In this document: one piece after another, positions 1 through 64,000 of the stretch | How positions within the stretch are numbered: the first letter of the stretch is position 1 | Layout: each line of letters starts with the position of its first letter | From: an uncultured Actinomycetes bacterium | Lineage (GTDB): Bacteria > Actinomycetota > CADDZG01 > WHSQ01 | Length of the DNA: 64,000 bases | Assembly: GCA_937863385.1 (NCBI GenBank) | Contig: CALMBW010000002.1 | Coordinates: 62,001 to 126,000, forward strand | Direction: 5' to 3' | Translations under genes and position numbers: made by a program | Notes under the pieces: model-generated | Told to the model about the DNA's origin: nothing | The model's database searches: none | The model's input: only the letters and a program-made list of their open reading frames with translations

Positions 1-60
1 GAACTTGCGGACGAAGAGGTTGCCATCAAGGCCGAAGCAGACGTCGAGCTGCCGAGCTAG
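1..60 (+). CDS. 3' end of an unidentified protein (partial)
   Basis: The window opens inside a reading frame that ends at a TAG at 58-60; the visible residues are the acidic tail ELADEEVAIKAEADVELPS. The stop lies 9 bases before the ATG of the MaoC-family gene, so the two are probably co-transcribed. The family cannot be told from 19 residues. Confidence 0.6.
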   Translation, partial: ELADEEVAIKAEADVELPS

Positions 61-69
61 GAGGAAGAC

Positions 70-909
70 ATGGGACTCAACAAGGAACTGGTCGGTAAGG
101 ACTACGGCGAGACCACCTACGAGGTGACCGCAGAAGCCATCGAGAAGTACGCGAAGGCGACCAACGACGAGAATCCTGCTTACTTCAAGGGTGATGATTC
201 CGTTGCGACGCCGGTCTTCCCGGTCGTTCCCGTGTTTCAGTCATTCATGAACGCGGCGATGGATGCCGAGCTGAACGCAGACGTCCTCCGTTTGGTCCAC
301 GGTCAAGAGGAGCACATCCTGCATCGTCCGATCCGGCCCGGTGACAAGCTGACGGTCAAGAGCACACTTGAATCGATCGAGTCCAAGGACTCGGGTGAAA
401 CCTTTACCGTGCGTGGCGACATGACAGACGAGTCGGGCGAGCTTGTGGCCGAGGTACGTGGAACCATGTTCATCCGTGGCGGCGGCGGATCCAAGCCGGC
501 TGCATCTCCATCGGAGGACGCCCCTCAGCCCGAGATCGTTTACGAAGAGACGACGAAGGTGGACGAGGACCAGACGCACCGCTACGCCGAAGCCTCGGGC
601 GATCACAACCCTATCCACCTCGACGAGAACGTTGCCAAGATGGCGGGCCTTCCTCGGACGATCAATCACGGTATGTGCACGATGGCGATCGCTACCAAGG
701 CGGCTGTCAATGGTCTTGCCGGAGGCGACCCCACCCGCATCAAGAAGGTGTCGGTGCGGTTCTCCAAGCCGGTGTTCCCCGGCGAGGAGATCACCACCAA
801 GCTGTGGGAGCAAGCCAGCGGCGGCGGTGTCACCACCTACGGCTTCGAGACCTACAACCCGAGCGGCGAAGCAGTGATCCGCCACGGCCAGATAGACATC
901 ACCCCCTAG
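70..909 (+). CDS. MaoC family double-hotdog hydratase/dehydratase
   Basis: This 279-residue protein has two hotdog domains: an N-terminal FAS1-like dehydratase domain (about 1-138), a Gly/Pro/Ser linker, and a C-terminal MaoC hydratase domain (about 155-279). The C-terminal domain holds the hydratase-2 signature ASGDHNPIHLD (175-185) with the expected catalytic Asp178 and His183. Such proteins hydrate enoyl-CoA or dehydrate 3-hydroxyacyl thioesters in fatty-acid or polyketide metabolism; the exact substrate cannot be read from sequence. AGGAGG is placed 6 bases before the ATG, and the upstream partial gene ends 9 bases earlier. Confidence 0.9.
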   Translation: MGLNKELVGKDYGETTYEVTAEAIEKYAKATNDENPAYFKGDDSVATPVFPVVPVFQSFMNAAMDAELNADVLRLVHGQEEHILHRPIRPGDKLTVKSTLESIESKDSGETFTVRGDMTDESGELVAEVRGTMFIRGGGGSKPAASPSEDAPQPEIVYEETTKVDEDQTHRYAEASGDHNPIHLDENVAKMAGLPRTINHGMCTMAIATKAAVNGLAGGDPTRIKKVSVRFSKPVFPGEEITTKLWEQASGGGVTTYGFETYNPSGEAVIRHGQIDITP

Positions 910-1069
910 TTTCTACCGAAGAATCTCGCGCTTATCCAACGGATTCTGCGCGCGGAAAATCACGCCCGAGCAACGTCATCGTCCCTTTTTGGAAGGAATC
1001 GGAGGGGGTTCCTCGAAGTAGTCCGCAAGCGCGGGTGCAGAAGGTACCCGCAGCAGCTCGGGAGGACCA

Positions 1070-1681
1070 ATGGATCGGAAGACCTTGCCCATCGCCACCC
1101 TGTGCGTGGCTTTGATGCTTCCGTTGGCGGGCTCCAAAGCAGCGCCGAAACCGACGACCGTTATCGAGGACCCGGCTGGAGACGCGAACGCCCTCAACGA
1201 TCAGGGGAATGGTGACGGTTCGAACGGTGATGTTGTCGGACCGGCGGATGCCTCGTCTGTCACCGACCTGCTGAAGATAGACATCTCCAACGACGCCAAG
1301 AACCTCTACATCACGTTCTTGACCGAGACGGCTCCGCCGGCCACGCAAGGGGTCGGCTTCCGCCTCCGGGCGAATCCCGATGGTGCGGGTGGCTCGTACT
1401 GCCTGAATTTCGAGGCTTTCTACCCTGGGGCAGGGAACGCCTTGGATGCAGCGGTCGGGCAGCTGCGCGATACCTGTACCGGTGAGACCACCGAGGTCGA
1501 GGTGCTCGGACCGATGCTTGTGGTCCCTAGAGCCGCAAGCGATGCCCTGGGTAAGAAGTCGGTTCTCACCGGTCTCCAAGCCCACGCCTTCATCTATCTG
1601 GGGAGTGCTCCTCCCGCCGGCACCACCTATCCGGTCACGGACACGACAAAGGTGGGCAAGGACTACAAGCTAAAGAAGTAG
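1070..1681 (+). CDS. secreted protein of unknown function
   Basis: The 203-residue product starts with a signal peptide (hydrophobic run at about 7-22, Ala-rich cleavage region near 25). The mature part begins with an acidic DPAGDAN-type segment often seen at the start of exported beta-sandwich proteins, and contains two cysteines (near 125 and 146) that could form a disulfide. A GGGAGGA ribosome site lies 4 bases upstream of the ATG. I recognise no catalytic motif and assign no function. Confidence 0.6.
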   Translation: MDRKTLPIATLCVALMLPLAGSKAAPKPTTVIEDPAGDANALNDQGNGDGSNGDVVGPADASSVTDLLKIDISNDAKNLYITFLTETAPPATQGVGFRLRANPDGAGGSYCLNFEAFYPGAGNALDAAVGQLRDTCTGETTEVEVLGPMLVVPRAASDALGKKSVLTGLQAHAFIYLGSAPPAGTTYPVTDTTKVGKDYKLKK

Positions 1682-1762
1682 CTTGATCGTTGCTTTCGTG
1701 CGCTCGAAACAGCGGGATGCGGGGATCATCGAGAACCCGAACGATAGTTAGCTCAGGATCTG

Positions 1763-2500
1763 CTACACCCGAACGACGTCTTCGCAGTCCTTGCCGACTT
1801 TGTCCAGAGGGTCGGCCGTTACCGAGTCGTAGCCATCACCGCAGACGATCCGATCCTTGGTTCCATCGTTCGAAACGATCGTGTCGTTGCCGATGCCTCC
1901 GTACATGATGTCGATACCAGCGCCGCCATCGAGGTGGTCGTCGCCATCGCTGCCGAAGAGTCGGTCGGCGCCGCCGCGGCCGTAGAGGCGGTCGTTGTTC
2001 CACATCCCCTCGAGACGGTCTGCGCCGGCACCGCCATTGAGAGTGTCGTCACCGTCGGCACCCCGCAAGAGGTCGGTCCCGCCTTGCCCTTTCATCTGAT
2101 CGTTCCCCGGCCCCCCCAACAGTCGGTCATCGTCCATCCCGCCTGCGAGAGCGTCACCGTTCGTCCCCCCGAGCATGTGGTCGTTGCCGTCGCCTCCGTA
2201 CAGACGGTCCATGCCGCTACCACCTCGAAGCCGGTCGTTTCCCGCGTCACCCGAGAGCGCGTCCAGCCCCTCATCCCCAAAGACCCTGTCATCGCCTTCT
2301 CCGCCAGAAAGCCGGTCGTTCCCGCGCAGACCTCGCACTAGATCGTGCCCGGGGTCCCCGTAGTGATCATCATCCTGATCGCTGCAGGTGATCGAGTCGT
2401 TGCCGGTCGTTCCCGCAGGACAGGTCTGTGCCTGAGCATGAGCTCCGGTCGGTGCCATCAGGGCAAGTGCTGTGAGCCAAGGCGCGAACCGCTTCATCAT
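1763..2500 (-). CDS. secreted protein with RTX-type calcium-binding repeats
   Basis: The 245-residue protein has a signal peptide (1-22, ending AHAQA). From about residue 50 to 225 it consists of nonapeptide repeats of the GGxGxDxLx type (for example GGEGDDRVFG, GGDGNDHMLGG), the parallel beta-roll that binds calcium. A short Cys-containing tail (VCGDGYDSV, DCEDVV) closes the protein. GGAGG lies 4 bases before the ATG. The Sec-type signal peptide and the absence of type I secretion genes nearby argue for Sec export rather than a haemolysin-type exporter. A similar protein lies at 54647-55444. Confidence 0.85.
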   Translation of the reverse strand: MMKRFAPWLTALALMAPTGAHAQAQTCPAGTTGNDSITCSDQDDDHYGDPGHDLVRGLRGNDRLSGGEGDDRVFGDEGLDALSGDAGNDRLRGGSGMDRLYGGDGNDHMLGGTNGDALAGGMDDDRLLGGPGNDQMKGQGGTDLLRGADGDDTLNGGAGADRLEGMWNNDRLYGRGGADRLFGSDGDDHLDGGAGIDIMYGGIGNDTIVSNDGTKDRIVCGDGYDSVTADPLDKVGKDCEDVVRV

Positions 2501-2586
2501 CTACCTCCATCTAGTCGGACTTGGTCGCGACCTTAGGAAGACGGACTGAAGCCTGGTGTGGCCGATATCACACCGAGGGCCGGGAA

Positions 2587-3531
2587 TTAGCGGACGAAGA
2601 CCTCGCAGATGGCGGGCATGGAGGAAACGCGCCAGGCGACCAGCGCCAGGCCGACGAGACCAACGGCGATCATCGTGGCCACCTGTTGGTAGGTCGATGC
2701 GTCGCCCTGGCGTCCCTTGTCTACGCCGATCCCCACAGCGATGCCGGCGGCCAAACCGCCCATGTGTGCGAAGTTGTCGATGCCGCCCAGCGAGAAGCCG
2801 AGCATCAGGTTGATCGCGACGAACATGAGCAGCGTACGCAGATAGTCGTTGACGTACGACTGATGCCGGCGGTTGTAGAGCACCACCAGCAAGATGCCAA
2901 CAACACCGAAAACGGCTCCCGAGGCACCTATGCCGATCTGCCCACAGGAACCGAAAGCCATCGAGGCGGCAGCCGCGACGAATCCAGTCAACAGATACAT
3001 CAGAGAGAAGCGCAAGGTCCCGAAGCGCCCCTCAACCTGGGGTCCATAGATGCGCAGGATGTACATGTTGAACAGGATGTGGAGCAGCCCGAAGGGCTCG
3101 CCCAAGGGAGCATGTAGAAACATGGGCGTGATCAGGCGGTAATACTCACCGTTGAAGACGATGTTCGCGGGGATCTGGCCGAAACGCTCGAGGACGGGAT
3201 TGATCTGGTTCGGCCGCAGGTTGAGGCCATAGATGATCTCCAGGGCATAGACCGCCACGCTGAGGCCGATGATGACCATGACGGCGGGGGAGTTCTTCTG
3301 CAGCGCCGAGCGGACCTTGGGAGCCGACTTGCGGGCTTCGGCCACGCACCAGACACAGTGCTGGCCTACCGCTGCAGGGACCGCGCAGCGCCCACAGATG
3401 GGCTTGTCGCAGCGAGAACACCGCAGCTTCGTTGGCGTGTCAGGGTGCCCATGGCAGTAGACGACCTCTTCTTCGGCCTCCGGCTCAGCGATGCCCCCAG
3501 CCGGAGCCGGATGTTGGTGGGTGTCGTCCAT
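2587..3531 (-). CDS. rhomboid family serine protease with N-terminal zinc finger
   Basis: The 314-residue protein starts with a B-box-like cysteine cluster (Cys26, 38, 41, 46, 49, 59, 62 with nearby His28) expected to bind zinc. A six-helix rhomboid core follows from about 80. Catalytic features are present: GASG with Ser204 in GASGAVFG, His256 in FAHMGG, and the oxyanion-hole HxxxN pair His151/Asn155. Rhomboids cleave transmembrane segments within the membrane; the zinc finger would lie on the cytoplasmic side before the first helix and may recruit a partner (inference). It is divergent to the phosphodiesterase at 3602. Confidence 0.9.
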   Translation of the reverse strand: MDDTHQHPAPAGGIAEPEAEEEVVYCHGHPDTPTKLRCSRCDKPICGRCAVPAAVGQHCVWCVAEARKSAPKVRSALQKNSPAVMVIIGLSVAVYALEIIYGLNLRPNQINPVLERFGQIPANIVFNGEYYRLITPMFLHAPLGEPFGLLHILFNMYILRIYGPQVEGRFGTLRFSLMYLLTGFVAAAASMAFGSCGQIGIGASGAVFGVVGILLVVLYNRRHQSYVNDYLRTLLMFVAINLMLGFSLGGIDNFAHMGGLAAGIAVGIGVDKGRQGDASTYQQVATMIAVGLVGLALVAWRVSSMPAICEVFVR

Positions 3532-3590
3532 CCGGTCAATGCTCCCATAGCGAGCCGTCTATCTTCGCGGTGTCGATACCGTGGATCACT

Positions 3591-3604
3591 AGGAGGTTGC
3601 ACTG
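3591..3604 (+). promoter_or_regulatory. AGGAGG ribosome site that points to a CTG start codon
   Basis: AGGAGG at 3591-3596 is followed after 5 bases by CTG at 3602. The reading frame has a TAG at 3590-3592, and the only codons between it and the conserved coding region are GAG, GTT, GCA and CTG. A TACCGT hexamer at 3577-3582 is a possible -10 box. Confidence 0.6.
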
Positions 3605-4267
3605 GATCTCAGGGTTGCCACCTTCAACATCCGCCACGGGCTCGGCGTGGATGGTGAGCTGGATCTGGCACGGACCGCTATGACGATCCGCGATCTGGAT
3701 GCCGACGTCGTCGCCATTCAAGAGGTTGATAAGGGCTGGGCACGTTCGGGGGCCGAGGACCAAGGTGCCCGGCTGCAGGAGTTGACCGGTATGACCGTCA
3801 CTTTCGTGCCGGCTTTCCACAAGCCGGACGGAGGTGCGTACGGGATCGCCGTCGCAACCAAAGATCGAGCCGTAGTCCGTGCCCTGCCCCTTCCTCGTCA
3901 TCTTTCCGAGGAGCCGCGCACGGCGGCGGTGCTGGCACTGGGGCCGGCCTTGATGTTGTGTGCCCATCTGTCCCGTGATCCGGCCGCCCGCCCGGCACAG
4001 ATCGAGGCCCTTGCGGCCGAAGTGCGAAGCGCCGCCGGCCCCGTGATCGTCGCTGGGGACCTGAACACGGCGCTCCGTCATCTAGGCGCCCTCTTCGATG
4101 CGGGTTTGAACCGCGGCCCCCGTCCGAAACGCACGGTCCCCGCTCGCCTTCCGCGAGCCGCTATCGATCACATCCTCGGCGGCAAGGGGGCCACGGTGCT
4201 CTCGCTGAGGACGGTGCGGTCGTGGGCGTCCGACCACCGCCCGCTGGTGGCCGAGGTCACCCTCTAA
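3602..4267 (+). CDS. endonuclease/exonuclease/phosphatase family protein (apparent CTG start)
   Basis: The 221-residue protein shows the family pattern: N-terminal strand VATFNIRHG with the metal-site Asn, VVAIQEVD with the metal-binding Glu, AGDLNTA near the middle, and SDHRPLVAEV at the C-terminus with the catalytic Asp-His pair. It should be a metal-dependent phosphodiesterase or nuclease; substrate unknown. The first GTG (3647) would delete the conserved N-terminal strand. The only possible start upstream is CTG 3602, because an in-frame stop lies at 3590. No signal peptide is seen, so it is probably cytoplasmic. Confidence 0.8.
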   Translation: MDLRVATFNIRHGLGVDGELDLARTAMTIRDLDADVVAIQEVDKGWARSGAEDQGARLQELTGMTVTFVPAFHKPDGGAYGIAVATKDRAVVRALPLPRHLSEEPRTAAVLALGPALMLCAHLSRDPAARPAQIEALAAEVRSAAGPVIVAGDLNTALRHLGALFDAGLNRGPRPKRTVPARLPRAAIDHILGGKGATVLSLRTVRSWASDHRPLVAEVTL

Positions 4268-4287
4268 GGGTTCTCTTTCCGCGCCAC

Positions 4288-4325
4288 TGTTGTTATTGTT
4301 AATTATTGTTGTTAATGAGGTTTTC
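4288..4325 (+). promoter_or_regulatory. AT-rich promoter region before the kinase operon
   Basis: A run made almost only of T, A and G (TTGTTATTGTTAATTATTG and the following bases) stands out in a high-GC window and lies about 45-80 bases before the first gene of the lipoprotein-kinase operon. It offers several TTG and TAnnnT boxes; the exact -10 cannot be chosen by eye. Confidence 0.4.
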
Positions 4326-4370
4326 GCGCTCTCGCCGAAAGCCGGGGTCCCCGGGGAGGGTCGTGTGACG

Positions 4371-4775
4371 ATGCGTACCATGTTCCGGGCCGCAGCCGCC
4401 CTCGTCCTAGTCGCGCTCGCCGCAGTTGCTTGTGGCGAAGATAAGCCTGCCGTGGCGACGGAAGCCGAGCTCGAAGCCGCCCGTCAGGAGACCCAAGAAG
4501 CCCTCGATGCGATCGAGTCGCTCGAGGGCCGGATCGATGGCCTCGAATCCGAGATCGAGCGCAAGGACCGAAGCACGGACGACCTGGTCGCCGGCCTATC
4601 CGAGAACCTGGATCAGCTCAAAGCTTCCCTCAAGCGCGTGAAGGTGTCGACGAGTCAGGCATCACTCGCGGCCCAGGCGGCCGCCGGGGAGGTCTCAGCG
4701 GCCGTGAGACGTCTCACGGTCCTGGAGGACCGCTACGACTACCACCTCAAGCGCTACCACGGAGGTGGCGGGTGA
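4371..4775 (+). CDS. coiled-coil lipoprotein, first gene of the PASTA-kinase operon
   Basis: The 134-residue product has a lipoprotein signal (MFRAAAALVLVALAAVACG, lipobox Ala-Val-Ala-Cys) followed by a long heptad-rich stretch (AELEAARQETQEALDAIE onward) predicted as coiled coil, and a short His/Gly-rich tail. GGGGAGGG precedes the start; GTG 4365 is an alternative. The stop overlaps the GTG of the PASTA kinase (GTGA), so the two are translationally coupled. It could be an extracytoplasmic partner of the kinase sensor domain (inference from position). Confidence 0.7.
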   Translation: MRTMFRAAAALVLVALAAVACGEDKPAVATEAELEAARQETQEALDAIESLEGRIDGLESEIERKDRSTDDLVAGLSENLDQLKASLKRVKVSTSQASLAAQAAAGEVSAAVRRLTVLEDRYDYHLKRYHGGGG

Positions 4776-6622
4776 GGCTGCTTCGCGACCTGGTCGGCGA
4801 AACGCTCTCGGGTAGATACCGCATCGTTTCCCGGATCGCCGGCGGTGGGATGGGCGAGGTCTATCGGGGGCACGACCTGCTCTTGGAAAGAACGGTGGCG
4901 GTCAAGGTACTCATGCCGTCGCTCGCGAACGACCCCGATCTTGTAGCGCGATTCAAAGCCGAGGCGCGTGCGGCAGCCAAGCTCAACCATCCGAACGTGG
5001 TGGCGGTTCATGACTGGGGTACGGACGACGAGCGTACCTATTACATGGTCATGGAGTACGTATCGGGAACGGATCTGCGAGAGCTATTGGTAGGCAGAGG
5101 TCCGATGGATCCTGCGCACGCGGCCGACATCGTCGCGTCCGTGTGCGACGCATTGCAGGCCGCCCACACGTCGGGCTTGATCCATCGCGACATCAAGCCT
5201 GAGAACGTGTTGATCGCGCGGGATGGCACGGTGAAGGTTGCGGATCTCGGCATCGCGGCCATCGCCGATGCCGAACGAACGATGCCCGGCGGCGGGATCA
5301 TGGGCACGCTGCGTTACCTCTCTCCAGAGCAAGCTGCCGGCGCGAAGGCGAGCGAGGCCTCCGACATATGGGCAGCGGGAGCATTGCTGTTCGAACTCTT
5401 GACGGGCTCTTCGCCTCAGGGGGGCACGGGGGCCGAGTTGCTTCGGCGTCGAGCGCAAGAACCGATCGTTCCACCTTCGAGTCTCGAACCGGACATCCCG
5501 GCCGAGTTGGACGACATCGTCGTTCGGGCGTGCGCGGTGGACCCCGGTCAGCGATTCATCGATGCGGCTTCCATGGCCGGTGCGCTTAGAGCAGCACGAC
5601 CTGCGATCGTTCCCAAGTCAAAGCCGGCGGTGGCAGATCTTTTCCGTGATCTCACCTCCGAGGTGGCGTTGCCAGACATGGCCACCACCGGCAGCTTCGA
5701 TCTGTCTCCGATCAAACGTGCTTTCACAGGCGGAAGTCAGGTGCGCAGGAGGCGGCTGCTCGTCGCCGCTCTGGCGGTTCTCCTGGTGGCACTAGGAGCG
5801 TGGCGAGGGGCTACGGCGATCTTCGGTGCTAAGGAGGTCGACGTTCCCAAGCTGGCGGGCATGAGCCTGCAGGCGGCCACGTCAGCCGCCGAGGAGGCCG
5901 GTTTCGAGATCCGCGTCGTCGACAGCAAACGCGATGAGACCGTGGACGAAGGCGACATCATCTCGCAGACTCCCGCCGACGGGGTGTTGATGCAAGGTGA
6001 ATTCATAGACGTCGTCGTGTCCAAGGGCCCGCCACTCGTCAAGGTTCCCGACCTTGCAGGCGAGAGTGAGGCCACTGCCTCGGAGAAGCTGACGGGGATG
6101 GGTCTGGTCGTCGAGACGCCGCGCTACGAGTTCTCCGTCGAGCAAGAAGAAGGCGATGTGATCCGGGTCGTCGCGCCCAACAAGAAGGTCGAAGAAGGCA
6201 CCGCCGTCTACCTGCTCGTATCGAAAGGGCCGCGCTCTCTGGTGGTCCCCGACGTTGTGGGGATGAAGCTCGAGAAGGCGATCCAAGCGATCGAAGGGGC
6301 CGGCTTCGTGGCGGTGCCCGTAGAGGTGTTCTCCGAAGATGTGCAACCTGGTTTCGTAGTCTCGACGACGCCATCGGCGACCGCAGATGCTCCCGAGGCA
6401 AGCGAGATCGAGATCGCCGTGTCTAAAGGCCCCGAGTTCAAAGAGCTGACGATGCCCGACGTTCGCAACATGAACGTCGATGCAGCGCGTACGAAACTCG
6501 AAGGCATGGGGCTCGTGGTGCAGGTGAACCAGAGTTGTCCCGGGTCAACGGTGATCGAGACCGATCCGATCCCGGGCTCGACGGTGCGCGAGGGTGACGT
6601 CGTGCGCCTGTTCGTTTGCTAG
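4772..6622 (+). CDS. PASTA-domain Ser/Thr protein kinase
   Basis: The 616-residue kinase has a Hanks-type domain at about 10-275: GGGMGEVYRG loop, AVKVL with Lys45, HRDIKPEN with catalytic Asp140, DLG at 158-160 in place of DFG, and GTLRYLSPEQ. A juxtamembrane linker leads to one transmembrane helix (about 327-345). Outside are four PASTA repeats, the last ending in a two-Cys segment (SCPG and terminal Cys). PASTA kinases of the PknB/StkP/PrkC type sense peptidoglycan fragments or lipid II and control cell-wall growth. Flanked in the same operon by two lipoproteins; no phosphatase or penicillin-binding protein is adjacent, unlike the classical pknB locus. Confidence 0.95.
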   Translation: MRLLRDLVGETLSGRYRIVSRIAGGGMGEVYRGHDLLLERTVAVKVLMPSLANDPDLVARFKAEARAAAKLNHPNVVAVHDWGTDDERTYYMVMEYVSGTDLRELLVGRGPMDPAHAADIVASVCDALQAAHTSGLIHRDIKPENVLIARDGTVKVADLGIAAIADAERTMPGGGIMGTLRYLSPEQAAGAKASEASDIWAAGALLFELLTGSSPQGGTGAELLRRRAQEPIVPPSSLEPDIPAELDDIVVRACAVDPGQRFIDAASMAGALRAARPAIVPKSKPAVADLFRDLTSEVALPDMATTGSFDLSPIKRAFTGGSQVRRRRLLVAALAVLLVALGAWRGATAIFGAKEVDVPKLAGMSLQAATSAAEEAGFEIRVVDSKRDETVDEGDIISQTPADGVLMQGEFIDVVVSKGPPLVKVPDLAGESEATASEKLTGMGLVVETPRYEFSVEQEEGDVIRVVAPNKKVEEGTAVYLLVSKGPRSLVVPDVVGMKLEKAIQAIEGAGFVAVPVEVFSEDVQPGFVVSTTPSATADAPEASEIEIAVSKGPEFKELTMPDVRNMNVDAARTKLEGMGLVVQVNQSCPGSTVIETDPIPGSTVREGDVVRLFVC

Positions 6623-6626
6623 CGAC

Positions 6627-7118
6627 ATGAAAGTTTGGGGCGCGAGACGCTCTATCGCTCTTGCCGTCGGCATCGCCGCTTCCTTGTCCGCCTGTGAGAA
6701 GGGAACCGTAGATGCACCGGATGTTGAACAAGGTGTCCGTCAGGACATCCTGGCGCAGGTGGGCGTAGAAACCGACGTTGACTGCCCCAAGAACGTCGAG
6801 CTTGTTGCAGGGACCACCTTCGTTTGCGAAGCGAGAGATGAGGGGGGCACCATCGTTCCCGTTGAGGCGGAGGTGGTGACCGATGAAGGACAGGTGCGAT
6901 GGAACCTTGGTCTTTACAACATCGAAGATCTCGAGCGAGAGGTGGGAGACGTCGCGGGAGAACAACTCGATGCGGCGGTTCGAGCCGATTGTCCGTCGCA
7001 ACTACTGCGGGAGGGACGACCGGAGCGGATCGTTTGTGCCATCGAGTTCAATGACGGGCGCACGCGCCGAGCCCCAGTTCGGATCACCGCAGAGGGGGAA
7101 GTCATCGTCGATCTCTGA
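6627..7118 (+). CDS. lipoprotein with tandem DUF4333-like domains
   Basis: This 163-residue protein starts with a lipoprotein signal (ALAVGIAASLSAC). Two copies of a DUF4333-like unit follow, each with a pair of conserved cysteines (DCPKNVELVAGTTFVCEA and DCPSQLLREGRPERIVCAI), characteristic of small actinobacterial exported proteins of unknown function. The ATG is 5 bases after the kinase stop, so it belongs to the kinase operon. It ends 2 bases before the stop of the convergent NUDIX gene. Confidence 0.75.
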   Translation: MKVWGARRSIALAVGIAASLSACEKGTVDAPDVEQGVRQDILAQVGVETDVDCPKNVELVAGTTFVCEARDEGGTIVPVEAEVVTDEGQVRWNLGLYNIEDLEREVGDVAGEQLDAAVRADCPSQLLREGRPERIVCAIEFNDGRTRRAPVRITAEGEVIVDL

Positions 7119-7120
7119 CA

Positions 7121-7525
7121 TCAGGTGGAAGTCAGGATGCCCCAAGCGGTGAGGGTCTCGACGAAACGTGGCGTGCACTCGAGTGTGACGATCTCGTCCA
7201 GAGGCACCCAAGCGGCCTCCTCGACATCGTCCCCCGCGATCGGCTCACCGGACTCGCTCAAGGTCGCCAGGTGATCGAGGATCACGTAGTGGTCGTCCCC
7301 CACGACCTCGAAGATGCCCAGAAGCTCATCCGATCGAACCTCCAGACCGGTTTCTTCGCGGACCTCCCTAACGACGGCATCTTTGATGTACTCGCCCGGC
7401 TCGAGAGAGCCCCCCGGTACGGTCCACAGGCCTTTGCCAGGATCCGTTCCGCGTTTGACCATCAAGAGCGAGCCTTCGTGGAGGACGATCGCACCGACCG
7501 CTACACGCGGCTTGTTGTCACTCAT
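7121..7525 (-). CDS. NUDIX hydrolase
   Basis: The 134-residue protein carries a complete Nudix box, GGSLEPGEYIKDAVVREVRE followed by ETGLEV, matching GX5EX7REUXEEXGU. NUDIX enzymes hydrolyse nucleoside diphosphates linked to another group, such as oxidised dNTPs or NDP-sugars; the substrate is not evident. The start is set at the ATG at 7525. A TTG one codon upstream would also be in frame. Its promoter is divergent with the EamA gene only 20 bases away. Confidence 0.88.
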   Translation of the reverse strand: MSDNKPRVAVGAIVLHEGSLLMVKRGTDPGKGLWTVPGGSLEPGEYIKDAVVREVREETGLEVRSDELLGIFEVVGDDHYVILDHLATLSESGEPIAGDDVEEAAWVPLDEIVTLECTPRFVETLTAWGILTST

Positions 7526-7532
7526 CAAAACG

Positions 7533-7539
7533 TAGGGTA
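7533..7539. promoter_or_regulatory. symmetric divergent -10 element (EamA gene and NUDIX gene)
   Basis: TAGGGTA reads as TAGGGT on the plus strand, 7 bases before the EamA ATG (7546), and as TACCCT on the minus strand, 8 bases before the NUDIX ATG (7525). One AT-edged box can therefore serve both leaderless transcripts. Confidence 0.5.
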
Positions 7540-7545
7540 ACGAAC

Positions 7546-8457
7546 ATGCACACCGAAGACCGAACCGCTGCCAAGATCACGGACACTCTCCCTTCCTGGG
7601 CTCCGTGGGCGTTGCTGTGGATGGGGATGGCGGCAGCGTCTTTCGCGGCGCCTCTGATCCGCTACACCGCTGAAGACTCGGCGCTTGCGGTTTCCTTCTG
7701 GCGGTGCTTCGCGGGTGCTGCCATCCTGGCCCCCTTCGCCTGGCCGAGCCTGCGTAAGCGTACGAAGCGAGAGCTTGTCCCTTCGAGCGTCGCCGGCCTC
7801 TTCTTGGCGGCTCACTTCGCGTCGTGGATCGCGTCTGTGAACATGACCTCTGTAGCAGCTTCCGTGCTGCTGGTGTCGCTGGCTCCGATCTTCGTTGCAG
7901 CGATCGCCCCACGCGTCCTCAACGAGAAGCTGAGTCCTATCGGGTGGGTCGGCATCGGCTTGTCACTTCTCGGCACGGTGATCATCAGTGGGGGAGATTT
8001 CGCCGGCACGTCGATGTCGGGCAACGTTCTTGCGATCGTCGGTGGAGCGACGGCGGGGTACTACGTGCTCGCCGGGCAGATATCGCGACGCCACCTGGGC
8101 ATCCTCGAGTACGCGGTCGTGGCCTACTCGGTTGCCGGGGTGGTCCTTTTCATCACGTGCATGATCGTCGGGGTCGACCTGTGGGGGTACGAGCCCAAGA
8201 TGTGGTGGGCGATAGCGGGATTGGTGATCGGTCCACAGCTTCTTGGCCATACGGTTATCAATCTGGTGCTCTCAGACATCGACGCCACGAGCGTAGCGGT
8301 CACGATCATGGCCGAGCCCATCATCGCCATCGCACTCGCGGTAGTGCTATTCGACGAAGTGCCGACGTGGCTGCTTTATCCGGGTGGTGCCCTCATCCTG
8401 GTGGGTGTTTACATCGTGACCGTTGCGCGCAAGGCTATCGAGCCGTTCCCGGAATGA
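7546..8457 (+). CDS. EamA/DMT-family transporter
   Basis: The 303-residue protein has about ten hydrophobic helices in two repeated EamA halves (about 15-145 and 160-295), the fold of drug/metabolite transporters that move amino acids, sugars or other metabolites across the membrane. The specific substrate cannot be inferred. A -10 box 7 bases upstream sets the ATG. Its stop overlaps the start of the FolP2-type gene (ATGA), so the two are coupled. Confidence 0.9.
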   Translation: MHTEDRTAAKITDTLPSWAPWALLWMGMAAASFAAPLIRYTAEDSALAVSFWRCFAGAAILAPFAWPSLRKRTKRELVPSSVAGLFLAAHFASWIASVNMTSVAASVLLVSLAPIFVAAIAPRVLNEKLSPIGWVGIGLSLLGTVIISGGDFAGTSMSGNVLAIVGGATAGYYVLAGQISRRHLGILEYAVVAYSVAGVVLFITCMIVGVDLWGYEPKMWWAIAGLVIGPQLLGHTVINLVLSDIDATSVAVTIMAEPIIAIALAVVLFDEVPTWLLYPGGALILVGVYIVTVARKAIEPFPE

Positions 8458-9311
8458 ATCTCAAGCACGCTCGCGGCGTACTCAGCTCGGATGCCTGCGT
8501 CGTGATGGGGATCGTGAACCGGACTCCCGATTCGTTCTACGACGGTGGGCGTATGGGGCTCGATGCCTCGGTGGCTCACGCTCTTGCATTGGTCGAACAA
8601 GGTGCCGCGGTGCTCGACCTGGGGGCCGTGAAGGCGGGGCCGGGCGCTGCGGTTTCGCTAGAGCAGGAGATGGAGAGGCTCTTGCCGCTGGTGCAAGCTC
8701 TTGCCGAAGTCACCGAGACCCCGCTTTCCGTCGAGACATCCCGCCCCGAAGTGGCAGCCGCTGCCGTCGCGGCCGGGGCATCCATCGTCAATGACGTGAG
8801 CGCCCTCGCCGATGCCGGGCTCGCCCAAGCGTGTGCACAAACCGGAGCTGCACTGATCTTGATGCACAACGGAGGCCAGCTTAGAGGCCGCCCCCGCTCG
8901 CAGACCTACGCGGACGTTTCGGCCGAGGTTCGGGACTCGTTGCTGGAGATGGTGGAACGAGCGGTGGCAACAGGCGTTCCCACGGATGCCGTGATGATCG
9001 ACCCCGGACTCGACTTCGGCAAGAACACCTTCCATTCGCTTGCTTTGATGCGAGAGCTTCCGGTGTTGGTCGACACCGGACTTCCCGTACTGATCGCCGC
9101 CTCACGCAAGGACGTGATCGGTGAGACCTTGGACCTTCCGGTCGGTGAACGTCTCGAAGGCTCCCTGGCCCTAGCGGTCCTCGCGGCATCGGCCGGAGCG
9201 GCGATGGTCAGGGTGCACGACGTGGCGTCGACCGCCCGGGCGGTACGGATGGCGGAAGCGGTTGCGGGCAGGGCTCTGCCGCTGAGCCCGGTCCGGGGCC
9301 TGTGGGATTAG
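8454..9311 (+). CDS. dihydropteroate synthase paralogue of the FolP2 type
   Basis: The 285-residue TIM-barrel protein resembles dihydropteroate synthase but follows the mycobacterial FolP2 variant at key loops: GIVNRTPDSFYDGG instead of GILNVTPDSFSDGG, DLGAVKAGPGA instead of the ESTRPGA pterin/pABA loop, and DFGKNTFHSL instead of GFGKTxxxN. M. tuberculosis FolP2 is reported to lack dihydropteroate synthase activity, so the role here is uncertain. No other folate genes are nearby. ATGA overlap with the EamA transporter gene suggests a shared substrate or pathway (inference). Confidence 0.85.
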   Translation: MNLKHARGVLSSDACVVMGIVNRTPDSFYDGGRMGLDASVAHALALVEQGAAVLDLGAVKAGPGAAVSLEQEMERLLPLVQALAEVTETPLSVETSRPEVAAAAVAAGASIVNDVSALADAGLAQACAQTGAALILMHNGGQLRGRPRSQTYADVSAEVRDSLLEMVERAVATGVPTDAVMIDPGLDFGKNTFHSLALMRELPVLVDTGLPVLIAASRKDVIGETLDLPVGERLEGSLALAVLAASAGAAMVRVHDVASTARAVRMAEAVAGRALPLSPVRGLWD

Positions 9312-9355
9312 GGGGAAGTGCTTGAGAATGCCCCGCCACGGTTCGGCGAGCCTGG

Positions 9356-9361
9356 TAGCGT
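9356..9361 (+). promoter_or_regulatory. leaderless -10 box for the response regulator
   Basis: TAGCGT followed by 7 bases and the ATG at 9369. Confidence 0.5.
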
Positions 9362-9368
9362 CTCGCTG

Positions 9369-9740
9369 ATGCCTAAGACAGTTCTGATCGTCGAAGACGA
9401 AGAAGCCGTCAGGGAGCTCGAGAAGTTCATCCTCGAGGCCGAGGGCTATGAGGTCATGGAGGCCAGAGATGGTCTCGAGGGGCTGGCCAAGGCCGAGTTC
9501 AAGAAGCCCGATCTGATCCTTCTGGACCTCATGATGCCGGACGTCTCCGGTGGGCGGATGTTCGATGAGATGCAGGAACATCCGGCGACCGCGGGTATCC
9601 CGATCATCGTCGTCACAGGCAAGCCGGACGCGCACGAGATCTTCGATGACCAGATCGGTCAGAAGAATGTCGTCATGAAGCCGTTCGAAGCAGATGCCCT
9701 GCTCGATCGGATCCGTGACCATATCGGCGACCCGGACTGA
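9369..9740 (+). CDS. single-domain response regulator (CheY-like)
   Basis: The 123 residues form one receiver domain: acidic pair in IVEDEEA, phosphorylated Asp in LILLDLMMPDVSG, Thr/Ser switch in IVVTGK, and Lys in VVMKPFEA. There is no output domain, so it probably works by protein contact or as a phosphorelay intermediate. It is 3 bases upstream of the prepilin peptidase gene. No kinase is adjacent. Confidence 0.9.
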   Translation: MPKTVLIVEDEEAVRELEKFILEAEGYEVMEARDGLEGLAKAEFKKPDLILLDLMMPDVSGGRMFDEMQEHPATAGIPIIVVTGKPDAHEIFDDQIGQKNVVMKPFEADALLDRIRDHIGDPD

Positions 9741-9743
9741 AAC

Positions 9744-10514
9744 TTGTTTGAGGTTGCGGCAGCCCTGATGGGGCTGTTGTTCGGAAGTTTCGGCACCGTC
9801 GTCTCCCATCGTGTGCCATTGCGCGAGAACATCGCGACGGGTCGCAGCATGTGTCCGAGCTGCAAGCGACAGATAAAGGCCCACGAGAACATCCCGGTGC
9901 TCAGCTGGCTGGCGCTACGCGGGCGATGCCCCGGTTGCGGCCAACGGATATCGATCCGGTATCCCTTGACTGAACTCGCCACCTCGGTGTTGTTCTTGCT
10001 TGCAGCGTGGAAGTTCGGTCTCAGCGTGGCAGCGTTCGTCTATGCGGGCTTCTTCTGGGCGCTCGTTGTGCTTACCGTTATCGACCTCGAACACAAGTTG
10101 CTGCCGGACCGCATCGTCTTCCCGCTATTCATCGCGGGATGGGCCGGCTTGATCATCGACGCTCTCGTTCGCGGGCAACCGGGCGATCTGACGCAAGCAG
10201 CCATCGGTGCCGCGATCTTCGGAGGCTTCTTCTATCTGCTTGCGGTCCTGGTGCCCGCCGGCATGGGTGGGGGAGACCTGAAGTTGGCCTTCGTGCTTGG
10301 AACCTTCTTGGGGTATGTGGGGGGCGCCGGGGCGGTGCTGGTCGGGATGTTCCTAAGCTTCTTATCGGGCGGCCTGATCGGAGTGCTCCTCATCGCCTTC
10401 TCGAAAGCCGGACGCAAGACGCAGATCCCGTTCGGGCCGTACCTCGCTTTGGGTACAACGATCGCGGTCTTCGCCGGCGAAAGCCTCAGCGATCTCTACA
10501 TAGGGATGATCTAG
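9744..10514 (+). CDS. prepilin peptidase (type IV leader peptidase, A24)
   Basis: The 256-residue membrane protein has the N-terminal GSFGTVVSHRVPL segment, a four-cysteine zinc motif (CPSCKRQIK and CPGCGQR), and an A24 catalytic core with Asp in TVIDLEHKLLPDRI and GGGD in MGGGDLKLA. It cleaves and usually N-methylates type IV pilin-like precursors at the inner membrane. No pilin, ATPase or assembly genes are in this window. The TTG start at 9744 follows the response-regulator stop directly; ATG 9768 is an alternative. Confidence 0.93.
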   Translation: MFEVAAALMGLLFGSFGTVVSHRVPLRENIATGRSMCPSCKRQIKAHENIPVLSWLALRGRCPGCGQRISIRYPLTELATSVLFLLAAWKFGLSVAAFVYAGFFWALVVLTVIDLEHKLLPDRIVFPLFIAGWAGLIIDALVRGQPGDLTQAAIGAAIFGGFFYLLAVLVPAGMGGGDLKLAFVLGTFLGYVGGAGAVLVGMFLSFLSGGLIGVLLIAFSKAGRKTQIPFGPYLALGTTIAVFAGESLSDLYIGMI

Positions 10515-10526
10515 CAGTAAGCGGGA

Positions 10527-11564
10527 CTACAGGTCGTCTGTTCTGGGCGGGCCCTCGAGCACAGGGACGGGGGTGTCCAAGAAGATCTCTTGTGCCAGAG
10601 CGGCGAGTTGGGGGTCGAAGTGTGAGCCGGAGTACCGGATCACTTCGCGCACGGCTGTTTCGAACGAGACGGGTCGTCGGTAGGGCCGGATCGACGTCAT
10701 GGCGTCGATCACATCGGCGATGGAGAAGATGCGGGCTGCAGCCGGGATCTCGGTACCTGTTAGGGCGTCCGGATAGCCCGACCCATCCCAGCGCTCGTGA
10801 TGGTGCCGCACGACTTGGCTCACCACGTCGGGGAACCCGAGGGGAGCGATGATCCGCTCACCCAGGATCGGGTGCGTGTTCAGGACGCGGCGCTCGGTGT
10901 CGGTAAGCCCGGCCGGTTTGTTGAGGATCGATTCCGGTATCCCGATCTTGCCCACGTCGTGGAGAAGGAAAGCCGCTTCGAGCGATTCCGACGGGAGGGC
11001 CCCTGGAAGTAGCGCCACCCTGGCAAGCTTGATGGCCAACGCTGTAACTCGTTCGGCGTGCCCGCCGGTGTAGGTGTCTTTCAGCTCGAGGGCAGCGGCT
11101 AACGCTCGGGCTGCCCCCATGTGTCCACCACCGGCAAGAGGGTCGATCGAGCGGCCGTGCACAACAGCAGCAGCTGGAGCATCGTAGAAGACCCCGCCTC
11201 GGGCAACGTGAACTATCGAGGTTGCCAGATGCTCGGTGGCAGCGCTGCGGCGGACGTATCCGGCGACCCCGATGTCGAGGGCCTCGGCCGCCGTTCGCTG
11301 ATCGTCGGCGTCCGCGATAACCAAGGTTCGCCGCTGCAGTCCGATGGCCCTGATCATGCGCAGGGGCGAGCATGGGTCGGGTTCACTGGGCGATGTGATG
11401 ACTATGACGACGTCGATCTCCGAACCGATCTCACCAAGAGCAGAGGGCGAAACGTCGCGGGGCACGAAGATCTGAGAAGAGCGATCCGCGAGCGCTTCGG
11501 ATATCTCCAGCCAGGCGGCGCTATCGCCGCCTATCAGCACCAGTCGAAGTGTCTTGTCATCCAT
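10527..11564 (-). CDS. HD-GYP cyclic-di-GMP phosphodiesterase with degenerate receiver domain
   Basis: The 345-residue protein has an N-terminal receiver-like domain (about 1-135) without a clear acidic triad or phospho-Asp, then an HD-GYP domain (about 145-330) with HDVGKIGIPESIL, HPILGERI and HHERWDGSGYPD, so the HD and GYP signatures are both present. HD-GYP enzymes hydrolyse cyclic di-GMP to pGpG/GMP. It is the last gene of a three-gene operon with a GGDEF protein, and its ATG overlaps the stop of the response regulator before it. Confidence 0.93.
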   Translation of the reverse strand: MDDKTLRLVLIGGDSAAWLEISEALADRSSQIFVPRDVSPSALGEIGSEIDVVIVITSPSEPDPCSPLRMIRAIGLQRRTLVIADADDQRTAAEALDIGVAGYVRRSAATEHLATSIVHVARGGVFYDAPAAAVVHGRSIDPLAGGGHMGAARALAAALELKDTYTGGHAERVTALAIKLARVALLPGALPSESLEAAFLLHDVGKIGIPESILNKPAGLTDTERRVLNTHPILGERIIAPLGFPDVVSQVVRHHHERWDGSGYPDALTGTEIPAAARIFSIADVIDAMTSIRPYRRPVSFETAVREVIRYSGSHFDPQLAALAQEIFLDTPVPVLEGPPRTDDL

Positions 11565-12022
11565 CAGATCGTCGGCATCCCCATGCGTTCTAGTCGTGAC
11601 GCGCGCTCGACCGACCCGAGCCGTCGCGCCTCGCGTTCCGAGTGAGTCATGGCTATCAATTCCTCCAACAGGTGAGCCAGAGCGACGGGGGAGAAGGGCT
11701 TGGTTACATGGGCGTGGGCGCCCAGTTTGAATGCGCGCAGCGCGGCTTGTGGGCTGTTGCGAGCGGAGAGGACGACGATGGCGAGGTCCTTGGTCGACCT
11801 GTCGCGAAGCTGTTTGAGGACCTCCATGCCGTCACCTCCGGGCATGATCAGATCCAAGACGATGGCATGCCACTCCTGATCGGACAGAAGGTTCAGGGCT
11901 TCTTCCCCGGAGGACGCTTCGCCGAAGTCGATACCTACCAAGCCCAGGTTCAGGCCGACGACGGTCCGGATATCGGCATCGTCGTCACAGACGAGCACGC
12001 GGGGGTTCCGAACGTCGCTCAT
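11564..12022 (-). CDS. response regulator receiver protein
   Basis: The 152 residues hold a receiver domain (about 6-120) with VCDDDAD, phospho-Asp in IVLDLIMPGGDG and Lys in VTKPFSP, then a charged helical tail (about 125-152) with no DNA-binding motif. It overlaps the genes on both sides by a few bases, so it is translated together with the GGDEF and HD-GYP proteins and probably passes a signal between them. Confidence 0.9.
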   Translation of the reverse strand: MSDVRNPRVLVCDDDADIRTVVGLNLGLVGIDFGEASSGEEALNLLSDQEWHAIVLDLIMPGGDGMEVLKQLRDRSTKDLAIVVLSARNSPQAALRAFKLGAHAHVTKPFSPVALAHLLEELIAMTHSEREARRLGSVERASRLERMGMPTI

Positions 12023-13176
12023 GGGTCCCCCGGGGGTGAAACGTCTTGCATCTCGCCGATGCGACCGGCGAGATCACGGAAATTGCTGCGTACGTAATCG
12101 CCCAAACGCAGCTCAGGTGAGACGTTCAGCTTTCGCCGGATGCGTGCCTTGTGGCTTCGAACCGTGCCCGGCCTGATCCCCATCCGGGCGGCGATGTCTT
12201 GTTCGGTTCGACGGTCGGCAAGAAGCGCGAGCACCATCCATTCGCGCTCGGTCAGATCACCGGCCAGCGCATCCGCAGAGAGCCCATGACGACGTGGGTC
12301 GTCGGAACGCCACACTTGATCGCCGCCTGACTCCTTGGCCCTGAACAGCGCGATCTCAGCCTTCGCAACTACCTCCTCGGGGGTGCGCCCCGAGGTCAGC
12401 TCCGCCACTGCGATGGAGCAGGTGAGTGGAGCGGCGGCGGGCATCGACGCGGCGATCTCTCGACGGCATCTCTCGGCCGCGAGATATGCCGTTCCGACCT
12501 CAGCATCGGGGAGGATCACAGCGAACTCGTCACCCGAGTAGCGGAACACCACGTCTGAAACGCGCAAGCTGTCGGTTAGCGCCTGGGCGACACGCTTCAG
12601 CAGCATGTCACCGGCCACCTGACCGTGAGCTGCGTTGAACCCCGTCATCCCATCTAGGTCGACCAAAAGGATAGAGAGCTCGGAACCTATCCGCCGAGCG
12701 CGCGCAACCTCTTGAGCAAGGCGCTTCTCGAAAGCTGATCGATCGGGCAAGCCCGTCACCGGGTCGTCCCGTTTACTTTGCGCGTCGTCATGTTTCGCCT
12801 TGGAGCGAGCGGCGGCGGCGACCCGGGCGATGAATTCATCGGTGTCCGCAGGTTTGCTTATGTAGTCGATCGCACCGCCCTCGATACCTTTCGCTTTGTC
12901 GTTAGGGGATCCGAGTGCCGAAAGGAAGATGACCGGGATGTCGCGGGAGCCAGGGTCACTGGAGAGCCGTTCGAGCACGGTGGCTCCGTCCATCTCCGGC
13001 ATCATCATGTCCAGGAGGATCACGTCGGGCGCGTCGCGCCGGACCTCTTCGAGGGCTTCGGGGCCGCTACCTACCGTTCTTACGTGGAACCTGTGCCGCA
13101 GTTGGATCTCGGCGAGCGCCCTCAGATCCTCGTCGTCATCGACGACAAGTACGACCGGCTTCTGATTCGAACCGAT
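12019..13176 (-). CDS. REC-GGDEF-HTH protein: diguanylate cyclase fused to a LuxR-type DNA-binding domain
   Basis: The 385-residue protein has a receiver domain (about 6-125: LVVDDDED, VILLDMMMPEMDG, SKPADTDE), a GGDEF domain (about 140-300) with SGDEF in place of GGDEF and an RxxD inhibitory site (RVSD) exactly five residues before it, and a C-terminal LuxR/GerE-type helix-turn-helix (about 315-370: LTEREWMVLALLADRRTEQD). It would link phosphorylation, cyclic-di-GMP synthesis and transcription. No ATG, GTG or TTG exists between the in-frame TGA at 13198-13200 and the receiver domain; ATC at 13176, 7 bases after AGGAG, is the best start. GTG 13023 would cut the receiver domain in half. Confidence 0.85.
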   Translation of the reverse strand: MGSNQKPVVLVVDDDEDLRALAEIQLRHRFHVRTVGSGPEALEEVRRDAPDVILLDMMMPEMDGATVLERLSSDPGSRDIPVIFLSALGSPNDKAKGIEGGAIDYISKPADTDEFIARVAAAARSKAKHDDAQSKRDDPVTGLPDRSAFEKRLAQEVARARRIGSELSILLVDLDGMTGFNAAHGQVAGDMLLKRVAQALTDSLRVSDVVFRYSGDEFAVILPDAEVGTAYLAAERCRREIAASMPAAAPLTCSIAVAELTSGRTPEEVVAKAEIALFRAKESGGDQVWRSDDPRRHGLSADALAGDLTEREWMVLALLADRRTEQDIAARMGIRPGTVRSHKARIRRKLNVSPELRLGDYVRSNFRDLAGRIGEMQDVSPPGDP

Positions 13177-13193
13177 TGGATCTCTCCTCTCCC
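13174..13193 (-). promoter_or_regulatory. strong ribosome site in front of an ATC codon
   Basis: On the minus strand the purine run GGGAGAGGAGAG (13193-13182) contains AGGAG at 13188-13184, 7 bases before ATC at 13176-13174. It is the only well-spaced candidate start for the REC-GGDEF-HTH frame. Confidence 0.5.
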
Positions 13194-13289
13194 GTCCTCA
13201 TAAGTCTTTCCGACCCCGGTGGGCTTTTGTATGAACCGTTGGAGCTAACTCGGATAGCAGAGATGGGCTAGTTCTCCAAGAACATCAAA

Positions 13290-13313
13290 GGGTCGTTCCC
13301 TGCGGAACGATCC
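13290..13313. promoter_or_regulatory. inverted repeat, possible operator upstream of the DUF5319 gene
   Basis: GGGTCGTTCC and GGAACGATCC form a 10-base inverted repeat with one mismatch and a 4-base spacer. It covers the expected -35 region of the promoter whose -10 is at 13319, in the divergent region shared with the REC-GGDEF-HTH operon. A regulator could bind here; which one is unknown. Confidence 0.4.
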
Positions 13314-13318
13314 CCGAC

Positions 13319-13324
13319 TAACAT
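13319..13324 (+). promoter_or_regulatory. leaderless -10 box for the DUF5319 gene
   Basis: TAACAT, then 7 bases, then ATG at 13332. This favours 13332 over the in-frame ATG at 13323, which overlaps the box. Confidence 0.5.
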
Positions 13325-13331
13325 GGGCGCG

Positions 13332-13793
13332 ATGGAAGACGAGATGGAGCCATTTGAGGACGACCAAGAGCTTGACAACGACGAGCGGGAGCTCCTTCAG
13401 CAGGATCTCGTCGACGTCCAAACCCTGAAGTCGCTGCTCAGCCCCAGGGGGATCAAGGGGACCGTCTTCTACTGCCCCGATTGCAGTGAGGACCACTATC
13501 TAACCTGGGACCTGTTGACCAGCAACCTGGCGGAACTTCTCTCTCAGGGCGAATCGCCTATCCACGAGCCGGCGTTCGAGCCCGACCCGGACGAGTACGT
13601 CGGCTGGGATTACGCACGCGGCTATCTCGATGGATACACCTCGTACGAGTCCGAGGAGCTCGCCGAGCTTGCGGGTCGTATCGCAAGTGACCTCGGGGCT
13701 GCCGGTTGGAAAACGAGCGACGTCAAAGGTTTCTTGGCGAGGGTTGGTCTCGACGGTGCCATCCGGCCCGACGGTGGTGGCGCCGGCACATGA
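13332..13793 (+). CDS. DUF5319 family protein
   Basis: The 153-residue acidic protein matches the actinobacterial DUF5319 pattern: an acidic N-terminus with paired Asp/Glu, a CPDC pair (GTVFYCPDCSEDHYLTWD), then HEPAFEPDPDEYVGWDYARG. A C-terminal extension (about 105-153) is helical. Function of the family is unknown. Its stop overlaps the ATG of the ParA gene (ATGA), and this starts a chain of overlapping genes. Confidence 0.8.
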   Translation: MEDEMEPFEDDQELDNDERELLQQDLVDVQTLKSLLSPRGIKGTVFYCPDCSEDHYLTWDLLTSNLAELLSQGESPIHEPAFEPDPDEYVGWDYARGYLDGYTSYESEELAELAGRIASDLGAAGWKTSDVKGFLARVGLDGAIRPDGGGAGT

Positions 13794-14551
13794 CGCGAAC
13801 CATCGCGTTCGCCAACCAGAAGGGTGGGGTTGCAAAGACCACAAGCACGGTCAGTGTTGCGGTCGCGCTGGCCGAGATCGGTCGCAAGGTGCTGGTCGTC
13901 GATATGGATCCTCAGGGCGCGCTCAGTTACTCGCTTGGGATCGACCCGGACAACCTCGACATCACCGTCAACGATGTGTTGGTGCGCAGGGCCCCGATAG
14001 CAGATGTTGTTATCACCCGCGAAGTGGATGTGGTCCCAGCCAACATCGATCTAGCGGGCACCGAAGCCATCCTTCTTGCAAAGACGGGCCGCGAGTACGC
14101 ACTTCAGCGTGCTCTGCGCGAGATCGACGGCCGGTACGACTACGTCTTGATCGACTGCCCGCCTTCACTGGGGATCTTGACCATCAACTCTTTGACCGCA
14201 GCCCAAGAGGTAGTCGTTCCCCTGCAATGTGAAGCTCTATCGCACAGGGGAGTGGGGCAATTGGTCGAGACGATGGGTGACATCCGCCACTTCACCAATC
14301 CCGATCTAAGGATCACCGGTGTGATCGCGACGATGTTCGACGGTCGCACCAAGCACGCCCAGGAGGTTCTCGCAGACGTCGGACACCGCTACGGCATCGA
14401 TGTCTTCGAGCCTCCCGTTCGCAAGACCATCAAGTTCGCGGAGGCTGCGCAGGCCGGCCGTTCGATACTCAGTTTCGCTCCTACTCATCCTGCTGCCGAC
14501 GCGTATCGCGTGATCGCCAGGCGCATCGACCAGATGGAGGCACCGTCGTGA
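13790..14551 (+). CDS. ParA-family ATPase
   Basis: The 253-residue protein has the deviant Walker A motif KGGVAKTT (11-18), Walker A' in VVDMDPQGAL, and Walker B YVLIDCPPSLG. ParA/Soj ATPases drive segregation or positioning of DNA or protein cargo by dynamic binding to the nucleoid. No ParB gene or parS site is nearby, so this looks like an orphan ParA that may position another cargo. It overlaps the genes before and after by 4 bases each. Confidence 0.93.
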   Translation: MTRTIAFANQKGGVAKTTSTVSVAVALAEIGRKVLVVDMDPQGALSYSLGIDPDNLDITVNDVLVRRAPIADVVITREVDVVPANIDLAGTEAILLAKTGREYALQRALREIDGRYDYVLIDCPPSLGILTINSLTAAQEVVVPLQCEALSHRGVGQLVETMGDIRHFTNPDLRITGVIATMFDGRTKHAQEVLADVGHRYGIDVFEPPVRKTIKFAEAAQAGRSILSFAPTHPAADAYRVIARRIDQMEAPS

Positions 14552-14784
14552 CCGAAGAGATGCCGGACCGCTATGCCTTGTACAGCGCGTCCGAGCCCAA
14601 GGGGCTCTCGTGCACCGTTGAATGCTCTGCTTGCCGGGAGGAAACGAGGGTCTCCTATATCGAGCTCGCGGCCCTCATGTTCCCCATCCATTTCCATCTT
14701 CCATTGCTGCGCTATCACAGCTCGTGGTTCAAGTGTCCGGCGTGCGGGGAACGGACATGGATGAAGGTCCACCTGAGCAGGTAG
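14548..14784 (+). CDS. small zinc-ribbon protein
   Basis: The 78 residues include two cysteine pairs, CSAC near 26-29 and CPAC near 63-66, the spacing of a zinc ribbon, with a hydrophobic, aromatic stretch between them. GTG start overlaps the ParA stop (GTGA), so it is coupled to ParA and may be an adaptor for it (inference). I do not recognise the family. Confidence 0.7.
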   Translation: MTEEMPDRYALYSASEPKGLSCTVECSACREETRVSYIELAALMFPIHFHLPLLRYHSSWFKCPACGERTWMKVHLSR

Positions 14785-14822
14785 CCTCTACGAACCGACA
14801 CGCGTACTGGAGGGATCCGAAC

Positions 14823-15260
14823 ATGGCGAGAAAGACAGCGGTAAGCAAGCAGACCGCCGAGGCCCGTAAGCAGATCGGCAAGGCCACGGACAGCGCTAAG
14901 ACGCTGGGGCGCAAGGCAACGGAAGCAGCGCGCAAGACCGCCAAGGAAGTCGCCAAGACCCGTGACGCCAAGACCGCTCGCAAGCAGGCGAAGGCTGCTT
15001 CTGGCGCCGTCAAGGTGGCCGCTTCGGCGGGTCTCAAGCTGGCCAAGACCGCGGTCGAGACGGGTCGCAAGAACGCCAAAGGCGTAGCCGGGTCCAAGGA
15101 GATGAAGACGGCTAAGGAGACCGCTCGCAAAGCCGCTCAGGCGACGCGCAAAGCTGCTTCCACGACCACCAAGACGGCCCGCAAGCAGGCCGGTGACTCG
15201 ATCGCTAAGGCCCGCAAGCAGGCCTCCAAGACCGTCAAGAAGGCCAAGAAGTCCCGCTAG
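14823..15260 (+). CDS. Lys/Ala-rich histone H1-like DNA-binding protein
   Basis: The 145-residue protein is almost entirely Lys, Ala, Arg and Thr in loose repeats of the AARKTAKE / ARKQA / KTAK type, without aromatic residues, like the basic tails of mycobacterial HupB and histone H1-like proteins. It should coat or compact DNA without sequence specificity. It lacks a folded HU domain. GGAGGG lies 9 bases before the ATG. It follows the ParA gene set on the same strand with a 38-base gap. Confidence 0.75.
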   Translation: MARKTAVSKQTAEARKQIGKATDSAKTLGRKATEAARKTAKEVAKTRDAKTARKQAKAASGAVKVAASAGLKLAKTAVETGRKNAKGVAGSKEMKTAKETARKAAQATRKAASTTTKTARKQAGDSIAKARKQASKTVKKAKKSR

Positions 15261-15302
15261 AGATAAGGCTTCGTAAACCTAATAAAGCGGTTCGAGCGGG
15301 CC

Positions 15303-15308
15303 GATAAT
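15303..15308 (+). promoter_or_regulatory. leaderless -10 box for the patatin gene
   Basis: GATAAT, then 6 bases, then ATG at 15315. Confidence 0.55.
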
Positions 15309-15314
15309 GCCCTT

Positions 15315-16262
15315 ATGGGTGATCCGAAGAGGACGGTCTCTCGCTCGCAGTGGCTCCGCCGTCTTGCCTCGCGCAAGCGCGACAAGGTTGCCTTCGTCCT
15401 TTCCGGTGGCGGCCCCTACGGGGCCCTCCAGGTCGGAGCCCTTCGTGCCCTGATCGAGCGCGGCATCCAACCCGACCTTGTGATCGGGACTTCCGCAGGA
15501 TCGATGAACGCAACCTTCGTCGCGTTCGATCCATCGATCCATGGCGTGGACAGATTGGAGTCGATCTGGCGAGCGCTCGAAGACGAGGACCTGTTTCCCG
15601 GCGTGCGGTTCAAGACTTCGTGGGCTCGCTTCATGATGAAGGGCAACAAGGTCTTCGACAACGTCGGGATGCGAAGGGTGATCGAGACCCGCCTGGGGAC
15701 CGCTCGCTTCGAGGACGCCCGGGTTCCCCTAGCCGTCGTGGCCACCGACCTCGAGACGGGGGCCGAGGTCCTTTTCTCGTCCGGCGATCTCACCGATCCC
15801 TTGCTGGCGTCGTGTGCCATGCCGGGCATCTACCCGCCCGTGGTCATCGGTGCCCGCACTTACATCGATGGGGGAGTCGCCAACCAGGTGCCGATCGCGC
15901 CCGCCATCGAACTAGGTGCCAGCAGGATCTACGTTATCGATGCCTCGTCTGGGCATCAGAAGCCCCGCCCGCTGCTACGGCCCATCGACTACCTGTTGCA
16001 CGCGTTCCAACTTTCACGCGCCCAGCGCGTCGGTCTCGAGATGGCGTCCTACCAGCAGAGGGCCGAGGTCATCGTGCTTCCCGTTCCCGTCGTCGACTTC
16101 ACCATCCCGTTCACGTCTTTAGCCCACACCGACACCCTCATCAGACTCGGCTACGACAACGCCGCCGCCTTCCTCGACGCATCGAGCCCTGCTCGAGCAG
16201 TAGCTCCGATATCGCCCCAGAGCGAACCCCCCGTCGACCCCGCCTCCAGTTCCAGCCTCTAG
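15315..16262 (+). CDS. patatin-like phospholipase
   Basis: The 315-residue protein has the patatin core: oxyanion loop LSGGGPYGALQVG (29-41), nucleophile elbow GTSAG with Ser60, and the catalytic Asp in YIDGGVANQ about residue 185. Patatins hydrolyse acyl esters of phospholipids and other lipids. No signal peptide is visible. The last 35 residues are Pro/Ser-rich and probably disordered. Confidence 0.92.
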   Translation: MGDPKRTVSRSQWLRRLASRKRDKVAFVLSGGGPYGALQVGALRALIERGIQPDLVIGTSAGSMNATFVAFDPSIHGVDRLESIWRALEDEDLFPGVRFKTSWARFMMKGNKVFDNVGMRRVIETRLGTARFEDARVPLAVVATDLETGAEVLFSSGDLTDPLLASCAMPGIYPPVVIGARTYIDGGVANQVPIAPAIELGASRIYVIDASSGHQKPRPLLRPIDYLLHAFQLSRAQRVGLEMASYQQRAEVIVLPVPVVDFTIPFTSLAHTDTLIRLGYDNAAAFLDASSPARAVAPISPQSEPPVDPASSSSL

Positions 16263-16336
16263 AGCCGGTAAGAACGCCGAGTCCCACACCCCCCGGGGTC
16301 TTCTTGCAACTCGGGGTTCCACGATGCAGAAGCTCC

Positions 16337-16362
16337 ACCCAATAGACAATCCGTGATAGGGT
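16337..16362. promoter_or_regulatory. possible autoregulatory operator of the toxin-antitoxin module
   Basis: Half-sites ACCCAAT (16337-16343) and ATAGGGT (16356-16362) are inverted with one mismatch, 12 bases apart, and the second covers the -10 box. XRE-type antitoxins commonly bind such dyads at their own promoters. Confidence 0.35.
16357..16362 (+). promoter_or_regulatory. leaderless -10 box for the XRE-MNT gene
   Basis: TAGGGT, then 6 bases, then GTG at 16369. Confidence 0.5.
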
Positions 16363-16368
16363 AAGGGG

Positions 16369-16890
16369 GTGGAGAAGAGTTCTGGAGCCATCATCCGTGA
16401 GGCACGGTTGCGCGCCGGGCTGTCACAGACCGATCTCGCACGACGTTGTGGAGTGGCACAGTCGGTGATCAGCGCCTACGAGGCAGACCGCCGTGAACCG
16501 GGACTTCGCACCTTGACTAAACTAGTGGAAGCCACAGGTCACGCTCTCAGCTTGGAACTCACAACCACAGGTCCACGGGAACGGCTCGGGCTTCCCGACA
16601 CCCCGCTCGGCAAGCGGTTGCGGCATCGTCGGCGGGCCCTGCTCGATACGGCTGCCCGGTACGGGGTCCACGATGTCCGCGTATTCGGTAGCGTCGCCCG
16701 AGGTGAGGACACGGAATCAAGCGACGTCGACTTGCTTGTCGAACTCGATGCAAACATCGGGCTCCTATCGTTGGCCAAACTCACCAGGGAACTCTCTGAG
16801 GTAGTGGGTGTTGAGGTCGACGTTGTGCCGGCCGGGTCGCTCAAGGCGACGATCCGAGACGATGTCCTGAACGAAGCCATCGCACTGTGA
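16369..16890 (+). CDS. mntA: MNT-type antitoxin nucleotidyltransferase fused to an XRE helix-turn-helix
   Basis: The 173-residue protein has an XRE helix-turn-helix at about 8-57 (GLSQTDLARRCGVAQSVIS) and a minimal nucleotidyltransferase domain at about 95-173 with FGSVARGE and SDVDLLVE (GS at 107-108, Asp119 and Asp121). MNT antitoxins neutralise their HEPN partner by transferring AMP to it. The fused helix-turn-helix should add autoregulation of the operon. The stop overlaps the GTG of the HEPN toxin. Confidence 0.9.
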   Translation: MEKSSGAIIREARLRAGLSQTDLARRCGVAQSVISAYEADRREPGLRTLTKLVEATGHALSLELTTTGPRERLGLPDTPLGKRLRHRRRALLDTAARYGVHDVRVFGSVARGEDTESSDVDLLVELDANIGLLSLAKLTRELSEVVGVEVDVVPAGSLKATIRDDVLNEAIAL

Positions 16891-17219
16891 GCCGCTACGA
16901 CGCTCAAAGGCTCGCTGACATCCTTGCTGCCGCAACTGCCATCTGCGAGCACGTCCAGCGCGGTGACATCGAGGATGGGTTGGTGTTCGATGCTGTGCGT
17001 GTCCGCCTCATCGAGATCGGTGAAGCCGTCAAGGCGATCGACCCCGACCTACTAGCGCGTGAGCCAGACATCTCGTGGGTTGATGTCGCTGGCATGCGTG
17101 ACCATCTCACGCACCGGTACTTCGACACTGCTCATACCATCGTGCAGGCGACGATAGACGACGACCTACCTCGGCTGGTAGCGGCCGCAAAGCGCCTCCT
17201 GGACCATCTGACGGACTGA
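16887..17219 (+). CDS. hepT: HepT-like HEPN ribonuclease toxin
   Basis: The 110-residue helical protein carries the HEPN active site RX4HXY (Arg71, His76, Tyr78 in RDHLTHRYFD). HepT toxins cleave RNA and are silenced when MntA adds AMP groups to the tyrosine of this motif. It overlaps the antitoxin gene by 4 bases in the usual antitoxin-first order. All catalytic residues are present, so the module appears intact. Confidence 0.9.
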   Translation: MSRYDAQRLADILAAATAICEHVQRGDIEDGLVFDAVRVRLIEIGEAVKAIDPDLLAREPDISWVDVAGMRDHLTHRYFDTAHTIVQATIDDDLPRLVAAAKRLLDHLTD

Positions 17220-17231
17220 CGCACGGGATGG

Positions 17232-17441
17232 TTGCATAGGACTCCTGATTCAGGCCTCCAGATCGATCACACGCAAGAGCGACGGAACCAGGGGCTGACG
17301 AAGCTCGACAATCTCGACTGGCTCTGCCCCCATCATCATTACCTCAAGACCCACAGGGGCTATGTGCTGGCCGGGAAACCCGGAGAGCGCATCTGGCTTG
17401 CCCCCGGACACGCCCTGCCCGAGCCGGGGCCGAGCCCCTAG
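17232..17441 (+). pseudogene. 3' remnant of an HNH endonuclease gene
   Basis: The frame encodes LQIDHTQERRNQGLTKLDNL then WLCPHHHYLKT and ends GKPGERIWLAPG, which is the C-terminal half of an HNH nuclease of the kind common in actinobacteria (DUF222/13E12-type context). The first Cys pair and the whole N-terminal region are missing. The frame follows directly after the hepT stop, with no ribosome site, so it is a truncated relic. Confidence 0.7.
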
Positions 17442-17539
17442 GGTCCTGCGGAGGGCCCTTAGCTACCCGCGCCCATGACCGATCACGACCGAGCGAACAA
17501 TCGCTGTCATCCGATACTTCGGCCATCGGGACCCGCCGA

Positions 17540-17575
17540 CCATTCTTCCCCAGAGGAGTGGAGGGATTTTTTTTT
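17540..17575 (+). terminator. weak terminator with T9 tract
   Basis: CCATTC (17540-17545) can pair with GAGTGG (17556-17561, one G-T pair); five bases later a run of nine T residues (17567-17575) follows. The stem is short, but the T tract is striking in this GC-rich DNA. It would end transcription of the toxin-antitoxin module. Confidence 0.4.
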
Positions 17576-17707
17576 CTTCTCATAAACGGACATTCGTTGC
17601 GTTACGGCGCGCCCCAGCAAGGATTGTTTGAGGGGGGAGCAGGAGGAGAACCCAAGAGAAAGAAACCTCAGCTTGTCAGCAAGTGATCCTCACGAAAGGC
17701 GACAGGG

Positions 17708-17911
17708 ATGGCAGCGTTCGGCCGTAGCAGATGCGCTTTCATGTCGGGCCCGGCCGATGCCGAGATCAACATCCCGGCCGCGAAGTGGTGGTTCGCCATC
17801 TCCCGGGACATGCTTGCGAAGACCTACCGGCAGCAGAGCGCAGGCGTTCGTCGCCCGGCCCTGTGCCACCGCACACCAACATTCGTCTCACCGCTCCGCA
17901 CCCCGCAGTAG
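17708..17911 (+). CDS. doubtful small ORF, function unknown
   Basis: A 67-codon ORF (starting MAAFGRSRCAFMSG, containing INIPAAKWWFAIS) lies between a purine-rich leader and a C-rich region before a strong hairpin. It has no recognisable domain and its last third looks non-coding. It may simply be part of an RNA gene or regulatory leader. Confidence 0.25.
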   Translation: MAAFGRSRCAFMSGPADAEINIPAAKWWFAISRDMLAKTYRQQSAGVRRPALCHRTPTFVSPLRTPQ

Positions 17912-17994
17912 TTGGCTCTCCACCCGCTCCACCCTCCCACCCCCGCACCAACCCCGCACCACCGCCTCACCCGCAACAACAGCGTCACCTCCTC

Positions 17995-18034
17995 GCCGGC
18001 TCCTTGGTCAACCCCCTCCGACCAAGGAGCCGGC
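17995..18034 (+). terminator. strong intrinsic-terminator-like hairpin
   Basis: GCCGGCTCCTTGGTC (17995-18009) and its perfect complement (18020-18034) form a 15-bp stem with a 10-base loop, followed by the T-rich tail GTCTCTCTTTCTCGCTC. It lies 60 bases before the dodecin gene. Confidence 0.75.
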
Positions 18035-18093
18035 GTCTCTCTTTCTCGCTCATAAGATGGCTGCCCGCGCCTAACAAGAGGGGGGCATCCCAG

Positions 18094-18300
18094 ATGATCG
18101 AGAAGTCGATCGACCTAACGGCCACAGGGCCGACGATCGATCAAGCCATCGCCGAAGCGGTCGACCGCGCGAGCCTCACCCTGCAGGGGGTCACCTCGTT
18201 CGAGGTCGAGCGGATCGAGGGCCTGGTGAACGACGGCGAGATCAGCTACAAGGTGCTCGTTCGAGTGTCGTTCGAGATCAAAGAACGCATCCACGAATAG
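18094..18300 (+). CDS. dodecin family protein
   Basis: The 68-residue protein fits dodecin: beta-alpha-beta-beta fold, conserved segment TSFEVERIEGLVNDGEI, and the common length of about 70. Dodecins form hollow dodecamers that bind flavins or CoA and act as buffers or stores. Purine-rich GAGGGGGG lies upstream of the ATG. It is 4 bases upstream of a metallo-beta-lactamase-fold gene and then hutI, so the three probably form one transcript. Confidence 0.88.
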   Translation: MIEKSIDLTATGPTIDQAIAEAVDRASLTLQGVTSFEVERIEGLVNDGEISYKVLVRVSFEIKERIHE

Positions 18301-18304
18301 AAAC

Positions 18305-19333
18305 TTGACCGAACAAAAACGCCGTGAGCCCGCGCCGGGAGTGTTCCGGCTTGTGCTGCCGCTTCCGTTCCCCGGTCTGCGCGAGGTCAACGCGTACCTC
18401 CTGGCTGATGATTCTGGGTCCACGATCATCGACTGCGGCATGCTGTTGCCGGATGCCGAGGATGGCGACGACGGATGGAGCCAACTCGTCGAGGCTCTGG
18501 CTGCATGCGATCACACACCCAAAGACATCAGCCGTCTGATCTGTACGCACACGCACATCGACCACTACGGCCTTGCCGCGCGGCTGAAGGCTGAAAGTGG
18601 ATGCGAGATCGTTATCCATGAGGCAGGCAATGAGGAGCTAGATGTCTTGCGCGACCCGGAGAAGATCTCGCAGCGGTTGCGAGAGACCTATGCAGATCAC
18701 GGGATCAAAGGCGATGAGCTCGACGATCTCACCAGTTACGAGGATTGGCGCAGGTTCGTTACCGGTGTCGTCGAGGCCGACACGTGGGTGACGGGAACGG
18801 AGTCCTTTGACGTTGGGGGCCGCAGTTGGGAACTGGTGCACACACCCGGCCACGCTCGATCGCACATCTGTCTGTTCGAGAGGCAGGCTTCGCTGCTGAT
18901 CTCGGGTGACCATCTGCTGGGCAGCATCACGCCCCATATCGACTTCCACCGTGGCGTGGGCGACCCACTCGGCGATTTCCTCGAGTCGTTAGGCAAGGTC
19001 GAACGTCTCGCTCCCGAGATGGTGCTGCCCGGCCACGGACGGCCTTTCTTCGACGGAGCAGAGAGGGCTAGAGCAACCCTTCGTCATCACGAACGGCGAT
19101 TGGGTGCCATCATCCAAGTGGTTCGCCGCCAGGCCTGCAGCGCCGATCGGATCACCAAAGAGATCTTCGGACGCACGCTGTTGCATTTCGAGAAACGTCT
19201 CGGCCTGGGTGAAGCACTTGCTCATATCCACTATCTGCGTGTTAGGGGCGAGATCGAGCGCACGGACGCTCCGGACGGCACCCGGTTGTATCGCAAAGCA
19301 TCACGTCGTCCGGTCCAAGAGGTCCCCGAGTGA
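18305..19333 (+). CDS. metallo-beta-lactamase fold hydrolase (LACTB2-like)
   Basis: The 342-residue protein has the metal-binding motif THTHIDHYG (HxHxDH), the further His in HTPGHARSH, the Asp in SGDHLLG and a late His in LPGHGRP. A C-terminal winged-helix-like domain (about 265-335) follows, as in LACTB2-type proteins. The substrate is unknown: nucleic acid or thioester are possible. TTG start at 18305; its stop overlaps the GTG of hutI, so it is coupled to histidine degradation genes. Confidence 0.82.
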   Translation: MTEQKRREPAPGVFRLVLPLPFPGLREVNAYLLADDSGSTIIDCGMLLPDAEDGDDGWSQLVEALAACDHTPKDISRLICTHTHIDHYGLAARLKAESGCEIVIHEAGNEELDVLRDPEKISQRLRETYADHGIKGDELDDLTSYEDWRRFVTGVVEADTWVTGTESFDVGGRSWELVHTPGHARSHICLFERQASLLISGDHLLGSITPHIDFHRGVGDPLGDFLESLGKVERLAPEMVLPGHGRPFFDGAERARATLRHHERRLGAIIQVVRRQACSADRITKEIFGRTLLHFEKRLGLGEALAHIHYLRVRGEIERTDAPDGTRLYRKASRRPVQEVPE

Positions 19334-20571
19334 GTGCCTCGATCAAGGGGGCGGACTCGGTGATCACTGCAGGAGGCACGGGGGCGGTTCGAGGTGAGCG
19401 CATGGCCGAGCTCGACATCTCCCACGATATCGATGTGGTCTGCGAGGAGACGACGATCGCTTCACTGGGGACGCATGCACCTGCAGAGGTGACGCTCGAT
19501 GCTTCTGGATGCACCGTTCTGCCGGGATTCGTCGATTGCCACACGCACCTTCCCTTCTACGGGTGGCGCGCCGATGAGGACATGGCGCGGCTTAGCGGTG
19601 TTCGTTACGAGACGATCCATCGTCAAGAGGGCGGGATCTTCCGATCGAAGAAGCTGCTCGAAGAAGCTACCGACCAAGAGATCATCGACTTCGGGCTGTA
19701 CCAAGCCGCCGCGATGCTTCGGGCGGGGACCACGACGTTCGAGACCAAGAGTGGCTATGGGCTATCGGTCGAAGCGGAACTCCGGCAGTTGCGCTTGGCA
19801 GCACGCGTCACAGAGTTGGTGCCGCAGTCGGTCGTAAGCACCTGCCTCGCAGCACATGCGGTTCCCCCCGGCTACACCGAAGGCCAGTGGACCGGCGAGG
19901 TTGCGGGATCGCTTATCCCTCAAGCCGCGGAGCAAGGGTTGTGCTCGGCGGTCGATATCTACGTCGAGACGATCGCCTTCGCGCTGGAACATGCCGCCCG
20001 GTTAGCAGAGACGGCTAAGAGCCTCGGGCTGGCGATGCGTATCCATGCCGATCAGCTCGAGAACGGTCAATCGGCTGCCTTCGCCGCCCGATGGGGATTC
20101 CGTTCGGCCGACCACTTGAATCACACTTCGCTCGACGCGGTAGATGACCTGGCCGCCAGCGATACCGCGGCCGTCCTGCTGCCCGGAGCGACTTTCACCC
20201 TGCGCCAGAACAAGAAGCCGCCGGCGCGTGACCTGATCCAGGCAGGAGCGATCGTGGCCCTCGGCACCGACCTGAATCCGGGGACATCGCCCCTTCATTC
20301 GATGCCGTTCGTGATGGCGCTGGCTTGCCGGACCTATGGGTTGCGCCCTGCCGAAGCCCTGGTTGCCGCTACCGCCAACTCTGCCTACGTGCTCGGGCTG
20401 GAAGATCGGGTGGGCCGGATCGCGCCGGGGTACCGGGCAGATCTAGTGATCGTCGACGCCTCCTTCGATCATCTCGTCTATCGCCCAGACGCAGATCTGA
20501 TCGGGGCCGTAGTTTGCGGCGGCGAGTTCGTCTACGTGCGCGATGACTTCAAGGACCGGCTTTCCAACTGA
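19330..20571 (+). CDS. hutI: imidazolonepropionase
   Basis: The 413-residue amidohydrolase has FVDCHTHLPFYGWR (metal HxH), YETIHRQEGGIF, the Lys-containing ETKSGYGLS, a metal His in HADQLENGQSA, SADHLNHTS, and GTDLNPGTSP with the catalytic Asp. HutI hydrolyses 4-imidazolone-5-propionate to N-formimidoyl-L-glutamate, the third step of histidine degradation. GTG start within the GTGA overlap with the upstream hydrolase. It converges on hutH, with 6 bases between stops. Confidence 0.92.
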   Translation: MSASIKGADSVITAGGTGAVRGERMAELDISHDIDVVCEETTIASLGTHAPAEVTLDASGCTVLPGFVDCHTHLPFYGWRADEDMARLSGVRYETIHRQEGGIFRSKKLLEEATDQEIIDFGLYQAAAMLRAGTTTFETKSGYGLSVEAELRQLRLAARVTELVPQSVVSTCLAAHAVPPGYTEGQWTGEVAGSLIPQAAEQGLCSAVDIYVETIAFALEHAARLAETAKSLGLAMRIHADQLENGQSAAFAARWGFRSADHLNHTSLDAVDDLAASDTAAVLLPGATFTLRQNKKPPARDLIQAGAIVALGTDLNPGTSPLHSMPFVMALACRTYGLRPAEALVAATANSAYVLGLEDRVGRIAPGYRADLVIVDASFDHLVYRPDADLIGAVVCGGEFVYVRDDFKDRLSN

Positions 20572-20577
20572 GGGCGG

Positions 20578-22107
20578 CTAGCGCAGCGAACCCATCACGT
20601 TCTCGACTGCGCTCAGAAGCTCGCCGGTAGCCATCAGATCGCGTACCGCGGCGAAGTCGTCGCTGAGCGATCGGTCTTCTTCGAGGGTGGCAGAAACGCT
20701 TCGCAGGCTTTTCAGCGCGGCCCCCGTTCCGGGGGCCGGCTTCAAAGGAGCCCTCAGATCCAAACCTTGAGCAGCGGCCAGCAACTCGATCGCTATCGCG
20801 TGCTCGCTGTTGGCCAGCACCGAGATCGCCTTGCGGGCCGAGGTCGCCCCCATGCTGACGTGATCTTCTTGTCCCGCCGAAGTCGAGATCGAATCGGACG
20901 AGGCGGGGAAGCAGAGGCTGCGGCTCTCGGACACCAAGGAGGCCGCCGTGTACTGACCCAGCATGAAACCCGAGCGCCTGCCGGGATCCCGAGTGAGGAA
21001 CGCCGGGAGCCCGTTGTTGAGCTCCGGATCAACCAGGCGAGCGACACGACGCTCCGAGATGGCCGAGAACCCCGTCAGCAGCAACGTCAGATGATCCAAC
21101 GCGAGGCCGAGTGCTTCGCCATGGAAGTTCCCGCCCGAACGGAGCTCCCCCGAGGAAACGATGACAGAAGGGTTGTCGATGGCCGATCCGAGTTCGGCTT
21201 CCAGGGTCCGCCCGATGTACTCCAAAGCATCTCGATACGCCCCGTGCACCTGGGGCATGCAGCGAAGCGAGTACGCGTCCTGCACCAGGTGATCGCTGTG
21301 CTTGTGCGAAGCGACGATGTCACTTCCGGCCAAGAGGTTGCGCAGATTGGCTGCGACGGCGAGGGGGCCGGGGTGTTTGCGAAGAGTGACGATCTCGTCC
21401 AGGAACGCTTGGTCGGTGCCCAAGCAAGCTTCAAGGGTCATCGCTCCGGCGATGTCTGCATAGTGGGCAAGCCGGACCGACCGCACGTAGGCGAGGATCC
21501 CCATCGCCAGCATGGCCTCGGTTCCATTGACGAGCGAAAGGCCTTCTTTGTAGGAGAGCTGTAGCGGAGCGATCCCGGCATCGGCCAAGGCCACGGCTGC
21601 GCCGGTTATCTCGCCCTTGTACTCGACCCGCCCTTCACCGATCAGCGGCATCGCCAGGTGCGCCAGCAGCGCCAGGTCCCCGGAGGCGCCTAATGATCCC
21701 TGGCACGGGACGACCGGATGGATGCGAGCGTTGAGTAGCGCAACGATCTTTTCGACCAAGTCGAAACGCACACCCGAGATCCCAAAGGCGAAGGTCCTGG
21801 CCCGCAGCAACATCATCGCCCGGACGATCTCCTGCTGGAGAGGATCCCCCACGGCGGTCGCGTGGGACCGAACGATGTCGTGTTGAAGCCGGATCGCTTC
21901 ATCTGCGGGGATCCGGATGTTGGAAAGGCCCCCGAACCCCGTGGTCACGCCGTAGACCGTGCGGCCAGAGGACACTGCATCTTCCACGATGCGGCGCGCC
22001 GGTGCCATGGCATCGGCGACGCTGGGGGCGATGTTCACCTCCGTATCGGTGGTAGCAACGGCCATCACGTCGTCAAAGGTGAGGGCTTGTCCGATCGTTA
22101 CGGTCAT
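20578..22107 (-). CDS. hutH: histidine ammonia-lyase
   Basis: The 509-residue protein contains the MIO cofactor triad Ala141-Ser142-Gly143 in GSLGASGDLALLAH and the family loop VYGVTTGFGG near 51-60. HutH deaminates L-histidine to trans-urocanate, the first step of the pathway. Length matches the family (about 510). It is leaderless by its -10 box and divergent from the amidohydrolase gene at 22140, so these two hut genes may be co-regulated. Confidence 0.97.
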   Translation of the reverse strand: MTVTIGQALTFDDVMAVATTDTEVNIAPSVADAMAPARRIVEDAVSSGRTVYGVTTGFGGLSNIRIPADEAIRLQHDIVRSHATAVGDPLQQEIVRAMMLLRARTFAFGISGVRFDLVEKIVALLNARIHPVVPCQGSLGASGDLALLAHLAMPLIGEGRVEYKGEITGAAVALADAGIAPLQLSYKEGLSLVNGTEAMLAMGILAYVRSVRLAHYADIAGAMTLEACLGTDQAFLDEIVTLRKHPGPLAVAANLRNLLAGSDIVASHKHSDHLVQDAYSLRCMPQVHGAYRDALEYIGRTLEAELGSAIDNPSVIVSSGELRSGGNFHGEALGLALDHLTLLLTGFSAISERRVARLVDPELNNGLPAFLTRDPGRRSGFMLGQYTAASLVSESRSLCFPASSDSISTSAGQEDHVSMGATSARKAISVLANSEHAIAIELLAAAQGLDLRAPLKPAPGTGAALKSLRSVSATLEEDRSLSDDFAAVRDLMATGELLSAVENVMGSLR

Positions 22108-22113
22108 GGCCGG

Positions 22114-22119
22114 AGCCTA
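22114..22119 (-). promoter_or_regulatory. leaderless -10 box for hutH
   Basis: TAGGCT on the minus strand, then 6 bases, then the ATG at 22107. Confidence 0.55.
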
Positions 22120-22127
22120 AAGGCAAG

Positions 22128-22133
22128 TACGTT
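22128..22133 (+). promoter_or_regulatory. leaderless -10 box for the hut amidohydrolase
   Basis: TACGTT, then 6 bases, then ATG at 22140. The GTG at 22137 is one codon upstream and less well placed. The box lies 8 bases from the hutH -10 on the other strand. Confidence 0.5.
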
Positions 22134-22139
22134 GCAGTG

Positions 22140-23453
22140 ATGAGCCAGACCTACAAAGCACGGCTTACGTGGACCGGCTATGGGTTCGCCGAGGACTTGG
22201 CCGTGGCGGTCTCCGACGGCGCATTCACAAACGTTGGGCCCTCATCTGAGGTGGCCGGGCCCTTAGAGGACCTCGGGGACGTTGCCCTGTTCCCGGGAAC
22301 GGTCAATGCGCACGGACATGCTTTCCAGAACGTGCTCAAGGGACTAGCCGATGACCGGACCTTCGCGTCGTGGCGAGACGACGTCTTGTATCCCGCTTCC
22401 GAGAAGCTCGATGCCGAAGACATCTATACGTCCGCACTGTTCGCTTTCACCGAGGCCCTGCGCGCGGGCATCACGACGACGGTTGACTTCTTCTACCTGC
22501 ACGATGACGGCAATGCGAACGCACGCGAAGTGATCCGGGCCGCGAAAGATGCAGGGATCAGGCTGGTGCTTGCAAGGACCTTCTACGATCTCGATGCACC
22601 CACCAAGGCACCGGCTCGCTATCGGGAAGATGCTGTGACTTCGGCCCGTCGTACGCGGGAACTCGCAGAAGAATCTGCAGGCGACGAACTGATATCGGTG
22701 CATCCGGCGCCACATTCGTTGCACGCGGCCACTCCCGAGACGATCGGCATCGCACTCGAGGTCGCGAGAGATCTTCGAGTTGCCTGCCATCTTCATCTGG
22801 CGGAAGCGAGCTACGAGGTCGAGCAGGTCAAACAGAGATATGGCACGACCCCCGTGCGCCTGCTGGAACGCGAGGGCCTGTTGGGTCCGGACCTACTTAC
22901 GATCCACTCCGTTTGGATCGATGACGAAGAGATCGACATGCTGGCCGAGGCCGGCACGGCCGTCGTGCATTGTCCCGGCGCGAATGCCTTTTTGGGCGAT
23001 GGGATAGCGCGCGTCCCCGAGATGCTGGCCAAGGGCGTCAATGTCGGGCTGGGCCCGGACGGCGGCTGCGCGAACAACAGACAGAGCGTCTTCCAAGAGA
23101 TGCGCATGGCGTGTCTGCTCGCAAAGGCGCGCTTGACCGACGGCTCGGTGCTGACGGCAGACACCGCTCTGGCGATGGGAACGCGTGTGGGGGCCGAGCT
23201 GTTGCGTTCACGCGCAGGCCGGATCCAAGAGGGATGCCCCGCAGACATGGTGGTCCTCGACCTCAGCGAGCTCAGCCTTCAACCGCCGGGATATCTGCAC
23301 AAGCACATCGTCAACTCCATGACCGAGCGAGCCGTTTCAAAAGTGATGGTGGGGGGCAGGTGGACGGTGATCGACGGGAAGCCGGTGCAGATCGACGGAT
23401 CCGAGCTGAACGAGCGGATCGCCAGGACCGCCCGGAAGCTGCACTCACCATGA
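22140..23453 (+). CDS. amidohydrolase, candidate formimidoylglutamate deiminase
   Basis: The 437-residue protein is an amidohydrolase with the metal site VNAHGHAFQN, HLHLAEA with further His, THSVWIDDEE-type strand (IHSVWIDDEE), HCPGANAFLG and the catalytic Asp in LGPDGGCANN. The position within hut genes and the HAFQ motif suggest HutF, which turns formimidoylglutamate into formylglutamate. However, GPDGGCANNRQSVFQEMR resembles the chlorohydrolase/S-adenosylhomocysteine deaminase branch more than HutF. I call it by context, with that doubt. No hutG deformylase follows. Confidence 0.75.
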   Translation: MSQTYKARLTWTGYGFAEDLAVAVSDGAFTNVGPSSEVAGPLEDLGDVALFPGTVNAHGHAFQNVLKGLADDRTFASWRDDVLYPASEKLDAEDIYTSALFAFTEALRAGITTTVDFFYLHDDGNANAREVIRAAKDAGIRLVLARTFYDLDAPTKAPARYREDAVTSARRTRELAEESAGDELISVHPAPHSLHAATPETIGIALEVARDLRVACHLHLAEASYEVEQVKQRYGTTPVRLLEREGLLGPDLLTIHSVWIDDEEIDMLAEAGTAVVHCPGANAFLGDGIARVPEMLAKGVNVGLGPDGGCANNRQSVFQEMRMACLLAKARLTDGSVLTADTALAMGTRVGAELLRSRAGRIQEGCPADMVVLDLSELSLQPPGYLHKHIVNSMTERAVSKVMVGGRWTVIDGKPVQIDGSELNERIARTARKLHSP

Positions 23454-23475
23454 GCCAACTCTCCAGAGGGTGTGG

Positions 23476-24939
23476 ATGAGCCTCGGATTCACGGTTGTCG
23501 GCCATGCCGGTCTCTACATCGTGACGGATGAGATCTCCATCCTGGTGGACCCTTGGGTGGTCGGCTCTGCCTACTGGCGTTCGTGGTGGAACTACCCGCC
23601 CGCCCGCTACGAGCCTGAACATCTAGCTCCCGACTACGTGTATCTGACCCATCACCACTTCGATCATTTCCACTATCCATCCATGAGACGGATCGACCGT
23701 CGTACGAAGATCCTGATGGCGCGCTTCGGCGTCGATGTCATGCCCCGGGAGCTCCAACAGCTGGGTTTCCACGATCTGATCGAGCTGCCACACGGCGAGC
23801 CGATGATCTTGCCGGGCGGAACGAAGATCGCGTCCTACCAATACGGGTTCGACGACAGCGCTTTCATGCTTCAGCATGGCGACGTCACCCTCGCCGATTT
23901 CAACGACTGCAAGATTCGGGGGAGGCCTTTGGCGCCGATCCTCAAAGAATTCGGGAACCCGACCTTCCTCTTCAAGAACCATTCTTGGGCTCAGGCGTAC
24001 CCCAACTGCTACACCGCCGACGACCCGAAAGATCTCGAGTATCTGTCGGCCGAGGACTATGCCGAGGACTTCATCGTCACCGCCAATGATCTGCGTCCGC
24101 GCTACGCGGTGCCCTTCGCTTCGATGGTGTGTTTCCTTCATCCGGAGACGTTGAGGTTCAACTCGTCGATGATCACACCGCTCCAGATCGGCAAAGCTTT
24201 CGCCGCAGCATCGACGAACCCCAACACCGGTTTCGAGATCATGGTCCCAGGCGATACCTGGCACAGCGAAACGGGGTTCGCTAGGTCCGACGAGGATCCT
24301 TGGTCGGATGTGCCGGCACAGATCGAAGCCATGGCCGAAGAGGTCAGACCGACGATCGAGAAGCAGCGCGAGATCGAAGCAGCCACCGTTCTCCGCTTCG
24401 CCGACTTCCACGACTACTTCATGGACTTCGCTCGATCGCTGCCACCCGGAGTGAGGTGGCTCTTCAAAGCTCCGATCGTGTTCGAGACCCAGGCGACATC
24501 CGAACCATTCTGGTCGGTGGATCTTCGAAAGCGAAGGGTCTCTCGCGGTCAACATCGCCCTGTCACTTACGCGAACGTCATCCGCATGCCCGATGCGTTG
24601 CTAGCCGATTCGATGGAAAAGAGGATCGTGGACTTCGTGAACATCTCGATGCGACTTCGAGTGCACATCGCATCGGGAGGAACGCGTTCGGATTTCCTGT
24701 TCTGGGGTTTGCTGTCGGTCTACGAGTTGGGTTATCTACCGCTCCGGAAAAGGTTCAGATGGCGCACGTTGTCGGTGCTGTGGCGGCGCAGACGCGAGTT
24801 CCAAGAGCTTGCTTTGCGTCTGGTGCGGCGCGGCCCCCTTATAGAGAAGGTTCTAGCAAGCCAGATGGCAACTTCGGAAGCGACGGCGCTTGCTCGTGAC
24901 GACGATCTGGGGAACCAGACCGGCACCACCAAGCACTAG
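23476..24939 (+). CDS. large metallo-beta-lactamase-fold protein (UlaG/CMAH-like)
   Basis: The 487-residue protein starts with a metallo-hydrolase fold: GHAGLYIVTDEISILVDPW, LTHHHFDHFHYPSM (HxHxDH type), then ADFNDCKIRG. The core resembles the UlaG-like and CMP-sialic-acid-hydroxylase-like branch, but no Rieske motif is seen. A long C-terminal region (about 280-487) has no family I recognise; it includes a basic stretch (LRKRRVSRGQ). AGAGG at 23465-23469 favours ATG 23476 over GTG 23470. Function unknown. Confidence 0.7.
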   Translation: MSLGFTVVGHAGLYIVTDEISILVDPWVVGSAYWRSWWNYPPARYEPEHLAPDYVYLTHHHFDHFHYPSMRRIDRRTKILMARFGVDVMPRELQQLGFHDLIELPHGEPMILPGGTKIASYQYGFDDSAFMLQHGDVTLADFNDCKIRGRPLAPILKEFGNPTFLFKNHSWAQAYPNCYTADDPKDLEYLSAEDYAEDFIVTANDLRPRYAVPFASMVCFLHPETLRFNSSMITPLQIGKAFAAASTNPNTGFEIMVPGDTWHSETGFARSDEDPWSDVPAQIEAMAEEVRPTIEKQREIEAATVLRFADFHDYFMDFARSLPPGVRWLFKAPIVFETQATSEPFWSVDLRKRRVSRGQHRPVTYANVIRMPDALLADSMEKRIVDFVNISMRLRVHIASGGTRSDFLFWGLLSVYELGYLPLRKRFRWRTLSVLWRRRREFQELALRLVRRGPLIEKVLASQMATSEATALARDDDLGNQTGTTKH

Positions 24940-25009
24940 AGGCACACACCACAGGTCTTTGCCCGCGTTGCTTAAGGTCTGGCCCTAAGCCTCCGTAACT
25001 ACTAAGGTG

Positions 25010-25750
25010 ATGGGTCTCAAGAGGGGGATCCGCTTCGAGCTGGGGAGGCGCCGAAGCTTGCATCGATCAACGCTAGTGGTTGTCGCGCTTTGCGCGATGT
25101 CGGCGATAGCGCCCGCTGCCGCTCTGGCTCAAGACCAGAGCCCACCGGGCGCAGTTCAGGCAACTCCGACTCCGTCGCCCACCGCCAGCCCCCGAGGGTG
25201 CGCCACCCCCGTTACTCCGGCTGCCACGCCATCGGTGGATCCATCGCCGACACCGTTGCCGTGTCCAAGTCCGACGCCGGTCCCAGACGGAGATATCGGA
25301 TCGAGGCCTTACGGGCTTGCTGGATTGAAGACGTTGTTCGGGAAGCGATGCAATCGCAAAGCCAACGACGCGCGTACCTACATGCCGAGTGCGTGGGGCA
25401 GGGGCGATGCTGGTTACGTCTACTACCACTCGTTGCTTGCGCCGAAGGTCGCCAACGACGTTCTTGCGCCACTGCTAGATGACGGGAACGATCTCGCCTT
25501 CGATTACGGCATCTGGGGCTATGCGTGTCGCTTGAAGACCGGTGGCACGTCTTGGTCGGTGCACTCATGGGGCGCTGCGATCGACACCAATACGTTGCGC
25601 AATCCATTCGGCCAAACATGGTGGAACGGAAAGGGCTCGACCGGTCAGCGTTTCGGCCGCGCGATACCGAACGCCTACATGGCTCAAGACTTCTACTGGG
25701 GGATCAACTTCAGTGATCCCATGCATTTCCAATACGTGTCCGGCTACTAG
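25010..25750 (+). CDS. secreted M15-type D-Ala-D-Ala carboxypeptidase-like protein
   Basis: The 246-residue protein has a signal sequence with a long basic N-region (hydrophobic about 22-38, then ALAQ), a Pro/Thr/Ser-rich linker (about 42-92) and a C-terminal M15-like domain with SVHSWGAAIDTN (zinc His and Asp) and DPMHFQY (zinc His). VanY-type enzymes trim the C-terminal D-Ala of peptidoglycan stems; this one may instead act as an endolysin-type L-Ala-D-Glu peptidase. GTG 25007 is an alternative start. Confidence 0.82.
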   Translation: MGLKRGIRFELGRRRSLHRSTLVVVALCAMSAIAPAAALAQDQSPPGAVQATPTPSPTASPRGCATPVTPAATPSVDPSPTPLPCPSPTPVPDGDIGSRPYGLAGLKTLFGKRCNRKANDARTYMPSAWGRGDAGYVYYHSLLAPKVANDVLAPLLDDGNDLAFDYGIWGYACRLKTGGTSWSVHSWGAAIDTNTLRNPFGQTWWNGKGSTGQRFGRAIPNAYMAQDFYWGINFSDPMHFQYVSGY

Positions 25751-25765
25751 ATGAGGTTGATGTAG

Positions 25766-27040
25766 ATGTTGCTGTCTCGAAAGAACGTGTATCTGTTATC
25801 GGCTGTAGTCGTCTGCGCGGCTACCTTGTGGACCGTGATGCCTTCGCGCGGGCAAGCCGATGCCCCCCAGAGCGGGTGTGCAGGCGATCCCCAGAAGGAA
25901 GACCTCGCCTCGGGCGAGGGGACCGTCGCCGTATCGAACGAAGAGATCGTCGTGATCGGCAGCAAACGCGATGGATGCATGTATCAGAGGACCGCGGCTC
26001 GCGGCTCGCTCCTTCGTCACGTAAGCGTTAGTCCAGGCCAGGGAACGGCCTATATCGAAGACCGCGCTTCGAGTGACTCGGTGGTCGCCATAACGGCGGC
26101 CGGGACCACCCGCTTCGCGGCCGAAGGCGAAGCTACGCATCCTGCCTGGTCCTCCGACGGCCGCCTCGCTTGGGTCGAGGACTTCAAGACGATGAAGCTG
26201 GCCGTTCCTGGGGAGACGAGGGTGGCCGAGCTCGAGGCGCCTCGAAGCGCGACGGGGATGTTCTCACCGGTGTTCGTGGGCCGGCGGCTGGTCGCGGTCG
26301 CACAGGAGCCGGTGACGCGAAACGTCCTTACGGAAGACGACGTCCTCAACAACCTTTATTCGGCCGACGCTTCGGGCAACTGGGAACGCCTCACGGACTT
26401 CGAGGTGACCGGGGATGGGTGGTCGGCCATCCGTACACCCGTCACAACCCCGGCCGGCGACCTTCTGTTCGTGCGCATCCATGGCAACTACACCGAGACG
26501 CGCGTCCCTAAGTTCGAACTGTGGATGGTCTCGGGTGGTGAGGCGCGGATGATCCGCCGGCTTCCTACGGAGATGTATCTAGCGGGCTTTCGCCAAGGCA
26601 GGTTGCTGTGGAACGTCTATAGCCGTACATGCGGTGACTGGGAGATCCTCGTCGAGGACCCCGACCAGGGCCTGCGGCACGTTGGGTGTGGCGCGGTGAT
26701 GGTCGACCCCGTCAACCTCGGCGACGCCGACATGGAGGTCGAGCAGCACGCGGCCCCCGCAGGGGAGTCAACGTCGGCAGCACCGGGTAGCGACGCTCCG
26801 CTGGCTGTCGTGATCGGCGATTTCACCAGCCGCGAACGCGCCGCTGTTGTTGCCGAGCTCGTAAGGGATTCGAGTGTCTTGAACCACAGAGCGGCTCCGG
26901 CTGCCGTCAGACCGGGCGCGTTCGTGGTTGCGGTCAGGATCGATGGCGATCCTTCTGCTGCCCTCGCCGAGGTCAGGCGCACGGTTCCCGCTTTCAAAGA
27001 CCGTACGTTCTTGGCCCCGGTAGCTAAGCTGGGAAGGTGA
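25766..27040 (+). CDS. secreted beta-propeller-like protein with a SPOR-like C-terminus
   Basis: The 424-residue protein has an N-terminal signal or anchor (YLLSAVVVCAATLW). The middle (about 60-320) has repeated strand patterns such as HPAWSSDGRLAWV and LFVRIHGNY, like TolB-type propellers. The last 80 residues (PLAVVIGDFTSRERAAVVAE onward) resemble a beta-alpha-beta SPOR-type repeat that could bind peptidoglycan; this is an inference from the pattern. GAGG lies 9 bases before the ATG. It overlaps the next gene by 4 bases. Confidence 0.6.
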   Translation: MLLSRKNVYLLSAVVVCAATLWTVMPSRGQADAPQSGCAGDPQKEDLASGEGTVAVSNEEIVVIGSKRDGCMYQRTAARGSLLRHVSVSPGQGTAYIEDRASSDSVVAITAAGTTRFAAEGEATHPAWSSDGRLAWVEDFKTMKLAVPGETRVAELEAPRSATGMFSPVFVGRRLVAVAQEPVTRNVLTEDDVLNNLYSADASGNWERLTDFEVTGDGWSAIRTPVTTPAGDLLFVRIHGNYTETRVPKFELWMVSGGEARMIRRLPTEMYLAGFRQGRLLWNVYSRTCGDWEILVEDPDQGLRHVGCGAVMVDPVNLGDADMEVEQHAAPAGESTSAAPGSDAPLAVVIGDFTSRERAAVVAELVRDSSVLNHRAAPAAVRPGAFVVAVRIDGDPSAALAEVRRTVPAFKDRTFLAPVAKLGR

Positions 27041-27501
27041 GATCGCTAAGGTTCGTAGCGGCGTTTTCGGTGCTCGCCTTGATCCTGGGCGCGTGCTCGG
27101 ACGACAAGGGCAAGGACAAGACCGCGGGTCGCGACGACAAGAAGTCGAAGTCCGAGCAGAACGATGCATCGGGCAAGGCCCGCAGCCTGCCGGAAGGTGG
27201 CGTGTGGCTGGCGGTCCTGGGGGTAGCGGACGACCCCAACCTCTTCGATAACGAGACCAAGGAGCTGATCAGGCCGGCAGGCAAACTGCTTGTCGTCGCT
27301 CCGGCGACGTGTTTCGAGGGCCTCGATACCCAGATGGAGATCCCCGGTGAGGAAGGCGGCGGGCCTTCGGATACCAGCCAAGGGGTCTACGTCCTGGGGC
27401 TCGTGTCCGAGGACCGCAAGGCTATCAACAAGGTCTTGCGCAAGACGGACTCTGAAGCCGAGGTCATAGCCGCCGTGGTCGACACCTGCCTGGGCAACTA
27501 G
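27037..27501 (+). CDS. lipoprotein with SPOR-like domain
   Basis: The 154-residue protein has a lipoprotein signal (VLALILGAC), a charged Lys/Asp linker (DDKGKDKTAGRDDKKSKSEQ), and a compact C-terminal domain whose WLAVLGVADDPN and VYVLGLVSEDRKAIN strands resemble the C-terminal domain of the preceding protein. GTG start within a GTGA overlap, so it is coupled to the upstream gene. Function unknown. Confidence 0.65.
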   Translation: MRSLRFVAAFSVLALILGACSDDKGKDKTAGRDDKKSKSEQNDASGKARSLPEGGVWLAVLGVADDPNLFDNETKELIRPAGKLLVVAPATCFEGLDTQMEIPGEEGGGPSDTSQGVYVLGLVSEDRKAINKVLRKTDSEAEVIAAVVDTCLGN

Positions 27502-27584
27502 GCCCACGGCCAACCGGTCCACAGAAGGAGTCTGGGCACATCGGCCGAAATACCCCTTATCGGACGGGGATGGGGGGTTGGCAG

Positions 27585-28223
27585 ATGCGCAGAGGATTGA
27601 TCGCAGGTATCGCAGGGCTCCTGATGGCAGTGGCTCCGCCGGTCCGGGCTCAGTTCGCTTACACCGAAGTGGGACAGTTCGCGGACTCCTCGTGGCTGGC
27701 GCGCAAGGGTGACGACCTGAACTTCTATTTCGCCATGGCCTTTCGTTCTGCCGCCGCCTACGCGGCACCCGGCTACTTTGAGAACCAGCGCAGTATCGAA
27801 GGCTGGGGTGGTATCGGAAAAGGCAACTGCTTCGAGGGAAAGCAAATGATCATGTGCTCGGCCTCGGGACGGATCTATCCCCTTGCAACCGGCAACTTCG
27901 AATTCGACCCTGCATTGGGCTCGGCCTACATGAAGCTCGACGAACGCAAAGACACTGCAGAGCTCTACTGGACCGGCAAGGGTGACGTGAGCCCAGGTGC
28001 GGGTGCCGATGCCGGAGGGGTCTATGGGGCTGCCGCTGCCGGTGCTGTTCGGCACGCGTCGATCGAGGGCACGATGTGGGGCGAGAAGATCTCCAAGCGC
28101 AGCCCGGTGTTCAGCGACCTCTACGAAGTCGTTGGCGTATTCGTGGCCGGCCCCGGTCGCTCCTATACGTTCACCGACGACGGCACGGTGACCGTTCGGG
28201 TCCGCATCCCGATCGGTTCCTAA
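27585..28223 (+). CDS. secreted protein of unknown function
   Basis: The 212-residue protein has a signal peptide (GLIAGIAGLLMAVAPPVRAQ) and a mature part rich in Gly, Tyr and acidic residues with a Cys pair (GKGNCFEGKQMIMC) and a beta-rich end, VAGPGRSYTFTDDGTVTVRV. It has no family I recognise. Its last 28 codons recur, slightly changed, as the remnant at 29902-29985, which shows that this gene end originally lay next to hutU. Confidence 0.65.
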   Translation: MRRGLIAGIAGLLMAVAPPVRAQFAYTEVGQFADSSWLARKGDDLNFYFAMAFRSAAAYAAPGYFENQRSIEGWGGIGKGNCFEGKQMIMCSASGRIYPLATGNFEFDPALGSAYMKLDERKDTAELYWTGKGDVSPGAGADAGGVYGAAAAGAVRHASIEGTMWGEKISKRSPVFSDLYEVVGVFVAGPGRSYTFTDDGTVTVRVRIPIGS

Positions 28224-28302
28224 CCCCAAGCGGTCAGTCTCTTCGCTTCGGTTGCATCGGTAGATCCACCCCGCGCTCTGTCGCGACATCGATAGCGCGC
28301 CC
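28140..28302. repeat. direct repeat, copy A (secreted-protein tail plus hutU 3' end)
   Basis: These 163 bases align without gaps to 29902-30064, 1762 bases downstream, with about 85% identity by hand count. The repeat contains the end of the upstream secreted-protein gene and, on the minus strand, the last 22 codons and stop of a hutU allele. Identity is near total in the secreted-protein tail and about 75-80% in the hutU part. Confidence 0.85.
28234..28302 (-). pseudogene. hutU 3' remnant (second allele)
   Basis: On the minus strand this encodes GRAIDVATERGVDLPMQPKR then RD and a stop, matching the end of the intact hutU ([22 protein letters not shown]). The changes are mostly synonymous or conservative, so both alleles evolved under selection before one was cut. 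Homology ends at about 28302. Confidence 0.75.
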
Positions 28303-28401
28303 AGCCGCACTCCTCATCTGTACCTAGTCCATTCGGTTCATGCGTTAGATCGCCTATAGCGGCTATGAAGTTCCAGCCTCCGCCCTGAACTATGATGGTG
28401 T

Positions 28402-29850
28402 ATGGATAGAAGGTTGGGCGAGGTTGTAATAGCGATCCTTGCTGGATTACAAATAGTTGCCGGTCTTGGCTCCGTTTCGTCAGCGGCTGGGGTTCCTGAT
28501 TCAGAGAGAGCACTCACGAGCTACCTTGGTGGCGAATTGGGCGACAGCGGAACAGCCCTTGCGGGTGCATCCGACGGATCGCTATATGTGGCGGGGGACA
28601 CATCTTCGTCCTTTTTCCCGTCCGCCTCGTCGGTAAGTTACATCGGCGATCCGCAAGGAAGTCAATCGAACCTATTCATTGCCCGGATAGATAGTGACGG
28701 CTCATTGCGGGAAGTTGCGGTGATCGGAGGGTCGGACTTCGAGTCTTTGGCCGACATTTCGGTCACCAGCGATCAAGTAGTTGTGGTAGGCGCCACCTCC
28801 TCGAGCGATTTTCCGAGCGATCCAAGCCCCAAGTGCCCAGAAGAGGGCTGTTCGCTCAATGGCTTTGTGATCGCGATGAACCGATCGCTTGAGAGCATTC
28901 TTTGGGCGAAGGTGGTCGGTGGCTCTCGAGATGACCAATTCACGAGCGTCTACGGGGGGAGGAGTAGCGTGCTGGTCGCAGGCCACACCTTCTCGGATGA
29001 CTTTCCCGTTCGAAAGGGTCTTCAAATGGAGCGACGCGGGAAGTCTGACTTTTTCGTGTTGAGGCTGGATGAAACTGGGCGAACGAGTCGAGGCACCTAC
29101 CTGGGAGGGTACGGAGCCGAGACCTTTCCCCAAATCGACATGGTGTTGGGATCCCCAGTACTCGTCGGAACCTCTACGTCCAAGGCATACCCCTCGACGT
29201 GGAAGGGCAAAAGCTCGGCGACAGGATACTCCCGGGGGGTAGTCTCCCGGCTCGGTTCCTCACTCGGATCGATCAAACAATCGTTCCTCATCGGTGCGTC
29301 GGGAAACGTTGCCGCGTTTTCTTTGGCGGCTCATGATGGGCGTTTGTACCTTGGTGGTAGCACAAGCGGGCCTTGGACTCACCAGATCTCTGGCGCGTCG
29401 GCATTCGACGAGGGTTGCTGCGATGGCTTCCTAATGAAAGTTAACCTAAGAAAGCAAGAATACTCGTGGGTCCGACGGGTGGGAGGTTCTTCCGAGGACC
29501 AGGTCTTCTCCGTATCACTTAGTCGAGCAACAGGTCACATCGCGGTGGGTGGTCGAACAAACTCGAGTGATCTCCAGACGAGGGACGCCGCTCAGAGTGA
29601 CCCCGGATCCTTTGGATGCGAGGATTCCCCTGCCTGTTACGACGGATTTGTCGCGCGAATAGACTCGGGAGGCCGGGTTCAGACTCTTTCATATCTAGGT
29701 GGGTCGGATTTCGATTCGGTCGCAGCAATATCGGCCTGGAATGGTGGGTTTGCCGCTACTGGTGAGACCTCAAGTTCCGATTTCCCTATCCGGAACGCTT
29801 TCCAGTCGATGCTGTTGGGGCCACGCGATGCTTTTGTAAGCGCGTTTTGA
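28402..29850 (+). CDS. secreted SBBP-type beta-propeller repeat protein
   Basis: The 482-residue protein has an N-terminal signal (IAILAGLQIVAGLGSVSSAA) and six to seven repeats of the SBBP type, for example DGFVARIDSGGRVQTLSYLG then GSDFDS, and GETSSSDFPIRNAFQ. Such repeats form extracellular beta-propellers. Codon use is visibly less GC-biased than in neighbours (ATA, AGT, TTA and AAT codons are common), which suggests recent arrival. TATGAT lies 5 bases before the ATG. It is the cargo between the two hutU ends. Confidence 0.8.
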   Translation: MDRRLGEVVIAILAGLQIVAGLGSVSSAAGVPDSERALTSYLGGELGDSGTALAGASDGSLYVAGDTSSSFFPSASSVSYIGDPQGSQSNLFIARIDSDGSLREVAVIGGSDFESLADISVTSDQVVVVGATSSSDFPSDPSPKCPEEGCSLNGFVIAMNRSLESILWAKVVGGSRDDQFTSVYGGRSSVLVAGHTFSDDFPVRKGLQMERRGKSDFFVLRLDETGRTSRGTYLGGYGAETFPQIDMVLGSPVLVGTSTSKAYPSTWKGKSSATGYSRGVVSRLGSSLGSIKQSFLIGASGNVAAFSLAAHDGRLYLGGSTSGPWTHQISGASAFDEGCCDGFLMKVNLRKQEYSWVRRVGGSSEDQVFSVSLSRATGHIAVGGRTNSSDLQTRDAAQSDPGSFGCEDSPACYDGFVARIDSGGRVQTLSYLGGSDFDSVAAISAWNGGFAATGETSSSDFPIRNAFQSMLLGPRDAFVSAF

Positions 29851-29871
29851 TTCCGGAGGCAGACGAGGAAC

Positions 29872-29985
29872 ATGAGCGCGAGGATTCTTCACTGGGGAGC
29901 CTTCGTGGCCGGCCCCGGTCGCTCCTACTCGTTCGAAGACGACGGCACGGTGACCGTTCGGGTCCGCATCCCGATCGGTTCCTAG
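29872..29985 (+). pseudogene. tail remnant of the secreted-protein gene (second allele)
   Basis: A short frame ends in FVAGPGRSYSFEDDGTVTVR then VRIPIGS and a stop, matching the C-terminus of the protein at 27585-28223 (SYTFTDD variant). Only 28 homologous codons remain; the first nine codons are unrelated. Confidence 0.7.
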
Positions 29986-30064
29986 ATCCGAGCGTTCAGT
30001 CTCGTTGCTTCGGCTGCATCGGTAGCTCGACCCCCCGTTGCGCGGCAACCTCGATGGCACGCCC
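29902..30064. repeat. direct repeat, copy B (beside the intact hutU)
   Basis: Partner of 28140-28302. Its hutU part is the true end of the intact gene, and its secreted-protein part is truncated. Confidence 0.85.
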
Positions 30065-31654
30065 GTAGCCTGCGTCGGCATGGCGCATTACGCCGGTGCC
30101 TGGGTCGGTGGTCAGCACGGTCTGCAACCGCTGGGCCGCGTCGGTGCTGCCGTCGGCAACGACCACCATGCCGGCGTGCAGCGAGTAGCCGATACCCACC
30201 CCACCACCGTGGTGAACCGACACCCAGTGCGCTCCCGCCGCAGTGTTGAGCAAGGCGTTGAGGATCGGCCAGTCGCCGATCGCGTCGGAGCCGTCGATCA
30301 TCGCTTCCGTCTCGCGGTAAGGAGAGGCGACCGAACCTGAATCCAGGTGGTCGCGCCCGATCACGATGGGGGCCGAGACCTCACCTGACGCAACGAGTTC
30401 GTTGAAGGCGAGACCTGCTTTCGCTCGTTCGCCGTAGCCAAGCCAGCAGATGCGAGCCGGCAGACCTTGGAACGCGACCTTCTCGGATGCCATCTGGACC
30501 CAGCGATGCAGGCGCTCGTCGCCGGGGAACAGTTCAAGGATCGCGCGATCGGTGCGAGCTATGTCGGCCGGGTCTCCGGACAAAGCGGCCCACCGGAACG
30601 GGCCGCGGCCCTCGCAGAAGAGCGGCCGTACGTATTCGGGGACGAAACCGGGGATCTCGAACGCTCGCTCCACGCCCCCCTTGACGGCTTGGGCGCGGAT
30701 GTTGTTGCCGTAATCCACGCATATGGCGCCGCGATCCTTCAGCTCTAACCAGGCCTCCACGTGACGCGCGATGGAGGCGATCGCCTGCTTCTCGTAGGTC
30801 CCCGGGTCGCCGGCGCGAAGCTCCGCGGCCTCTTCCAATGACATCTGTCCGGGCACGTATCCATCGAGTAGGTCGTGAGCCGAGGTCTGGTCGGTGATCG
30901 CGTCCGGGACGAAGTCGCGCTGCACGAATGCCGGCATCGTTTCACTGGCGTTGCCGAGCAGGCCGATGCTTTCGGCGCGGCCTTGCTTTGCAGAGTCGCG
31001 CGCCCAAGCGATCGCTTCGTCGATCGAATCTGTGGTCCGGTCGAGGTAACGGGTCTGGAGCCTGCGTTCGATGCGCGTCGGGTCGACCTCGACGCACAAA
31101 GCCACTCCTTCGTTCATCGTCACTGCGAGTGGCTGCGCGCCCCCCATGCCCCCCAAGCCTGCGGTCAGCACGATCCGGCCCTTCAGCGAGCCACCGAAGT
31201 GCTGGTTCGCCATCTCTGCGAACGTCTCGAAGGTCCCTTGCAGGATCCCTTGCGTGCCGATGTAGATCCACGAGCCCGCGGTCATCTGCCCATACATCGT
31301 CAGACCCAGCTTCTCGAGGCGATGGAACTCATCCCAGTTCGCCCATGCGGGCACGAGCATCGAATTCGTGATCAGAACCCGGGGAGCGCGTTCGTGGGTC
31401 CTGAAAACCCCAACGGGCTTTCCGGATTGCACCAGCAACGTCTCGTCGCTCTCTAGGTTTCGCAGTGCGGCCACGATGGCGTGGAAGCATTCCTCGTTTC
31501 GAGCCGCCTTCCCAGAGCCTCCGTAGACCACCAGATCTCCCGGCCGCTCGGCCACCTCTGGATCGAGGTTGTTCATCAGCATCCGCAGCGCAGCCTCTTG
31601 GGGCCAGCCCTTGCACGACAGCTCGTTGCCCCGGGGGGCTTTTACCGTTTCCAT
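29996..31654 (-). CDS. hutU: urocanate hydratase
   Basis: The 552-residue protein matches urocanase in length and motifs: [23 protein letters not shown], the NAD-binding [16 protein letters not shown], and [15 protein letters not shown] near the C-terminus. HutU adds water to urocanate to give imidazolonepropionate, the second step of histidine degradation. AAGGAGG 3 bases before the ATG sets the start. It is about 6.5 kb from the other hut genes and not in their operon. Confidence 0.97.
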
Positions 31655-31677
31655 GTCCTCCTTATACTGCGGCTGCG

Positions 31678-32211
31678 ATGGCGGAGACAGAGCAGCAACC
31701 CACCCGATACCCGAAACCGCGCCCCAAGGGGGAGCCACCCTCGGTCACGAAGGTACGCGAGCTGATCGAGGACCGGCTCAGCAAGATGTTCGATGCTTAC
31801 GTCTGCGACGAGCACTCGAACTACGTGCTGGGTATGGATTCAGCTCGCATCTTCGTGGTCCCTACCTGGCTGGATGAAGATGGTGGGGATGGCCCCACGG
31901 TTATCAGGTTGTTCGCCATCACCAACCTCGACGTCCCGGTCACGGCCGAACTGACCAAATACCTGCTGGCTGCCAACCTAGAGTTCGTCTTCGGTTGTTT
32001 CGCTCTCGACCCCGAAGCCGGGGCCATCTGGTTCGTCCACAACCTCCTGGGCGACCACACCGCCCCCGAAGAGCTGGAGGCGTCGTTAGCTGCGGTGGCC
32101 CAGACCGCCGACCGGGTGGATAACGAGATCAAGGAGCGCTTCGGGGGCCGCCTCTACGTCGAGAAGCCCGGCCAGGCGATCCCTCCTCCCCCCGCCCCCG
32201 GCTACCTCTAG
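31678..32211 (+). CDS. YbjN-domain protein
   Basis: The 177-residue protein fits the YbjN / type III secretion chaperone-like fold used as a general binding domain in actinobacteria: [20 protein letters not shown], a beta-sheet core ([23 protein letters not shown]) and a C-terminal helix, with a Pro-rich tail. No enzyme motif is seen. TATACT lies 9 bases before the ATG, so the transcript has almost no leader. It diverges from hutU with 23 bases between. Confidence 0.65.
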
Positions 32212-32350
32212 AGACGCAGGACCGCCGCCCTAACGACCCGGTCGCTCGTCGATCGGCTGCCCGGGGAAACGCCCTCGTTGGTTCCAAGGGAACGTCGCTC
32301 GGCGTGGTTATGGTGGGATGCCAATCCCAGATCCGACCCAGGAGAGTGCT

Positions 32351-33061
32351 TTGACCGATCCGATCAGACCCGGCGAGAACCCCAACGAGCTGCTGGTCTT
32401 CGACCACGGCTTCGTCCGCCTAGACGCCGCGATGGCCGATGACCTATCCGTTGTCAATTCGGCGCGGGTGAGTTTCGCAGTACGCAAGGACGAGATGGAT
32501 GAGCGCGATGAGGGATTGATCCGTTTCCTGATGCGAGAGCGACACGGAACCCCCACCGAGCACAATTCGTTCCGGTTCCACATCAGATGCCCGATGTTCG
32601 TTGCTCGAGAATGGTTCCGGCATCGGGTCGGATCTTTCAATGAAGAATCGGCGAGATATCACAAGATGTCCGACGATTTCTACGTTCCGGATGTGGGCGC
32701 GGTTCGCAGTCAGGTCGGCAAACCCGGTGCGTACACATTCGAGCCCGTGGATGAGGCTGTGGCGCTTGAGACGCAAGATGTTCTGCGAACTCAGTACAAG
32801 GATGCCTACGCCACCTATCAACGTCTCGTCGATAAGGGGATCGCCAAGGAGGTTGCACGTTCCGTGCTGCCCGTTGGGATCTACACGCAGTTCTACTGGA
32901 CGATCAATGCACGAGCTTTGATGAACTTCTTGTCACTGCGAAACGCCGAAGCGGCACAGTACGAGATCCGGGTTTATGCCCAGGCCGTAGAGGAGTTCTT
33001 TAAACAGAAGATGCCCGTAACCTACGAGTGCTTCATCGACTTCGGGCGAACCGCTCCTTAG
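32351..33061 (+). CDS. thyX: FAD-dependent thymidylate synthase
   Basis: The 236-residue protein has the ThyX motif RHRVGSFNEESARY (90-103), which matches RHRxxSxNExSxR, plus the conserved LPVGIYTQFYWTINARALMN. ThyX methylates dUMP to dTMP using methylenetetrahydrofolate, NADPH and FAD, without making dihydrofolate. AGGAGAG six bases before TTG 32351 favours this start; ATG 32318 is an alternative. No folate genes adjoin it. Confidence 0.96.
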   Translation: MTDPIRPGENPNELLVFDHGFVRLDAAMADDLSVVNSARVSFAVRKDEMDERDEGLIRFLMRERHGTPTEHNSFRFHIRCPMFVAREWFRHRVGSFNEESARYHKMSDDFYVPDVGAVRSQVGKPGAYTFEPVDEAVALETQDVLRTQYKDAYATYQRLVDKGIAKEVARSVLPVGIYTQFYWTINARALMNFLSLRNAEAAQYEIRVYAQAVEEFFKQKMPVTYECFIDFGRTAP

Positions 33062-33067
33062 GAAAGG

Positions 33068-33073
33068 TAGCTT
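33068..33073 (+). promoter_or_regulatory. leaderless -10 box for lgt
   Basis: TAGCTT, then 6 bases, then GTG at 33080. Confidence 0.5.
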
Positions 33074-33079
33074 GGCACA

Positions 33080-34105
33080 GTGGAAGGTTGGAGTCTCTGG
33101 GATCCGTTCGCTTGGGAGATCATCCCGCGGCTGCGCTTAGGGCCGTTGGCGATCTCGCCACACGGTATCGGGATCGCGGTGGGGTACCTGCTTGGCGCAC
33201 AGCTGATGGTGCGGCGGTCGCGGCGGTTCGGGGGACCGGACGAGGCCGATATCTGGAACGCTCTGTTCTGGGCGTTGCTCGGTGCGATGGTGGGGGCGCG
33301 TCTCGGCTACGTGCTCGGCCACCTGCCAGAGGTCACCAACGACGGCAACGACCTGCTGGGCATCTTCAAGGTGTGGGAGGGCGGGATCAGCCTCCTTGGG
33401 GGGATCACCGGAGCGGTGGTGTTCGCCGTCCCCTACATCCGCAAGCATCAGATGGGTTTCTGGCGGATGGTGGACCTTGCGGCCCCCGGACTGGCGTTGG
33501 GGATCGTTATCGGGCGGATAGGCGACCTCATCATCGGCGACCACCTGGGCGATCCGACCACCTTGCCGTTCGGGTGGCGCTGCCTGGGCAGCGATGGCGA
33601 GCCGCCACTGCCGGCGGCGCAGTACATGGAGCGTTTCCAGGCGGGCGACCCGCCATCGCTCGGTTGTTACGACATCACCCTGCACCAGACGGCCCTCTAC
33701 GATTTCGTTTCGACGCTCATGCTGTTGGGGCTGCTTCTTTACGTGGGCCGCAAGGTACGAAAGCCCGGCTTCATGGCGCTTACCTACGTGCTCTGGTACG
33801 GCAGTGCCCGCATCGTGTTCGACTTCCTTCGGAACGACCGGCGCTACTTCGGTCTCACCGGCAGCCAGTTGTGGGCCGCGACGCTGGTGATCGTCTGTGC
33901 CTATCTGCTGGTCCGCTACCGGGGGGCGCCGGCCGGCTGGCAACGCTCACCCGAGCCGCAAGGATCGACCGGCGAGGACCCGAGCGCCCTCGAGGCCTCT
34001 TCAGCGCCTTCGGAACGCGCTGAGGCGCCCGTAGGGGGACCGGGCCCGGCATCCGAACCCGAGCAAGAGACACCCGGGACCCCCCGCGACGACCACTCTC
34101 CGTAG
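33080..34105 (+). CDS. lgt: prolipoprotein diacylglyceryl transferase
   Basis: The 341-residue membrane protein has about seven helices and the Lgt signature region GRIGDLIIGDHLGDP, with HGIGIAVGY near the N-terminus and RYFGLTGSQ late. Lgt attaches a diacylglyceryl group from phosphatidylglycerol to the lipobox Cys of prolipoproteins, the first step in maturing the several lipoproteins coded in this window. The last 60 residues are a Pro/Glu-rich cytoplasmic tail, as in other actinobacteria. Confidence 0.95.
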   Translation: MEGWSLWDPFAWEIIPRLRLGPLAISPHGIGIAVGYLLGAQLMVRRSRRFGGPDEADIWNALFWALLGAMVGARLGYVLGHLPEVTNDGNDLLGIFKVWEGGISLLGGITGAVVFAVPYIRKHQMGFWRMVDLAAPGLALGIVIGRIGDLIIGDHLGDPTTLPFGWRCLGSDGEPPLPAAQYMERFQAGDPPSLGCYDITLHQTALYDFVSTLMLLGLLLYVGRKVRKPGFMALTYVLWYGSARIVFDFLRNDRRYFGLTGSQLWAATLVIVCAYLLVRYRGAPAGWQRSPEPQGSTGEDPSALEASSAPSERAEAPVGGPGPASEPEQETPGTPRDDHSP

Positions 34106-34184
34106 TCGGAAATCCCGGCTTGGACCGCTTGGGATGGGACGATTGGGCCCGGGGGAAGATTCCCGGAAAGGAGCGTGTGCGCGG

Positions 34185-34340
34185 ATGGCGGAGACCTACA
34201 ACGGCTACTGCGTCAAGTGCCGCGAGAAGCGTGATTTCGAGGGTGAGGAGAAAGAGCTGGCTAACGGCTCTCGGGCCGCTCAAGGCCAATGTCCGGTATG
34301 CGGCACCAAGATGACCCGCATGCTGCCCAAGAACAAGTAA
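34185..34340 (+). CDS. DUF5679 zinc-ribbon protein
   Basis: This 51-residue protein fits DUF5679: GYCVKCREKRDF, then GQCPVCGTKMTRM, two CxxC pairs of a zinc ribbon. The GAAAGGAG ribosome site lies before the ATG. Family function is unknown; a role in binding RNA or a protein partner is likely by fold. Confidence 0.85.
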   Translation: MAETYNGYCVKCREKRDFEGEEKELANGSRAAQGQCPVCGTKMTRMLPKNK

Positions 34341-34364
34341 CGCTTCTCGTTTCAGACCCGCAGC

Positions 34365-34383
34365 GGGCCGCCTCGGGCGGCCC
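34365..34383 (+). terminator. GC-rich hairpin after the DUF5679 gene
   Basis: GGGCCGCC (34365-34372) pairs perfectly with GGCGGCCC (34376-34383) around a 3-base loop. There is no real T tract, so termination may be weak. Confidence 0.45.
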
Positions 34384-34390
34384 GTTCGCA

Positions 34391-34396
34391 TATCCT
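34391..34396 (+). promoter_or_regulatory. leaderless -10 box for the enoyl-CoA hydratase gene
   Basis: TATCCT, then 7 bases, then ATG at 34404. Confidence 0.55.
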
Positions 34397-34403
34397 GCGG
34401 CGC

Positions 34404-35162
34404 ATGAGTGAGCACGTCCGCGTCACCCATGACGGCGACGTCGCCGAGATCGTCATCGACCGGCCTGAGCGGCGCAATGCCCTGAACGCAGAGATCGCTC
34501 AGGCCATCGCAGACGCGGTCGCTCAGGCCGGTGCTTCGGCCCGCGTCGTCATCCTCACCGGCTCACAGGGATCTTTCTGTGCCGGAGGGGATCTGGACGA
34601 GCTGGCCGCCTGGAGCCAAGGCCCGCCTGAGGCGATCGCCACCACCCTGTACTCGAGCTTCCAGGCCATGATCCGCAACATCCGGGCAACCGACGCAGTG
34701 GTTATCGCTGCGGTAGGAGGCCCCGCCGTCGGGGCAGGGATGGATCTAGCCCTGGCTTGTGACCTGCGCCTGGCCTCCGAGGACGCCAGGTTTGGTCAGG
34801 TGTGGGTGAGGCTCGGGGTGATCCCAGGTACCGGCGGTGCTTTCCTCACGCCGTTCCTTGCCGGACCGACCAAAGCCGCGGAGCTGCTACTGACCGGCGA
34901 CCTGATCACCGCCGCGCAAGCCCACGAGGCCGGGGTCGTGAACGACGTGGTCGCACCCGCGTCCCTGATGCAAGAAGCACGAGCGATGGCGGAGCGGATA
35001 CTCCGCCACCCCCGCGATGGCGTGGTGGCCAACAAACGGGCCCTGGTGATGGCCAGCGAGGACGGCGTCACGGCGGCACTCGACCACGCCCGAGAGGTCC
35101 AGCCCGGTCGCTTCACCTCCGATGAGTTCAAGGCGGCAGTCAAGAAGGCTTTGAGCCGATGA
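34404..35162 (+). CDS. enoyl-CoA hydratase/isomerase family protein
   Basis: The 252-residue crotonase-fold protein has the oxyanion segments FCAGGDLDEL (about 57-66) and AVGGPAVGAGMDLALACDLR. The position of the first catalytic Glu in true hydratases is occupied by Gly/Ala in GPAVGAGMDL, and the second site reads GVIPGTGGAF, without a clear Glu, so it may be an isomerase or another crotonase-type enzyme rather than a hydratase. Its stop overlaps the ATG of the next gene. Confidence 0.88.
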   Translation: MSEHVRVTHDGDVAEIVIDRPERRNALNAEIAQAIADAVAQAGASARVVILTGSQGSFCAGGDLDELAAWSQGPPEAIATTLYSSFQAMIRNIRATDAVVIAAVGGPAVGAGMDLALACDLRLASEDARFGQVWVRLGVIPGTGGAFLTPFLAGPTKAAELLLTGDLITAAQAHEAGVVNDVVAPASLMQEARAMAERILRHPRDGVVANKRALVMASEDGVTAALDHAREVQPGRFTSDEFKAAVKKALSR

Positions 35163-35470
35163 GCCTCGACGATCGGTACCTGACCCGCTTGGTGCGCCAG
35201 GCGCGTGATTTCGTGCTGCTTGCGAACGGCAAGGACATCGCGGTGTCGACCCCACTGACGACGATCTATCACCCTGATCACTGGGAACGCTTGGCCCGGC
35301 TGATCAACGGTGACATCGACTCGGACCCGGTACTGGGGGAGTTGTTGATGCTGGCGGGCGGGGATCGCAGCGCGCTGGAGCAGGCCATCGCGATCTGTGA
35401 GAAGACCTATGACGATGACATCGGTCGTCAGACGGTCGAGCTTCTGAGAAAGGCGATCAAGAGTCCTTAG
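35159..35470 (+). CDS. protein of unknown function
   Basis: The 103-residue mostly helical protein (RYLTRLVRQARDFVLLANG at the start) has no motif I recognise. It overlaps the crotonase gene by 4 bases (ATGA) and ends 7 bases from the convergent nuclease gene. Coupled translation suggests a shared process. Confidence 0.6.
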   Translation: MSLDDRYLTRLVRQARDFVLLANGKDIAVSTPLTTIYHPDHWERLARLINGDIDSDPVLGELLMLAGGDRSALEQAIAICEKTYDDDIGRQTVELLRKAIKSP

Positions 35471-35477
35471 TGCCCCG

Positions 35478-36269
35478 CTAGTTCGGGTCGGGAGCAGCGT
35501 CGTTGGCCGAGATCCACGCGGGGCAGCGGTCGTGGAAGCTGCAGTGCATGCAGTAGGGCGACGGGCGGGATCTCCAATCGTCGGTATCGATGGCCCGTGT
35601 GATCGCTTTGCCAAGCGCCTGCATCTGCTTCTCGAACGACAACAGCATGCGTTCGTGTGGATTCAAGGTGAGGACTGCGGGGTCGCTTAGGTAGACCAGC
35701 CTGATCTCTTTCGGGATGACTCCGAAAGCGCGCCAGCAGACCAGGGCGTAGAAGCGCAACCCGAAGAAGGCGGCAAGTTCGCGGTTCTCTCCTGGGATGC
35801 GCCCGGTCTTGTAGTCGGTCAGGATCCACCCACCATCGTCTAAGACCTCGAGCCGGTCGATGATCCCGCGGAGATGGATATCGGGAAGCTCGTATTCGAC
35901 CCACCACTCCAACTGTGAGGCTTCGAGTTGGCGAGGGTCCTCCAGCCGGAAGTAGTTGGTGAGCAGCGACCTACCCTGATCCAGCCATGCCTCTTCTTCG
36001 TCATCGATCAATCCGCTGGGCCGGATCTCGGGGTCCTTTCGAACCTCGGCCCACAACGCGGAGAGCAGCTGGCCGGCGCGATCGGGGGTCCTGCGCTGAG
36101 GGTCTTCTTGGAACAGGCGCTCGAGGACCGCGTGGATCAGGGACCCCCGTGCGGCAGCAGACGAGATGGGTTCGGGGATCCGCTCGAGGGCGCGGAACTT
36201 GAATAACTGCGGACAGCTCTTGAAGTCCGTCGCGCTCGAAGGCGAAAGTTTGAGGAGGGTCTCAGCCAT
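35478..36269 (-). CDS. RecB/AddB-type PD-(D/E)XK nuclease with Fe-S cysteines
   Basis: The 263-residue protein is a stand-alone nuclease domain: SPSSATDFKSCPQLFKFRAL with an early Cys, GSLIHAVLERLF, LRGIIDRLEVL (metal Asp), ILTDYKTG (Asp and Lys of the DXK site), and CMHCSFHDRC near the C-terminus. One Cys at the start and three near the end is the arrangement that holds a 4Fe-4S cluster in AddB and Cas4-like nucleases. It probably cuts single-stranded DNA ends. No helicase gene adjoins it; a family partner may be elsewhere. Confidence 0.88.
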   Translation of the reverse strand: MAETLLKLSPSSATDFKSCPQLFKFRALERIPEPISSAAARGSLIHAVLERLFQEDPQRRTPDRAGQLLSALWAEVRKDPEIRPSGLIDDEEEAWLDQGRSLLTNYFRLEDPRQLEASQLEWWVEYELPDIHLRGIIDRLEVLDDGGWILTDYKTGRIPGENRELAAFFGLRFYALVCWRAFGVIPKEIRLVYLSDPAVLTLNPHERMLLSFEKQMQALGKAITRAIDTDDWRSRPSPYCMHCSFHDRCPAWISANDAAPDPN

Positions 36270-36275
36270 AGACCC

Positions 36276-36281
36276 AACCTA
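36276..36281 (-). promoter_or_regulatory. leaderless -10 box for the RecB-like nuclease gene
   Basis: TAGGTT on the minus strand, then 6 bases, then ATG at 36269. Confidence 0.55.
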
Positions 36282-36309
36282 TGAGGCCGGACCTTGCCGG
36301 GCGCGGATT

Positions 36310-37608
36310 TCAGCCTTCGGCTTGGCCCTCGATCACATCGAAGCGGTGGGCACTCGACGAGCGCCTGGTCTTGCAGGGGATGTCGATGACGAAGGTCGTG
36401 CCCCGAGGAGAGGAGCTGAGGTCGATGCGGCCGCCCATCGCAGACACGAGTTGACTCACCACGTAGAGGCCAAGCCCAACCCCTTCCTGGCCGGCCGATG
36501 TCTCCTCGATCCTTGAGAAAGCTTCGAAGAGCTGATCACGTTTGTCGGCCGGGATGCCCTTGCCGTCATCTTCGATCGCGATCGATAGCCCCGAAGCCGT
36601 TCCCTTTGCCGTGACCGAGACCCGGGAGCGGTCGGGCGTGTACTTGTAGGCGTTCTCGACCAGGTTGCGGATTATCTGGCCGACGCGCGAGGCGTCCATC
36701 TCGCATTCAAGGGGTTCGATGAACTTCTCGAGTTGGTGCTGACGCCGTTTGCTCGCCGCAGCCTGGAGGCTCTGCTCGATCGTCTTCTCCAGATCGGTCC
36801 ACTGCACGTGCAATGCGAGCTGTCCCGACTGTATCTGGGACGTGATCTGGAGGTCGTCGACGATGCGGGCCAGCTGGTGTCCCTGTAGCGAGACCATCTC
36901 TAGCAGGCGATCGTGCTGCTCGGGAGTCAAGCGGCCGCGTTTGGTGCGAACCGTGTCTACCCCGGCGATGATCGCCGTGAGGGGGCCGCGGATCTCGTGC
37001 GAGGTGATCGCCAGGAAGCGGTCCTTCAGCTCGTCGACCTCTGCAAGCATCAGTGATTGCTGCTCGAACGCACGGCTTTGGGTGAACCACTGGTTGGCCA
37101 TGGCGCCGGTGATACCGGCTACCAGTGCAGAGAGGCCCACGACGAACACATAGGTGACCAGATCGAAGTCTGCCCCCAACAGGTCTGCCCGGTGGTAGCT
37201 CTGGAACGCGAAGAAGAGGGCGATCGCTGCGACCGCGCCAGCCGCACCTTTCATCCGGTAGCGCAGCGCGCCCTCAAGAGGGAGAAGGAACAATAGAGCC
37301 CACGTCACATAGGGCTCCTCGTAAGCGAAGACCCAGACGAGTCCCATGATGACGAAAGTGTCGAAGAGGAAACCGATCAGCGCCAGGCGCTCATTCTGTT
37401 CTTCCGTTTCGATACGGGCGCTCGACCCCCAGATGACGAGACTTCCTATCGCCATGAGGGTGAGCAGCGTCCAGGCTTGCATCTCGGTCGAGCCACTGGG
37501 GAAATGGGGCTGGATCGCCACGGTGAGCACGCCGAAGGCAACGCCGAACCAGCGGACGTAGGTCATCCGCTGTTCGATGCGACGCAACCTTCCCAACCCC
37601 GAAGTCAT
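36310..37608 (-). CDS. membrane sensor histidine kinase
   Basis: The 432-residue protein has five to six N-terminal helices (about 15-175) with short loops and no large external domain, then a HisKA domain with SHEIRGPLTAI (His about residue 204), and an ATPase domain with NLVENAYKYTPD, IEDDGKGIP and GVGLGLYVVSQLV. It senses a signal within or at the membrane. No response regulator gene adjoins it; the cytoplasmic single-domain regulators at 9369 and 11564 are far away. Confidence 0.93.
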   Translation of the reverse strand: MTSGLGRLRRIEQRMTYVRWFGVAFGVLTVAIQPHFPSGSTEMQAWTLLTLMAIGSLVIWGSSARIETEEQNERLALIGFLFDTFVIMGLVWVFAYEEPYVTWALLFLLPLEGALRYRMKGAAGAVAAIALFFAFQSYHRADLLGADFDLVTYVFVVGLSALVAGITGAMANQWFTQSRAFEQQSLMLAEVDELKDRFLAITSHEIRGPLTAIIAGVDTVRTKRGRLTPEQHDRLLEMVSLQGHQLARIVDDLQITSQIQSGQLALHVQWTDLEKTIEQSLQAAASKRRQHQLEKFIEPLECEMDASRVGQIIRNLVENAYKYTPDRSRVSVTAKGTASGLSIAIEDDGKGIPADKRDQLFEAFSRIEETSAGQEGVGLGLYVVSQLVSAMGGRIDLSSSPRGTTFVIDIPCKTRRSSSAHRFDVIEGQAEG

Positions 37609-37660
37609 CTCGGGTAAGTATCGGGCGATAGCCCTACGTAATGAAGGAAAGAGGGAAAAG

Positions 37661-37686
37661 AAAAGCCCCCGCTTGCGGGGGCTTTT
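37661..37686 (-). terminator. intrinsic terminator for the gene at 37708
   Basis: AAAAGCCCCC (37661-37670) and GGGGGCTTTT (37677-37686) form a 10-bp stem. Read on the minus strand it is followed by a T-rich tail (CTTTTCCCTC region). On the plus strand it also ends in TTTTC, so it can act in both directions. Confidence 0.8.
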
Positions 37687-37707
37687 CGGATGATCCGGAC
37701 TATCCGG

Positions 37708-38016
37708 TTAGGCGGCTCGCACCTTGGTGGCTTCGCGACGGTGGCCGATGACCTCGGCCACGTGCTCGAAGACCTGCGGTGCGGCGTAGCCAGCGGCGGC
37801 GAGCATCAGCCCGGTGCCGACGTAACCGATCGTCTCGCTACGTACTGCGATGTTCCACTGGGCGAACAGCGAGAACTCAAGTGCCCAAGCAACAAGCGCT
37901 CCAAGACCGATCGTCAGGATCGACTGGATCTTGCTGAGGTCGACGTACTCGTTGAGCATGTCGACGACCTTGAAGGTTCCGATTCCCAGCAGCACCACGA
38001 TCGCGAACTCGTACAC
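37708..38016 (-). CDS. small integral membrane protein
   Basis: The 102-residue protein has three predicted membrane helices (FAIVVLLGIGTFKVVDML, ILTIGLGALVAWALEF, IGYVGTGLMLAAAGYAA) and a short basic tail. AGGAGGAGG, 6 bases before GTG 38016, sets the start well inside a longer open frame. Function unknown; a phage-holin-like fold is possible but no phage genes are near. Confidence 0.7.
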   Translation of the reverse strand: MYEFAIVVLLGIGTFKVVDMLNEYVDLSKIQSILTIGLGALVAWALEFSLFAQWNIAVRSETIGYVGTGLMLAAAGYAAPQVFEHVAEVIGHRREATKVRAA

Positions 38017-38451
38017 GTTTGTCCTCCTCCTACCGTGGGCGGCCATTCCGCCCTCAGCGGGTGTTTGGACGCCGGCACCGAAGAGGTGGTTACACGGATG
38101 AGATGGCGAGAATCTCCTTGCAGGGTGGTCGCCAAGATAGGTCCGTCGGGCTATGTACCGGCCCGGTGCCCTAGTCCCACAATCTATCAAGGGCGGGGGT
38201 TCAGTCGCATTCGCCGCCGCAGCCAGATCCGACGCACTGCCCGCGCGTCGGAGACTCCCGCCCATCTCTGAGCGTGGGGGCAGGGGCGCCGCAACGGTGT
38301 TCCTGCCCCTCGCCGTTTCGCTGGTGAGGATCTCACCCGGAAGGGACCCCTGCGATGGCAGGAGGAGCCAGCCCCATAACGAATCTCTACGGTGTGCCGC
38401 GCCCGATCGGCGCGGCCGTCTGCCTCGTTATCCAGCTATAGGGAGTGGGAT
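38017..38451. other. 435-base intergenic region with hairpins
   Basis: No gene was found. It holds an 8-bp stem (GGGGCAGG 38277-38284 with CCTGCCCC 38302-38309), a GGTGAG/CTCACC hairpin (38323-38337), and CCTGC/GCAGG just after (38350-38362). These lie 90-175 bases before the LVIVD-type gene and may be a structured leader. Confidence 0.45.
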
Positions 38452-39636
38452 GTGACTAGCGGTCGTTTCGGTTTCAAGTCGATGCGTTTGATGGTTCTGA
38501 CCATCGCGGTGGTTGCCGGCGTGGGCAGCGCAGGAGCGCAAGAACCCACTGCGCAGGGGATCAGCTCTGGCAACGTCGAGCATGTTCGTCACATCCCGCT
38601 TGCCCAGAATGGCGTCGGCGGGCGTTTGATCGGCGACTACTTCTACATGAACGATCAGAACAAGATCATGATCTTCGACATCTCAGATCCAGAGGACCCA
38701 CAGATGACGGGTTTCGTCCCGATGCCGCAGGAATGGCAGTTCTCGCGTGAGGACATCGATGGGAACGACAACATCCTGGTCGTGCCGAATACCGCCAGCG
38801 GGATCAACGATGGAACCGCTCCTACCAACGGGCCAGGTGGCGCGACGAACGCGGTGTACATCATCGATGTCGAGGACAAGACGAACCCACAGATCCTCTC
38901 CAAGGTCAACGGCCCCGCCCAGCACACCTACTCGTGTGTGCTCGATTGCAAGTGGGCCTACGGTTCCGGGGGAGCGATCATCGATCTCCGCGACCCTGCC
39001 AACCCCAAGCTGGTGGAAGAGAGGTGGGGGACCGGACTGCCGGCGCAGAGCGGTCACGATGTCGAAGAGGTGAAGCGTGGCTTCGTGATGACGGCGACTC
39101 AGCCGCTCCAGCTGCTCGACGTTCGCAAGGACCCGACCCGTCCCAAGCTGATCGCGGTCGCCGACCGCAATGAGGATGGCCGGTACATGCACGGGACGAG
39201 GTGGCCGCGTCAGATGAAGGACCGGTTCCTTCTAGCTGGGGACGAAACCACTTTCAACGGTCGCTGCTCGGCTTCTTCGGGGTCGTTCATGACCTGGGAC
39301 ACGAAGGGGTGGCGAAAAGACGGATTCAAGATGATCGACGAATACCGTGTGACGAACGGGACCTATATCGACGGGAACCCCGTGGCGCAGCGCAACTGCA
39401 CCAACCACTGGTTCGAGCAACACCCGAAGTTCCGAAACGGTGGCTACGTCGCGGCTGCTTTCTACGATCACGGGACGCGCTTCTTCGAGGTGTCCGATAC
39501 GGGCAAGATCTCGGAAGCTGGCTTCTTCATGAGTTACGGGGGACAAGCAAGTGCCTCCTACTGGATCACCGACGAACTCGTCTACGTGGTGGACTACAAC
39601 CGAGGCTTCGACATCCTGCGCTTCTCGCCCCCCTGA
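38452..39636 (+). CDS. secreted LVIVD-repeat beta-propeller protein
   Basis: The 394-residue protein has a signal peptide (MVLTIAVVAGVGSAGA region) and repeated blade motifs such as IMIFDISDPEDPQMTGFV and VYIIDVEDKTNPQI, the LVIVD repeat. Several cysteines (CVLDCKW, GRCSAS, QRNCTNHW) could form disulfides outside the cell. AGGGAG, 6 bases before GTG 38452, sets the start. Function unknown; the family is found in secreted and surface proteins. Confidence 0.8.
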   Translation: MTSGRFGFKSMRLMVLTIAVVAGVGSAGAQEPTAQGISSGNVEHVRHIPLAQNGVGGRLIGDYFYMNDQNKIMIFDISDPEDPQMTGFVPMPQEWQFSREDIDGNDNILVVPNTASGINDGTAPTNGPGGATNAVYIIDVEDKTNPQILSKVNGPAQHTYSCVLDCKWAYGSGGAIIDLRDPANPKLVEERWGTGLPAQSGHDVEEVKRGFVMTATQPLQLLDVRKDPTRPKLIAVADRNEDGRYMHGTRWPRQMKDRFLLAGDETTFNGRCSASSGSFMTWDTKGWRKDGFKMIDEYRVTNGTYIDGNPVAQRNCTNHWFEQHPKFRNGGYVAAAFYDHGTRFFEVSDTGKISEAGFFMSYGGQASASYWITDELVYVVDYNRGFDILRFSPP

Positions 39637-39666
39637 AGCCCTGCGCGCGCGTTCTAAGCATCGGCG

Positions 39667-40062
39667 CTAGCCGGAGTGGTTGCCGTCGACGGTGACTGAG
39701 AATCTGGTCCTCGCCACCTCGTCCCCGTCGAGCAGAAAGACACATACGTAGTCGTCTGAGGTGTAAGGGAAGTCGATGTCGATGACCTCGTCTTCAAGCT
39801 TTTCTACGTGGGTCTTCGTTGCGAGATGCAGCTCTCGAGGCAGGCTTTCGTAAACCAGCCCTCCACCGGCGCCCTGGATGCGCCACTGCTCGGTGAAAGT
39901 GCCGTGATCGTTGGACCATCCCCGTAACACCAAGAAAGCCATGGACACGCCGGGGTCGTCCTTGAGCAGCACCTTGTTATCGAGCCCGGGGTGGATCTTG
40001 CTCCCTCGTTCGTGGAAGAGCTCTCGATCGATCACCTTCGCGTATTGCAGTTTGGCGGTCAT
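39667..40062 (-). CDS. protein of unknown function
   Basis: The 131-residue protein is beta-rich (SMAFLVLRGWSNDHGTFTEQ, DYVCVFLLDGDEVARTRFSV) and has no signal peptide or known motif. Its ATG overlaps the stop of the saccharopine-dehydrogenase-family gene upstream, so the two form an operon. Confidence 0.6.
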   Translation of the reverse strand: MTAKLQYAKVIDRELFHERGSKIHPGLDNKVLLKDDPGVSMAFLVLRGWSNDHGTFTEQWRIQGAGGGLVYESLPRELHLATKTHVEKLEDEVIDIDFPYTSDDYVCVFLLDGDEVARTRFSVTVDGNHSG

Positions 40063-41147
40063 CTGGCCCCTTCCTGGGTTGGTTCGTAGGTCTCGATCAC
40101 GGTTGAGAGTTGGGTCAGGGTATCTATCAAAGCATCGCGACCTGCTGCTTGCACGGGGGAGACCACTCCGGAAAGGCTGAAGCTAGGTTGTGCCATGTTC
40201 AAGGCTGCCAGGGTGAGCGTTTCTGCAGTGACGCCGTAGACATCCTTTCCCGCGATGGAAACATTGCGCCAATCGTCTCCGGAGCGTGCTTCCGCCAGGA
40301 TGGTCCAGCGTTGGTTCCGCTGAGCCCCCTCGGGACCCTCGGGTAGTCGCGCAAGGAACCGTTCCATAAGCGCATCAGGCGTTTTGTCGACCGCGAGCTT
40401 CAAGAGCGGAAAGGCGTAACGCAGCCCGGTGTGCTCGATGTGGCCGACGGTGACGTAGGTCTCGAAGCTCGACAACCCTCGTCCTCGTGTTGCTAAGCGA
40501 AGGAGCGCAAGTGGGAAAGAGACGCTGCGGCGGGGGCCGAGCGGCGGAGGCATCGGTGCCCATCGCTGCAGTTCTCCGGCCCGCGTCCATCGGGCCTCGC
40601 CCTCTCGGAGGAACGGGCCCTTCGAGGTCAGGATGCTGGTGGCGGAACGCACCGTCCCGCGCGACCCCGTGCGAGGCAGAGCGTAGGTCACGACGACGCT
40701 CGGCTTATCGAGACCCTGGGATGCAAGTTCGACGGCGAGGTCACCTGGCGTTTCATCGAAGCCCAGTGCCGGTGCGAGGGCGATCCCCGACTCGCGCGCC
40801 CGCTCGTCGTATCCCTGGATCATCTTGTCGATGAAGGTTCCCTCACCGGTGGAGTCGACGTAGTGGACGCCTTCCCTCAGGGCGGCTTCGAGCGCGGTCC
40901 TTCCGTATCGCTCGAAGGGCCCCACGCAGCTGATGAGTACGTCGGCCCCGCGGAGTGTGGCCTGCAGCGCGTCTAGGTCGGATACGTCTGCCACGGCTAG
41001 GTCTGCCGGCTCGACCTCGGCTGCCAGTGCTTTGAGCTTTTCGGGGTCGCGCCCCACGATCGTGAAGTGGGCACCTCTGCGAGCCAGAACCTTCGCGGTT
41101 AAGCGACCGGTGAATCCTGTCGCGCCAAAGAGAACGATCGATGCCAT
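40059..41147 (-). CDS. saccharopine dehydrogenase family protein (trans-acting enoyl reductase-like)
   Basis: The 362-residue protein starts with a Rossmann motif, VLFGATGFTGRLTAKVL, and IVGRDPEKLKAL, then CVGPFERYG and HYVDSTGEGTFI, matching the family of mycobacterial Rv2449c/Rv2953-like oxidoreductases. Rv2953 is a trans-acting enoyl reductase in phthiocerol lipid synthesis; the substrate here is unknown. It is leaderless and divergent from the phosphoglycerate-mutase-family gene. Confidence 0.85.
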   Translation of the reverse strand: MASIVLFGATGFTGRLTAKVLARRGAHFTIVGRDPEKLKALAAEVEPADLAVADVSDLDALQATLRGADVLISCVGPFERYGRTALEAALREGVHYVDSTGEGTFIDKMIQGYDERARESGIALAPALGFDETPGDLAVELASQGLDKPSVVVTYALPRTGSRGTVRSATSILTSKGPFLREGEARWTRAGELQRWAPMPPPLGPRRSVSFPLALLRLATRGRGLSSFETYVTVGHIEHTGLRYAFPLLKLAVDKTPDALMERFLARLPEGPEGAQRNQRWTILAEARSGDDWRNVSIAGKDVYGVTAETLTLAALNMAQPSFSLSGVVSPVQAAGRDALIDTLTQLSTVIETYEPTQEGAR

Positions 41148-41153
41148 GCCGCG

Positions 41154-41159
41154 AGACTA
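41154..41159 (-). promoter_or_regulatory. leaderless -10 box for the saccharopine-dehydrogenase-family gene
   Basis: TAGTCT on the minus strand, then 6 bases, then ATG at 41147. Confidence 0.55.
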
Positions 41160-41169
41160 CCGGGGCCGG

Positions 41170-41175
41170 TAGGCT
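41170..41175 (+). promoter_or_regulatory. leaderless -10 box for the phosphoglycerate-mutase-family gene
   Basis: TAGGCT, then 7 bases, then ATG at 41183. This fixes the start inside a longer frame that opens at 41141. Confidence 0.55.
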
Positions 41176-41182
41176 CCGCTCG

Positions 41183-41803
41183 ATGAAAGGCAAGATCCAC
41201 CTCGTTCGCCACGGCAAGGTCGAGAACCCCAAGGGGGTCATCTACGGCCGCTTGCCGGGCTATCACCTATCGGAGCTGGGCAAGCAGCAAGCGCAAGCGG
41301 CGGCCGACAGATTGGCGCAGGCCGACATCGGAGCGGTGTGGTCGAGCCCCTTGGAACGTGCCCAAGAAACAGCCGAGATGATCGCTGCCCCCCATAGCCT
41401 TTCGATCATCACCGACGAACGATTGCTTGAATCGGGTACCTCACTCGAGGGGATCGGAAGAACGCTGGCTTCTTTCCTCACCTCGCCGCGACACTGGTGG
41501 CATCTGCGCAATCCGTTCAAGCCGTCCTGGGGCGAATCGTTCTCTGAGATAAGGGCGAGGATGCTCGAGGTCGTTGCTGAAGCGCTGCAAGAGGCAGATG
41601 GCCGTGAGGTGGTCGTGGTCTCGCACCAGACGCCGGTCCAGGTGGCACGGCTGGCCTTGGCTCGTCGCAACGTCCCGCCGTGGTTGGGCTTCGCTCCGTG
41701 CGTCACGGGATCGGTCAGTACCCTGGAGCTCGACGAAGGCCGGGTTCTGTCGGCCTCCTACTTCGCTCCTTCTATGTCTTCTTCTGCCGGCTCCACCGGT
41801 TGA
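41183..41803 (+). CDS. histidine phosphatase (phosphoglycerate mutase family)
   Basis: The 206-residue protein has the phospho-acceptor motif LVRHGKVENP (RHG, His about 9), a second Arg in SSPLERAQETAEM and the late His in VVVSHQTPVQ. These enzymes remove phosphate through a phospho-histidine intermediate. MSMEG_4193-type actinobacterial proteins of this group are common; substrate unknown. Its last 46 bases overlap an opposite-strand small zinc-ribbon gene. Confidence 0.9.
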   Translation: MKGKIHLVRHGKVENPKGVIYGRLPGYHLSELGKQQAQAAADRLAQADIGAVWSSPLERAQETAEMIAAPHSLSIITDERLLESGTSLEGIGRTLASFLTSPRHWWHLRNPFKPSWGESFSEIRARMLEVVAEALQEADGREVVVVSHQTPVQVARLALARRNVPPWLGFAPCVTGSVSTLELDEGRVLSASYFAPSMSSSAGSTG

Positions 41804-41907
41804 AGGGTGTCCACCAAGGGGGTCGAGCACACCGGGCACACGGGCGTGTCCTCGGCTTGCACGTATACGTTGCGCTGGCAGATGGGACAGTACGCCTTGA
41901 GGGCCAT
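41758..41907 (-). CDS. 49-residue zinc-ribbon protein
   Basis: The minus-strand frame reads MALKAYCPICQRNVYVQAED, then CPVCSTPLVD and an acidic tail. Two CPxC pairs 17 residues apart form a zinc ribbon. A TACCTT box lies 6 bases before the ATG, as in other leaderless genes here. It overlaps the 3' end of the phosphatase gene tail to tail by 46 bases. Small proteins of this kind often follow the phosphatase in actinobacteria as Zn-ribbon partners; this is inference. Confidence 0.75.
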   Translation of the reverse strand: MALKAYCPICQRNVYVQAEDTPVCPVCSTPLVDTLQPVEPAEEDIEGAK

Positions 41908-41913
41908 GGCGAA

Positions 41914-41919
41914 AAGGTA
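41914..41919 (-). promoter_or_regulatory. leaderless -10 box for the 49-residue zinc-ribbon gene
   Basis: TACCTT on the minus strand, then 6 bases, then ATG at 41907. Confidence 0.5.
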
Positions 41920-41962
41920 GCCTGCCTGACAGTCCAACGCTAGATGCTCGGAGGTCTTTTCT

Positions 41963-42295
41963 TTGTCTTACGTCGTGATAAACGCCATCACCGTCCCAGA
42001 TGAGGGGCGTCAGATGTTCGAGGAACGATTCGCGGCCCGAGCGGGGGAGGTTGGAAAGTCGCCGGGATTCGAAGCGTTCGAGTTACTGCGGCCCGCCAAC
42101 GAGGGGGCCGCGGACCGCTACTTCGTGTACACGCGCTGGTCCAGTAAGTCGGACTTCGAAGCGTGGTTGCAGAGCCAAGCATTCCAGAAGGGCCACGCCG
42201 GCAAGCCGGCTGAGCCAGGAGAGGCACCCAAGAAACCGGTGGGAACGGGCTCTGAAGTGCTCGAGTACGAGGTGATCCAACGGGAACAAGCGTGA
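41963..42295 (+). CDS. MhuD-like haem-degrading monooxygenase (ABM domain)
   Basis: The 110-residue protein resembles M. tuberculosis MhuD: NAITVP with Asn7, SPGFEAFELLRP, FEAWLQSQAF with a Trp, and GHAGKP with the candidate haem-ligand His78 (Asn7 and His75 are the ligand-side residues in MhuD). Such enzymes open haem to release iron. GGAGGT 7 bases before TTG 41963 sets the start. It overlaps the FAD oxidoreductase gene by 4 bases. Confidence 0.82.
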   Translation: MSYVVINAITVPDEGRQMFEERFAARAGEVGKSPGFEAFELLRPANEGAADRYFVYTRWSSKSDFEAWLQSQAFQKGHAGKPAEPGEAPKKPVGTGSEVLEYEVIQREQA

Positions 42296-43839
42296 GCGGC
42301 TTCGACGCCATCGTTGTCGGTGCGGGCCATAACGGCCTCGTCTGTGCTGCGTATCTGCTGAAGGCGGGCCTCAAGGTATGCGTTGTCGAGCGGAGCGACC
42401 GTGTCGGCGGGGCGGCCGTCACCGAAGAGCTGTTCCCCGGGTTCCATATCTCGACGGCGTCCTATTCCTTGTCACTGATGTTGCCCGACATCATCGGTGA
42501 ACTAGGCCTCAAGCTGGACATCCGAGCCAAGGATCCAGAGTCTTTCCATCCGCTGGAGGGTGGGGGAGGACTGGTGATGTGGCGTGATGAAGGCAAGCGG
42601 CACGAAGAGATCGCCAGGATCTCGCGCAAGGATGCCGATGCATATCCCGGATTCGTGGGCCTGTTCGAGGAGGCCTCTCGCTACCTACGGCCGCTCTTGA
42701 ACTATCCAGCTACGCGCAAACAGGCGATCAGGTCCTTCAAGCGCAGCCAGATCGAGAAGCTCTTCTACAAGACCGTCGATGCGCCGATCTCTGAGATCTG
42801 TGAGGAGCACTTCGAGTCCGAGCTCATGCAAGGGCTCATGGCCAGCCAGGGCATCATCGGCACGGCGGCGGGACCCCGAACCCCCGGGACCTCCTACATC
42901 TACCTGCACCATGCCTTTGGCGAAGCAACTGGGGAGCCGGGCGTCTGGGGATTCGTGCGGGGTGGCATGGGCGAGATCACTCGCCAGCTAGCGGAGATCG
43001 TTCGAGGCTTGGGTGGTGAGATCCGCACCGAGGCAGAGGTGGCCAGCGTCAAGGTTGATGGCGCTCGGCGTGCCGCCGGTGTTGTTCTCGTTTCCGGCGA
43101 GGAGATCGATGCACCGGCGGTGCTCTCGAACGCGGACCCGAAGCGAACCAGATCACTGATCGACGCGGCACATCTGGCGCCCGACTACATCGAAGATGTC
43201 GAACTGTTGCCGACCGAGGGCACGGTGGTGAAGGTGAACTGCGCGCTGTCGGGCCTACCGCGCTTCAAGGGCATGTCCGATGCAGCCTCACCCGGCCCCG
43301 AGCACCTGGGGACTATCACGGTCTCACCGTCGATCGACTATCTGGAAGACGCCTGCCGTCTCGCAGGGCAAGGAGAGCCGGCCGAGAGGTTCTTCATCGA
43401 GGCATGGATCCAGACCGCCTCGGAACCCGAGCTCGCGCCCGAGGGTAAGCACACTCTGTCGATCTTCAGCCAGTACGCGCCCTACACGTTGGCTTCCGGA
43501 AGCTGGGACGAAAGAAGGGACGAGGTTGCGGACAGAGTGATCGCAACGCTCGAGGAGTACGCGCCGGGATTGAGCGACCTGATCGAGGATCGTTTCGTGC
43601 TGGATCCCCAACGCCTGGAGGAGCGGTTCGGTCTTACCGGCGGCAACATCTTCCACGGAGAGATCTTGCCGGAATGGCTCTTCGACACGCGGCCGTCTTC
43701 GAAATGGCACCGGCACCGATTGCCGCTGGCCGGGATGTACCTGTGCGGCTCGGGCGCGCATCCAGGTGGTGGGGTGTGTGGGGCTCCGGGCCGCAATGCC
43801 GCGCGCGCTCTGATATCCGATATCGCCCATAAAGGGTGA
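42292..43839 (+). CDS. FAD-dependent oxidoreductase, phytoene-desaturase/PYROXD2-like
   Basis: The 515-residue protein has an N-terminal dinucleotide fold, IVVGAGHNGLVCAAYLLKAG with VVERSDRVGGAA, and the C-terminal CrtI-type end GMYLCGSGAHPGGGVCGAPG. It oxidises or desaturates a hydrophobic substrate; no carotenoid synthesis genes are near, so carotenoid use is not supported. GTG start overlaps the haem monooxygenase gene, which suggests a joint function. Confidence 0.88.
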   Translation: MSGFDAIVVGAGHNGLVCAAYLLKAGLKVCVVERSDRVGGAAVTEELFPGFHISTASYSLSLMLPDIIGELGLKLDIRAKDPESFHPLEGGGGLVMWRDEGKRHEEIARISRKDADAYPGFVGLFEEASRYLRPLLNYPATRKQAIRSFKRSQIEKLFYKTVDAPISEICEEHFESELMQGLMASQGIIGTAAGPRTPGTSYIYLHHAFGEATGEPGVWGFVRGGMGEITRQLAEIVRGLGGEIRTEAEVASVKVDGARRAAGVVLVSGEEIDAPAVLSNADPKRTRSLIDAAHLAPDYIEDVELLPTEGTVVKVNCALSGLPRFKGMSDAASPGPEHLGTITVSPSIDYLEDACRLAGQGEPAERFFIEAWIQTASEPELAPEGKHTLSIFSQYAPYTLASGSWDERRDEVADRVIATLEEYAPGLSDLIEDRFVLDPQRLEERFGLTGGNIFHGEILPEWLFDTRPSSKWHRHRLPLAGMYLCGSGAHPGGGVCGAPGRNAARALISDIAHKG

Positions 43840-43963
43840 AAAAGCTGCGCTGTGCATCTGCAGCACTACTCTTTGCCGTTTAGAGGACGTGGTCCGGGGG
43901 TAACTAGTTATCGACCGAGAACCACGACTCAGTCGCAGCGATGCGGCAGGAGGTTAGCTACTT

Positions 43964-44179
43964 ATGGGTATCGGAGTAAGTGTTTTCCTGATAGCAGTCG
44001 GAGCCATCTTGACCTTCGCTCTTGAGGCGAGTGCAGAGGGCATCAACCTCAACACGGTCGGAGTGATCCTCATGGTCGTCGGGATCATCGGCCTGGTGTT
44101 GTCGATGCTGGTCTTCGGCAGCTGGCGTGAGCGTCGTGATGGCGACCGCGTGATCGTTCGTGACCGCGAGGTCATCTAG
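43964..44179 (+). CDS. DUF6458 small membrane protein
   Basis: The 71-residue protein has two membrane helices (SVFLIAVGAILTFALEAS and NTVGVILMVVGIIGLVLSML) and a charged tail, matching the actinobacterial DUF6458 family. AGGAGG lies upstream of the ATG. Function unknown. A 17-bp terminator follows at 44223. Confidence 0.85.
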   Translation: MGIGVSVFLIAVGAILTFALEASAEGINLNTVGVILMVVGIIGLVLSMLVFGSWRERRDGDRVIVRDREVI

Positions 44180-44222
44180 CAACAGGTTTCTTGCAACACC
44201 AGCAACGACGTACCTGCTCCGT

Positions 44223-44259
44223 ACGTGGAAAGGGCCCGCTTGGCGGGCCCTTTCCACGT
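44223..44259. terminator. long bidirectional terminator hairpin
   Basis: ACGTGGAAAGGGCCCGC (44223-44239) pairs perfectly with the reverse complement (44243-44259) around a 3-base loop. It separates the converging DUF6458 gene and M14 carboxypeptidase gene. There is no long T tract, but the stem of 17 bp is very stable. Confidence 0.75.
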
Positions 44260-44297
44260 CGCAGACCAGGTCTCGATCCGGCCTTTTTCCAGTGGCC

Positions 44298-46871
44298 CTA
44301 CTTCACCCAGGTCAGCATGTTCTTCATGATCTGGTAGCCGGAGTAGGTCAGCGAATAGTTGCCGAGTCCGAAGGGGTGATCGAACTCGTCGGTGGGGTCG
44401 GGCAATAGAGCGCCGGCGAACCGGATCCGCCCCCCGCGGTACTTGATCTCTCCCAGCGAGATCTGATCGAAGTTGCCCGTGGTTCCCGCGGCGCGCTGTT
44501 TCCCCTTCGCCTTGGCGAAGTCGGCGCGTGGGATCCACCACACCGGTGAGGTGTCGGAATCGTCACCGTCCGCGTCCTGGATCGCGTAGCCAAGTGGCAC
44601 CGGTTCGTAGGTCTGGCGCCGTCTTACCTCGTCTCCGGACTGGCCCTCTGCTGCTCCTGGCTGGTTGATCTTCTTGGCCAAGGGGTCTTTGTAGGTCGAT
44701 TCCTTCTTGGCCGTGGCGAAGTTTATGTATCCCGCGTAGTGCTTGGACGAACCCGCTTCGCCCGCGATACCCATCGCTTTCAGCATCCCCAGCGCAGCAT
44801 CGGTCAGCACCAGGTTGCCGTCGTGCTTAGCGACCCAGTTGCGGAGCTTCTTCGCGAGCTTCGGATAGACGCGATTGGTGATGACGATGGTGTCGTAACG
44901 GCGCTGCCATCCGTTGGTCTTTGCGATCTCGTTCGTCGTCAGTTTGCCCAGCCCCGGCCGGGTGAACTTCCCGAGCATCTTGTAGAACTTCATGCTCGAG
45001 ACGCGGTAGCCGATCTGCCCGGGGTCTTCCCAGCCGCGCTCCTTGGTGAAGTCGATCGAAGTGGTGAACACGCCGCTCGTCGAGTCACCCTCCAAGCGCA
45101 CGCGCCACTTGCCGGCGGTGGGGAAGTTGGCCTGGAGAGCCTGCCCGGCCTGAACGTAGATGGGGGATTGGTTGAAGTAGGAGTTGACCACCTCCCACTC
45201 TTCGCCCTGGACGTTCGGTTCCTCTGACTTCTTGCGTTCCAGCAAGGCAGTGTCTAGCGCGCATGAGCCAACCCCCTGAGCGTTGGCGCATGTGATCGTG
45301 ACCTGTATCCCACCGTTGTAGATCTTGTTCTCGGGCCCTTTGACATCGAACTCTTGGATGTATCCGTTGCTGGGGTCCAAAGTGCCCCCGGTGATGTCGT
45401 CTTGTGTCGGGTATTTGGTGAACTCGGGTGGAGGTTCGTTCAAGTTCGTCTTCTTCTTGAGCGCGCCCCGGTTGAAGACATACCCGACCTTGCCCTTGGT
45501 CTTGAAGGTCTTCTTCTCGGGCTTGAGGGAGTAGTTGATCATCGAGTAGATCAACGATTTGTTGCCGTCAACGTGGAGTTGCTCGACGTCTGAGGACCAA
45601 CAGGAACCGATCCCACAGTTGCCGAGGTGCGAGAGCGACATCTCGTTGTCGATCCCGTCGGCGTTCAAGCCGATCGGGGAATCGATCCAGTCGCCCAAGG
45701 CACCGGTGACGGTGTAATTGATGGTGTCCCAGATCGTTCCCCATTGCACGCCGTACACGCGGGGGTCATCGGCGGCAGCATCGTTCGGCTTGATCAACGG
45801 CGACCAAGCGAGCCGTGCTTCGGCGTCGCGCCAAGCCCCCTTGACGGTTTGCAGCACGCGCTGGTTCTTGTCGTAAGGCCGCTCGGAACCTCCGATCAAG
45901 GTGAACGAAAAGGCACGGTCGACGAGTTGTCCGTGAAGGTCGATCCCACCCGCCCACTTGGGGTTACCCGAGCGATCCTTGGGGCCGATCGCTTGCAGCA
46001 CCTTGCCGAAGCCACGCGATTCGGGCTCGGACCATGGTGTGTAGGGGCGGAAGGTGTATCCCTGTGCCGGCCAGTCACGGTTGAGATCGACACCGTTTCC
46101 GTTGTAGCGCTGATAGAACTGCGCACCCGTTGACCGCTCACCGCGCATCCAACCGTCCGGGTTCGGGTAGATCATGTAGACGACCGACCTCTTGAGCGCG
46201 TCGCCCGCCGTCACAGACTTATCCGGAGTGGCTTCGAGGAGAGGGTGGGGCATCTCGCCTTCGGCGTCACAGTTGACGATGTCGGGAGCGTCGCCGTTCT
46301 CGCACGCGGCCCACGTCGCCAGGTCTTCGGCGGCCCTTGTCCCTCCTTCAACCCCCGCACGCTCGATCCCATGGATAGACAAGGGGAAGACGAAATACTT
46401 CTTGTTCTTATCGGGGACGGATTCGTCGGTGATGCGGACCATGTGAAGGGGTTGCCTATCCCTGGTGACGACCCCGTTGCCTTGTCCGTCGGTGCTGGCG
46501 GTCACCGGCAAGCCGGCAGACCTGAAAGCCTCACAGCCGTCGTTCTCACCCGGGGCAGGTTTGCCGTTGCAGTCGAAGTCTTCCGACAGCGTGTACCACT
46601 CGACGTAGTCCGGGAAGAGTTCCTCGAGCAGCGTCATCCCGGCCTGCAACTCGGAGAACTGCATGAAATCCGCGGCGCACACGGTTCCTTTGGCGAAGGG
46701 CGAACCGGCGGGGTTGCAACCATGGGGGTCGGGGAATACCCGGCCGTAGACCTGGTACTCCTCCTCAGAACCCGCTACCGGAGACGAGAAAGCCGCCGGG
46801 CTGGGCCCAAGTACCAATGCCACGGTGGCAAGGAGAGTAAGAACGGTGGTGATGGAGATCGTGCGACGCAT
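44298..46871 (-). CDS. secreted M14 zinc carboxypeptidase
   Basis: The 857-residue protein has a signal peptide (ISITTVLTLLATVALVLG) and an M14 domain (about 90-430) with the zinc motif HGIE (HxxE), the substrate-site NGVDLNRDWP, and the third zinc ligand in IDLHGQ; a catalytic Glu candidate lies in GIDNEMSLSH. The C-terminal half (about 470-857) is beta-rich and includes a domain with a long KLAKKLRNWVAKHDGN helix region. It should trim peptides outside the cell. GTG 46883 is an alternative start. Confidence 0.9.
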   Translation of the reverse strand: MRRTISITTVLTLLATVALVLGPSPAAFSSPVAGSEEEYQVYGRVFPDPHGCNPAGSPFAKGTVCAADFMQFSELQAGMTLLEELFPDYVEWYTLSEDFDCNGKPAPGENDGCEAFRSAGLPVTASTDGQGNGVVTRDRQPLHMVRITDESVPDKNKKYFVFPLSIHGIERAGVEGGTRAAEDLATWAACENGDAPDIVNCDAEGEMPHPLLEATPDKSVTAGDALKRSVVYMIYPNPDGWMRGERSTGAQFYQRYNGNGVDLNRDWPAQGYTFRPYTPWSEPESRGFGKVLQAIGPKDRSGNPKWAGGIDLHGQLVDRAFSFTLIGGSERPYDKNQRVLQTVKGAWRDAEARLAWSPLIKPNDAAADDPRVYGVQWGTIWDTINYTVTGALGDWIDSPIGLNADGIDNEMSLSHLGNCGIGSCWSSDVEQLHVDGNKSLIYSMINYSLKPEKKTFKTKGKVGYVFNRGALKKKTNLNEPPPEFTKYPTQDDITGGTLDPSNGYIQEFDVKGPENKIYNGGIQVTITCANAQGVGSCALDTALLERKKSEEPNVQGEEWEVVNSYFNQSPIYVQAGQALQANFPTAGKWRVRLEGDSTSGVFTTSIDFTKERGWEDPGQIGYRVSSMKFYKMLGKFTRPGLGKLTTNEIAKTNGWQRRYDTIVITNRVYPKLAKKLRNWVAKHDGNLVLTDAALGMLKAMGIAGEAGSSKHYAGYINFATAKKESTYKDPLAKKINQPGAAEGQSGDEVRRRQTYEPVPLGYAIQDADGDDSDTSPVWWIPRADFAKAKGKQRAAGTTGNFDQISLGEIKYRGGRIRFAGALLPDPTDEFDHPFGLGNYSLTYSGYQIMKNMLTWVK

Positions 46872-46969
46872 CCTGATGAACACCCCTTCAGCTGAGACCT
46901 AGATCTGGTCCCTAGGACTTCGCTGCCGAGGGACGTTTTCCCCCTTTCGGGGTAATTCGGACGCGGGCG

Positions 46970-48175
46970 CTAGCGGGCGTTGCGGTAGATCTCTCTGACG
47001 ATCTTGTCTTCGATCGGTGCCGCGGTCGCCTTGTACATGCCGCTGTCCATGATGGAGAAAGCTGCCCACGATTTCGTCTCTGTGAGCCACACCCATCCGG
47101 TCAAGGAAGAGACTGCCGTGAGGGTTCCCGTCTTGGCCCTCAATTTGACCCCTCTAAGCCGGTCCTCAAGCGTGCCTTGGTCGGCTCCGGCAAGCGTCGA
47201 TCGCAACGTTGCCCACCACGGTTGCTCTTCTGCGTACTCGAGCAAGCGGACGAAGCCTTTAGGTGAGACTCGGTTCGAGTAAGACAACCCGGAAGCGTCG
47301 TAGGCGTCGACGTCGACAGACCGCTTGGCGGCCCACGCCTCGATCGTGTCTGCGCCATGAGCGATAGAGCCACTTCTGCCGGTCTCGACGGCGAGACGCT
47401 TACCGAACATCTCTGCGAAGAAGTTCGACGATCGGCGGTTCATGAACCGCATCATCGCTTCGAGCGGGACCGACGAGACACCGGCTATCGAGTTCAATCC
47501 CGATGGTGGGGTTCCGGCGCCCGGAGCCTTGCGCACCACGACCCCCTCATCTCGAAGCCGTTTCGTGAGGTTGGTAGCCGCTCGCTTCTCGGGGTCGGCG
47601 ATGTGACGCCCATCCCTGCGGTTTCCTTCGAACGACAATGCGGTCGGGATCGGAACCTCCTTGGAGGGGAAGTCGCTCTTCCACCCCGTCGCCCACCAGT
47701 CGCGCACGAAGTAGGAGGTGGCTCCCATCACGCTTCCGCGGATCTTGGTGATCCCTGCTGCTGCGATCTTCTTTGCAAGCACCCCTAGGCGGGTCGGACG
47801 GAATGGGAGCTCCTTGCCGTACCTTCCACCTCCGGTAACGGTGGGATCGCCACGACCGAGGAGCCAGAGGTTGCCTCGCACCACGCCCGCGTCGACCGAT
47901 GTGGCCGAAGCGAAGGTGTTGATCCGCAGGCCGGACTCGACGACATCCAGCAGCGCTAGTGACAACAGGAGCTTCTGGCCCGACGCCGGCACTCGGCGGG
48001 TGGACGAGAAGTGTTGGTACAGCATCTCCTTGCCATCCATCAGCGCCACCGATATCGATCTGCCCGAGGTGTAGCGATCGATGCGTCTCTTCCACGCGGA
48101 GCGAGCACCCGCAGGGGATGCGAGTGATATCAAGACACAGACAAGAAGGACTGTCGGAACGAACCGGCGCATCAA
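46970..48175 (-). CDS. dacB: D-alanyl-D-alanine carboxypeptidase/endopeptidase (PBP4, S13)
   Basis: The 401-residue protein has a signal peptide and the three penicillin-binding motifs: SxxK at PASGQK (Ser65, Lys68), SxN in ASGLSYSN, and KTG in LRAKTGTL. DacB proteins trim or open cross-links of peptidoglycan in the periplasm-like space. AGGAG precedes TTG 48175; ATG 48172 is equally likely. It may form an operon with the M14 gene, 99 bases further on. Confidence 0.93.
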   Translation of the reverse strand: MMRRFVPTVLLVCVLISLASPAGARSAWKRRIDRYTSGRSISVALMDGKEMLYQHFSSTRRVPASGQKLLLSLALLDVVESGLRINTFASATSVDAGVVRGNLWLLGRGDPTVTGGGRYGKELPFRPTRLGVLAKKIAAAGITKIRGSVMGATSYFVRDWWATGWKSDFPSKEVPIPTALSFEGNRRDGRHIADPEKRAATNLTKRLRDEGVVVRKAPGAGTPPSGLNSIAGVSSVPLEAMMRFMNRRSSNFFAEMFGKRLAVETGRSGSIAHGADTIEAWAAKRSVDVDAYDASGLSYSNRVSPKGFVRLLEYAEEQPWWATLRSTLAGADQGTLEDRLRGVKLRAKTGTLTAVSSLTGWVWLTETKSWAAFSIMDSGMYKATAAPIEDKIVREIYRNAR

Positions 48176-48268
48176 GAGATGGTCTCCTAGATCTGAAGCA
48201 ACTTCGATACGGACATTAGGAGAACGAGCCCGGGCGCCGTGAGGTTGGCTTGGTTCTCGATCCCGGTT

Positions 48269-48544
48269 TCAGATATCGAACAGGTTCGGATCGACGGTGG
48301 GGAAGAACGAGAGCTGTCCGGGCCCGGCGGCACTCTTCTTGGGCCGCTGAGGCCGGTCGATGGCAACCGCCAGGCGGTGGTAGGCCTGCTCTCTAGCAAG
48401 CTGAACGGCCCGCTTCTGCGCACGCTCGTTCTCGTCCGCGAGCCTCCGCTCGGCCTCTCTGATGGCATCGTCAACCAGAAGATCCCATCGAGCCAAACGC
48501 TCCTGGTCCATCCAGCCTCCCTGCTGGTAGCCCCAATCCCACAT
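48269..48544 (-). CDS. small charged coiled-coil protein
   Basis: The 91-residue product has a central helix rich in Glu and Arg (DDAIREAERRLADENERAQK) likely to be a coiled coil, and a Pro-rich hydrophobic C-terminus (GQLSFFPTVDPNLFDI). No known family. Starts at 48544 or 48511 (the latter has a GGAGG 4 bases upstream) are both possible. Confidence 0.5.
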   Translation of the reverse strand: MWDWGYQQGGWMDQERLARWDLLVDDAIREAERRLADENERAQKRAVQLAREQAYHRLAVAIDRPQRPKKSAAGPGQLSFFPTVDPNLFDI

Positions 48545-48665
48545 GGGGGGACGAGCAGTATCAGCCACAGCAGCGCAAGACTTTCGGATTTCCGGCCGAT
48601 AAGAGCGCTGACACGGGTAACGTAGAGGAAACGTGACAGCCGAGACGCCTAGAGGGGGGACCACG

Positions 48666-49040
48666 ATGGATCAACGACCTAAGAGCACCGCCCGCAAGAT
48701 CGTGGCGGTAGCCGTTGCGGCGATGGCGCTCCTGGCGTTGTCCGCTCCCACGATGGCGGCTCGGACCAGGATCAAGGCGACGGATGACCGCACCTGGAGC
48801 CCCGACTTCAAACACGTGGTCCCCGGAACCAAGGTCATCTGGCGTAACCCCACCGACAGCACCCACACCGTCACGGCCTACGGTGGCGGCTGGAGCAAGA
48901 ACGCGACCGTGGCCGCCGGGAGCAGGACCTCTAAGAAGTTCCGCAAGGAGGGCACCTTCCGTTACCGCTGCACGATCCATTCCACCGTCACCAACGGCGA
49001 CTGCAACGGCATGTGCGGCACCATCCACGTCGCCCCCTAG
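48666..49040 (+). CDS. secreted cupredoxin (plastocyanin/azurin-like)
   Basis: The 124-residue protein has a signal peptide (VAVAAMALLALSAPTMAA) and a cupredoxin domain with the type 1 copper ligands His in DSTHTVTAYGG, Cys in RYRCTIHST and His/Met in GMCGTIHV. It should carry electrons or bind copper outside the cell. AGAGGGGGGACC before the ATG sets the start. Confidence 0.88.
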   Translation: MDQRPKSTARKIVAVAVAAMALLALSAPTMAARTRIKATDDRTWSPDFKHVVPGTKVIWRNPTDSTHTVTAYGGGWSKNATVAAGSRTSKKFRKEGTFRYRCTIHSTVTNGDCNGMCGTIHVAP

Positions 49041-49134
49041 AGCCTCGCTCGCCGGCATCCAAGGCAAGCAGGAAGAGACCGCCGGACGGAGAAATCCGTT
49101 CATCTAGCGTTCACATCTTCCTTCGAGGTGTCCT

Positions 49135-50949
49135 TTGGAGCTTGGTCGCAGAGATTTCCTGAAGGCTGCCGGCATCACCGGAGCCGCAACTCTCATGCCC
49201 AGATGGGTCAGCCTCGCTGCGTCCAGACCGCACCGGGTGGCCCGGGCCGTAGACCTCACCACGATGGGCCAGACCATCGTGAAGGGCGGCAAGCTATCGG
49301 AAGGCTCCAAGGGGGCCTACTTCCGGTTGGCCTGGGGGGCGGGCGAGAAGCACATCAGGCGAACGGAACTGGCCAGCCCGCGGCCCGGTTCCCAGCGCAA
49401 CCCTCGCGGTCGTGACTCTCTGCTGAACATCGGTCACTTCACCGACATCCACATCATCGACGGGCAGTCGCCCGCCCGGGTCGAGTTCCTGGACCGCTAC
49501 GCCGATCCGGGCCAGGGATGTCAAAGCATCCCCTTCTCGTCGGCGTTCCGTCCCCAAGAGATGCTCACCCTGCACACACTCGAAGCGATGATCCGCAGGC
49601 TGCGAGAGATCTCGGTCAGCCCTCTTACCGGTGCCCCGATCCAGAGCGTCGTCTGCACCGGTGACAACATCGACAACGAGCAGTTGAACGAGTTGCGCTG
49701 GTTCATCGACCTGATGGATGGTCACAAGCGGGTTTCGGCGAACTCCGGGGGTGATGTCTACGAGGGTGTTCAAAGCAAACAGTGGGCCGACCCCGAGTAC
49801 TGGCATCCGGACGCAGGCATTGCCGACAAGTACAAGCAGCAGTGGGGTTTCCCCGAATACCCGGGTCTTTTGGAGGATGTCTTGGTCCCATTCTCGGGAA
49901 CCGGGGTAGGCGTTCCGTGGTACCAGACCTTCGGCAACCACGATGGCTTGATGCAGGGCAACGTCGCTCGGAACCCGGTCTTCGATGCGATCGCGGTAGG
50001 GGCCTCCAAGCCTTCGGGGCTGCCGGCGGGTATCAACCCGTGTGACAGTTTCGCGACCTTCAACGACAACCCCGCTGCGATCCTTGGAGCACCCACGCAC
50101 CTGGTTACTGCAGACACGAAGCGCAAGATCGTGAGCCGGGCGGAGTACATCGAAGAGATGTTCGACACCACCGGCGCTCCGCACGGCCATGGATTCACCG
50201 ACCGCAACAAGCAAGACGGCACCGCCTACTGGCACACCGATGACCATCCCGGGTTCCGTTTCATCGGACTGGACACCGTCAACCCCGGCGGTTACGCGGA
50301 CGGAAGCATCGGCGCCAAGCAGCTTGCATGGTTGGAACAACGTCTGATCGAAGTGTCATCGCGCTACACCGACGCAGATGGCGAAGTGGTCACTTCCAAC
50401 GCGCAGGACAGGCTCGTGATCCTCTTCAGTCACCACGGTCTGCGCTCGCTCAACAACCCCATCCAGGCACCGGACCCATTGGAGAGCGGTTCCAACGACC
50501 TGCCTCGCAAGATGGCGGACGAGGTCGAGGCTGTCGTCCAGAGGTTCCCGAACGTGATCGCTTGGGTCAACGGCCACACCCACGAGAACAAGGTCGAGCC
50601 CCGGCCCGGACCCAACGGAGGCTTCTGGGACATCGGCACGGCTGCTCACGTCGACTGGAGCTGTCAAAGCCGTCTGGTCGAGGTAGTCGATAACAAGGAC
50701 GGCACCCTGAGCATCTTCTGCACCATGTTCGATCATGCCGCGCCGGCGGTTCCGGGGGCCGAGCCCGATGATGTCTTGCGCCTGGCGTCGATCTCTCGTG
50801 AACTGGCCGCCAACGACTTCCAGGCCGGGTTCAACTCCGCGGGCCGCGGCGAAGCCGACGATCGCAACGTCGAACTCCTCATCGAAGCACCCTTCGATAC
50901 CAAACACATCCGCCGCCCCAAGCAACAGCGCCAAGCCGCTTCGGTCTAG
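49135..50949 (+). CDS. Tat-exported metallophosphoesterase (TIGR03767 type)
   Basis: The 604-residue protein begins with a twin-arginine signal (LGRRDFLKAAGITGAATLMP). The phosphoesterase core has GHFTDIHIIDGQSP (DxH), CTGDNIDNEQ (GDNxDN type), NHDGLMQGN (GNHD type) and NGHTHENKVEP (GHTH). These bind two metals. The family is common in actinobacteria, substrate unknown. GAGGTG lies 4 bases before TTG 49135. Confidence 0.9.
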   Translation: MELGRRDFLKAAGITGAATLMPRWVSLAASRPHRVARAVDLTTMGQTIVKGGKLSEGSKGAYFRLAWGAGEKHIRRTELASPRPGSQRNPRGRDSLLNIGHFTDIHIIDGQSPARVEFLDRYADPGQGCQSIPFSSAFRPQEMLTLHTLEAMIRRLREISVSPLTGAPIQSVVCTGDNIDNEQLNELRWFIDLMDGHKRVSANSGGDVYEGVQSKQWADPEYWHPDAGIADKYKQQWGFPEYPGLLEDVLVPFSGTGVGVPWYQTFGNHDGLMQGNVARNPVFDAIAVGASKPSGLPAGINPCDSFATFNDNPAAILGAPTHLVTADTKRKIVSRAEYIEEMFDTTGAPHGHGFTDRNKQDGTAYWHTDDHPGFRFIGLDTVNPGGYADGSIGAKQLAWLEQRLIEVSSRYTDADGEVVTSNAQDRLVILFSHHGLRSLNNPIQAPDPLESGSNDLPRKMADEVEAVVQRFPNVIAWVNGHTHENKVEPRPGPNGGFWDIGTAAHVDWSCQSRLVEVVDNKDGTLSIFCTMFDHAAPAVPGAEPDDVLRLASISRELAANDFQAGFNSAGRGEADDRNVELLIEAPFDTKHIRRPKQQRQAASV

Positions 50950-51039
50950 GCCCTTCGTTCACGCCTCTTTCGTGAGGGCGTGCGCCTTGTTCTTGTGGCG
51001 CTATCGGCTGACAGCGTTGGGTGGATACGGTTGACTGAT

Positions 51040-51753
51040 GTGGGCAGGCGGCTGGCTTTGGTGATTCTTGTTCTCGTGCTCGTGGGAAGCGCCTCATGCA
51101 CAAGCGATCCGTCCGACAGGGAAGGCGCTGGCTCTGTTTCCCCGGAGATGGGCAACTCCGAAAGTCCGTCCAGCGAAAGATCATCTCCGCTTGAGACGGG
51201 CGCACCCATCGAGCCAGATAAGCGATCCGATAAGTGTTCTTCGCGAGGCGCGCCGGGAGCCCTTCCCGGGCAGGCACTTCCGGAGGCCGTCGCAGAGACT
51301 CGCGCCGAGATCGCCCAAGCGGCGTGGGCTTGTAACTATCGATCGCTCGGCGAGTTGGCGCTTCAGGGGTCGGATTGGTTCGTCTACCAGGCGGCGCTGA
51401 GAGAACCGGGCCCGGGGCCATTCTGGCAGCGCGCCGATCGCTGCGAGCTCAGCCTGAACTACATGATCTCTGTTCTGTCGGTTCCCTTCGTCGTAGAGGA
51501 GACGTCGGAAGAGCTGCTACAGGCTGGCTTTGGTGAGGAGCTGTACAAGTGGCCCAGCGCCACCTCCGGATCCGCCACATCTGATGACTGGCAAGCCATT
51601 CGGCGCGTGTTCCCAGGCAACAAGAAGCTGGTGAATAGATGGCAAGAACAAGGTGACTACAGAGGGTTCGAGGTGTGGATCTCCAGCAACGGCGACTGGG
51701 TCCTGTTCGACGACTACTCGGTCCCCTTCGACCGCCGCTGTCCTCGACGATAG
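51040..51753 (+). CDS. putative lipoprotein of unknown function
   Basis: The 237-residue protein has a lipoprotein signal (LVILVLVLVGSASC), a Ser/Pro/Glu-rich linker, and a mature domain with a Cys pair (DKCSSRG and AWACNYRS). It contains an ALPEAVAETRAEIAQAAWAC helix. The TACGGT box at 51026-51031 lies 8 bases before GTG 51040. No family is recognised. Confidence 0.65.
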   Translation: MGRRLALVILVLVLVGSASCTSDPSDREGAGSVSPEMGNSESPSSERSSPLETGAPIEPDKRSDKCSSRGAPGALPGQALPEAVAETRAEIAQAAWACNYRSLGELALQGSDWFVYQAALREPGPGPFWQRADRCELSLNYMISVLSVPFVVEETSEELLQAGFGEELYKWPSATSGSATSDDWQAIRRVFPGNKKLVNRWQEQGDYRGFEVWISSNGDWVLFDDYSVPFDRRCPRR

Positions 51754-52068
51754 GCCACATCTCCACCTCTCATCTGCTTGGCGGTCGGAACTGCCTCTTG
51801 ACGGAGTTCACCCGCCGGAGAATCACGAGATCCATTTCGGGCGTCCGCTTCGATCAGGGACGCAACATCGGAAGGCAAGTCCTGAGCGCGCTCGGCCCGC
51901 AACGACCAGCTTCTCGATAGGATCGAGCCATTGCCATGAAACATCCACCGTTGGTCCACGTCACTGAGGTCGAGCCCCTAGGGGGGTTCGTTCAACGTCG
52001 TAGGCCCCTTCCTGGTCGAAGGTAGATACTCGGATCATCGATAGATCGCGAAGCAGTGGTCAGATCTT
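51754..52068. other. 315-base intergenic region between convergent genes
   Basis: No gene, terminator or repeat could be supported here. Open frames present are short and lack plausible starts. Confidence 0.5.
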
Positions 52069-52563
52069 TTACTCGGTTACCTCGATCGGGAGTTCGAACC
52101 TGTGGGCTACCCCCCGTATCTCAAGAGCGGCGATGTGGCGACCCGGTGAGAGCGCTTCGCCCGTCTTGGTGCGAGCGATCAGGGTCGTCGTCCATGTGCT
52201 TTCGTAGCCTGGCTCCATCTCAAACGGACCACCGCAGTCTGTGACGACCTGCAGCCACAGCTCGGCGTCGGGGTCGTCTTCCGGGATGATCGCTGCACGC
52301 GTCTGGGCCAGGTAGCAACCGGGATCGGTCACTGTCTGGTCGGAGTCGTTTCGCACGGTGACACTGAATGCGGTGCGGGCACCGGACTTCACCGTGTCTT
52401 CCTTCAGCTCGATGCTGATGGTTAGTTGGTCGAGTCCAGTTGCTCCTTCCGACGGCTCCGCGAGGGCAGGTGGATGCTTAGCTTCAACCGCTTCCGTGCC
52501 GGCAGATCCGCAGGCGAGCAGTAGTAGGGGCAGTAGAAGGACCCCGAGCCGCTTCACCATCAT
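52069..52563 (-). CDS. putative lipoprotein (immunoglobulin-like domain)
   Basis: The 164-residue protein has a lipoprotein signal (GVLLLPLLLLAC) and one beta-sandwich domain (TISIELKEDTVKSGARTAFS, VTVRNDSDQTVTDPGCYLA, ending HRFELPIEVTE) of the kind found in BsuPI-like or intracellular-proteinase-inhibitor folds. A Cys pair (DPGCY, TDCGG) may be bridged. Function unknown. Confidence 0.65.
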   Translation of the reverse strand: MMVKRLGVLLLPLLLLACGSAGTEAVEAKHPPALAEPSEGATGLDQLTISIELKEDTVKSGARTAFSVTVRNDSDQTVTDPGCYLAQTRAAIIPEDDPDAELWLQVVTDCGGPFEMEPGYESTWTTTLIARTKTGEALSPGRHIAALEIRGVAHRFELPIEVTE

Positions 52564-52857
52564 TGGACTTGGACGGTCGCCGCCCGGGAGAAGTTCCGAG
52601 ACCCGGGCGGTCAAGATGGGAGATCGAGTGAAACTGGGCCGCCGCATCCGGGCTTTACGGCTCGAGACGGTGTGGACCCACGAGGAGACCAAAGTCTGCT
52701 GGACTTGGAGCGCTTCCCCGATCTGGTTCGGAAGGCGCTCGGGGGGCTCCCGATCGTGCTGGCGTGGGACCTGCGGGTGCCGTAGCCATTCCTGTATGGC
52801 AGCCGGGCAATCGCTCGGTCGCTCTTGCTGTGACCTCAGTCGGCGGAATCGAATCAG
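52564..52857. other. 294-base intergenic region
   Basis: Nothing convincing was found. A short plus-strand frame ending at a TAG near 52785 reads QSLLDLERFPDLVRKALGG and may be a decayed gene end. Confidence 0.35.
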
Positions 52858-53625
52858 CTAGGTGAGGGCGTTCTTCCAGCGATCACCATGGCGCTGAACA
52901 TGGTCTGCGGCGCGGGACCAGATATCGAGATGGCCCTCGGCCAATAGTCGGTCGTAAGGTGGCTCCCCCCTCTCGCCAAGGGTTGCTATCAGGTGAGCTT
53001 CCCTTCTGCATCGGGCTCCAGCTACATCGATGACGCGCGGATCGATGAACGCTGGGCCGTAGGCATCCCTGAACATGGCGAGGCGATGACCGACGGCTGG
53101 GTCGTCTACTTCCTCGCCCGGCATCAGTGGGATGAACGTCAGAAGCGCCCAGGCAAGGTCCCATGCCCGGGAACCGGGAGCCGCGAGATCCCAATCGATG
53201 AATACGAACCGGTCTTCCGGTGTGTGTAAGAGATTCCACGGTGCTAGATCGTTGTGGCAGATGATTTCGCCTGACGGATCACCGCTGCTGCCTCGATCGG
53301 ACCACTGGTAAGGGGATGGGTCGAAATCAGAGACTGCGTCGTGGAATCTGCGGACCAATCGAGCGACTTCCGTTAAGCCCTCATTCGTCGTCACAAGATG
53401 AACGTGATCGGGATAGACCATCTCCCCAGGGATGAACGTGAGCACCTCTCGGTTCTCGTCGTCGATGCCGAGGACACGAGGTGAGCCGTCAAAGCCCTTA
53501 CGTTCGAGGTGGCGGAGGAGAGCATGTGTTCCCGGCGTCCACGGGCCGGTCGGACGGCGAACCGTGTCGCCCACCCTCGAAATGGCCGCATGGGTGTTGC
53601 CGCCCGTAAGTGGCTCTTCGTGCAT
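52858..53625 (-). CDS. aminoglycoside-phosphotransferase-fold protein
   Basis: The 255-residue protein has the APH/choline-kinase catalytic loop ICHNDLAPWNLLH (HxDxxxxN) and the metal site FIDWDLAAPGSRAWDLAW. The substrate could be an antibiotic, a sugar or a small metabolite; resistance is not implied by sequence alone. TACCAT 6 bases before ATG 53625 sets the start. Confidence 0.87.
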   Translation of the reverse strand: MHEEPLTGGNTHAAISRVGDTVRRPTGPWTPGTHALLRHLERKGFDGSPRVLGIDDENREVLTFIPGEMVYPDHVHLVTTNEGLTEVARLVRRFHDAVSDFDPSPYQWSDRGSSGDPSGEIICHNDLAPWNLLHTPEDRFVFIDWDLAAPGSRAWDLAWALLTFIPLMPGEEVDDPAVGHRLAMFRDAYGPAFIDPRVIDVAGARCRREAHLIATLGERGEPPYDRLLAEGHLDIWSRAADHVQRHGDRWKNALT

Positions 53626-53631
53626 CTTGTG

Positions 53632-53637
53632 ATGGTA
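53632..53637 (-). promoter_or_regulatory. leaderless -10 box for the phosphotransferase gene
   Basis: TACCAT on the minus strand, then 6 bases, then ATG at 53625. The upstream in-frame start at 53664 is then unlikely. Confidence 0.5.
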
Positions 53638-53759
53638 GGCGCCCGAAGCGATGCGTTCTCTCACCTCTCGCTTTCGGGCGGTCCTTTCGCGCCAGTGGCT
53701 ACGTCGAGTAGCAATCAGGAACAGATGCTCTGCTCAAGGAGGACTGCTCTGTTTCGGGC

Positions 53760-54263
53760 TCAGTACCCGGTGCCCGTCTTTCCGTCGCTAAGCTCTCTGA
53801 GGATGTCTGCGTGGCCTGCATGGCGCGCCGTTTCTTCAAGCATGTGGGCGAGAATCCAACGAACGCTGTAGCCCCGGCGTCGTGGAAACTCCACCAGGTC
53901 GTCAAGGGATCTGTCAGACATGACTTGGCGAGATTTCTCGATGGCGGCTCGATACATCGCGAACACTTCCTCTGCCGTCTCGTCATCCTCGATGCGCCAG
54001 TCTCCATCCGGGTCTGTTTCCGGATCGAATGGAAGTTCGTATGGCTCGTTGCCGACGTTTTCTTGGAACCAGCCCCTCTCGACGAAAGACAGGTGCTTGA
54101 TGATTCCAAGAAGCGAAGTTCCGGAGGGAACTGAGGAACGCCGAAGCTCCTCGTCCGAGAGGCCCGAACAGATCTCCAGCAGGGTGGCGCGGTAGTGGTC
54201 GAGCATGCCTTCGAGAGTCGTCTTTTCATCAGCCACGACCGGCGCTCCGTATCTTGTCTTCAT
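53760..54263 (-). CDS. DinB-superfamily protein (DUF664)
   Basis: The 167-residue four-helix protein matches DinB/DUF664 with the three metal-site histidines in IIKHLSFVERGWF and HMLEETARHAGHADILRE. Many actinobacterial members are mycothiol-dependent transferases. TAGGAT 6 bases before the ATG marks a leaderless start. Confidence 0.88.
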   Translation of the reverse strand: MKTRYGAPVVADEKTTLEGMLDHYRATLLEICSGLSDEELRRSSVPSGTSLLGIIKHLSFVERGWFQENVGNEPYELPFDPETDPDGDWRIEDDETAEEVFAMYRAAIEKSRQVMSDRSLDDLVEFPRRRGYSVRWILAHMLEETARHAGHADILRELSDGKTGTGY

Positions 54264-54269
54264 CTCTGA

Positions 54270-54275
54270 ATCCTA
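54270..54275 (-). promoter_or_regulatory. leaderless -10 box for the DinB gene
   Basis: TAGGAT on the minus strand, then 6 bases, then ATG at 54263. Confidence 0.55.
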
Positions 54276-54419
54276 GCCAGGTCGCTATGCGAGCGTCAGT
54301 GAGCCATCCCCGCTGCGGTGGCCGCCGGTTAACCCCTCGCCGTAACCCGCGTCAAACGGAGGACTTGAGGATCTTGGATCGGGGTGTGGTGACGGAACAT
54401 TCGGTAAGGCTCCCGTCGC

Positions 54420-54563
54420 GTTCGTGAAGGACATCCTGATGCTGTGGTCGCCAAAGATGCCGCGCCGAGAGGGCTCTACATCGGTTGCGGGACCCGCCGG
54501 GACTATTTGCCGCTGGTCGATGCAGGCCTGGACCTTGTCGGTCTCGATATCCTCCAAGGCAGC
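54420..54563 (+). pseudogene. fragment of a SAM-dependent methyltransferase
   Basis: The plus-strand frame encodes APRGLYIGCGTRRDYLPLVD then AGLDLVGLDI, the glycine-rich motif I of class I methyltransferases (usual form GCGTGRNYLPL...GLDLVGLD). The second Gly is replaced by Arg, and there is no sequence for the rest of the domain. It is a gene relic upstream of the RTX-type gene. Confidence 0.6.
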
Positions 54564-54646
54564 GATCGATCACTCCGTGGGCAGAGTGTTGGTGTTGTAG
54601 AGCGATCGAACCTGCGGGAGAAGCCACTCTCTCAGGATTGGGGAGA

Positions 54647-55444
54647 ATGATGATGCTGACAGGCAAGACGTCCCTTCTAGTCGCCCCCGTGCTATTGGCC
54701 TCATGCTTTTCGAGGGTCGGCGCGCTAGCGAAGCAACCACGATGCTTCGGGCAAGATGCCACGATCGTGGGAAGCGGTGAGGTGGAGGGCACCTCAGGCG
54801 ATGACGTGATCGTCGGCAGCGGCGACTCAGATGAGATCCGAGGGTTGGGAGGCAACGATCTGATCTGTGGACGAGGTGGGTTGGACACGATCAATGGCGG
54901 TAGAGGCAAGGACAAGCTCGCTGGCGGAGACAAGTCAGACACCCTTCGTGGTGGACGTGGGCATGACCGACTCCGTGGAGGGCGGATGTTCGATTTCCTC
55001 GAAGGAGGTCCAGGGGACGACAAGATCGGTAGCAGAAAATTCTGGAGAAACGACTCCGCCATCTACAAGAACGCTCCAGGGCCTGTGTCGATCGATCTTG
55101 AGCAAGGCACCGCTACCGGCGAGGGGAGTGACACCCTCATCAACATTCACTTCCTTCAGCTTTCGATCCACGACGATCTCGTCAAGGGCACAAACGGCAA
55201 GGAGAACATCCGCGACTTCGGAGGGGCAGATGAACTAATCCTCTCGGGGGGAAATGACTTTATTTATCCCCCCGTGGGCGAGGACGACGACGATATCTTC
55301 GACCTGGGCGCTGGCGACGATTTCGCGAACGCGGGATCCGGTGATGACTTCATCGATGGCGGGGATGGCTCGGACACCGCAGGTGGAGGCGCCGGGACAG
55401 ACGAATGTATCAATGTGGAAGACGCGGGAGATTGTGAAGTCTAA
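54647..55444 (+). CDS. exported protein with RTX-type calcium-binding repeats
   Basis: The 265-residue protein has a lipoprotein-like or Sec signal (MLTGKTSLLVAPVLLASC) and two blocks of RTX-type repeats: about 48-125 (GSGDSDEIRGLGGNDLICGR, GGRGHDRLRGG) and 195-255 (GGNDFIYPP, GSGDDFIDGGDGSD), with a spacer domain between. GGGGAGA lies before ATG 54647. It is related in style to the protein at 1763-2500. Confidence 0.83.
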   Translation: MMMLTGKTSLLVAPVLLASCFSRVGALAKQPRCFGQDATIVGSGEVEGTSGDDVIVGSGDSDEIRGLGGNDLICGRGGLDTINGGRGKDKLAGGDKSDTLRGGRGHDRLRGGRMFDFLEGGPGDDKIGSRKFWRNDSAIYKNAPGPVSIDLEQGTATGEGSDTLINIHFLQLSIHDDLVKGTNGKENIRDFGGADELILSGGNDFIYPPVGEDDDDIFDLGAGDDFANAGSGDDFIDGGDGSDTAGGGAGTDECINVEDAGDCEV

Positions 55445-55608
55445 GTTCTCGGCGCGAGAGGTGCCGGCTCCTGCATAGATGAATAGCTTGGCGACGCGAG
55501 AGAGCCAATCGACCGCAAGATCTGAACGCGGTGTGCCGCTCGACGGCCGAAGGCTGACGCCTGCATTGTGGGGGACGGTGTCCTCGGACCCCTTGGTCGA
55601 GGAAAGCG

Positions 55609-55725
55609 CTAGTGCTTCAGATGGTCTTTGAGAGTGCGAAGGGTCAGTCCGACGACGGCTCCGGCCACAGCGATGAGGCAGATGAACACAACTGTTCCAA
55701 ATAACACCTGAGTGACCGTGTCCAT
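55609..55725 (-). CDS. 38-residue single-span membrane protein
   Basis: The minus-strand frame encodes MDTVTQVLFGTVVFICLIAV then AGAVVGLTLRTLKDHLKH: one membrane helix and a short basic tail. TAGGCT sits exactly 6 bases before the ATG, the same arrangement as in larger leaderless genes here, which raises the support for so short a gene. Function unknown. Confidence 0.6.
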   Translation of the reverse strand: MDTVTQVLFGTVVFICLIAVAGAVVGLTLRTLKDHLKH

Positions 55726-55731
55726 GTCTCG

Positions 55732-55737
55732 AGCCTA
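55732..55737 (-). promoter_or_regulatory. leaderless -10 box for the 38-residue membrane protein
   Basis: TAGGCT on the minus strand, then 6 bases, then ATG at 55725. Confidence 0.5.
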
Positions 55738-55936
55738 CAAGAAGGGTGCAGGGAGATGGGAGACGTTCGGTCATTGCGGCAACGGCAACGGCTGCTTCGT
55801 AAGCAACGGAACATTGAAGCGAACACTGTCACGGCTCCTGCGTCGAAGGTCGCGTCCGCGGCCCGCCCTCCCAAGTCGCGGTCCGTTAGAAAGCCAGCCA
55901 TGGACGGCAAGTCGAGGTTCTTCAGTTACGGGTATG

Positions 55937-56377
55937 TCACTGACCACTTTGGGTTGCTTGCACAGACTCAGCGATCATCTGTCGAACTACTGGTACATCG
56001 CGCTGGCGGCACACGATGCCCTTCTGGATATACGTGTCCTCACCCTCTTCGTAAGTGGACTCTTGATACAAGGCCGCGGTTCCGCTGGCAACAAGGCGGT
56101 GCACGATCGCTTCGTAGGTTTCGGCCTCAAGGCGGCTGTCACTGAGATGAACGGAGGAGTTGAGGTAGCGGCGCCGGTCGAGGACGAACAACAGAGCCCA
56201 GGTGCTCAGTACGCCCAATCCGAGTGCTACCGGGAGCGGCAAGGGAGTCAGCAGAGCAGTCGCCGCACCGATGGCAAGGCCGACTCCGACCAAGGCACCC
56301 CAACCGTAGATGTTCAGCCAAACGGTTCTGAACCCTCCGGGGGAGTGGGCATCCAAAGGACCACGACGAAGATCCAT
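55937..56377 (-). CDS. membrane protein of unknown function
   Basis: The 146-residue protein has two membrane helices (ALVGVGLAIGAATALLTPLP and LGLGVLSTWALLFVLDRRR) and a C-terminal cytoplasmic helical domain (EAIVHRLVASGTAALYQEST). GATACT on the minus strand, 7 bases before the ATG, is a likely -10 box. It diverges from adnA. A longer frame on the opposite strand across this region is not a gene. Confidence 0.7.
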   Translation of the reverse strand: MDLRRGPLDAHSPGGFRTVWLNIYGWGALVGVGLAIGAATALLTPLPLPVALGLGVLSTWALLFVLDRRRYLNSSVHLSDSRLEAETYEAIVHRLVASGTAALYQESTYEEGEDTYIQKGIVCRQRDVPVVRQMIAESVQATQSGQ

Positions 56378-56384
56378 CTCGATC

Positions 56385-56390
56385 AGTATC
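56385..56390 (-). promoter_or_regulatory. likely -10 box for the membrane protein at 55937
   Basis: GATACT on the minus strand, then 7 bases, then ATG at 56377. Confidence 0.4.
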
Positions 56391-56485
56391 GGCGACGGCC
56401 GGGGGGATCGGGGCGGGATCGCCGACGCCGCCTCGGTTTGGCAGCGTTCTTCGCGCTCTCCGCGGAAACCGTCGCAGGGCCTAGC

Positions 56486-56491
56486 TATGGT
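56486..56491 (+). promoter_or_regulatory. leaderless -10 box for adnA
   Basis: TATGGT, then 6 bases, then ATG at 56498. This places the start about 790 bases inside the open frame. Confidence 0.55.
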
Positions 56492-56497
56492 GGGACC

Positions 56498-59400
56498 ATG
56501 GTGGATGCCTCAGACCTTGTGACTCCCGATGCAGCTCAGCGGAGCGTGATCGATCACGGCTCGGGTGTGCTTGCGGTCTCGGGGGGGCCGGGGACGGGAA
56601 AGACGACCGCGCTGCTCGAGCGCTTCGTGACCCTCGCCACTTCCGAGGGCTGCACCGCCGATCGCATCTTGCTGTTGGTGCCCAATCGCACTGAGAAGAT
56701 GGAACTGCAGCGGAGCCTGGCGCGGCGGTTGCTCTTTGACGAGGGCCTGGCCGCGGTGATCGACATCCCGGTCTACACGTGGCATGGGCTGGCGTACCAC
56801 CTCGTCTCTCGCAACTACGACAAGCTCGGGTACCAGGAACCGCCGGTGCTGCTGACCAGTCCCGAGCAGTGGGGTTCCGTGCGTGAGGCGCTCGCGAAAG
56901 AGGACCCGGCGAACTGGCCGCATCACCGGCACCTGCTGCGCAACCGCGGCTTCGTCGACGAGGTCGTGGACTTCTTCATCCGGGTGGGGCAGCGGGGGAT
57001 GGAGCCATCGGAGCTGGAACCTCTGGGCGAGCTGCGCCCGCAGTGGAGATCACTGATCTCTTTCTACCGGCGTCATCACAACACGATGCGACAGCGCAAT
57101 CGCGTCGATTACCCGACGTTGATGCGCGACGCGGTGGAACTGATCGCCAACTGGCGCGAGGTGCGTGACGGTTTGCAGAGACGTTTCATGCACCTGCTCG
57201 TGGACGATGGGCAAGAGCTGGCGCTGATCCAGCAGCGATTGCTTTTCTTCTTGTCGATGCCACCGGAGGTCACGTCGGACGACACCCGGTCGTTGGTCGT
57301 GGCGGGGGATCCCGATTCCGCGATCGAAACGTTCAGGGGGGCCGAGCCGCGCTGGATGGATTCGCTCGAGAAGGAGTTCGGGACCCACGAAAGCATCGTG
57401 CTCAACACCTCGTACCGGCTCGGACCGCAGGCAGGCGCGATGGCCTCAGCGCTCATCTCCAACAACGGAGAGGCCACGCATCGCCCCACGTCATACGACG
57501 GTGGCTCGACGATCGAGGTCAAGCGCTACGCGAACCTCGCCGCCGAAGCCGAGGCTGTCGCACGTGCATTGCGCCTGGCGCACCTGACCGAGAAGATCCC
57601 CTTCGATGAGATGGCGATCTTGCTGACATCGGCGCGGTCGATGCTTCCGGCATTCGAACGCGCACTGGATACGTTCCAGGTGCCGTTCTCGGTTAGTGCA
57701 CCCGACCGGCCGCTGGGCCGGGAACCCATCGTTCGTGCTTTCACCGACCTTGCGAAGTTCGCGTTCTCCGACGACCCCGATCCCGAGGCGCTGCAGCAAC
57801 TGCTGCGATCTCCGCTGATCGATCTTGCCGATCTCGACGTGCGCGAGTTGGAACGCCACGCTCGCGTGGCCAAGGTCACTCTGGCTCAACTTCTCGCCGA
57901 TCACAGCAGCGCCGAGATCTCCGATAGTGCCAGGGAAAAGATCGGCGAGCTCTCGCATCTCACGGAAGCTCTTCGGTCGGCACGCTCGGAGCCTGCGGAT
58001 CATGCCTTCTGGACCGTGTGGGATCGCTCCACCGTTTGCGCTCGCTTGCGGGAGAGTGCTCGCGCCGACATCCAGGATCCGTCGAACCGTGATCTCGATG
58101 CTCTGGTGGCATTCAGCCGCGCTTTGGGGCGCTTCGTAGAGCGCCGCAACGGCAAAGGGACCTTCGAGGACTATCTGGATTCGATGGGGCGGGCCGATTT
58201 CGGTTCGGACCCGTGGTTGCCGCCCGAGCGCTCGAAGGGCGGCGTCCAGGTGCTGTCGTTCCACGGCGCGAAAGGCAAGCAGTGGCAGCTCGTTGCCGTG
58301 TGCGGGGCCATCGAAGGATCAATCCCCAAGGGGCGGCGCGCCACCGGGCTGTTCGATCCCTACTTTCTTGACGAGACCGACCCCGTCCAGCGATCCCGTA
58401 AGAACGAGCAGGAGGATCGCCGGGTCTTCTACGTTGCCACCACGAGGGCCTCGCGGCTGTGCATCGTTACCACTTCGCCGGGACCGACCCGTCGTGGTGA
58501 GCCAAGTCGTTTCCTTACCGAGCTGACCGGCGAACCCTTAGAGGTAGAGGTACGCGAGGTCACCCAGCCGCTGACCTTCACCGAGGCGGCCGCTCGCTAC
58601 CGAAGGGTGCTGGCGGACACGAAAGCTGCTGCGCCGGAGCGGATCGCAGCCATCGCGGGACTGGCCGAGATCGTGCGGTTGGATCCCAGCTGCGCGGCAG
58701 CGCGGCCCGAGGAGTGGTGGTGGCGCTGGGACTGGACCGAGGGCTCGGTGCCGATCCGAACGCAACAAGCAGACGCGAACGACGACCTCCCTCACGACAA
58801 GCTCCGCACCAGCTATTCGCGGATCTCCACCTATGACAACTGTGGGTTGCAGTACCTGTTCTCGATCGTCCTGGGATTGGACCCCGAGAGTTCTCACAAC
58901 ATGGCGTTCGGATCGTGGATCCACAAGATCTTCGAAGAGATCGAGATCGGTGACATCCCCAAGGGGGACTTCGACGCCCTGAACGCTCGCTACCGCGAGT
59001 TGTTCGATCCGACGATCTTTCCCAACCGCGCGATGGCTCGCCAGTTCTGGCGGGACGGGCAGATCATGTTGCAGCGCTACATCGACCATCTGAAGCCGAA
59101 CGGATCTCTCAAAGCCGAGGTTGCCTTCAAGGTCGAGCTCGAAGGTCATCGGATCACCGGCCGGATCGACCGTATCGATCCAGTGGGCAGCAAGGGCAAG
59201 GTGGTGGTGACGGACTACAAAACGTCTCGGAATCCGCTGCATTGGAACGACGCCAAGGAATCGCTGCAACTTGCGATCTACCACCTGGCAGTGACCACCG
59301 ACCCCGAGCTCAAAGCTCTCGGCGAGCCGTACGAGATGCGTCTGGTCTATCCGGCGTCGATGTCGCGCGGTCAGGTGGCGACCCGTGCCCAGACCCCCGA

Positions 59401-59551
59401 GCAAGCACAGGAGGCGATCAAACGCTTGCCCGGCCTGATGGAGGGGGTGCTCGCGGAAGATTTCAGACCCAACCCCGAGGCCGACTGCATGTGGTGCAAG
59501 TTCAAACCGTTGTGTCCCTTGTGGTCCGAGGGCAAGGAACTGCCGGCATGA
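56498..59551 (+). CDS. adnA: UvrD-like helicase fused to RecB-type nuclease, AdnA-like subunit
   Basis: The 1017-residue protein has a Walker A motif SGGPGTGKTT (28-37), a divergent motif II (VDDGQE at 235-240 instead of DEYQD), AGDPDSAIETFRG, FHGAKGKQWQ (motif V type) and RRVFYVATTRAS (motif VI). The C-terminus is a PD-(D/E)XK nuclease (GSWIHKIFEE, GRIDRIDP, VTDYKTSRNP) with four Fe-S-type Cys (about 781, 997, 1000, 1006). In mycobacteria AdnA and AdnB form a heterodimer that resects DNA ends, with AdnA the weaker motor. ATGA overlap with adnB. Confidence 0.9.
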   Translation: MVDASDLVTPDAAQRSVIDHGSGVLAVSGGPGTGKTTALLERFVTLATSEGCTADRILLLVPNRTEKMELQRSLARRLLFDEGLAAVIDIPVYTWHGLAYHLVSRNYDKLGYQEPPVLLTSPEQWGSVREALAKEDPANWPHHRHLLRNRGFVDEVVDFFIRVGQRGMEPSELEPLGELRPQWRSLISFYRRHHNTMRQRNRVDYPTLMRDAVELIANWREVRDGLQRRFMHLLVDDGQELALIQQRLLFFLSMPPEVTSDDTRSLVVAGDPDSAIETFRGAEPRWMDSLEKEFGTHESIVLNTSYRLGPQAGAMASALISNNGEATHRPTSYDGGSTIEVKRYANLAAEAEAVARALRLAHLTEKIPFDEMAILLTSARSMLPAFERALDTFQVPFSVSAPDRPLGREPIVRAFTDLAKFAFSDDPDPEALQQLLRSPLIDLADLDVRELERHARVAKVTLAQLLADHSSAEISDSAREKIGELSHLTEALRSARSEPADHAFWTVWDRSTVCARLRESARADIQDPSNRDLDALVAFSRALGRFVERRNGKGTFEDYLDSMGRADFGSDPWLPPERSKGGVQVLSFHGAKGKQWQLVAVCGAIEGSIPKGRRATGLFDPYFLDETDPVQRSRKNEQEDRRVFYVATTRASRLCIVTTSPGPTRRGEPSRFLTELTGEPLEVEVREVTQPLTFTEAAARYRRVLADTKAAAPERIAAIAGLAEIVRLDPSCAAARPEEWWWRWDWTEGSVPIRTQQADANDDLPHDKLRTSYSRISTYDNCGLQYLFSIVLGLDPESSHNMAFGSWIHKIFEEIEIGDIPKGDFDALNARYRELFDPTIFPNRAMARQFWRDGQIMLQRYIDHLKPNGSLKAEVAFKVELEGHRITGRIDRIDPVGSKGKVVVTDYKTSRNPLHWNDAKESLQLAIYHLAVTTDPELKALGEPYEMRLVYPASMSRGQVATRAQTPEQAQEAIKRLPGLMEGVLAEDFRPNPEADCMWCKFKPLCPLWSEGKELPA

Positions 59552-62500
59552 GCGATCCCCGTAGTTCAGCAGCCATCCGAGCGGCCCTCAAAGGCTACGA
59601 ACCCACTGCCGAGCAATGGAAAGCGATCGCGCACCCACTCGAGCCGTTGTATCTGATCGCCGGCGCGGGTTCGGGCAAGACGGCAGTGATGGCAGCTCGC
59701 ATCGCGTGGGCTCTCGAAACGCAGCCGTTCACGCCGTCACAGATCCTTGGCCTCACATTCACCAACAAGGCTGCTCAAGAGTTGACCGAGCGCATCCATC
59801 TGGCGCTGGCCGAGGTGCACGACAGTTCCGGCGAAGACGTAACCGTCAGCACCTACAACGCGTTCGCGGCTGGGATCGTTCACGACTACGGATTGCTCGT
59901 CGGGATCGAACCGGAGGCCGGGCTGCTTTCCGATGCGCAGCAGTGGCAACTCTTGCTTTCGTGTTTGGACGACCTGCCACCGTTCGAGGCGATCGAGATC
60001 CGCTCCGCTTATGTCGTGGGCTCGGCTCTGAGGCTCGCATCGTCTGTCGCCGACCACATGGCCGACCTCGATGCGATCGACGCTGCGGCCGACCGGGTGT
60101 TGTCGATGAAGGGCATCGACGACGACATGATCAAAGCTGCCGAGAAGCGCAAGGAGCTCGTTCGTGCGGTCGCTGCCTACAGCGACGCGAAGCGCAAGTC
60201 CGGACGCATCGACTTCGGGGACCAGATCTCGAAAGCGGTCGAGATCCTCGAGGGTGACCCCGAGGTCCGAGATGCGTACCGCCAGCGATTCCCGTTCGTG
60301 CTCTTGGACGAGTACCAGGACACCAACGTGGCCCAGCGCAAGATGCTCCAGGCACTGGTTGGCGACAACGGTGCGGTGACGGCGGTCGGCGATGCGCGCC
60401 AGGCCATCTTCGCTTGGCGCGGGGCGACCATGTACAACCTGATCGGCTTCCCCGCAGACTTCCCGCGCGCAGACGGGGCTCACTACGCTCCCGTGTCTCT
60501 CTCGGAGAACTTCCGCTCCGGCGCACGCATCCTTGAAGTCGCCAACCGAGTGGTCGAGCGCATCGATGAATCGCGGCGTCCGGGTGACCCTCTGCGCGCT
60601 CAGCCGGGGAACGGGACGGGGGAAGTGTCCCTGGGGCTCTTCTCAGATGAGCGAGCCGAGGCCAGATGGATCGCGCAGCGGTGCGAGGCGCTTCATGGTG
60701 AGCCGACCGCCGCGGGCAGGGATCCGGTTCAATGGAAGGACATCGCCATCCTGGTACGCCGCAAGGCGGCGATGGACGCTTTGCTCCAAGCACTGGAAGA
60801 GCACGAGATCCCGGTCGAGGTGGTCGGTCTCGGCGGCCTGCTCAAGACCCCGGAAGTGACCGAGATCGTGGCTTGGTTGCGGGCGATCGAGACGAAACCC
60901 GGCGCCAACCGCTGGCTCGCTCGCATCCTGCTCGGCCCCCGCTGGCGCATCCACTACCGCGACCTGTCACTGCTGGCGCGATGGGCTACGTCCCAGAACT
61001 GGGATCTGCGGCTTCGCCTGGCCGGAGGAGACGAGGAGCGGGCGCGCGATATGGAGCCCGGCGAGGTTGCCTACTCGCTGACCGAAGCGCTTGGCCATCT
61101 AGACCAGATCGAAGACCTCGGACCACAGGCGCGCGAGCGCCTCGGAAGGTTCTCCGAACTCCTAGCGGTCATCCGGTCCAAGGCCAATGCGCCGCTCCTG
61201 GAACTCGTCCAGGAGGTCATCTCGCAAGCTGGGATATGGACCGCGCTCGAGGCGTCGGGTTCGCGTGCCGCGCCGGCGGCCTTACAGAACATCTCGAACT
61301 TCCTGGACCAGGTTGCGAGCTTCGCGCCGGTCGAGGGCGAGGCTGGTTTGCGGTCCTTCATCGCCTATCTCGATGCAGCCGAGGCGGCGGAGGAAACACT
61401 CGATGCCACCCAGCCCGCAGAGCAAGATTCGGTGAAGTTGATGACCGTGCACTCTGCCAAGGGGTTGGAGTTCGAGTGTGTGTTCGTGCCATCGGTTGCC
61501 GCCAAGGATGGGAAGTACGGCAAGACCTATTCGATCTTCCCCAACACCCGGGCGAGCAATCCGCTTACCAGCTATTCGGAGCTTCCTTACGAGGTGCGCG
61601 AGGACTCCGAGCATCTCCCTTCCTTCGAGGGCAACCTCAACAGGTTCAAAGATGCCGTCAAGGCGCGTGTTATCGAGGACGAACGCCGCCTCTTCTATGT
61701 TGCCTTGACCCGCGCCAAGCAGAGGTTGGCGGTGACCGCGGCGTGGTGGTACGGACGGGACAAGTCGATGAAGGGGCCGTCGGAGTTCTTCGAAGACCTC
61801 GAAGCTCTGACGGCAGAGGGCTTGATAGAGCTGGTGCAACGAGCCGATCCTCCAGACGAGAACCCGTTGTTCGACGCGATGGAGGACGGGCGCAACTGGC
61901 CTCCGATCCCGCGCACGGGCATCGAGGACGATCTCTTCCCCGAAGGGTGGGGGGCTGCAGCCGAGGCGGCCATCCTCGGCGCGACCGATCTGGACGATCT
62001 GCTGTCGAGGATCGATCCATCTGAAGCTGATGCTGCACGAGCTGTCATCGCGTCGCATCTCGAAGATCTCTCGGTTATCGCATCGGCGGCCGACCTTCAG
62101 GAACCCGTACCACTGGCCGTTCCCGACATCGTTTCGGCGACCAGCCTCGTGCGATTGACCAAGGGCCAGATCGGGGCATGGGACCTGATGCGTCCACTGC
62201 CCGATCGACCGACTATCGAGCGCAACGTGGGGACAGAGGTTCACCGGCTGATCGAAGAGAAGAGCCTGGGCATCTCTTCCTACGCCGACGAGGAAGAGCT
62301 TGACGAACCGTCGCCAGCCGATGTTGCGGACCGGGTTTCCGAAGCGTTGGCTCACTTCGAAGCGTCTGGTTACGGCGAACGGACGGTCGTAACGGCGCCT
62401 TCGGGCGAGCCCATGGTCGAGTTCCCCTTCACATTGCGTGTGGACGATCGGGTGGTGCGGGGACGGATCGACGCCGTGTACACGATGGACGAGGGTGGGG

Positions 62501-62679
62501 TGGAGATCGTCGATTTCAAGACCGGCCGCCGTCCACTGGTAACCGAGCCCCACGACCAGCTTCACGTTTACGCCACGGCGCTCGCTGCCAACGGTCTCCT
62601 GGATGAGAGCAAGTCCGTTCGCCTTACTTACCTGTACCTGGACGGAGAAGAGCCACTGACCCGGCTCTGGGAAAGGTGA
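59548..62679 (+). CDS. adnB: UvrD-like helicase fused to RecB-type nuclease, AdnB-like subunit
   Basis: The 1043-residue protein has a canonical motor: AGAGSGKT (38-45), LLDEYQDTN (Asp254-Glu255), VGDARQAIFAWRGA, VHSAKGLEFECVFVP and ERRLFYVALTRAKQRL. The C-terminal nuclease has VGTEVHRLIEE, VRGRIDAVYT, VDFKTGRRPL and QLHVYATAL, without the Fe-S cysteines. It should be the lead motor of the AdnAB pair that unwinds and resects double-strand breaks for recombination. Starts within the adnA stop. Confidence 0.92.
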   Translation: MSDPRSSAAIRAALKGYEPTAEQWKAIAHPLEPLYLIAGAGSGKTAVMAARIAWALETQPFTPSQILGLTFTNKAAQELTERIHLALAEVHDSSGEDVTVSTYNAFAAGIVHDYGLLVGIEPEAGLLSDAQQWQLLLSCLDDLPPFEAIEIRSAYVVGSALRLASSVADHMADLDAIDAAADRVLSMKGIDDDMIKAAEKRKELVRAVAAYSDAKRKSGRIDFGDQISKAVEILEGDPEVRDAYRQRFPFVLLDEYQDTNVAQRKMLQALVGDNGAVTAVGDARQAIFAWRGATMYNLIGFPADFPRADGAHYAPVSLSENFRSGARILEVANRVVERIDESRRPGDPLRAQPGNGTGEVSLGLFSDERAEARWIAQRCEALHGEPTAAGRDPVQWKDIAILVRRKAAMDALLQALEEHEIPVEVVGLGGLLKTPEVTEIVAWLRAIETKPGANRWLARILLGPRWRIHYRDLSLLARWATSQNWDLRLRLAGGDEERARDMEPGEVAYSLTEALGHLDQIEDLGPQARERLGRFSELLAVIRSKANAPLLELVQEVISQAGIWTALEASGSRAAPAALQNISNFLDQVASFAPVEGEAGLRSFIAYLDAAEAAEETLDATQPAEQDSVKLMTVHSAKGLEFECVFVPSVAAKDGKYGKTYSIFPNTRASNPLTSYSELPYEVREDSEHLPSFEGNLNRFKDAVKARVIEDERRLFYVALTRAKQRLAVTAAWWYGRDKSMKGPSEFFEDLEALTAEGLIELVQRADPPDENPLFDAMEDGRNWPPIPRTGIEDDLFPEGWGAAAEAAILGATDLDDLLSRIDPSEADAARAVIASHLEDLSVIASAADLQEPVPLAVPDIVSATSLVRLTKGQIGAWDLMRPLPDRPTIERNVGTEVHRLIEEKSLGISSYADEEELDEPSPADVADRVSEALAHFEASGYGERTVVTAPSGEPMVEFPFTLRVDDRVVRGRIDAVYTMDEGGVEIVDFKTGRRPLVTEPHDQLHVYATALAANGLLDESKSVRLTYLYLDGEEPLTRLWER

Positions 62680-62718
62680 GCCGGCCGCTTAAGGCCGCAA
62701 CCCGGGCATGATGGAGCG

Positions 62719-64000
62719 GTGAACGAGGTCCTATCCCGTTTCAGTGCTCCCACCCGAGAGTGGTTCTCGAGCTCGTTCTCGAAACCAACCAAGGCCCAAG
62801 ACGCCGCGTGGGCGGCCATCGCCGAAAACAAAGATGCGTTGGTGGTGGCTCCGACCGGATCGGGCAAGACGCTTGCTGCCTTCCTCTGGTCCATCGATCA
62901 GCTGATGAGCACGCCACTTCCGCCAAAGAAGCAGCGACTCCGCGTCTTGTACGTGTCCCCATTGAAGGCGTTGGCGGTGGACGTGGATAAGAACCTTCGC
63001 TCACCCTTGCGGGGGATCGAGCACGCGGCCCGGCGCCTGGGTACCCAGGTGCCCGAACTCACCGTTGGGGTCAGGACCGGCGACACTCCCGCCGAAGAAC
63101 GACGCCGTTTCGCGACCCAACCCCCCGACATCCTCATCACCACGCCCGAGTCGCTGTTCCTGTTGCTGACATCGGCGGCGCGTGAAGCGCTCTCGAACAT
63201 CGACACCGTGATCATCGATGAGGTGCATGCCGTAGCAGGCACGAAACGTGGCGCTCACCTTGCGCTCAGCCTCGAACGTCTCGACGCGTCTCTCGGCGAA
63301 CCGGCGCGCCGGATCGGACTAAGCGCAACGGTTCGGCCACTGGACGAGGTCGCTCGGTTCCTCGGGGGGAGTCGTCCGGTCGAGATCGTGGCTCCCGTGT
63401 CGCAGAAGGAGTTCGATCTGCGGGTGGTCGTTCCGGTCGAAGACATGGAGAACCCGTCATCGGACGTGGTCCCTCCAGTGGAAGACGAACTCGGGATCTA
63501 CGAGGGTTCTGCTGCGGGGGCCGAGGCGCAGAACAGCGTGTGGCCGCATGTCGAAGCCCAGCTTCTCAGCGTTATCGAGGCGCATACGTCGACGATCGTT
63601 TTCGTCAATAGCCGCAGGCTGGCCGAACGCCTCTGCTCTCGCCTCAACGAGCTGGCCGGCCGAGAGATAGCGCGTGCCCATCACGGCTCGGTAGCGCGTG
63701 AGCAGCGATCGTTGATCGAAGACGACCTGAAGGCGGGCCGGTTGCCGGCAGTGGTTGCGACCAGCTCTTTAGAGCTCGGCATCGACATGGGGGCGGTCGA
63801 TCTTGTCGTGCAGGTTGGGGCCCCCGACAGCGTGGCTTCGGGGCTGCAACGCGTTGGCCGAGCCGGTCACCAGGTGGGGGCCATCAGCCGCGGCCTCTTC
63901 TTTCCACGCTTCAGGGCCGATCTCCTCGAGTCGGCCGTCGTGGTCGAACGGATGGCCCGGGGCGAGATCGAAGCAACGCAGATCCCGGCCAACCCCCTCG
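62719..64000 (+). CDS. lhr: Lhr-type ATP-dependent helicase (partial, runs off the window)
   Basis: The visible 427 residues start at GTG 62719 and show SF2 motifs: TKAQDAAW (Q-like), APTGSGKTLAAFLWS (Walker A), VSPLKALAVDV, TTPESLFLLL, IIDEVHAVAGTKRG (DEVH), GLSATVRP, FVNSRRLAERL, VATSSLELGIDMG and QRVGRAGHQ. This is the Lhr family, a 3'-5' DNA helicase for repair that acts on RNA-DNA hybrids. The C-terminal Lhr-specific domain is outside the window. Gene follows adnB by 39 bases, probably in the same operon. Confidence 0.95.
   Translation, partial: MNEVLSRFSAPTREWFSSSFSKPTKAQDAAWAAIAENKDALVVAPTGSGKTLAAFLWSIDQLMSTPLPPKKQRLRVLYVSPLKALAVDVDKNLRSPLRGIEHAARRLGTQVPELTVGVRTGDTPAEERRRFATQPPDILITTPESLFLLLTSAAREALSNIDTVIIDEVHAVAGTKRGAHLALSLERLDASLGEPARRIGLSATVRPLDEVARFLGGSRPVEIVAPVSQKEFDLRVVVPVEDMENPSSDVVPPVEDELGIYEGSAAGAEAQNSVWPHVEAQLLSVIEAHTSTIVFVNSRRLAERLCSRLNELAGREIARAHHGSVAREQRSLIEDDLKAGRLPAVVATSSLELGIDMGAVDLVVQVGAPDSVASGLQRVGRAGHQVGAISRGLFFPRFRADLLESAVVVERMARGEIEATQIPANPL

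Follow-up and report, generated by a model that had tools for sequence, protein, structure and literature searches.

The gene on the minus strand at positions 12019-13176 of the window, by which we mean the whole analysed stretch of 64,000 nucleotides, raises the question of whether a protein that joins a receiver (REC), a GGDEF domain and a C-terminal helix-turn-helix (HTH) is a c-di-GMP synthase with a brake or a transcription factor with a c-di-GMP sensor. The sequence-only reading of this DNA had claimed that the three domains lie in one protein, and a domain search agrees, placing all of them above the Pfam cut-offs in one frame; translation of the minus strand, a strand that the earlier reading had not specified, gives 385 residues with zero internal stops. 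The features of the gene product are as follows.

12019-13176, minus strand: REC-GGDEF-LuxR/HTH protein, 385 aa read from ATC 13176, stop included, with 7 orthologs elsewhere.
12820-13152, minus strand: REC domain, residues 9-119 (Pfam Response_reg, 4e-26, above gathering score).
12319-12765, minus strand: GGDEF domain, residues 138-286 (Pfam, 1.8e-32; aligned to PleD; model resembling WspR, DgcR and PleD).
12553-12564, minus strand: inhibitory site (I-site) motif RVSD (R205, D208), which with R159 and R236 gives all four PleD I-site residues.
12523-12537, minus strand: A-site motif SGDEF, residues 214-218, from the PleD alignment.
12292-12312, minus strand: residues 289-295, the WRxDDPR joint that links GGDEF to HTH; every position except x is invariant in eight proteins.
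12118-12255, minus strand: LuxR/GerE HTH, residues 308-353 (Pfam, 1.4e-11; AlphaFold helices; PDB relatives).
12127-12171, minus strand: recognition helix region, residues 336-350, with GTVRSHKARIRRKL invariant in 8/8 orthologs.

In the window protein the Pfam scores reach 112.8 bits for GGDEF (cut-off 23.8) and 44.2 bits for GerE (cut-off 23.5), the latter at residues 308-353, in the C-terminal part where an HTH had been predicted. The HTH matches GerE rather than the PucR-type HTH (PF13556), which the window protein does not match, and GGDEF_2 (PF17853) matches two of the eight family members, the window protein not among them. As had also been proposed, RVSD (205-208) stands five residues ahead of SGDEF (214-218). 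A motif read-out of the receiver finds the phosphorylation residues (the acidic cluster DDD, D56, S86 and the Lys of SKPAD), and hence the acidic pocket, phosphoacceptor Asp and Lys that LuxR/NarL-type response regulators require. An AlphaFold model built from the ortholog alignment has a mean pLDDT of 82 and the three expected folds, with HTH helices at residues 310-320, 325-332 and 336-350; confidence is low in the joint between the domains (294-304) and in the C-terminal tail, and the pTM is 0.49. With this model as query, Foldseek ranks WspR, DgcR and PleD at the top, the model matching the GGDEF domain of WspR at 1.8 Å. A sequence search with the C-terminal part alone leads to the PDB relatives DesR, VraR, EsrB and DevR, which are LuxR-type response regulators.

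Orthologs that are 41-57% identical occur in seven genomes besides the window's own, and within the class (24 genomes) they are confined to the window's family. GGDEF and GerE are present in all eight family members, and a Pfam-recognisable REC in six. The ortholog locus always lies between a prepilin peptidase gene and a DUF5319 gene (7/7), and these two genes are directly adjacent in six genomes of the family that are without the fusion gene. One family member contains a second copy of the DUF5319 gene, interrupted by a stop (L125, G005:C266:4461-4871). When a profile of the GGDEF tail and HTH was run against 396 genomes sampled from the phylum, no further full-length member was found among the best 9-11 candidates per genome, and the single extra match covered the HTH part alone. 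Likewise, among the best 9-11 candidates per genome in 296 genomes, a GGDEF-HTH query was spanned over both domains only in these eight proteins, all other matches ending at or just past the GGDEF domain; it should be noted that rare convergent fusions could be missed among that number of candidates. In a whole-protein scan of the genome contigs most matches were relatives with REC alone or with REC-GGDEF, and none was a closer fusion; in eight genomes from other groups there were REC-GGDEF matches, none of which covered the HTH.

The I-site and the active site were compared across the family by alignment to PleD, whose numbering is used here for the orthologs and whose R313, R359, D362 and R390 we take to be the I-site residues that contact c-di-GMP. 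These positions read R, R, D and R in all eight proteins, those with a dead active site included; by column counting, the chance that four chosen GGDEF columns are all invariant is approximately 0.001. The A-site motif, by comparison, is SGDEF in the window protein, GGDEF in four others, and STDEF, ESDEF and DARTL in the rest, so that GG(D/E)EF is changed in 4/8. Of the phosphate-contacting Lys and Arg, the K332 equivalent is absent in every member and the R446 equivalent is Gly throughout, and both the metal-binding Asp D327 and the base-contacting N335 are gone in L099 and L102. The catalytic site is lost in these two orthologs and probably in L100. The window protein, with no clear loss of the site, retains SGDEF and the equivalents of D327, N335, D344 and K442 and is without those of K332 and R446; D327, N335 and D344 are kept together with a plausible motif in five of the eight. 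Seventeen other GGDEF domains of the phylum present the reverse pattern, with a nearly constant active site and an I-site that is sometimes altered. Among the domains of the fusion the HTH is the best conserved (48% invariant columns over the eight proteins, as compared to 19% for GGDEF and 12% for REC), and the REC phosphorylation site is missing from two orthologs, L101 and L102, in which the rest of the protein is kept. L102 (L102:7054-8253), in which the REC Asp, the active site (DARTL) and the metal ligands are all gone and the I-site and HTH are kept, can be regarded as the natural terminus of a decay from enzyme to sensor.

This asymmetry is our main evidence: an invariant I-site next to a decaying catalytic site suggests that what selection maintains is the binding of c-di-GMP and of DNA, and not c-di-GMP synthesis. 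We would like to emphasize that I-site invariance in eight related proteins is, taken alone, no proof of sensing, since the same residues are common in active cyclases.

The neighbouring genes point in the direction of c-di-GMP as well. Two of them adjoin the fusion gene and had been overlooked, as had the start-codon problem described below.

11564-12022, minus strand: stand-alone receiver, 152 aa, phosphorylation residues present; its ATG overlaps the fusion-gene stop by four bases.
10527-11564, minus strand: protein of 345 aa with an uncharacterised N-terminal region and HD-GYP, a predicted c-di-GMP phosphodiesterase.

HDVGK and HHERWDGSGYP are intact in the HD-GYP protein, and its ATG overlaps the receiver stop. 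We infer that the fusion gene heads a three-gene transcript with the receiver and HD-GYP genes. L099 has the same fusion-receiver-HD-GYP order, and L096 and L097 have part of it; in all three of these (3/7 orthologs) an HD-GYP gene follows, and L099 has a receiver, L097 part of one, between the fusion and HD-GYP genes. Convergent genes downstream of the three-gene set encode a single receiver (9318-9740) and prepilin peptidase (pilD, 9744-10514), and the divergent genes upstream of the fusion gene are the DUF5319 gene and that of a ParA-type ATPase. Within the family the single receiver at 9318-9740 stands out for its conservation (identity of about 77-86%), which exceeds that of its neighbours. 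The adjacent genes that were examined include no histidine kinase.

The intergenic region between the fusion gene and DUF5319 holds a short sequence shared by the carriers of the fusion.

13231-13238, minus strand: CGGTTCAT box, intergenic, a candidate operator or promoter element, near-identical in 7/8 carriers.

The box reads CGGTTCATT in five carriers, CTGTTCATT in L097 and CGGTTCATA in the window; the eighth carrier, L100, has a diverged copy. A conserved CTA(C/G) lies 16-19 bases from it in most carriers, and in the six non-carriers of the family the region from prepilin peptidase to DUF5319 is without the box. This CGGTTCATTcc box is a candidate autoregulatory operator, or else a promoter element of either gene; with its two conserved parts 17-18 bases apart, it could be the DUF5319 promoter. 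Two broader roles were considered and rejected. As the mark of a regulon the box fails, the exact 11-mer occurring at most three times per genome with half of the copies at the fusion locus or in unrelated places. As a general sigma promoter it fails too, its two-part pattern being close to locus-specific and a sigma-70 scan giving no match. The window's genome has a single further exact copy of CGGTTCATTCC (L163:1501-1511; G000:C8:66773-66783, there on the minus strand). It is located between an FtsQ-like and an FtsZ-like gene, a short way upstream of the latter, and may be due to chance. Within the window, two box copies inside an open reading frame form a perfect palindrome of 14 bases, CGGTTCATGAACCG, at positions 47436-47449, and another copy of CGGTTCAT at 28334-28341 lies between the divergent open reading frames 27498-28310 (minus) and 28402-29850 (plus).

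On this basis we consider it probable that the fusion acts as a transcription factor of the response-regulator type and that its GGDEF domain, by way of the I-site, is mainly a sensor of c-di-GMP, with cyclase activity residual or lost. The I-site makes more sense as the part by which a transcription factor senses c-di-GMP than as the brake on a cyclase, since the relatives lose the signal-making parts and always keep the signal-binding parts. In the proposed mechanism, c-di-GMP dimers would bridge R205/D208 of one GGDEF domain to R159/R236 of another and, together with receiver phosphorylation, set the geometry of the protein dimer. The invariant WRxDDPR joint may then relay this geometry to the C-terminal LuxR-type HTH, which would bind DNA, with the shared CGGTTCATTcc region at the gene's own promoter as one possible target; the ligand binding, the DNA binding, the autoregulation, the direction of control and the co-transcription are all things we infer. 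Weak cyclase activity is possible in the window protein, as two proteins with an SGDEF motif, ECA3270 and MbaA, are reported to be active enzymes (PMC3974145, PMC8079147). The SGDEF site of the window strain may thus still produce some c-di-GMP, which the presumably co-transcribed HD-GYP enzyme would remove, giving a local loop.

The main competitor is a trigger diguanylate cyclase, that is, a working feedback-inhibited enzyme that also binds DNA and whose main role is cyclase output. It would be in keeping with D173, N181, D190, SGDEF and K281 in the window protein, with the near-intact sites in five of the eight orthologs, with the demonstration that SGDEF enzymes can be active, and with the HD-GYP gene that adjoins the fusion gene; these sites and the recognisable receiver in six of the eight together suggest that cyclase activity could still have a part to play in most members. 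We nevertheless hold this explanation to be rather unlikely, given that the K332 and R446 equivalents are missing in 8/8 and that the motifs are clearly degraded in three proteins in which the I-site and HTH persist. The same observations weaken one half of the sequence-only reading, in which an active cyclase is inhibited by its own product, whereas the other half, a regulator that binds DNA and, at its I-site, c-di-GMP, is favoured by the domain layout and by the invariance of I-site and HTH. A quite improbable alternative, in our estimate, is an ordinary phosphorylation-controlled LuxR-type regulator in which GGDEF is only a dimerisation spacer and leaves c-di-GMP unbound, a situation that may apply to PucR-type regulators such as MabR. 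Such arrangements exist, MabR joining a GGDEF-like fold without A-site or I-site to an HTH (PMC11617747), and REC is intact in six of the eight fusions. However, MabR is without the I-site motif whose four residues are all invariant here in 8/8, and two orthologs have lost the REC site and kept the rest.

The last alternative concerns the window gene rather than the family, which is real in any case: the gene may be broken or misassembled at its 5' end by an indel after ATG 13201, and the protein perhaps not made as read. From the upstream stop TGA 13200-13198 down to residue 52 (GTG 13023) the frame is without ATG, GTG or TTG. Residue 1 as read is ATC 13176, the sole near-cognate codon in place, and the ortholog start codons are ATG or GTG. 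Two features precede it.

13184-13188, minus strand: AGGAG, Shine-Dalgarno-like, seven bases ahead of ATC 13176.
13199-13201, minus strand: out-of-frame ATG that shares bases with the in-frame stop TGA 13200-13198; its surroundings are similar to those of the L102 ortholog start.

The context of ATG 13201 is GGAAAGACTTATGAGGACG, as against GGAAAAGACCATGGGAACG at the L102 start. Either initiation has shifted to AUC at 13176, or there is an indel, real or of the assembly, between 13201 and REC. GTG 13023 falls inside the REC domain, and comparison with the orthologs places the beginning of REC homology clearly upstream of it; a gene finder would begin there and lose the first half of the receiver. 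The absence of a standard start codon ahead of residue 52 and the out-of-frame ATG speak for a broken gene, but AUC 13176 has a well-placed AGGAG and the remaining 385 codons are open and conserved as in the orthologs, and we give this explanation very little weight. The irregularity sits upstream of REC, and the three domains stay joined with no frameshift between them, as had been supposed.

Returning to the preferred reading of a transcription factor with a GGDEF-based sensor, several known systems resemble the fusion in part. PleD, WspR and DgcR share REC followed by GGDEF with an RxxD I-site, and are its best sequence and fold matches, but they end at the GGDEF domain, with intact catalytic residues and no HTH. 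PopA of Caulobacter, as described in PMC5052742, PMC10333796 and PMC12564702, is a receiver-linked GGDEF protein that has lost catalysis and kept the I-site as a c-di-GMP receptor; unlike the fusion, it works via CtrA degradation and has two receivers (REC-REC) and no DNA-binding domain. PdeL of E. coli carries a LuxR-type HTH on a c-di-GMP enzyme domain and shows c-di-GMP-dependent autoregulation (PMC5052742), although this trigger phosphodiesterase has EAL instead of GGDEF, an N-terminal HTH and no receiver. In Actinomycetes, MabR and the PucR family combine a GGDEF fold with a C-terminal HTH (PMC11617747), but the fold is the GGDEF-like PF17853 without A-site or I-site, the HTH is of PucR and not LuxR type, and a globin takes the place of REC. 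SLUN_31535 of Streptomyces lunaelactis joins a c-di-GMP-type domain to a C-terminal LuxR-type HTH (PMC6205966); that domain, however, is an HD-GYP without key GYP residues, and GGDEF and receiver are both absent. Finally, VpsT and FsnR are REC-HTH regulators that bind DNA under c-di-GMP control (PMC3359988, PMC12564702), but they have no GGDEF domain and bind the ligand elsewhere.

By analogy, the fusion is best read as PopA-like sensing joined to DNA binding, and as the trigger enzyme PdeL in mirror image. The literature searched does not describe any protein under the name GGDEF-LuxR or GGDEF-HTH, and the excerpts of a 2025 c-di-GMP effector review (PMC12564702) contain no GGDEF-sensing transcription factor and none using a GGDEF I-site. 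Within the scope of these literature searches and of the genome searches above, the parts are known and the combination of REC, GGDEF and LuxR-type HTH is new. The family forms a natural series that runs from a near-intact cyclase to a fully dead enzyme, with the I-site and the DNA-binding domain held constant, and such a series allows a direct test of the conversion of an enzyme into a sensor.
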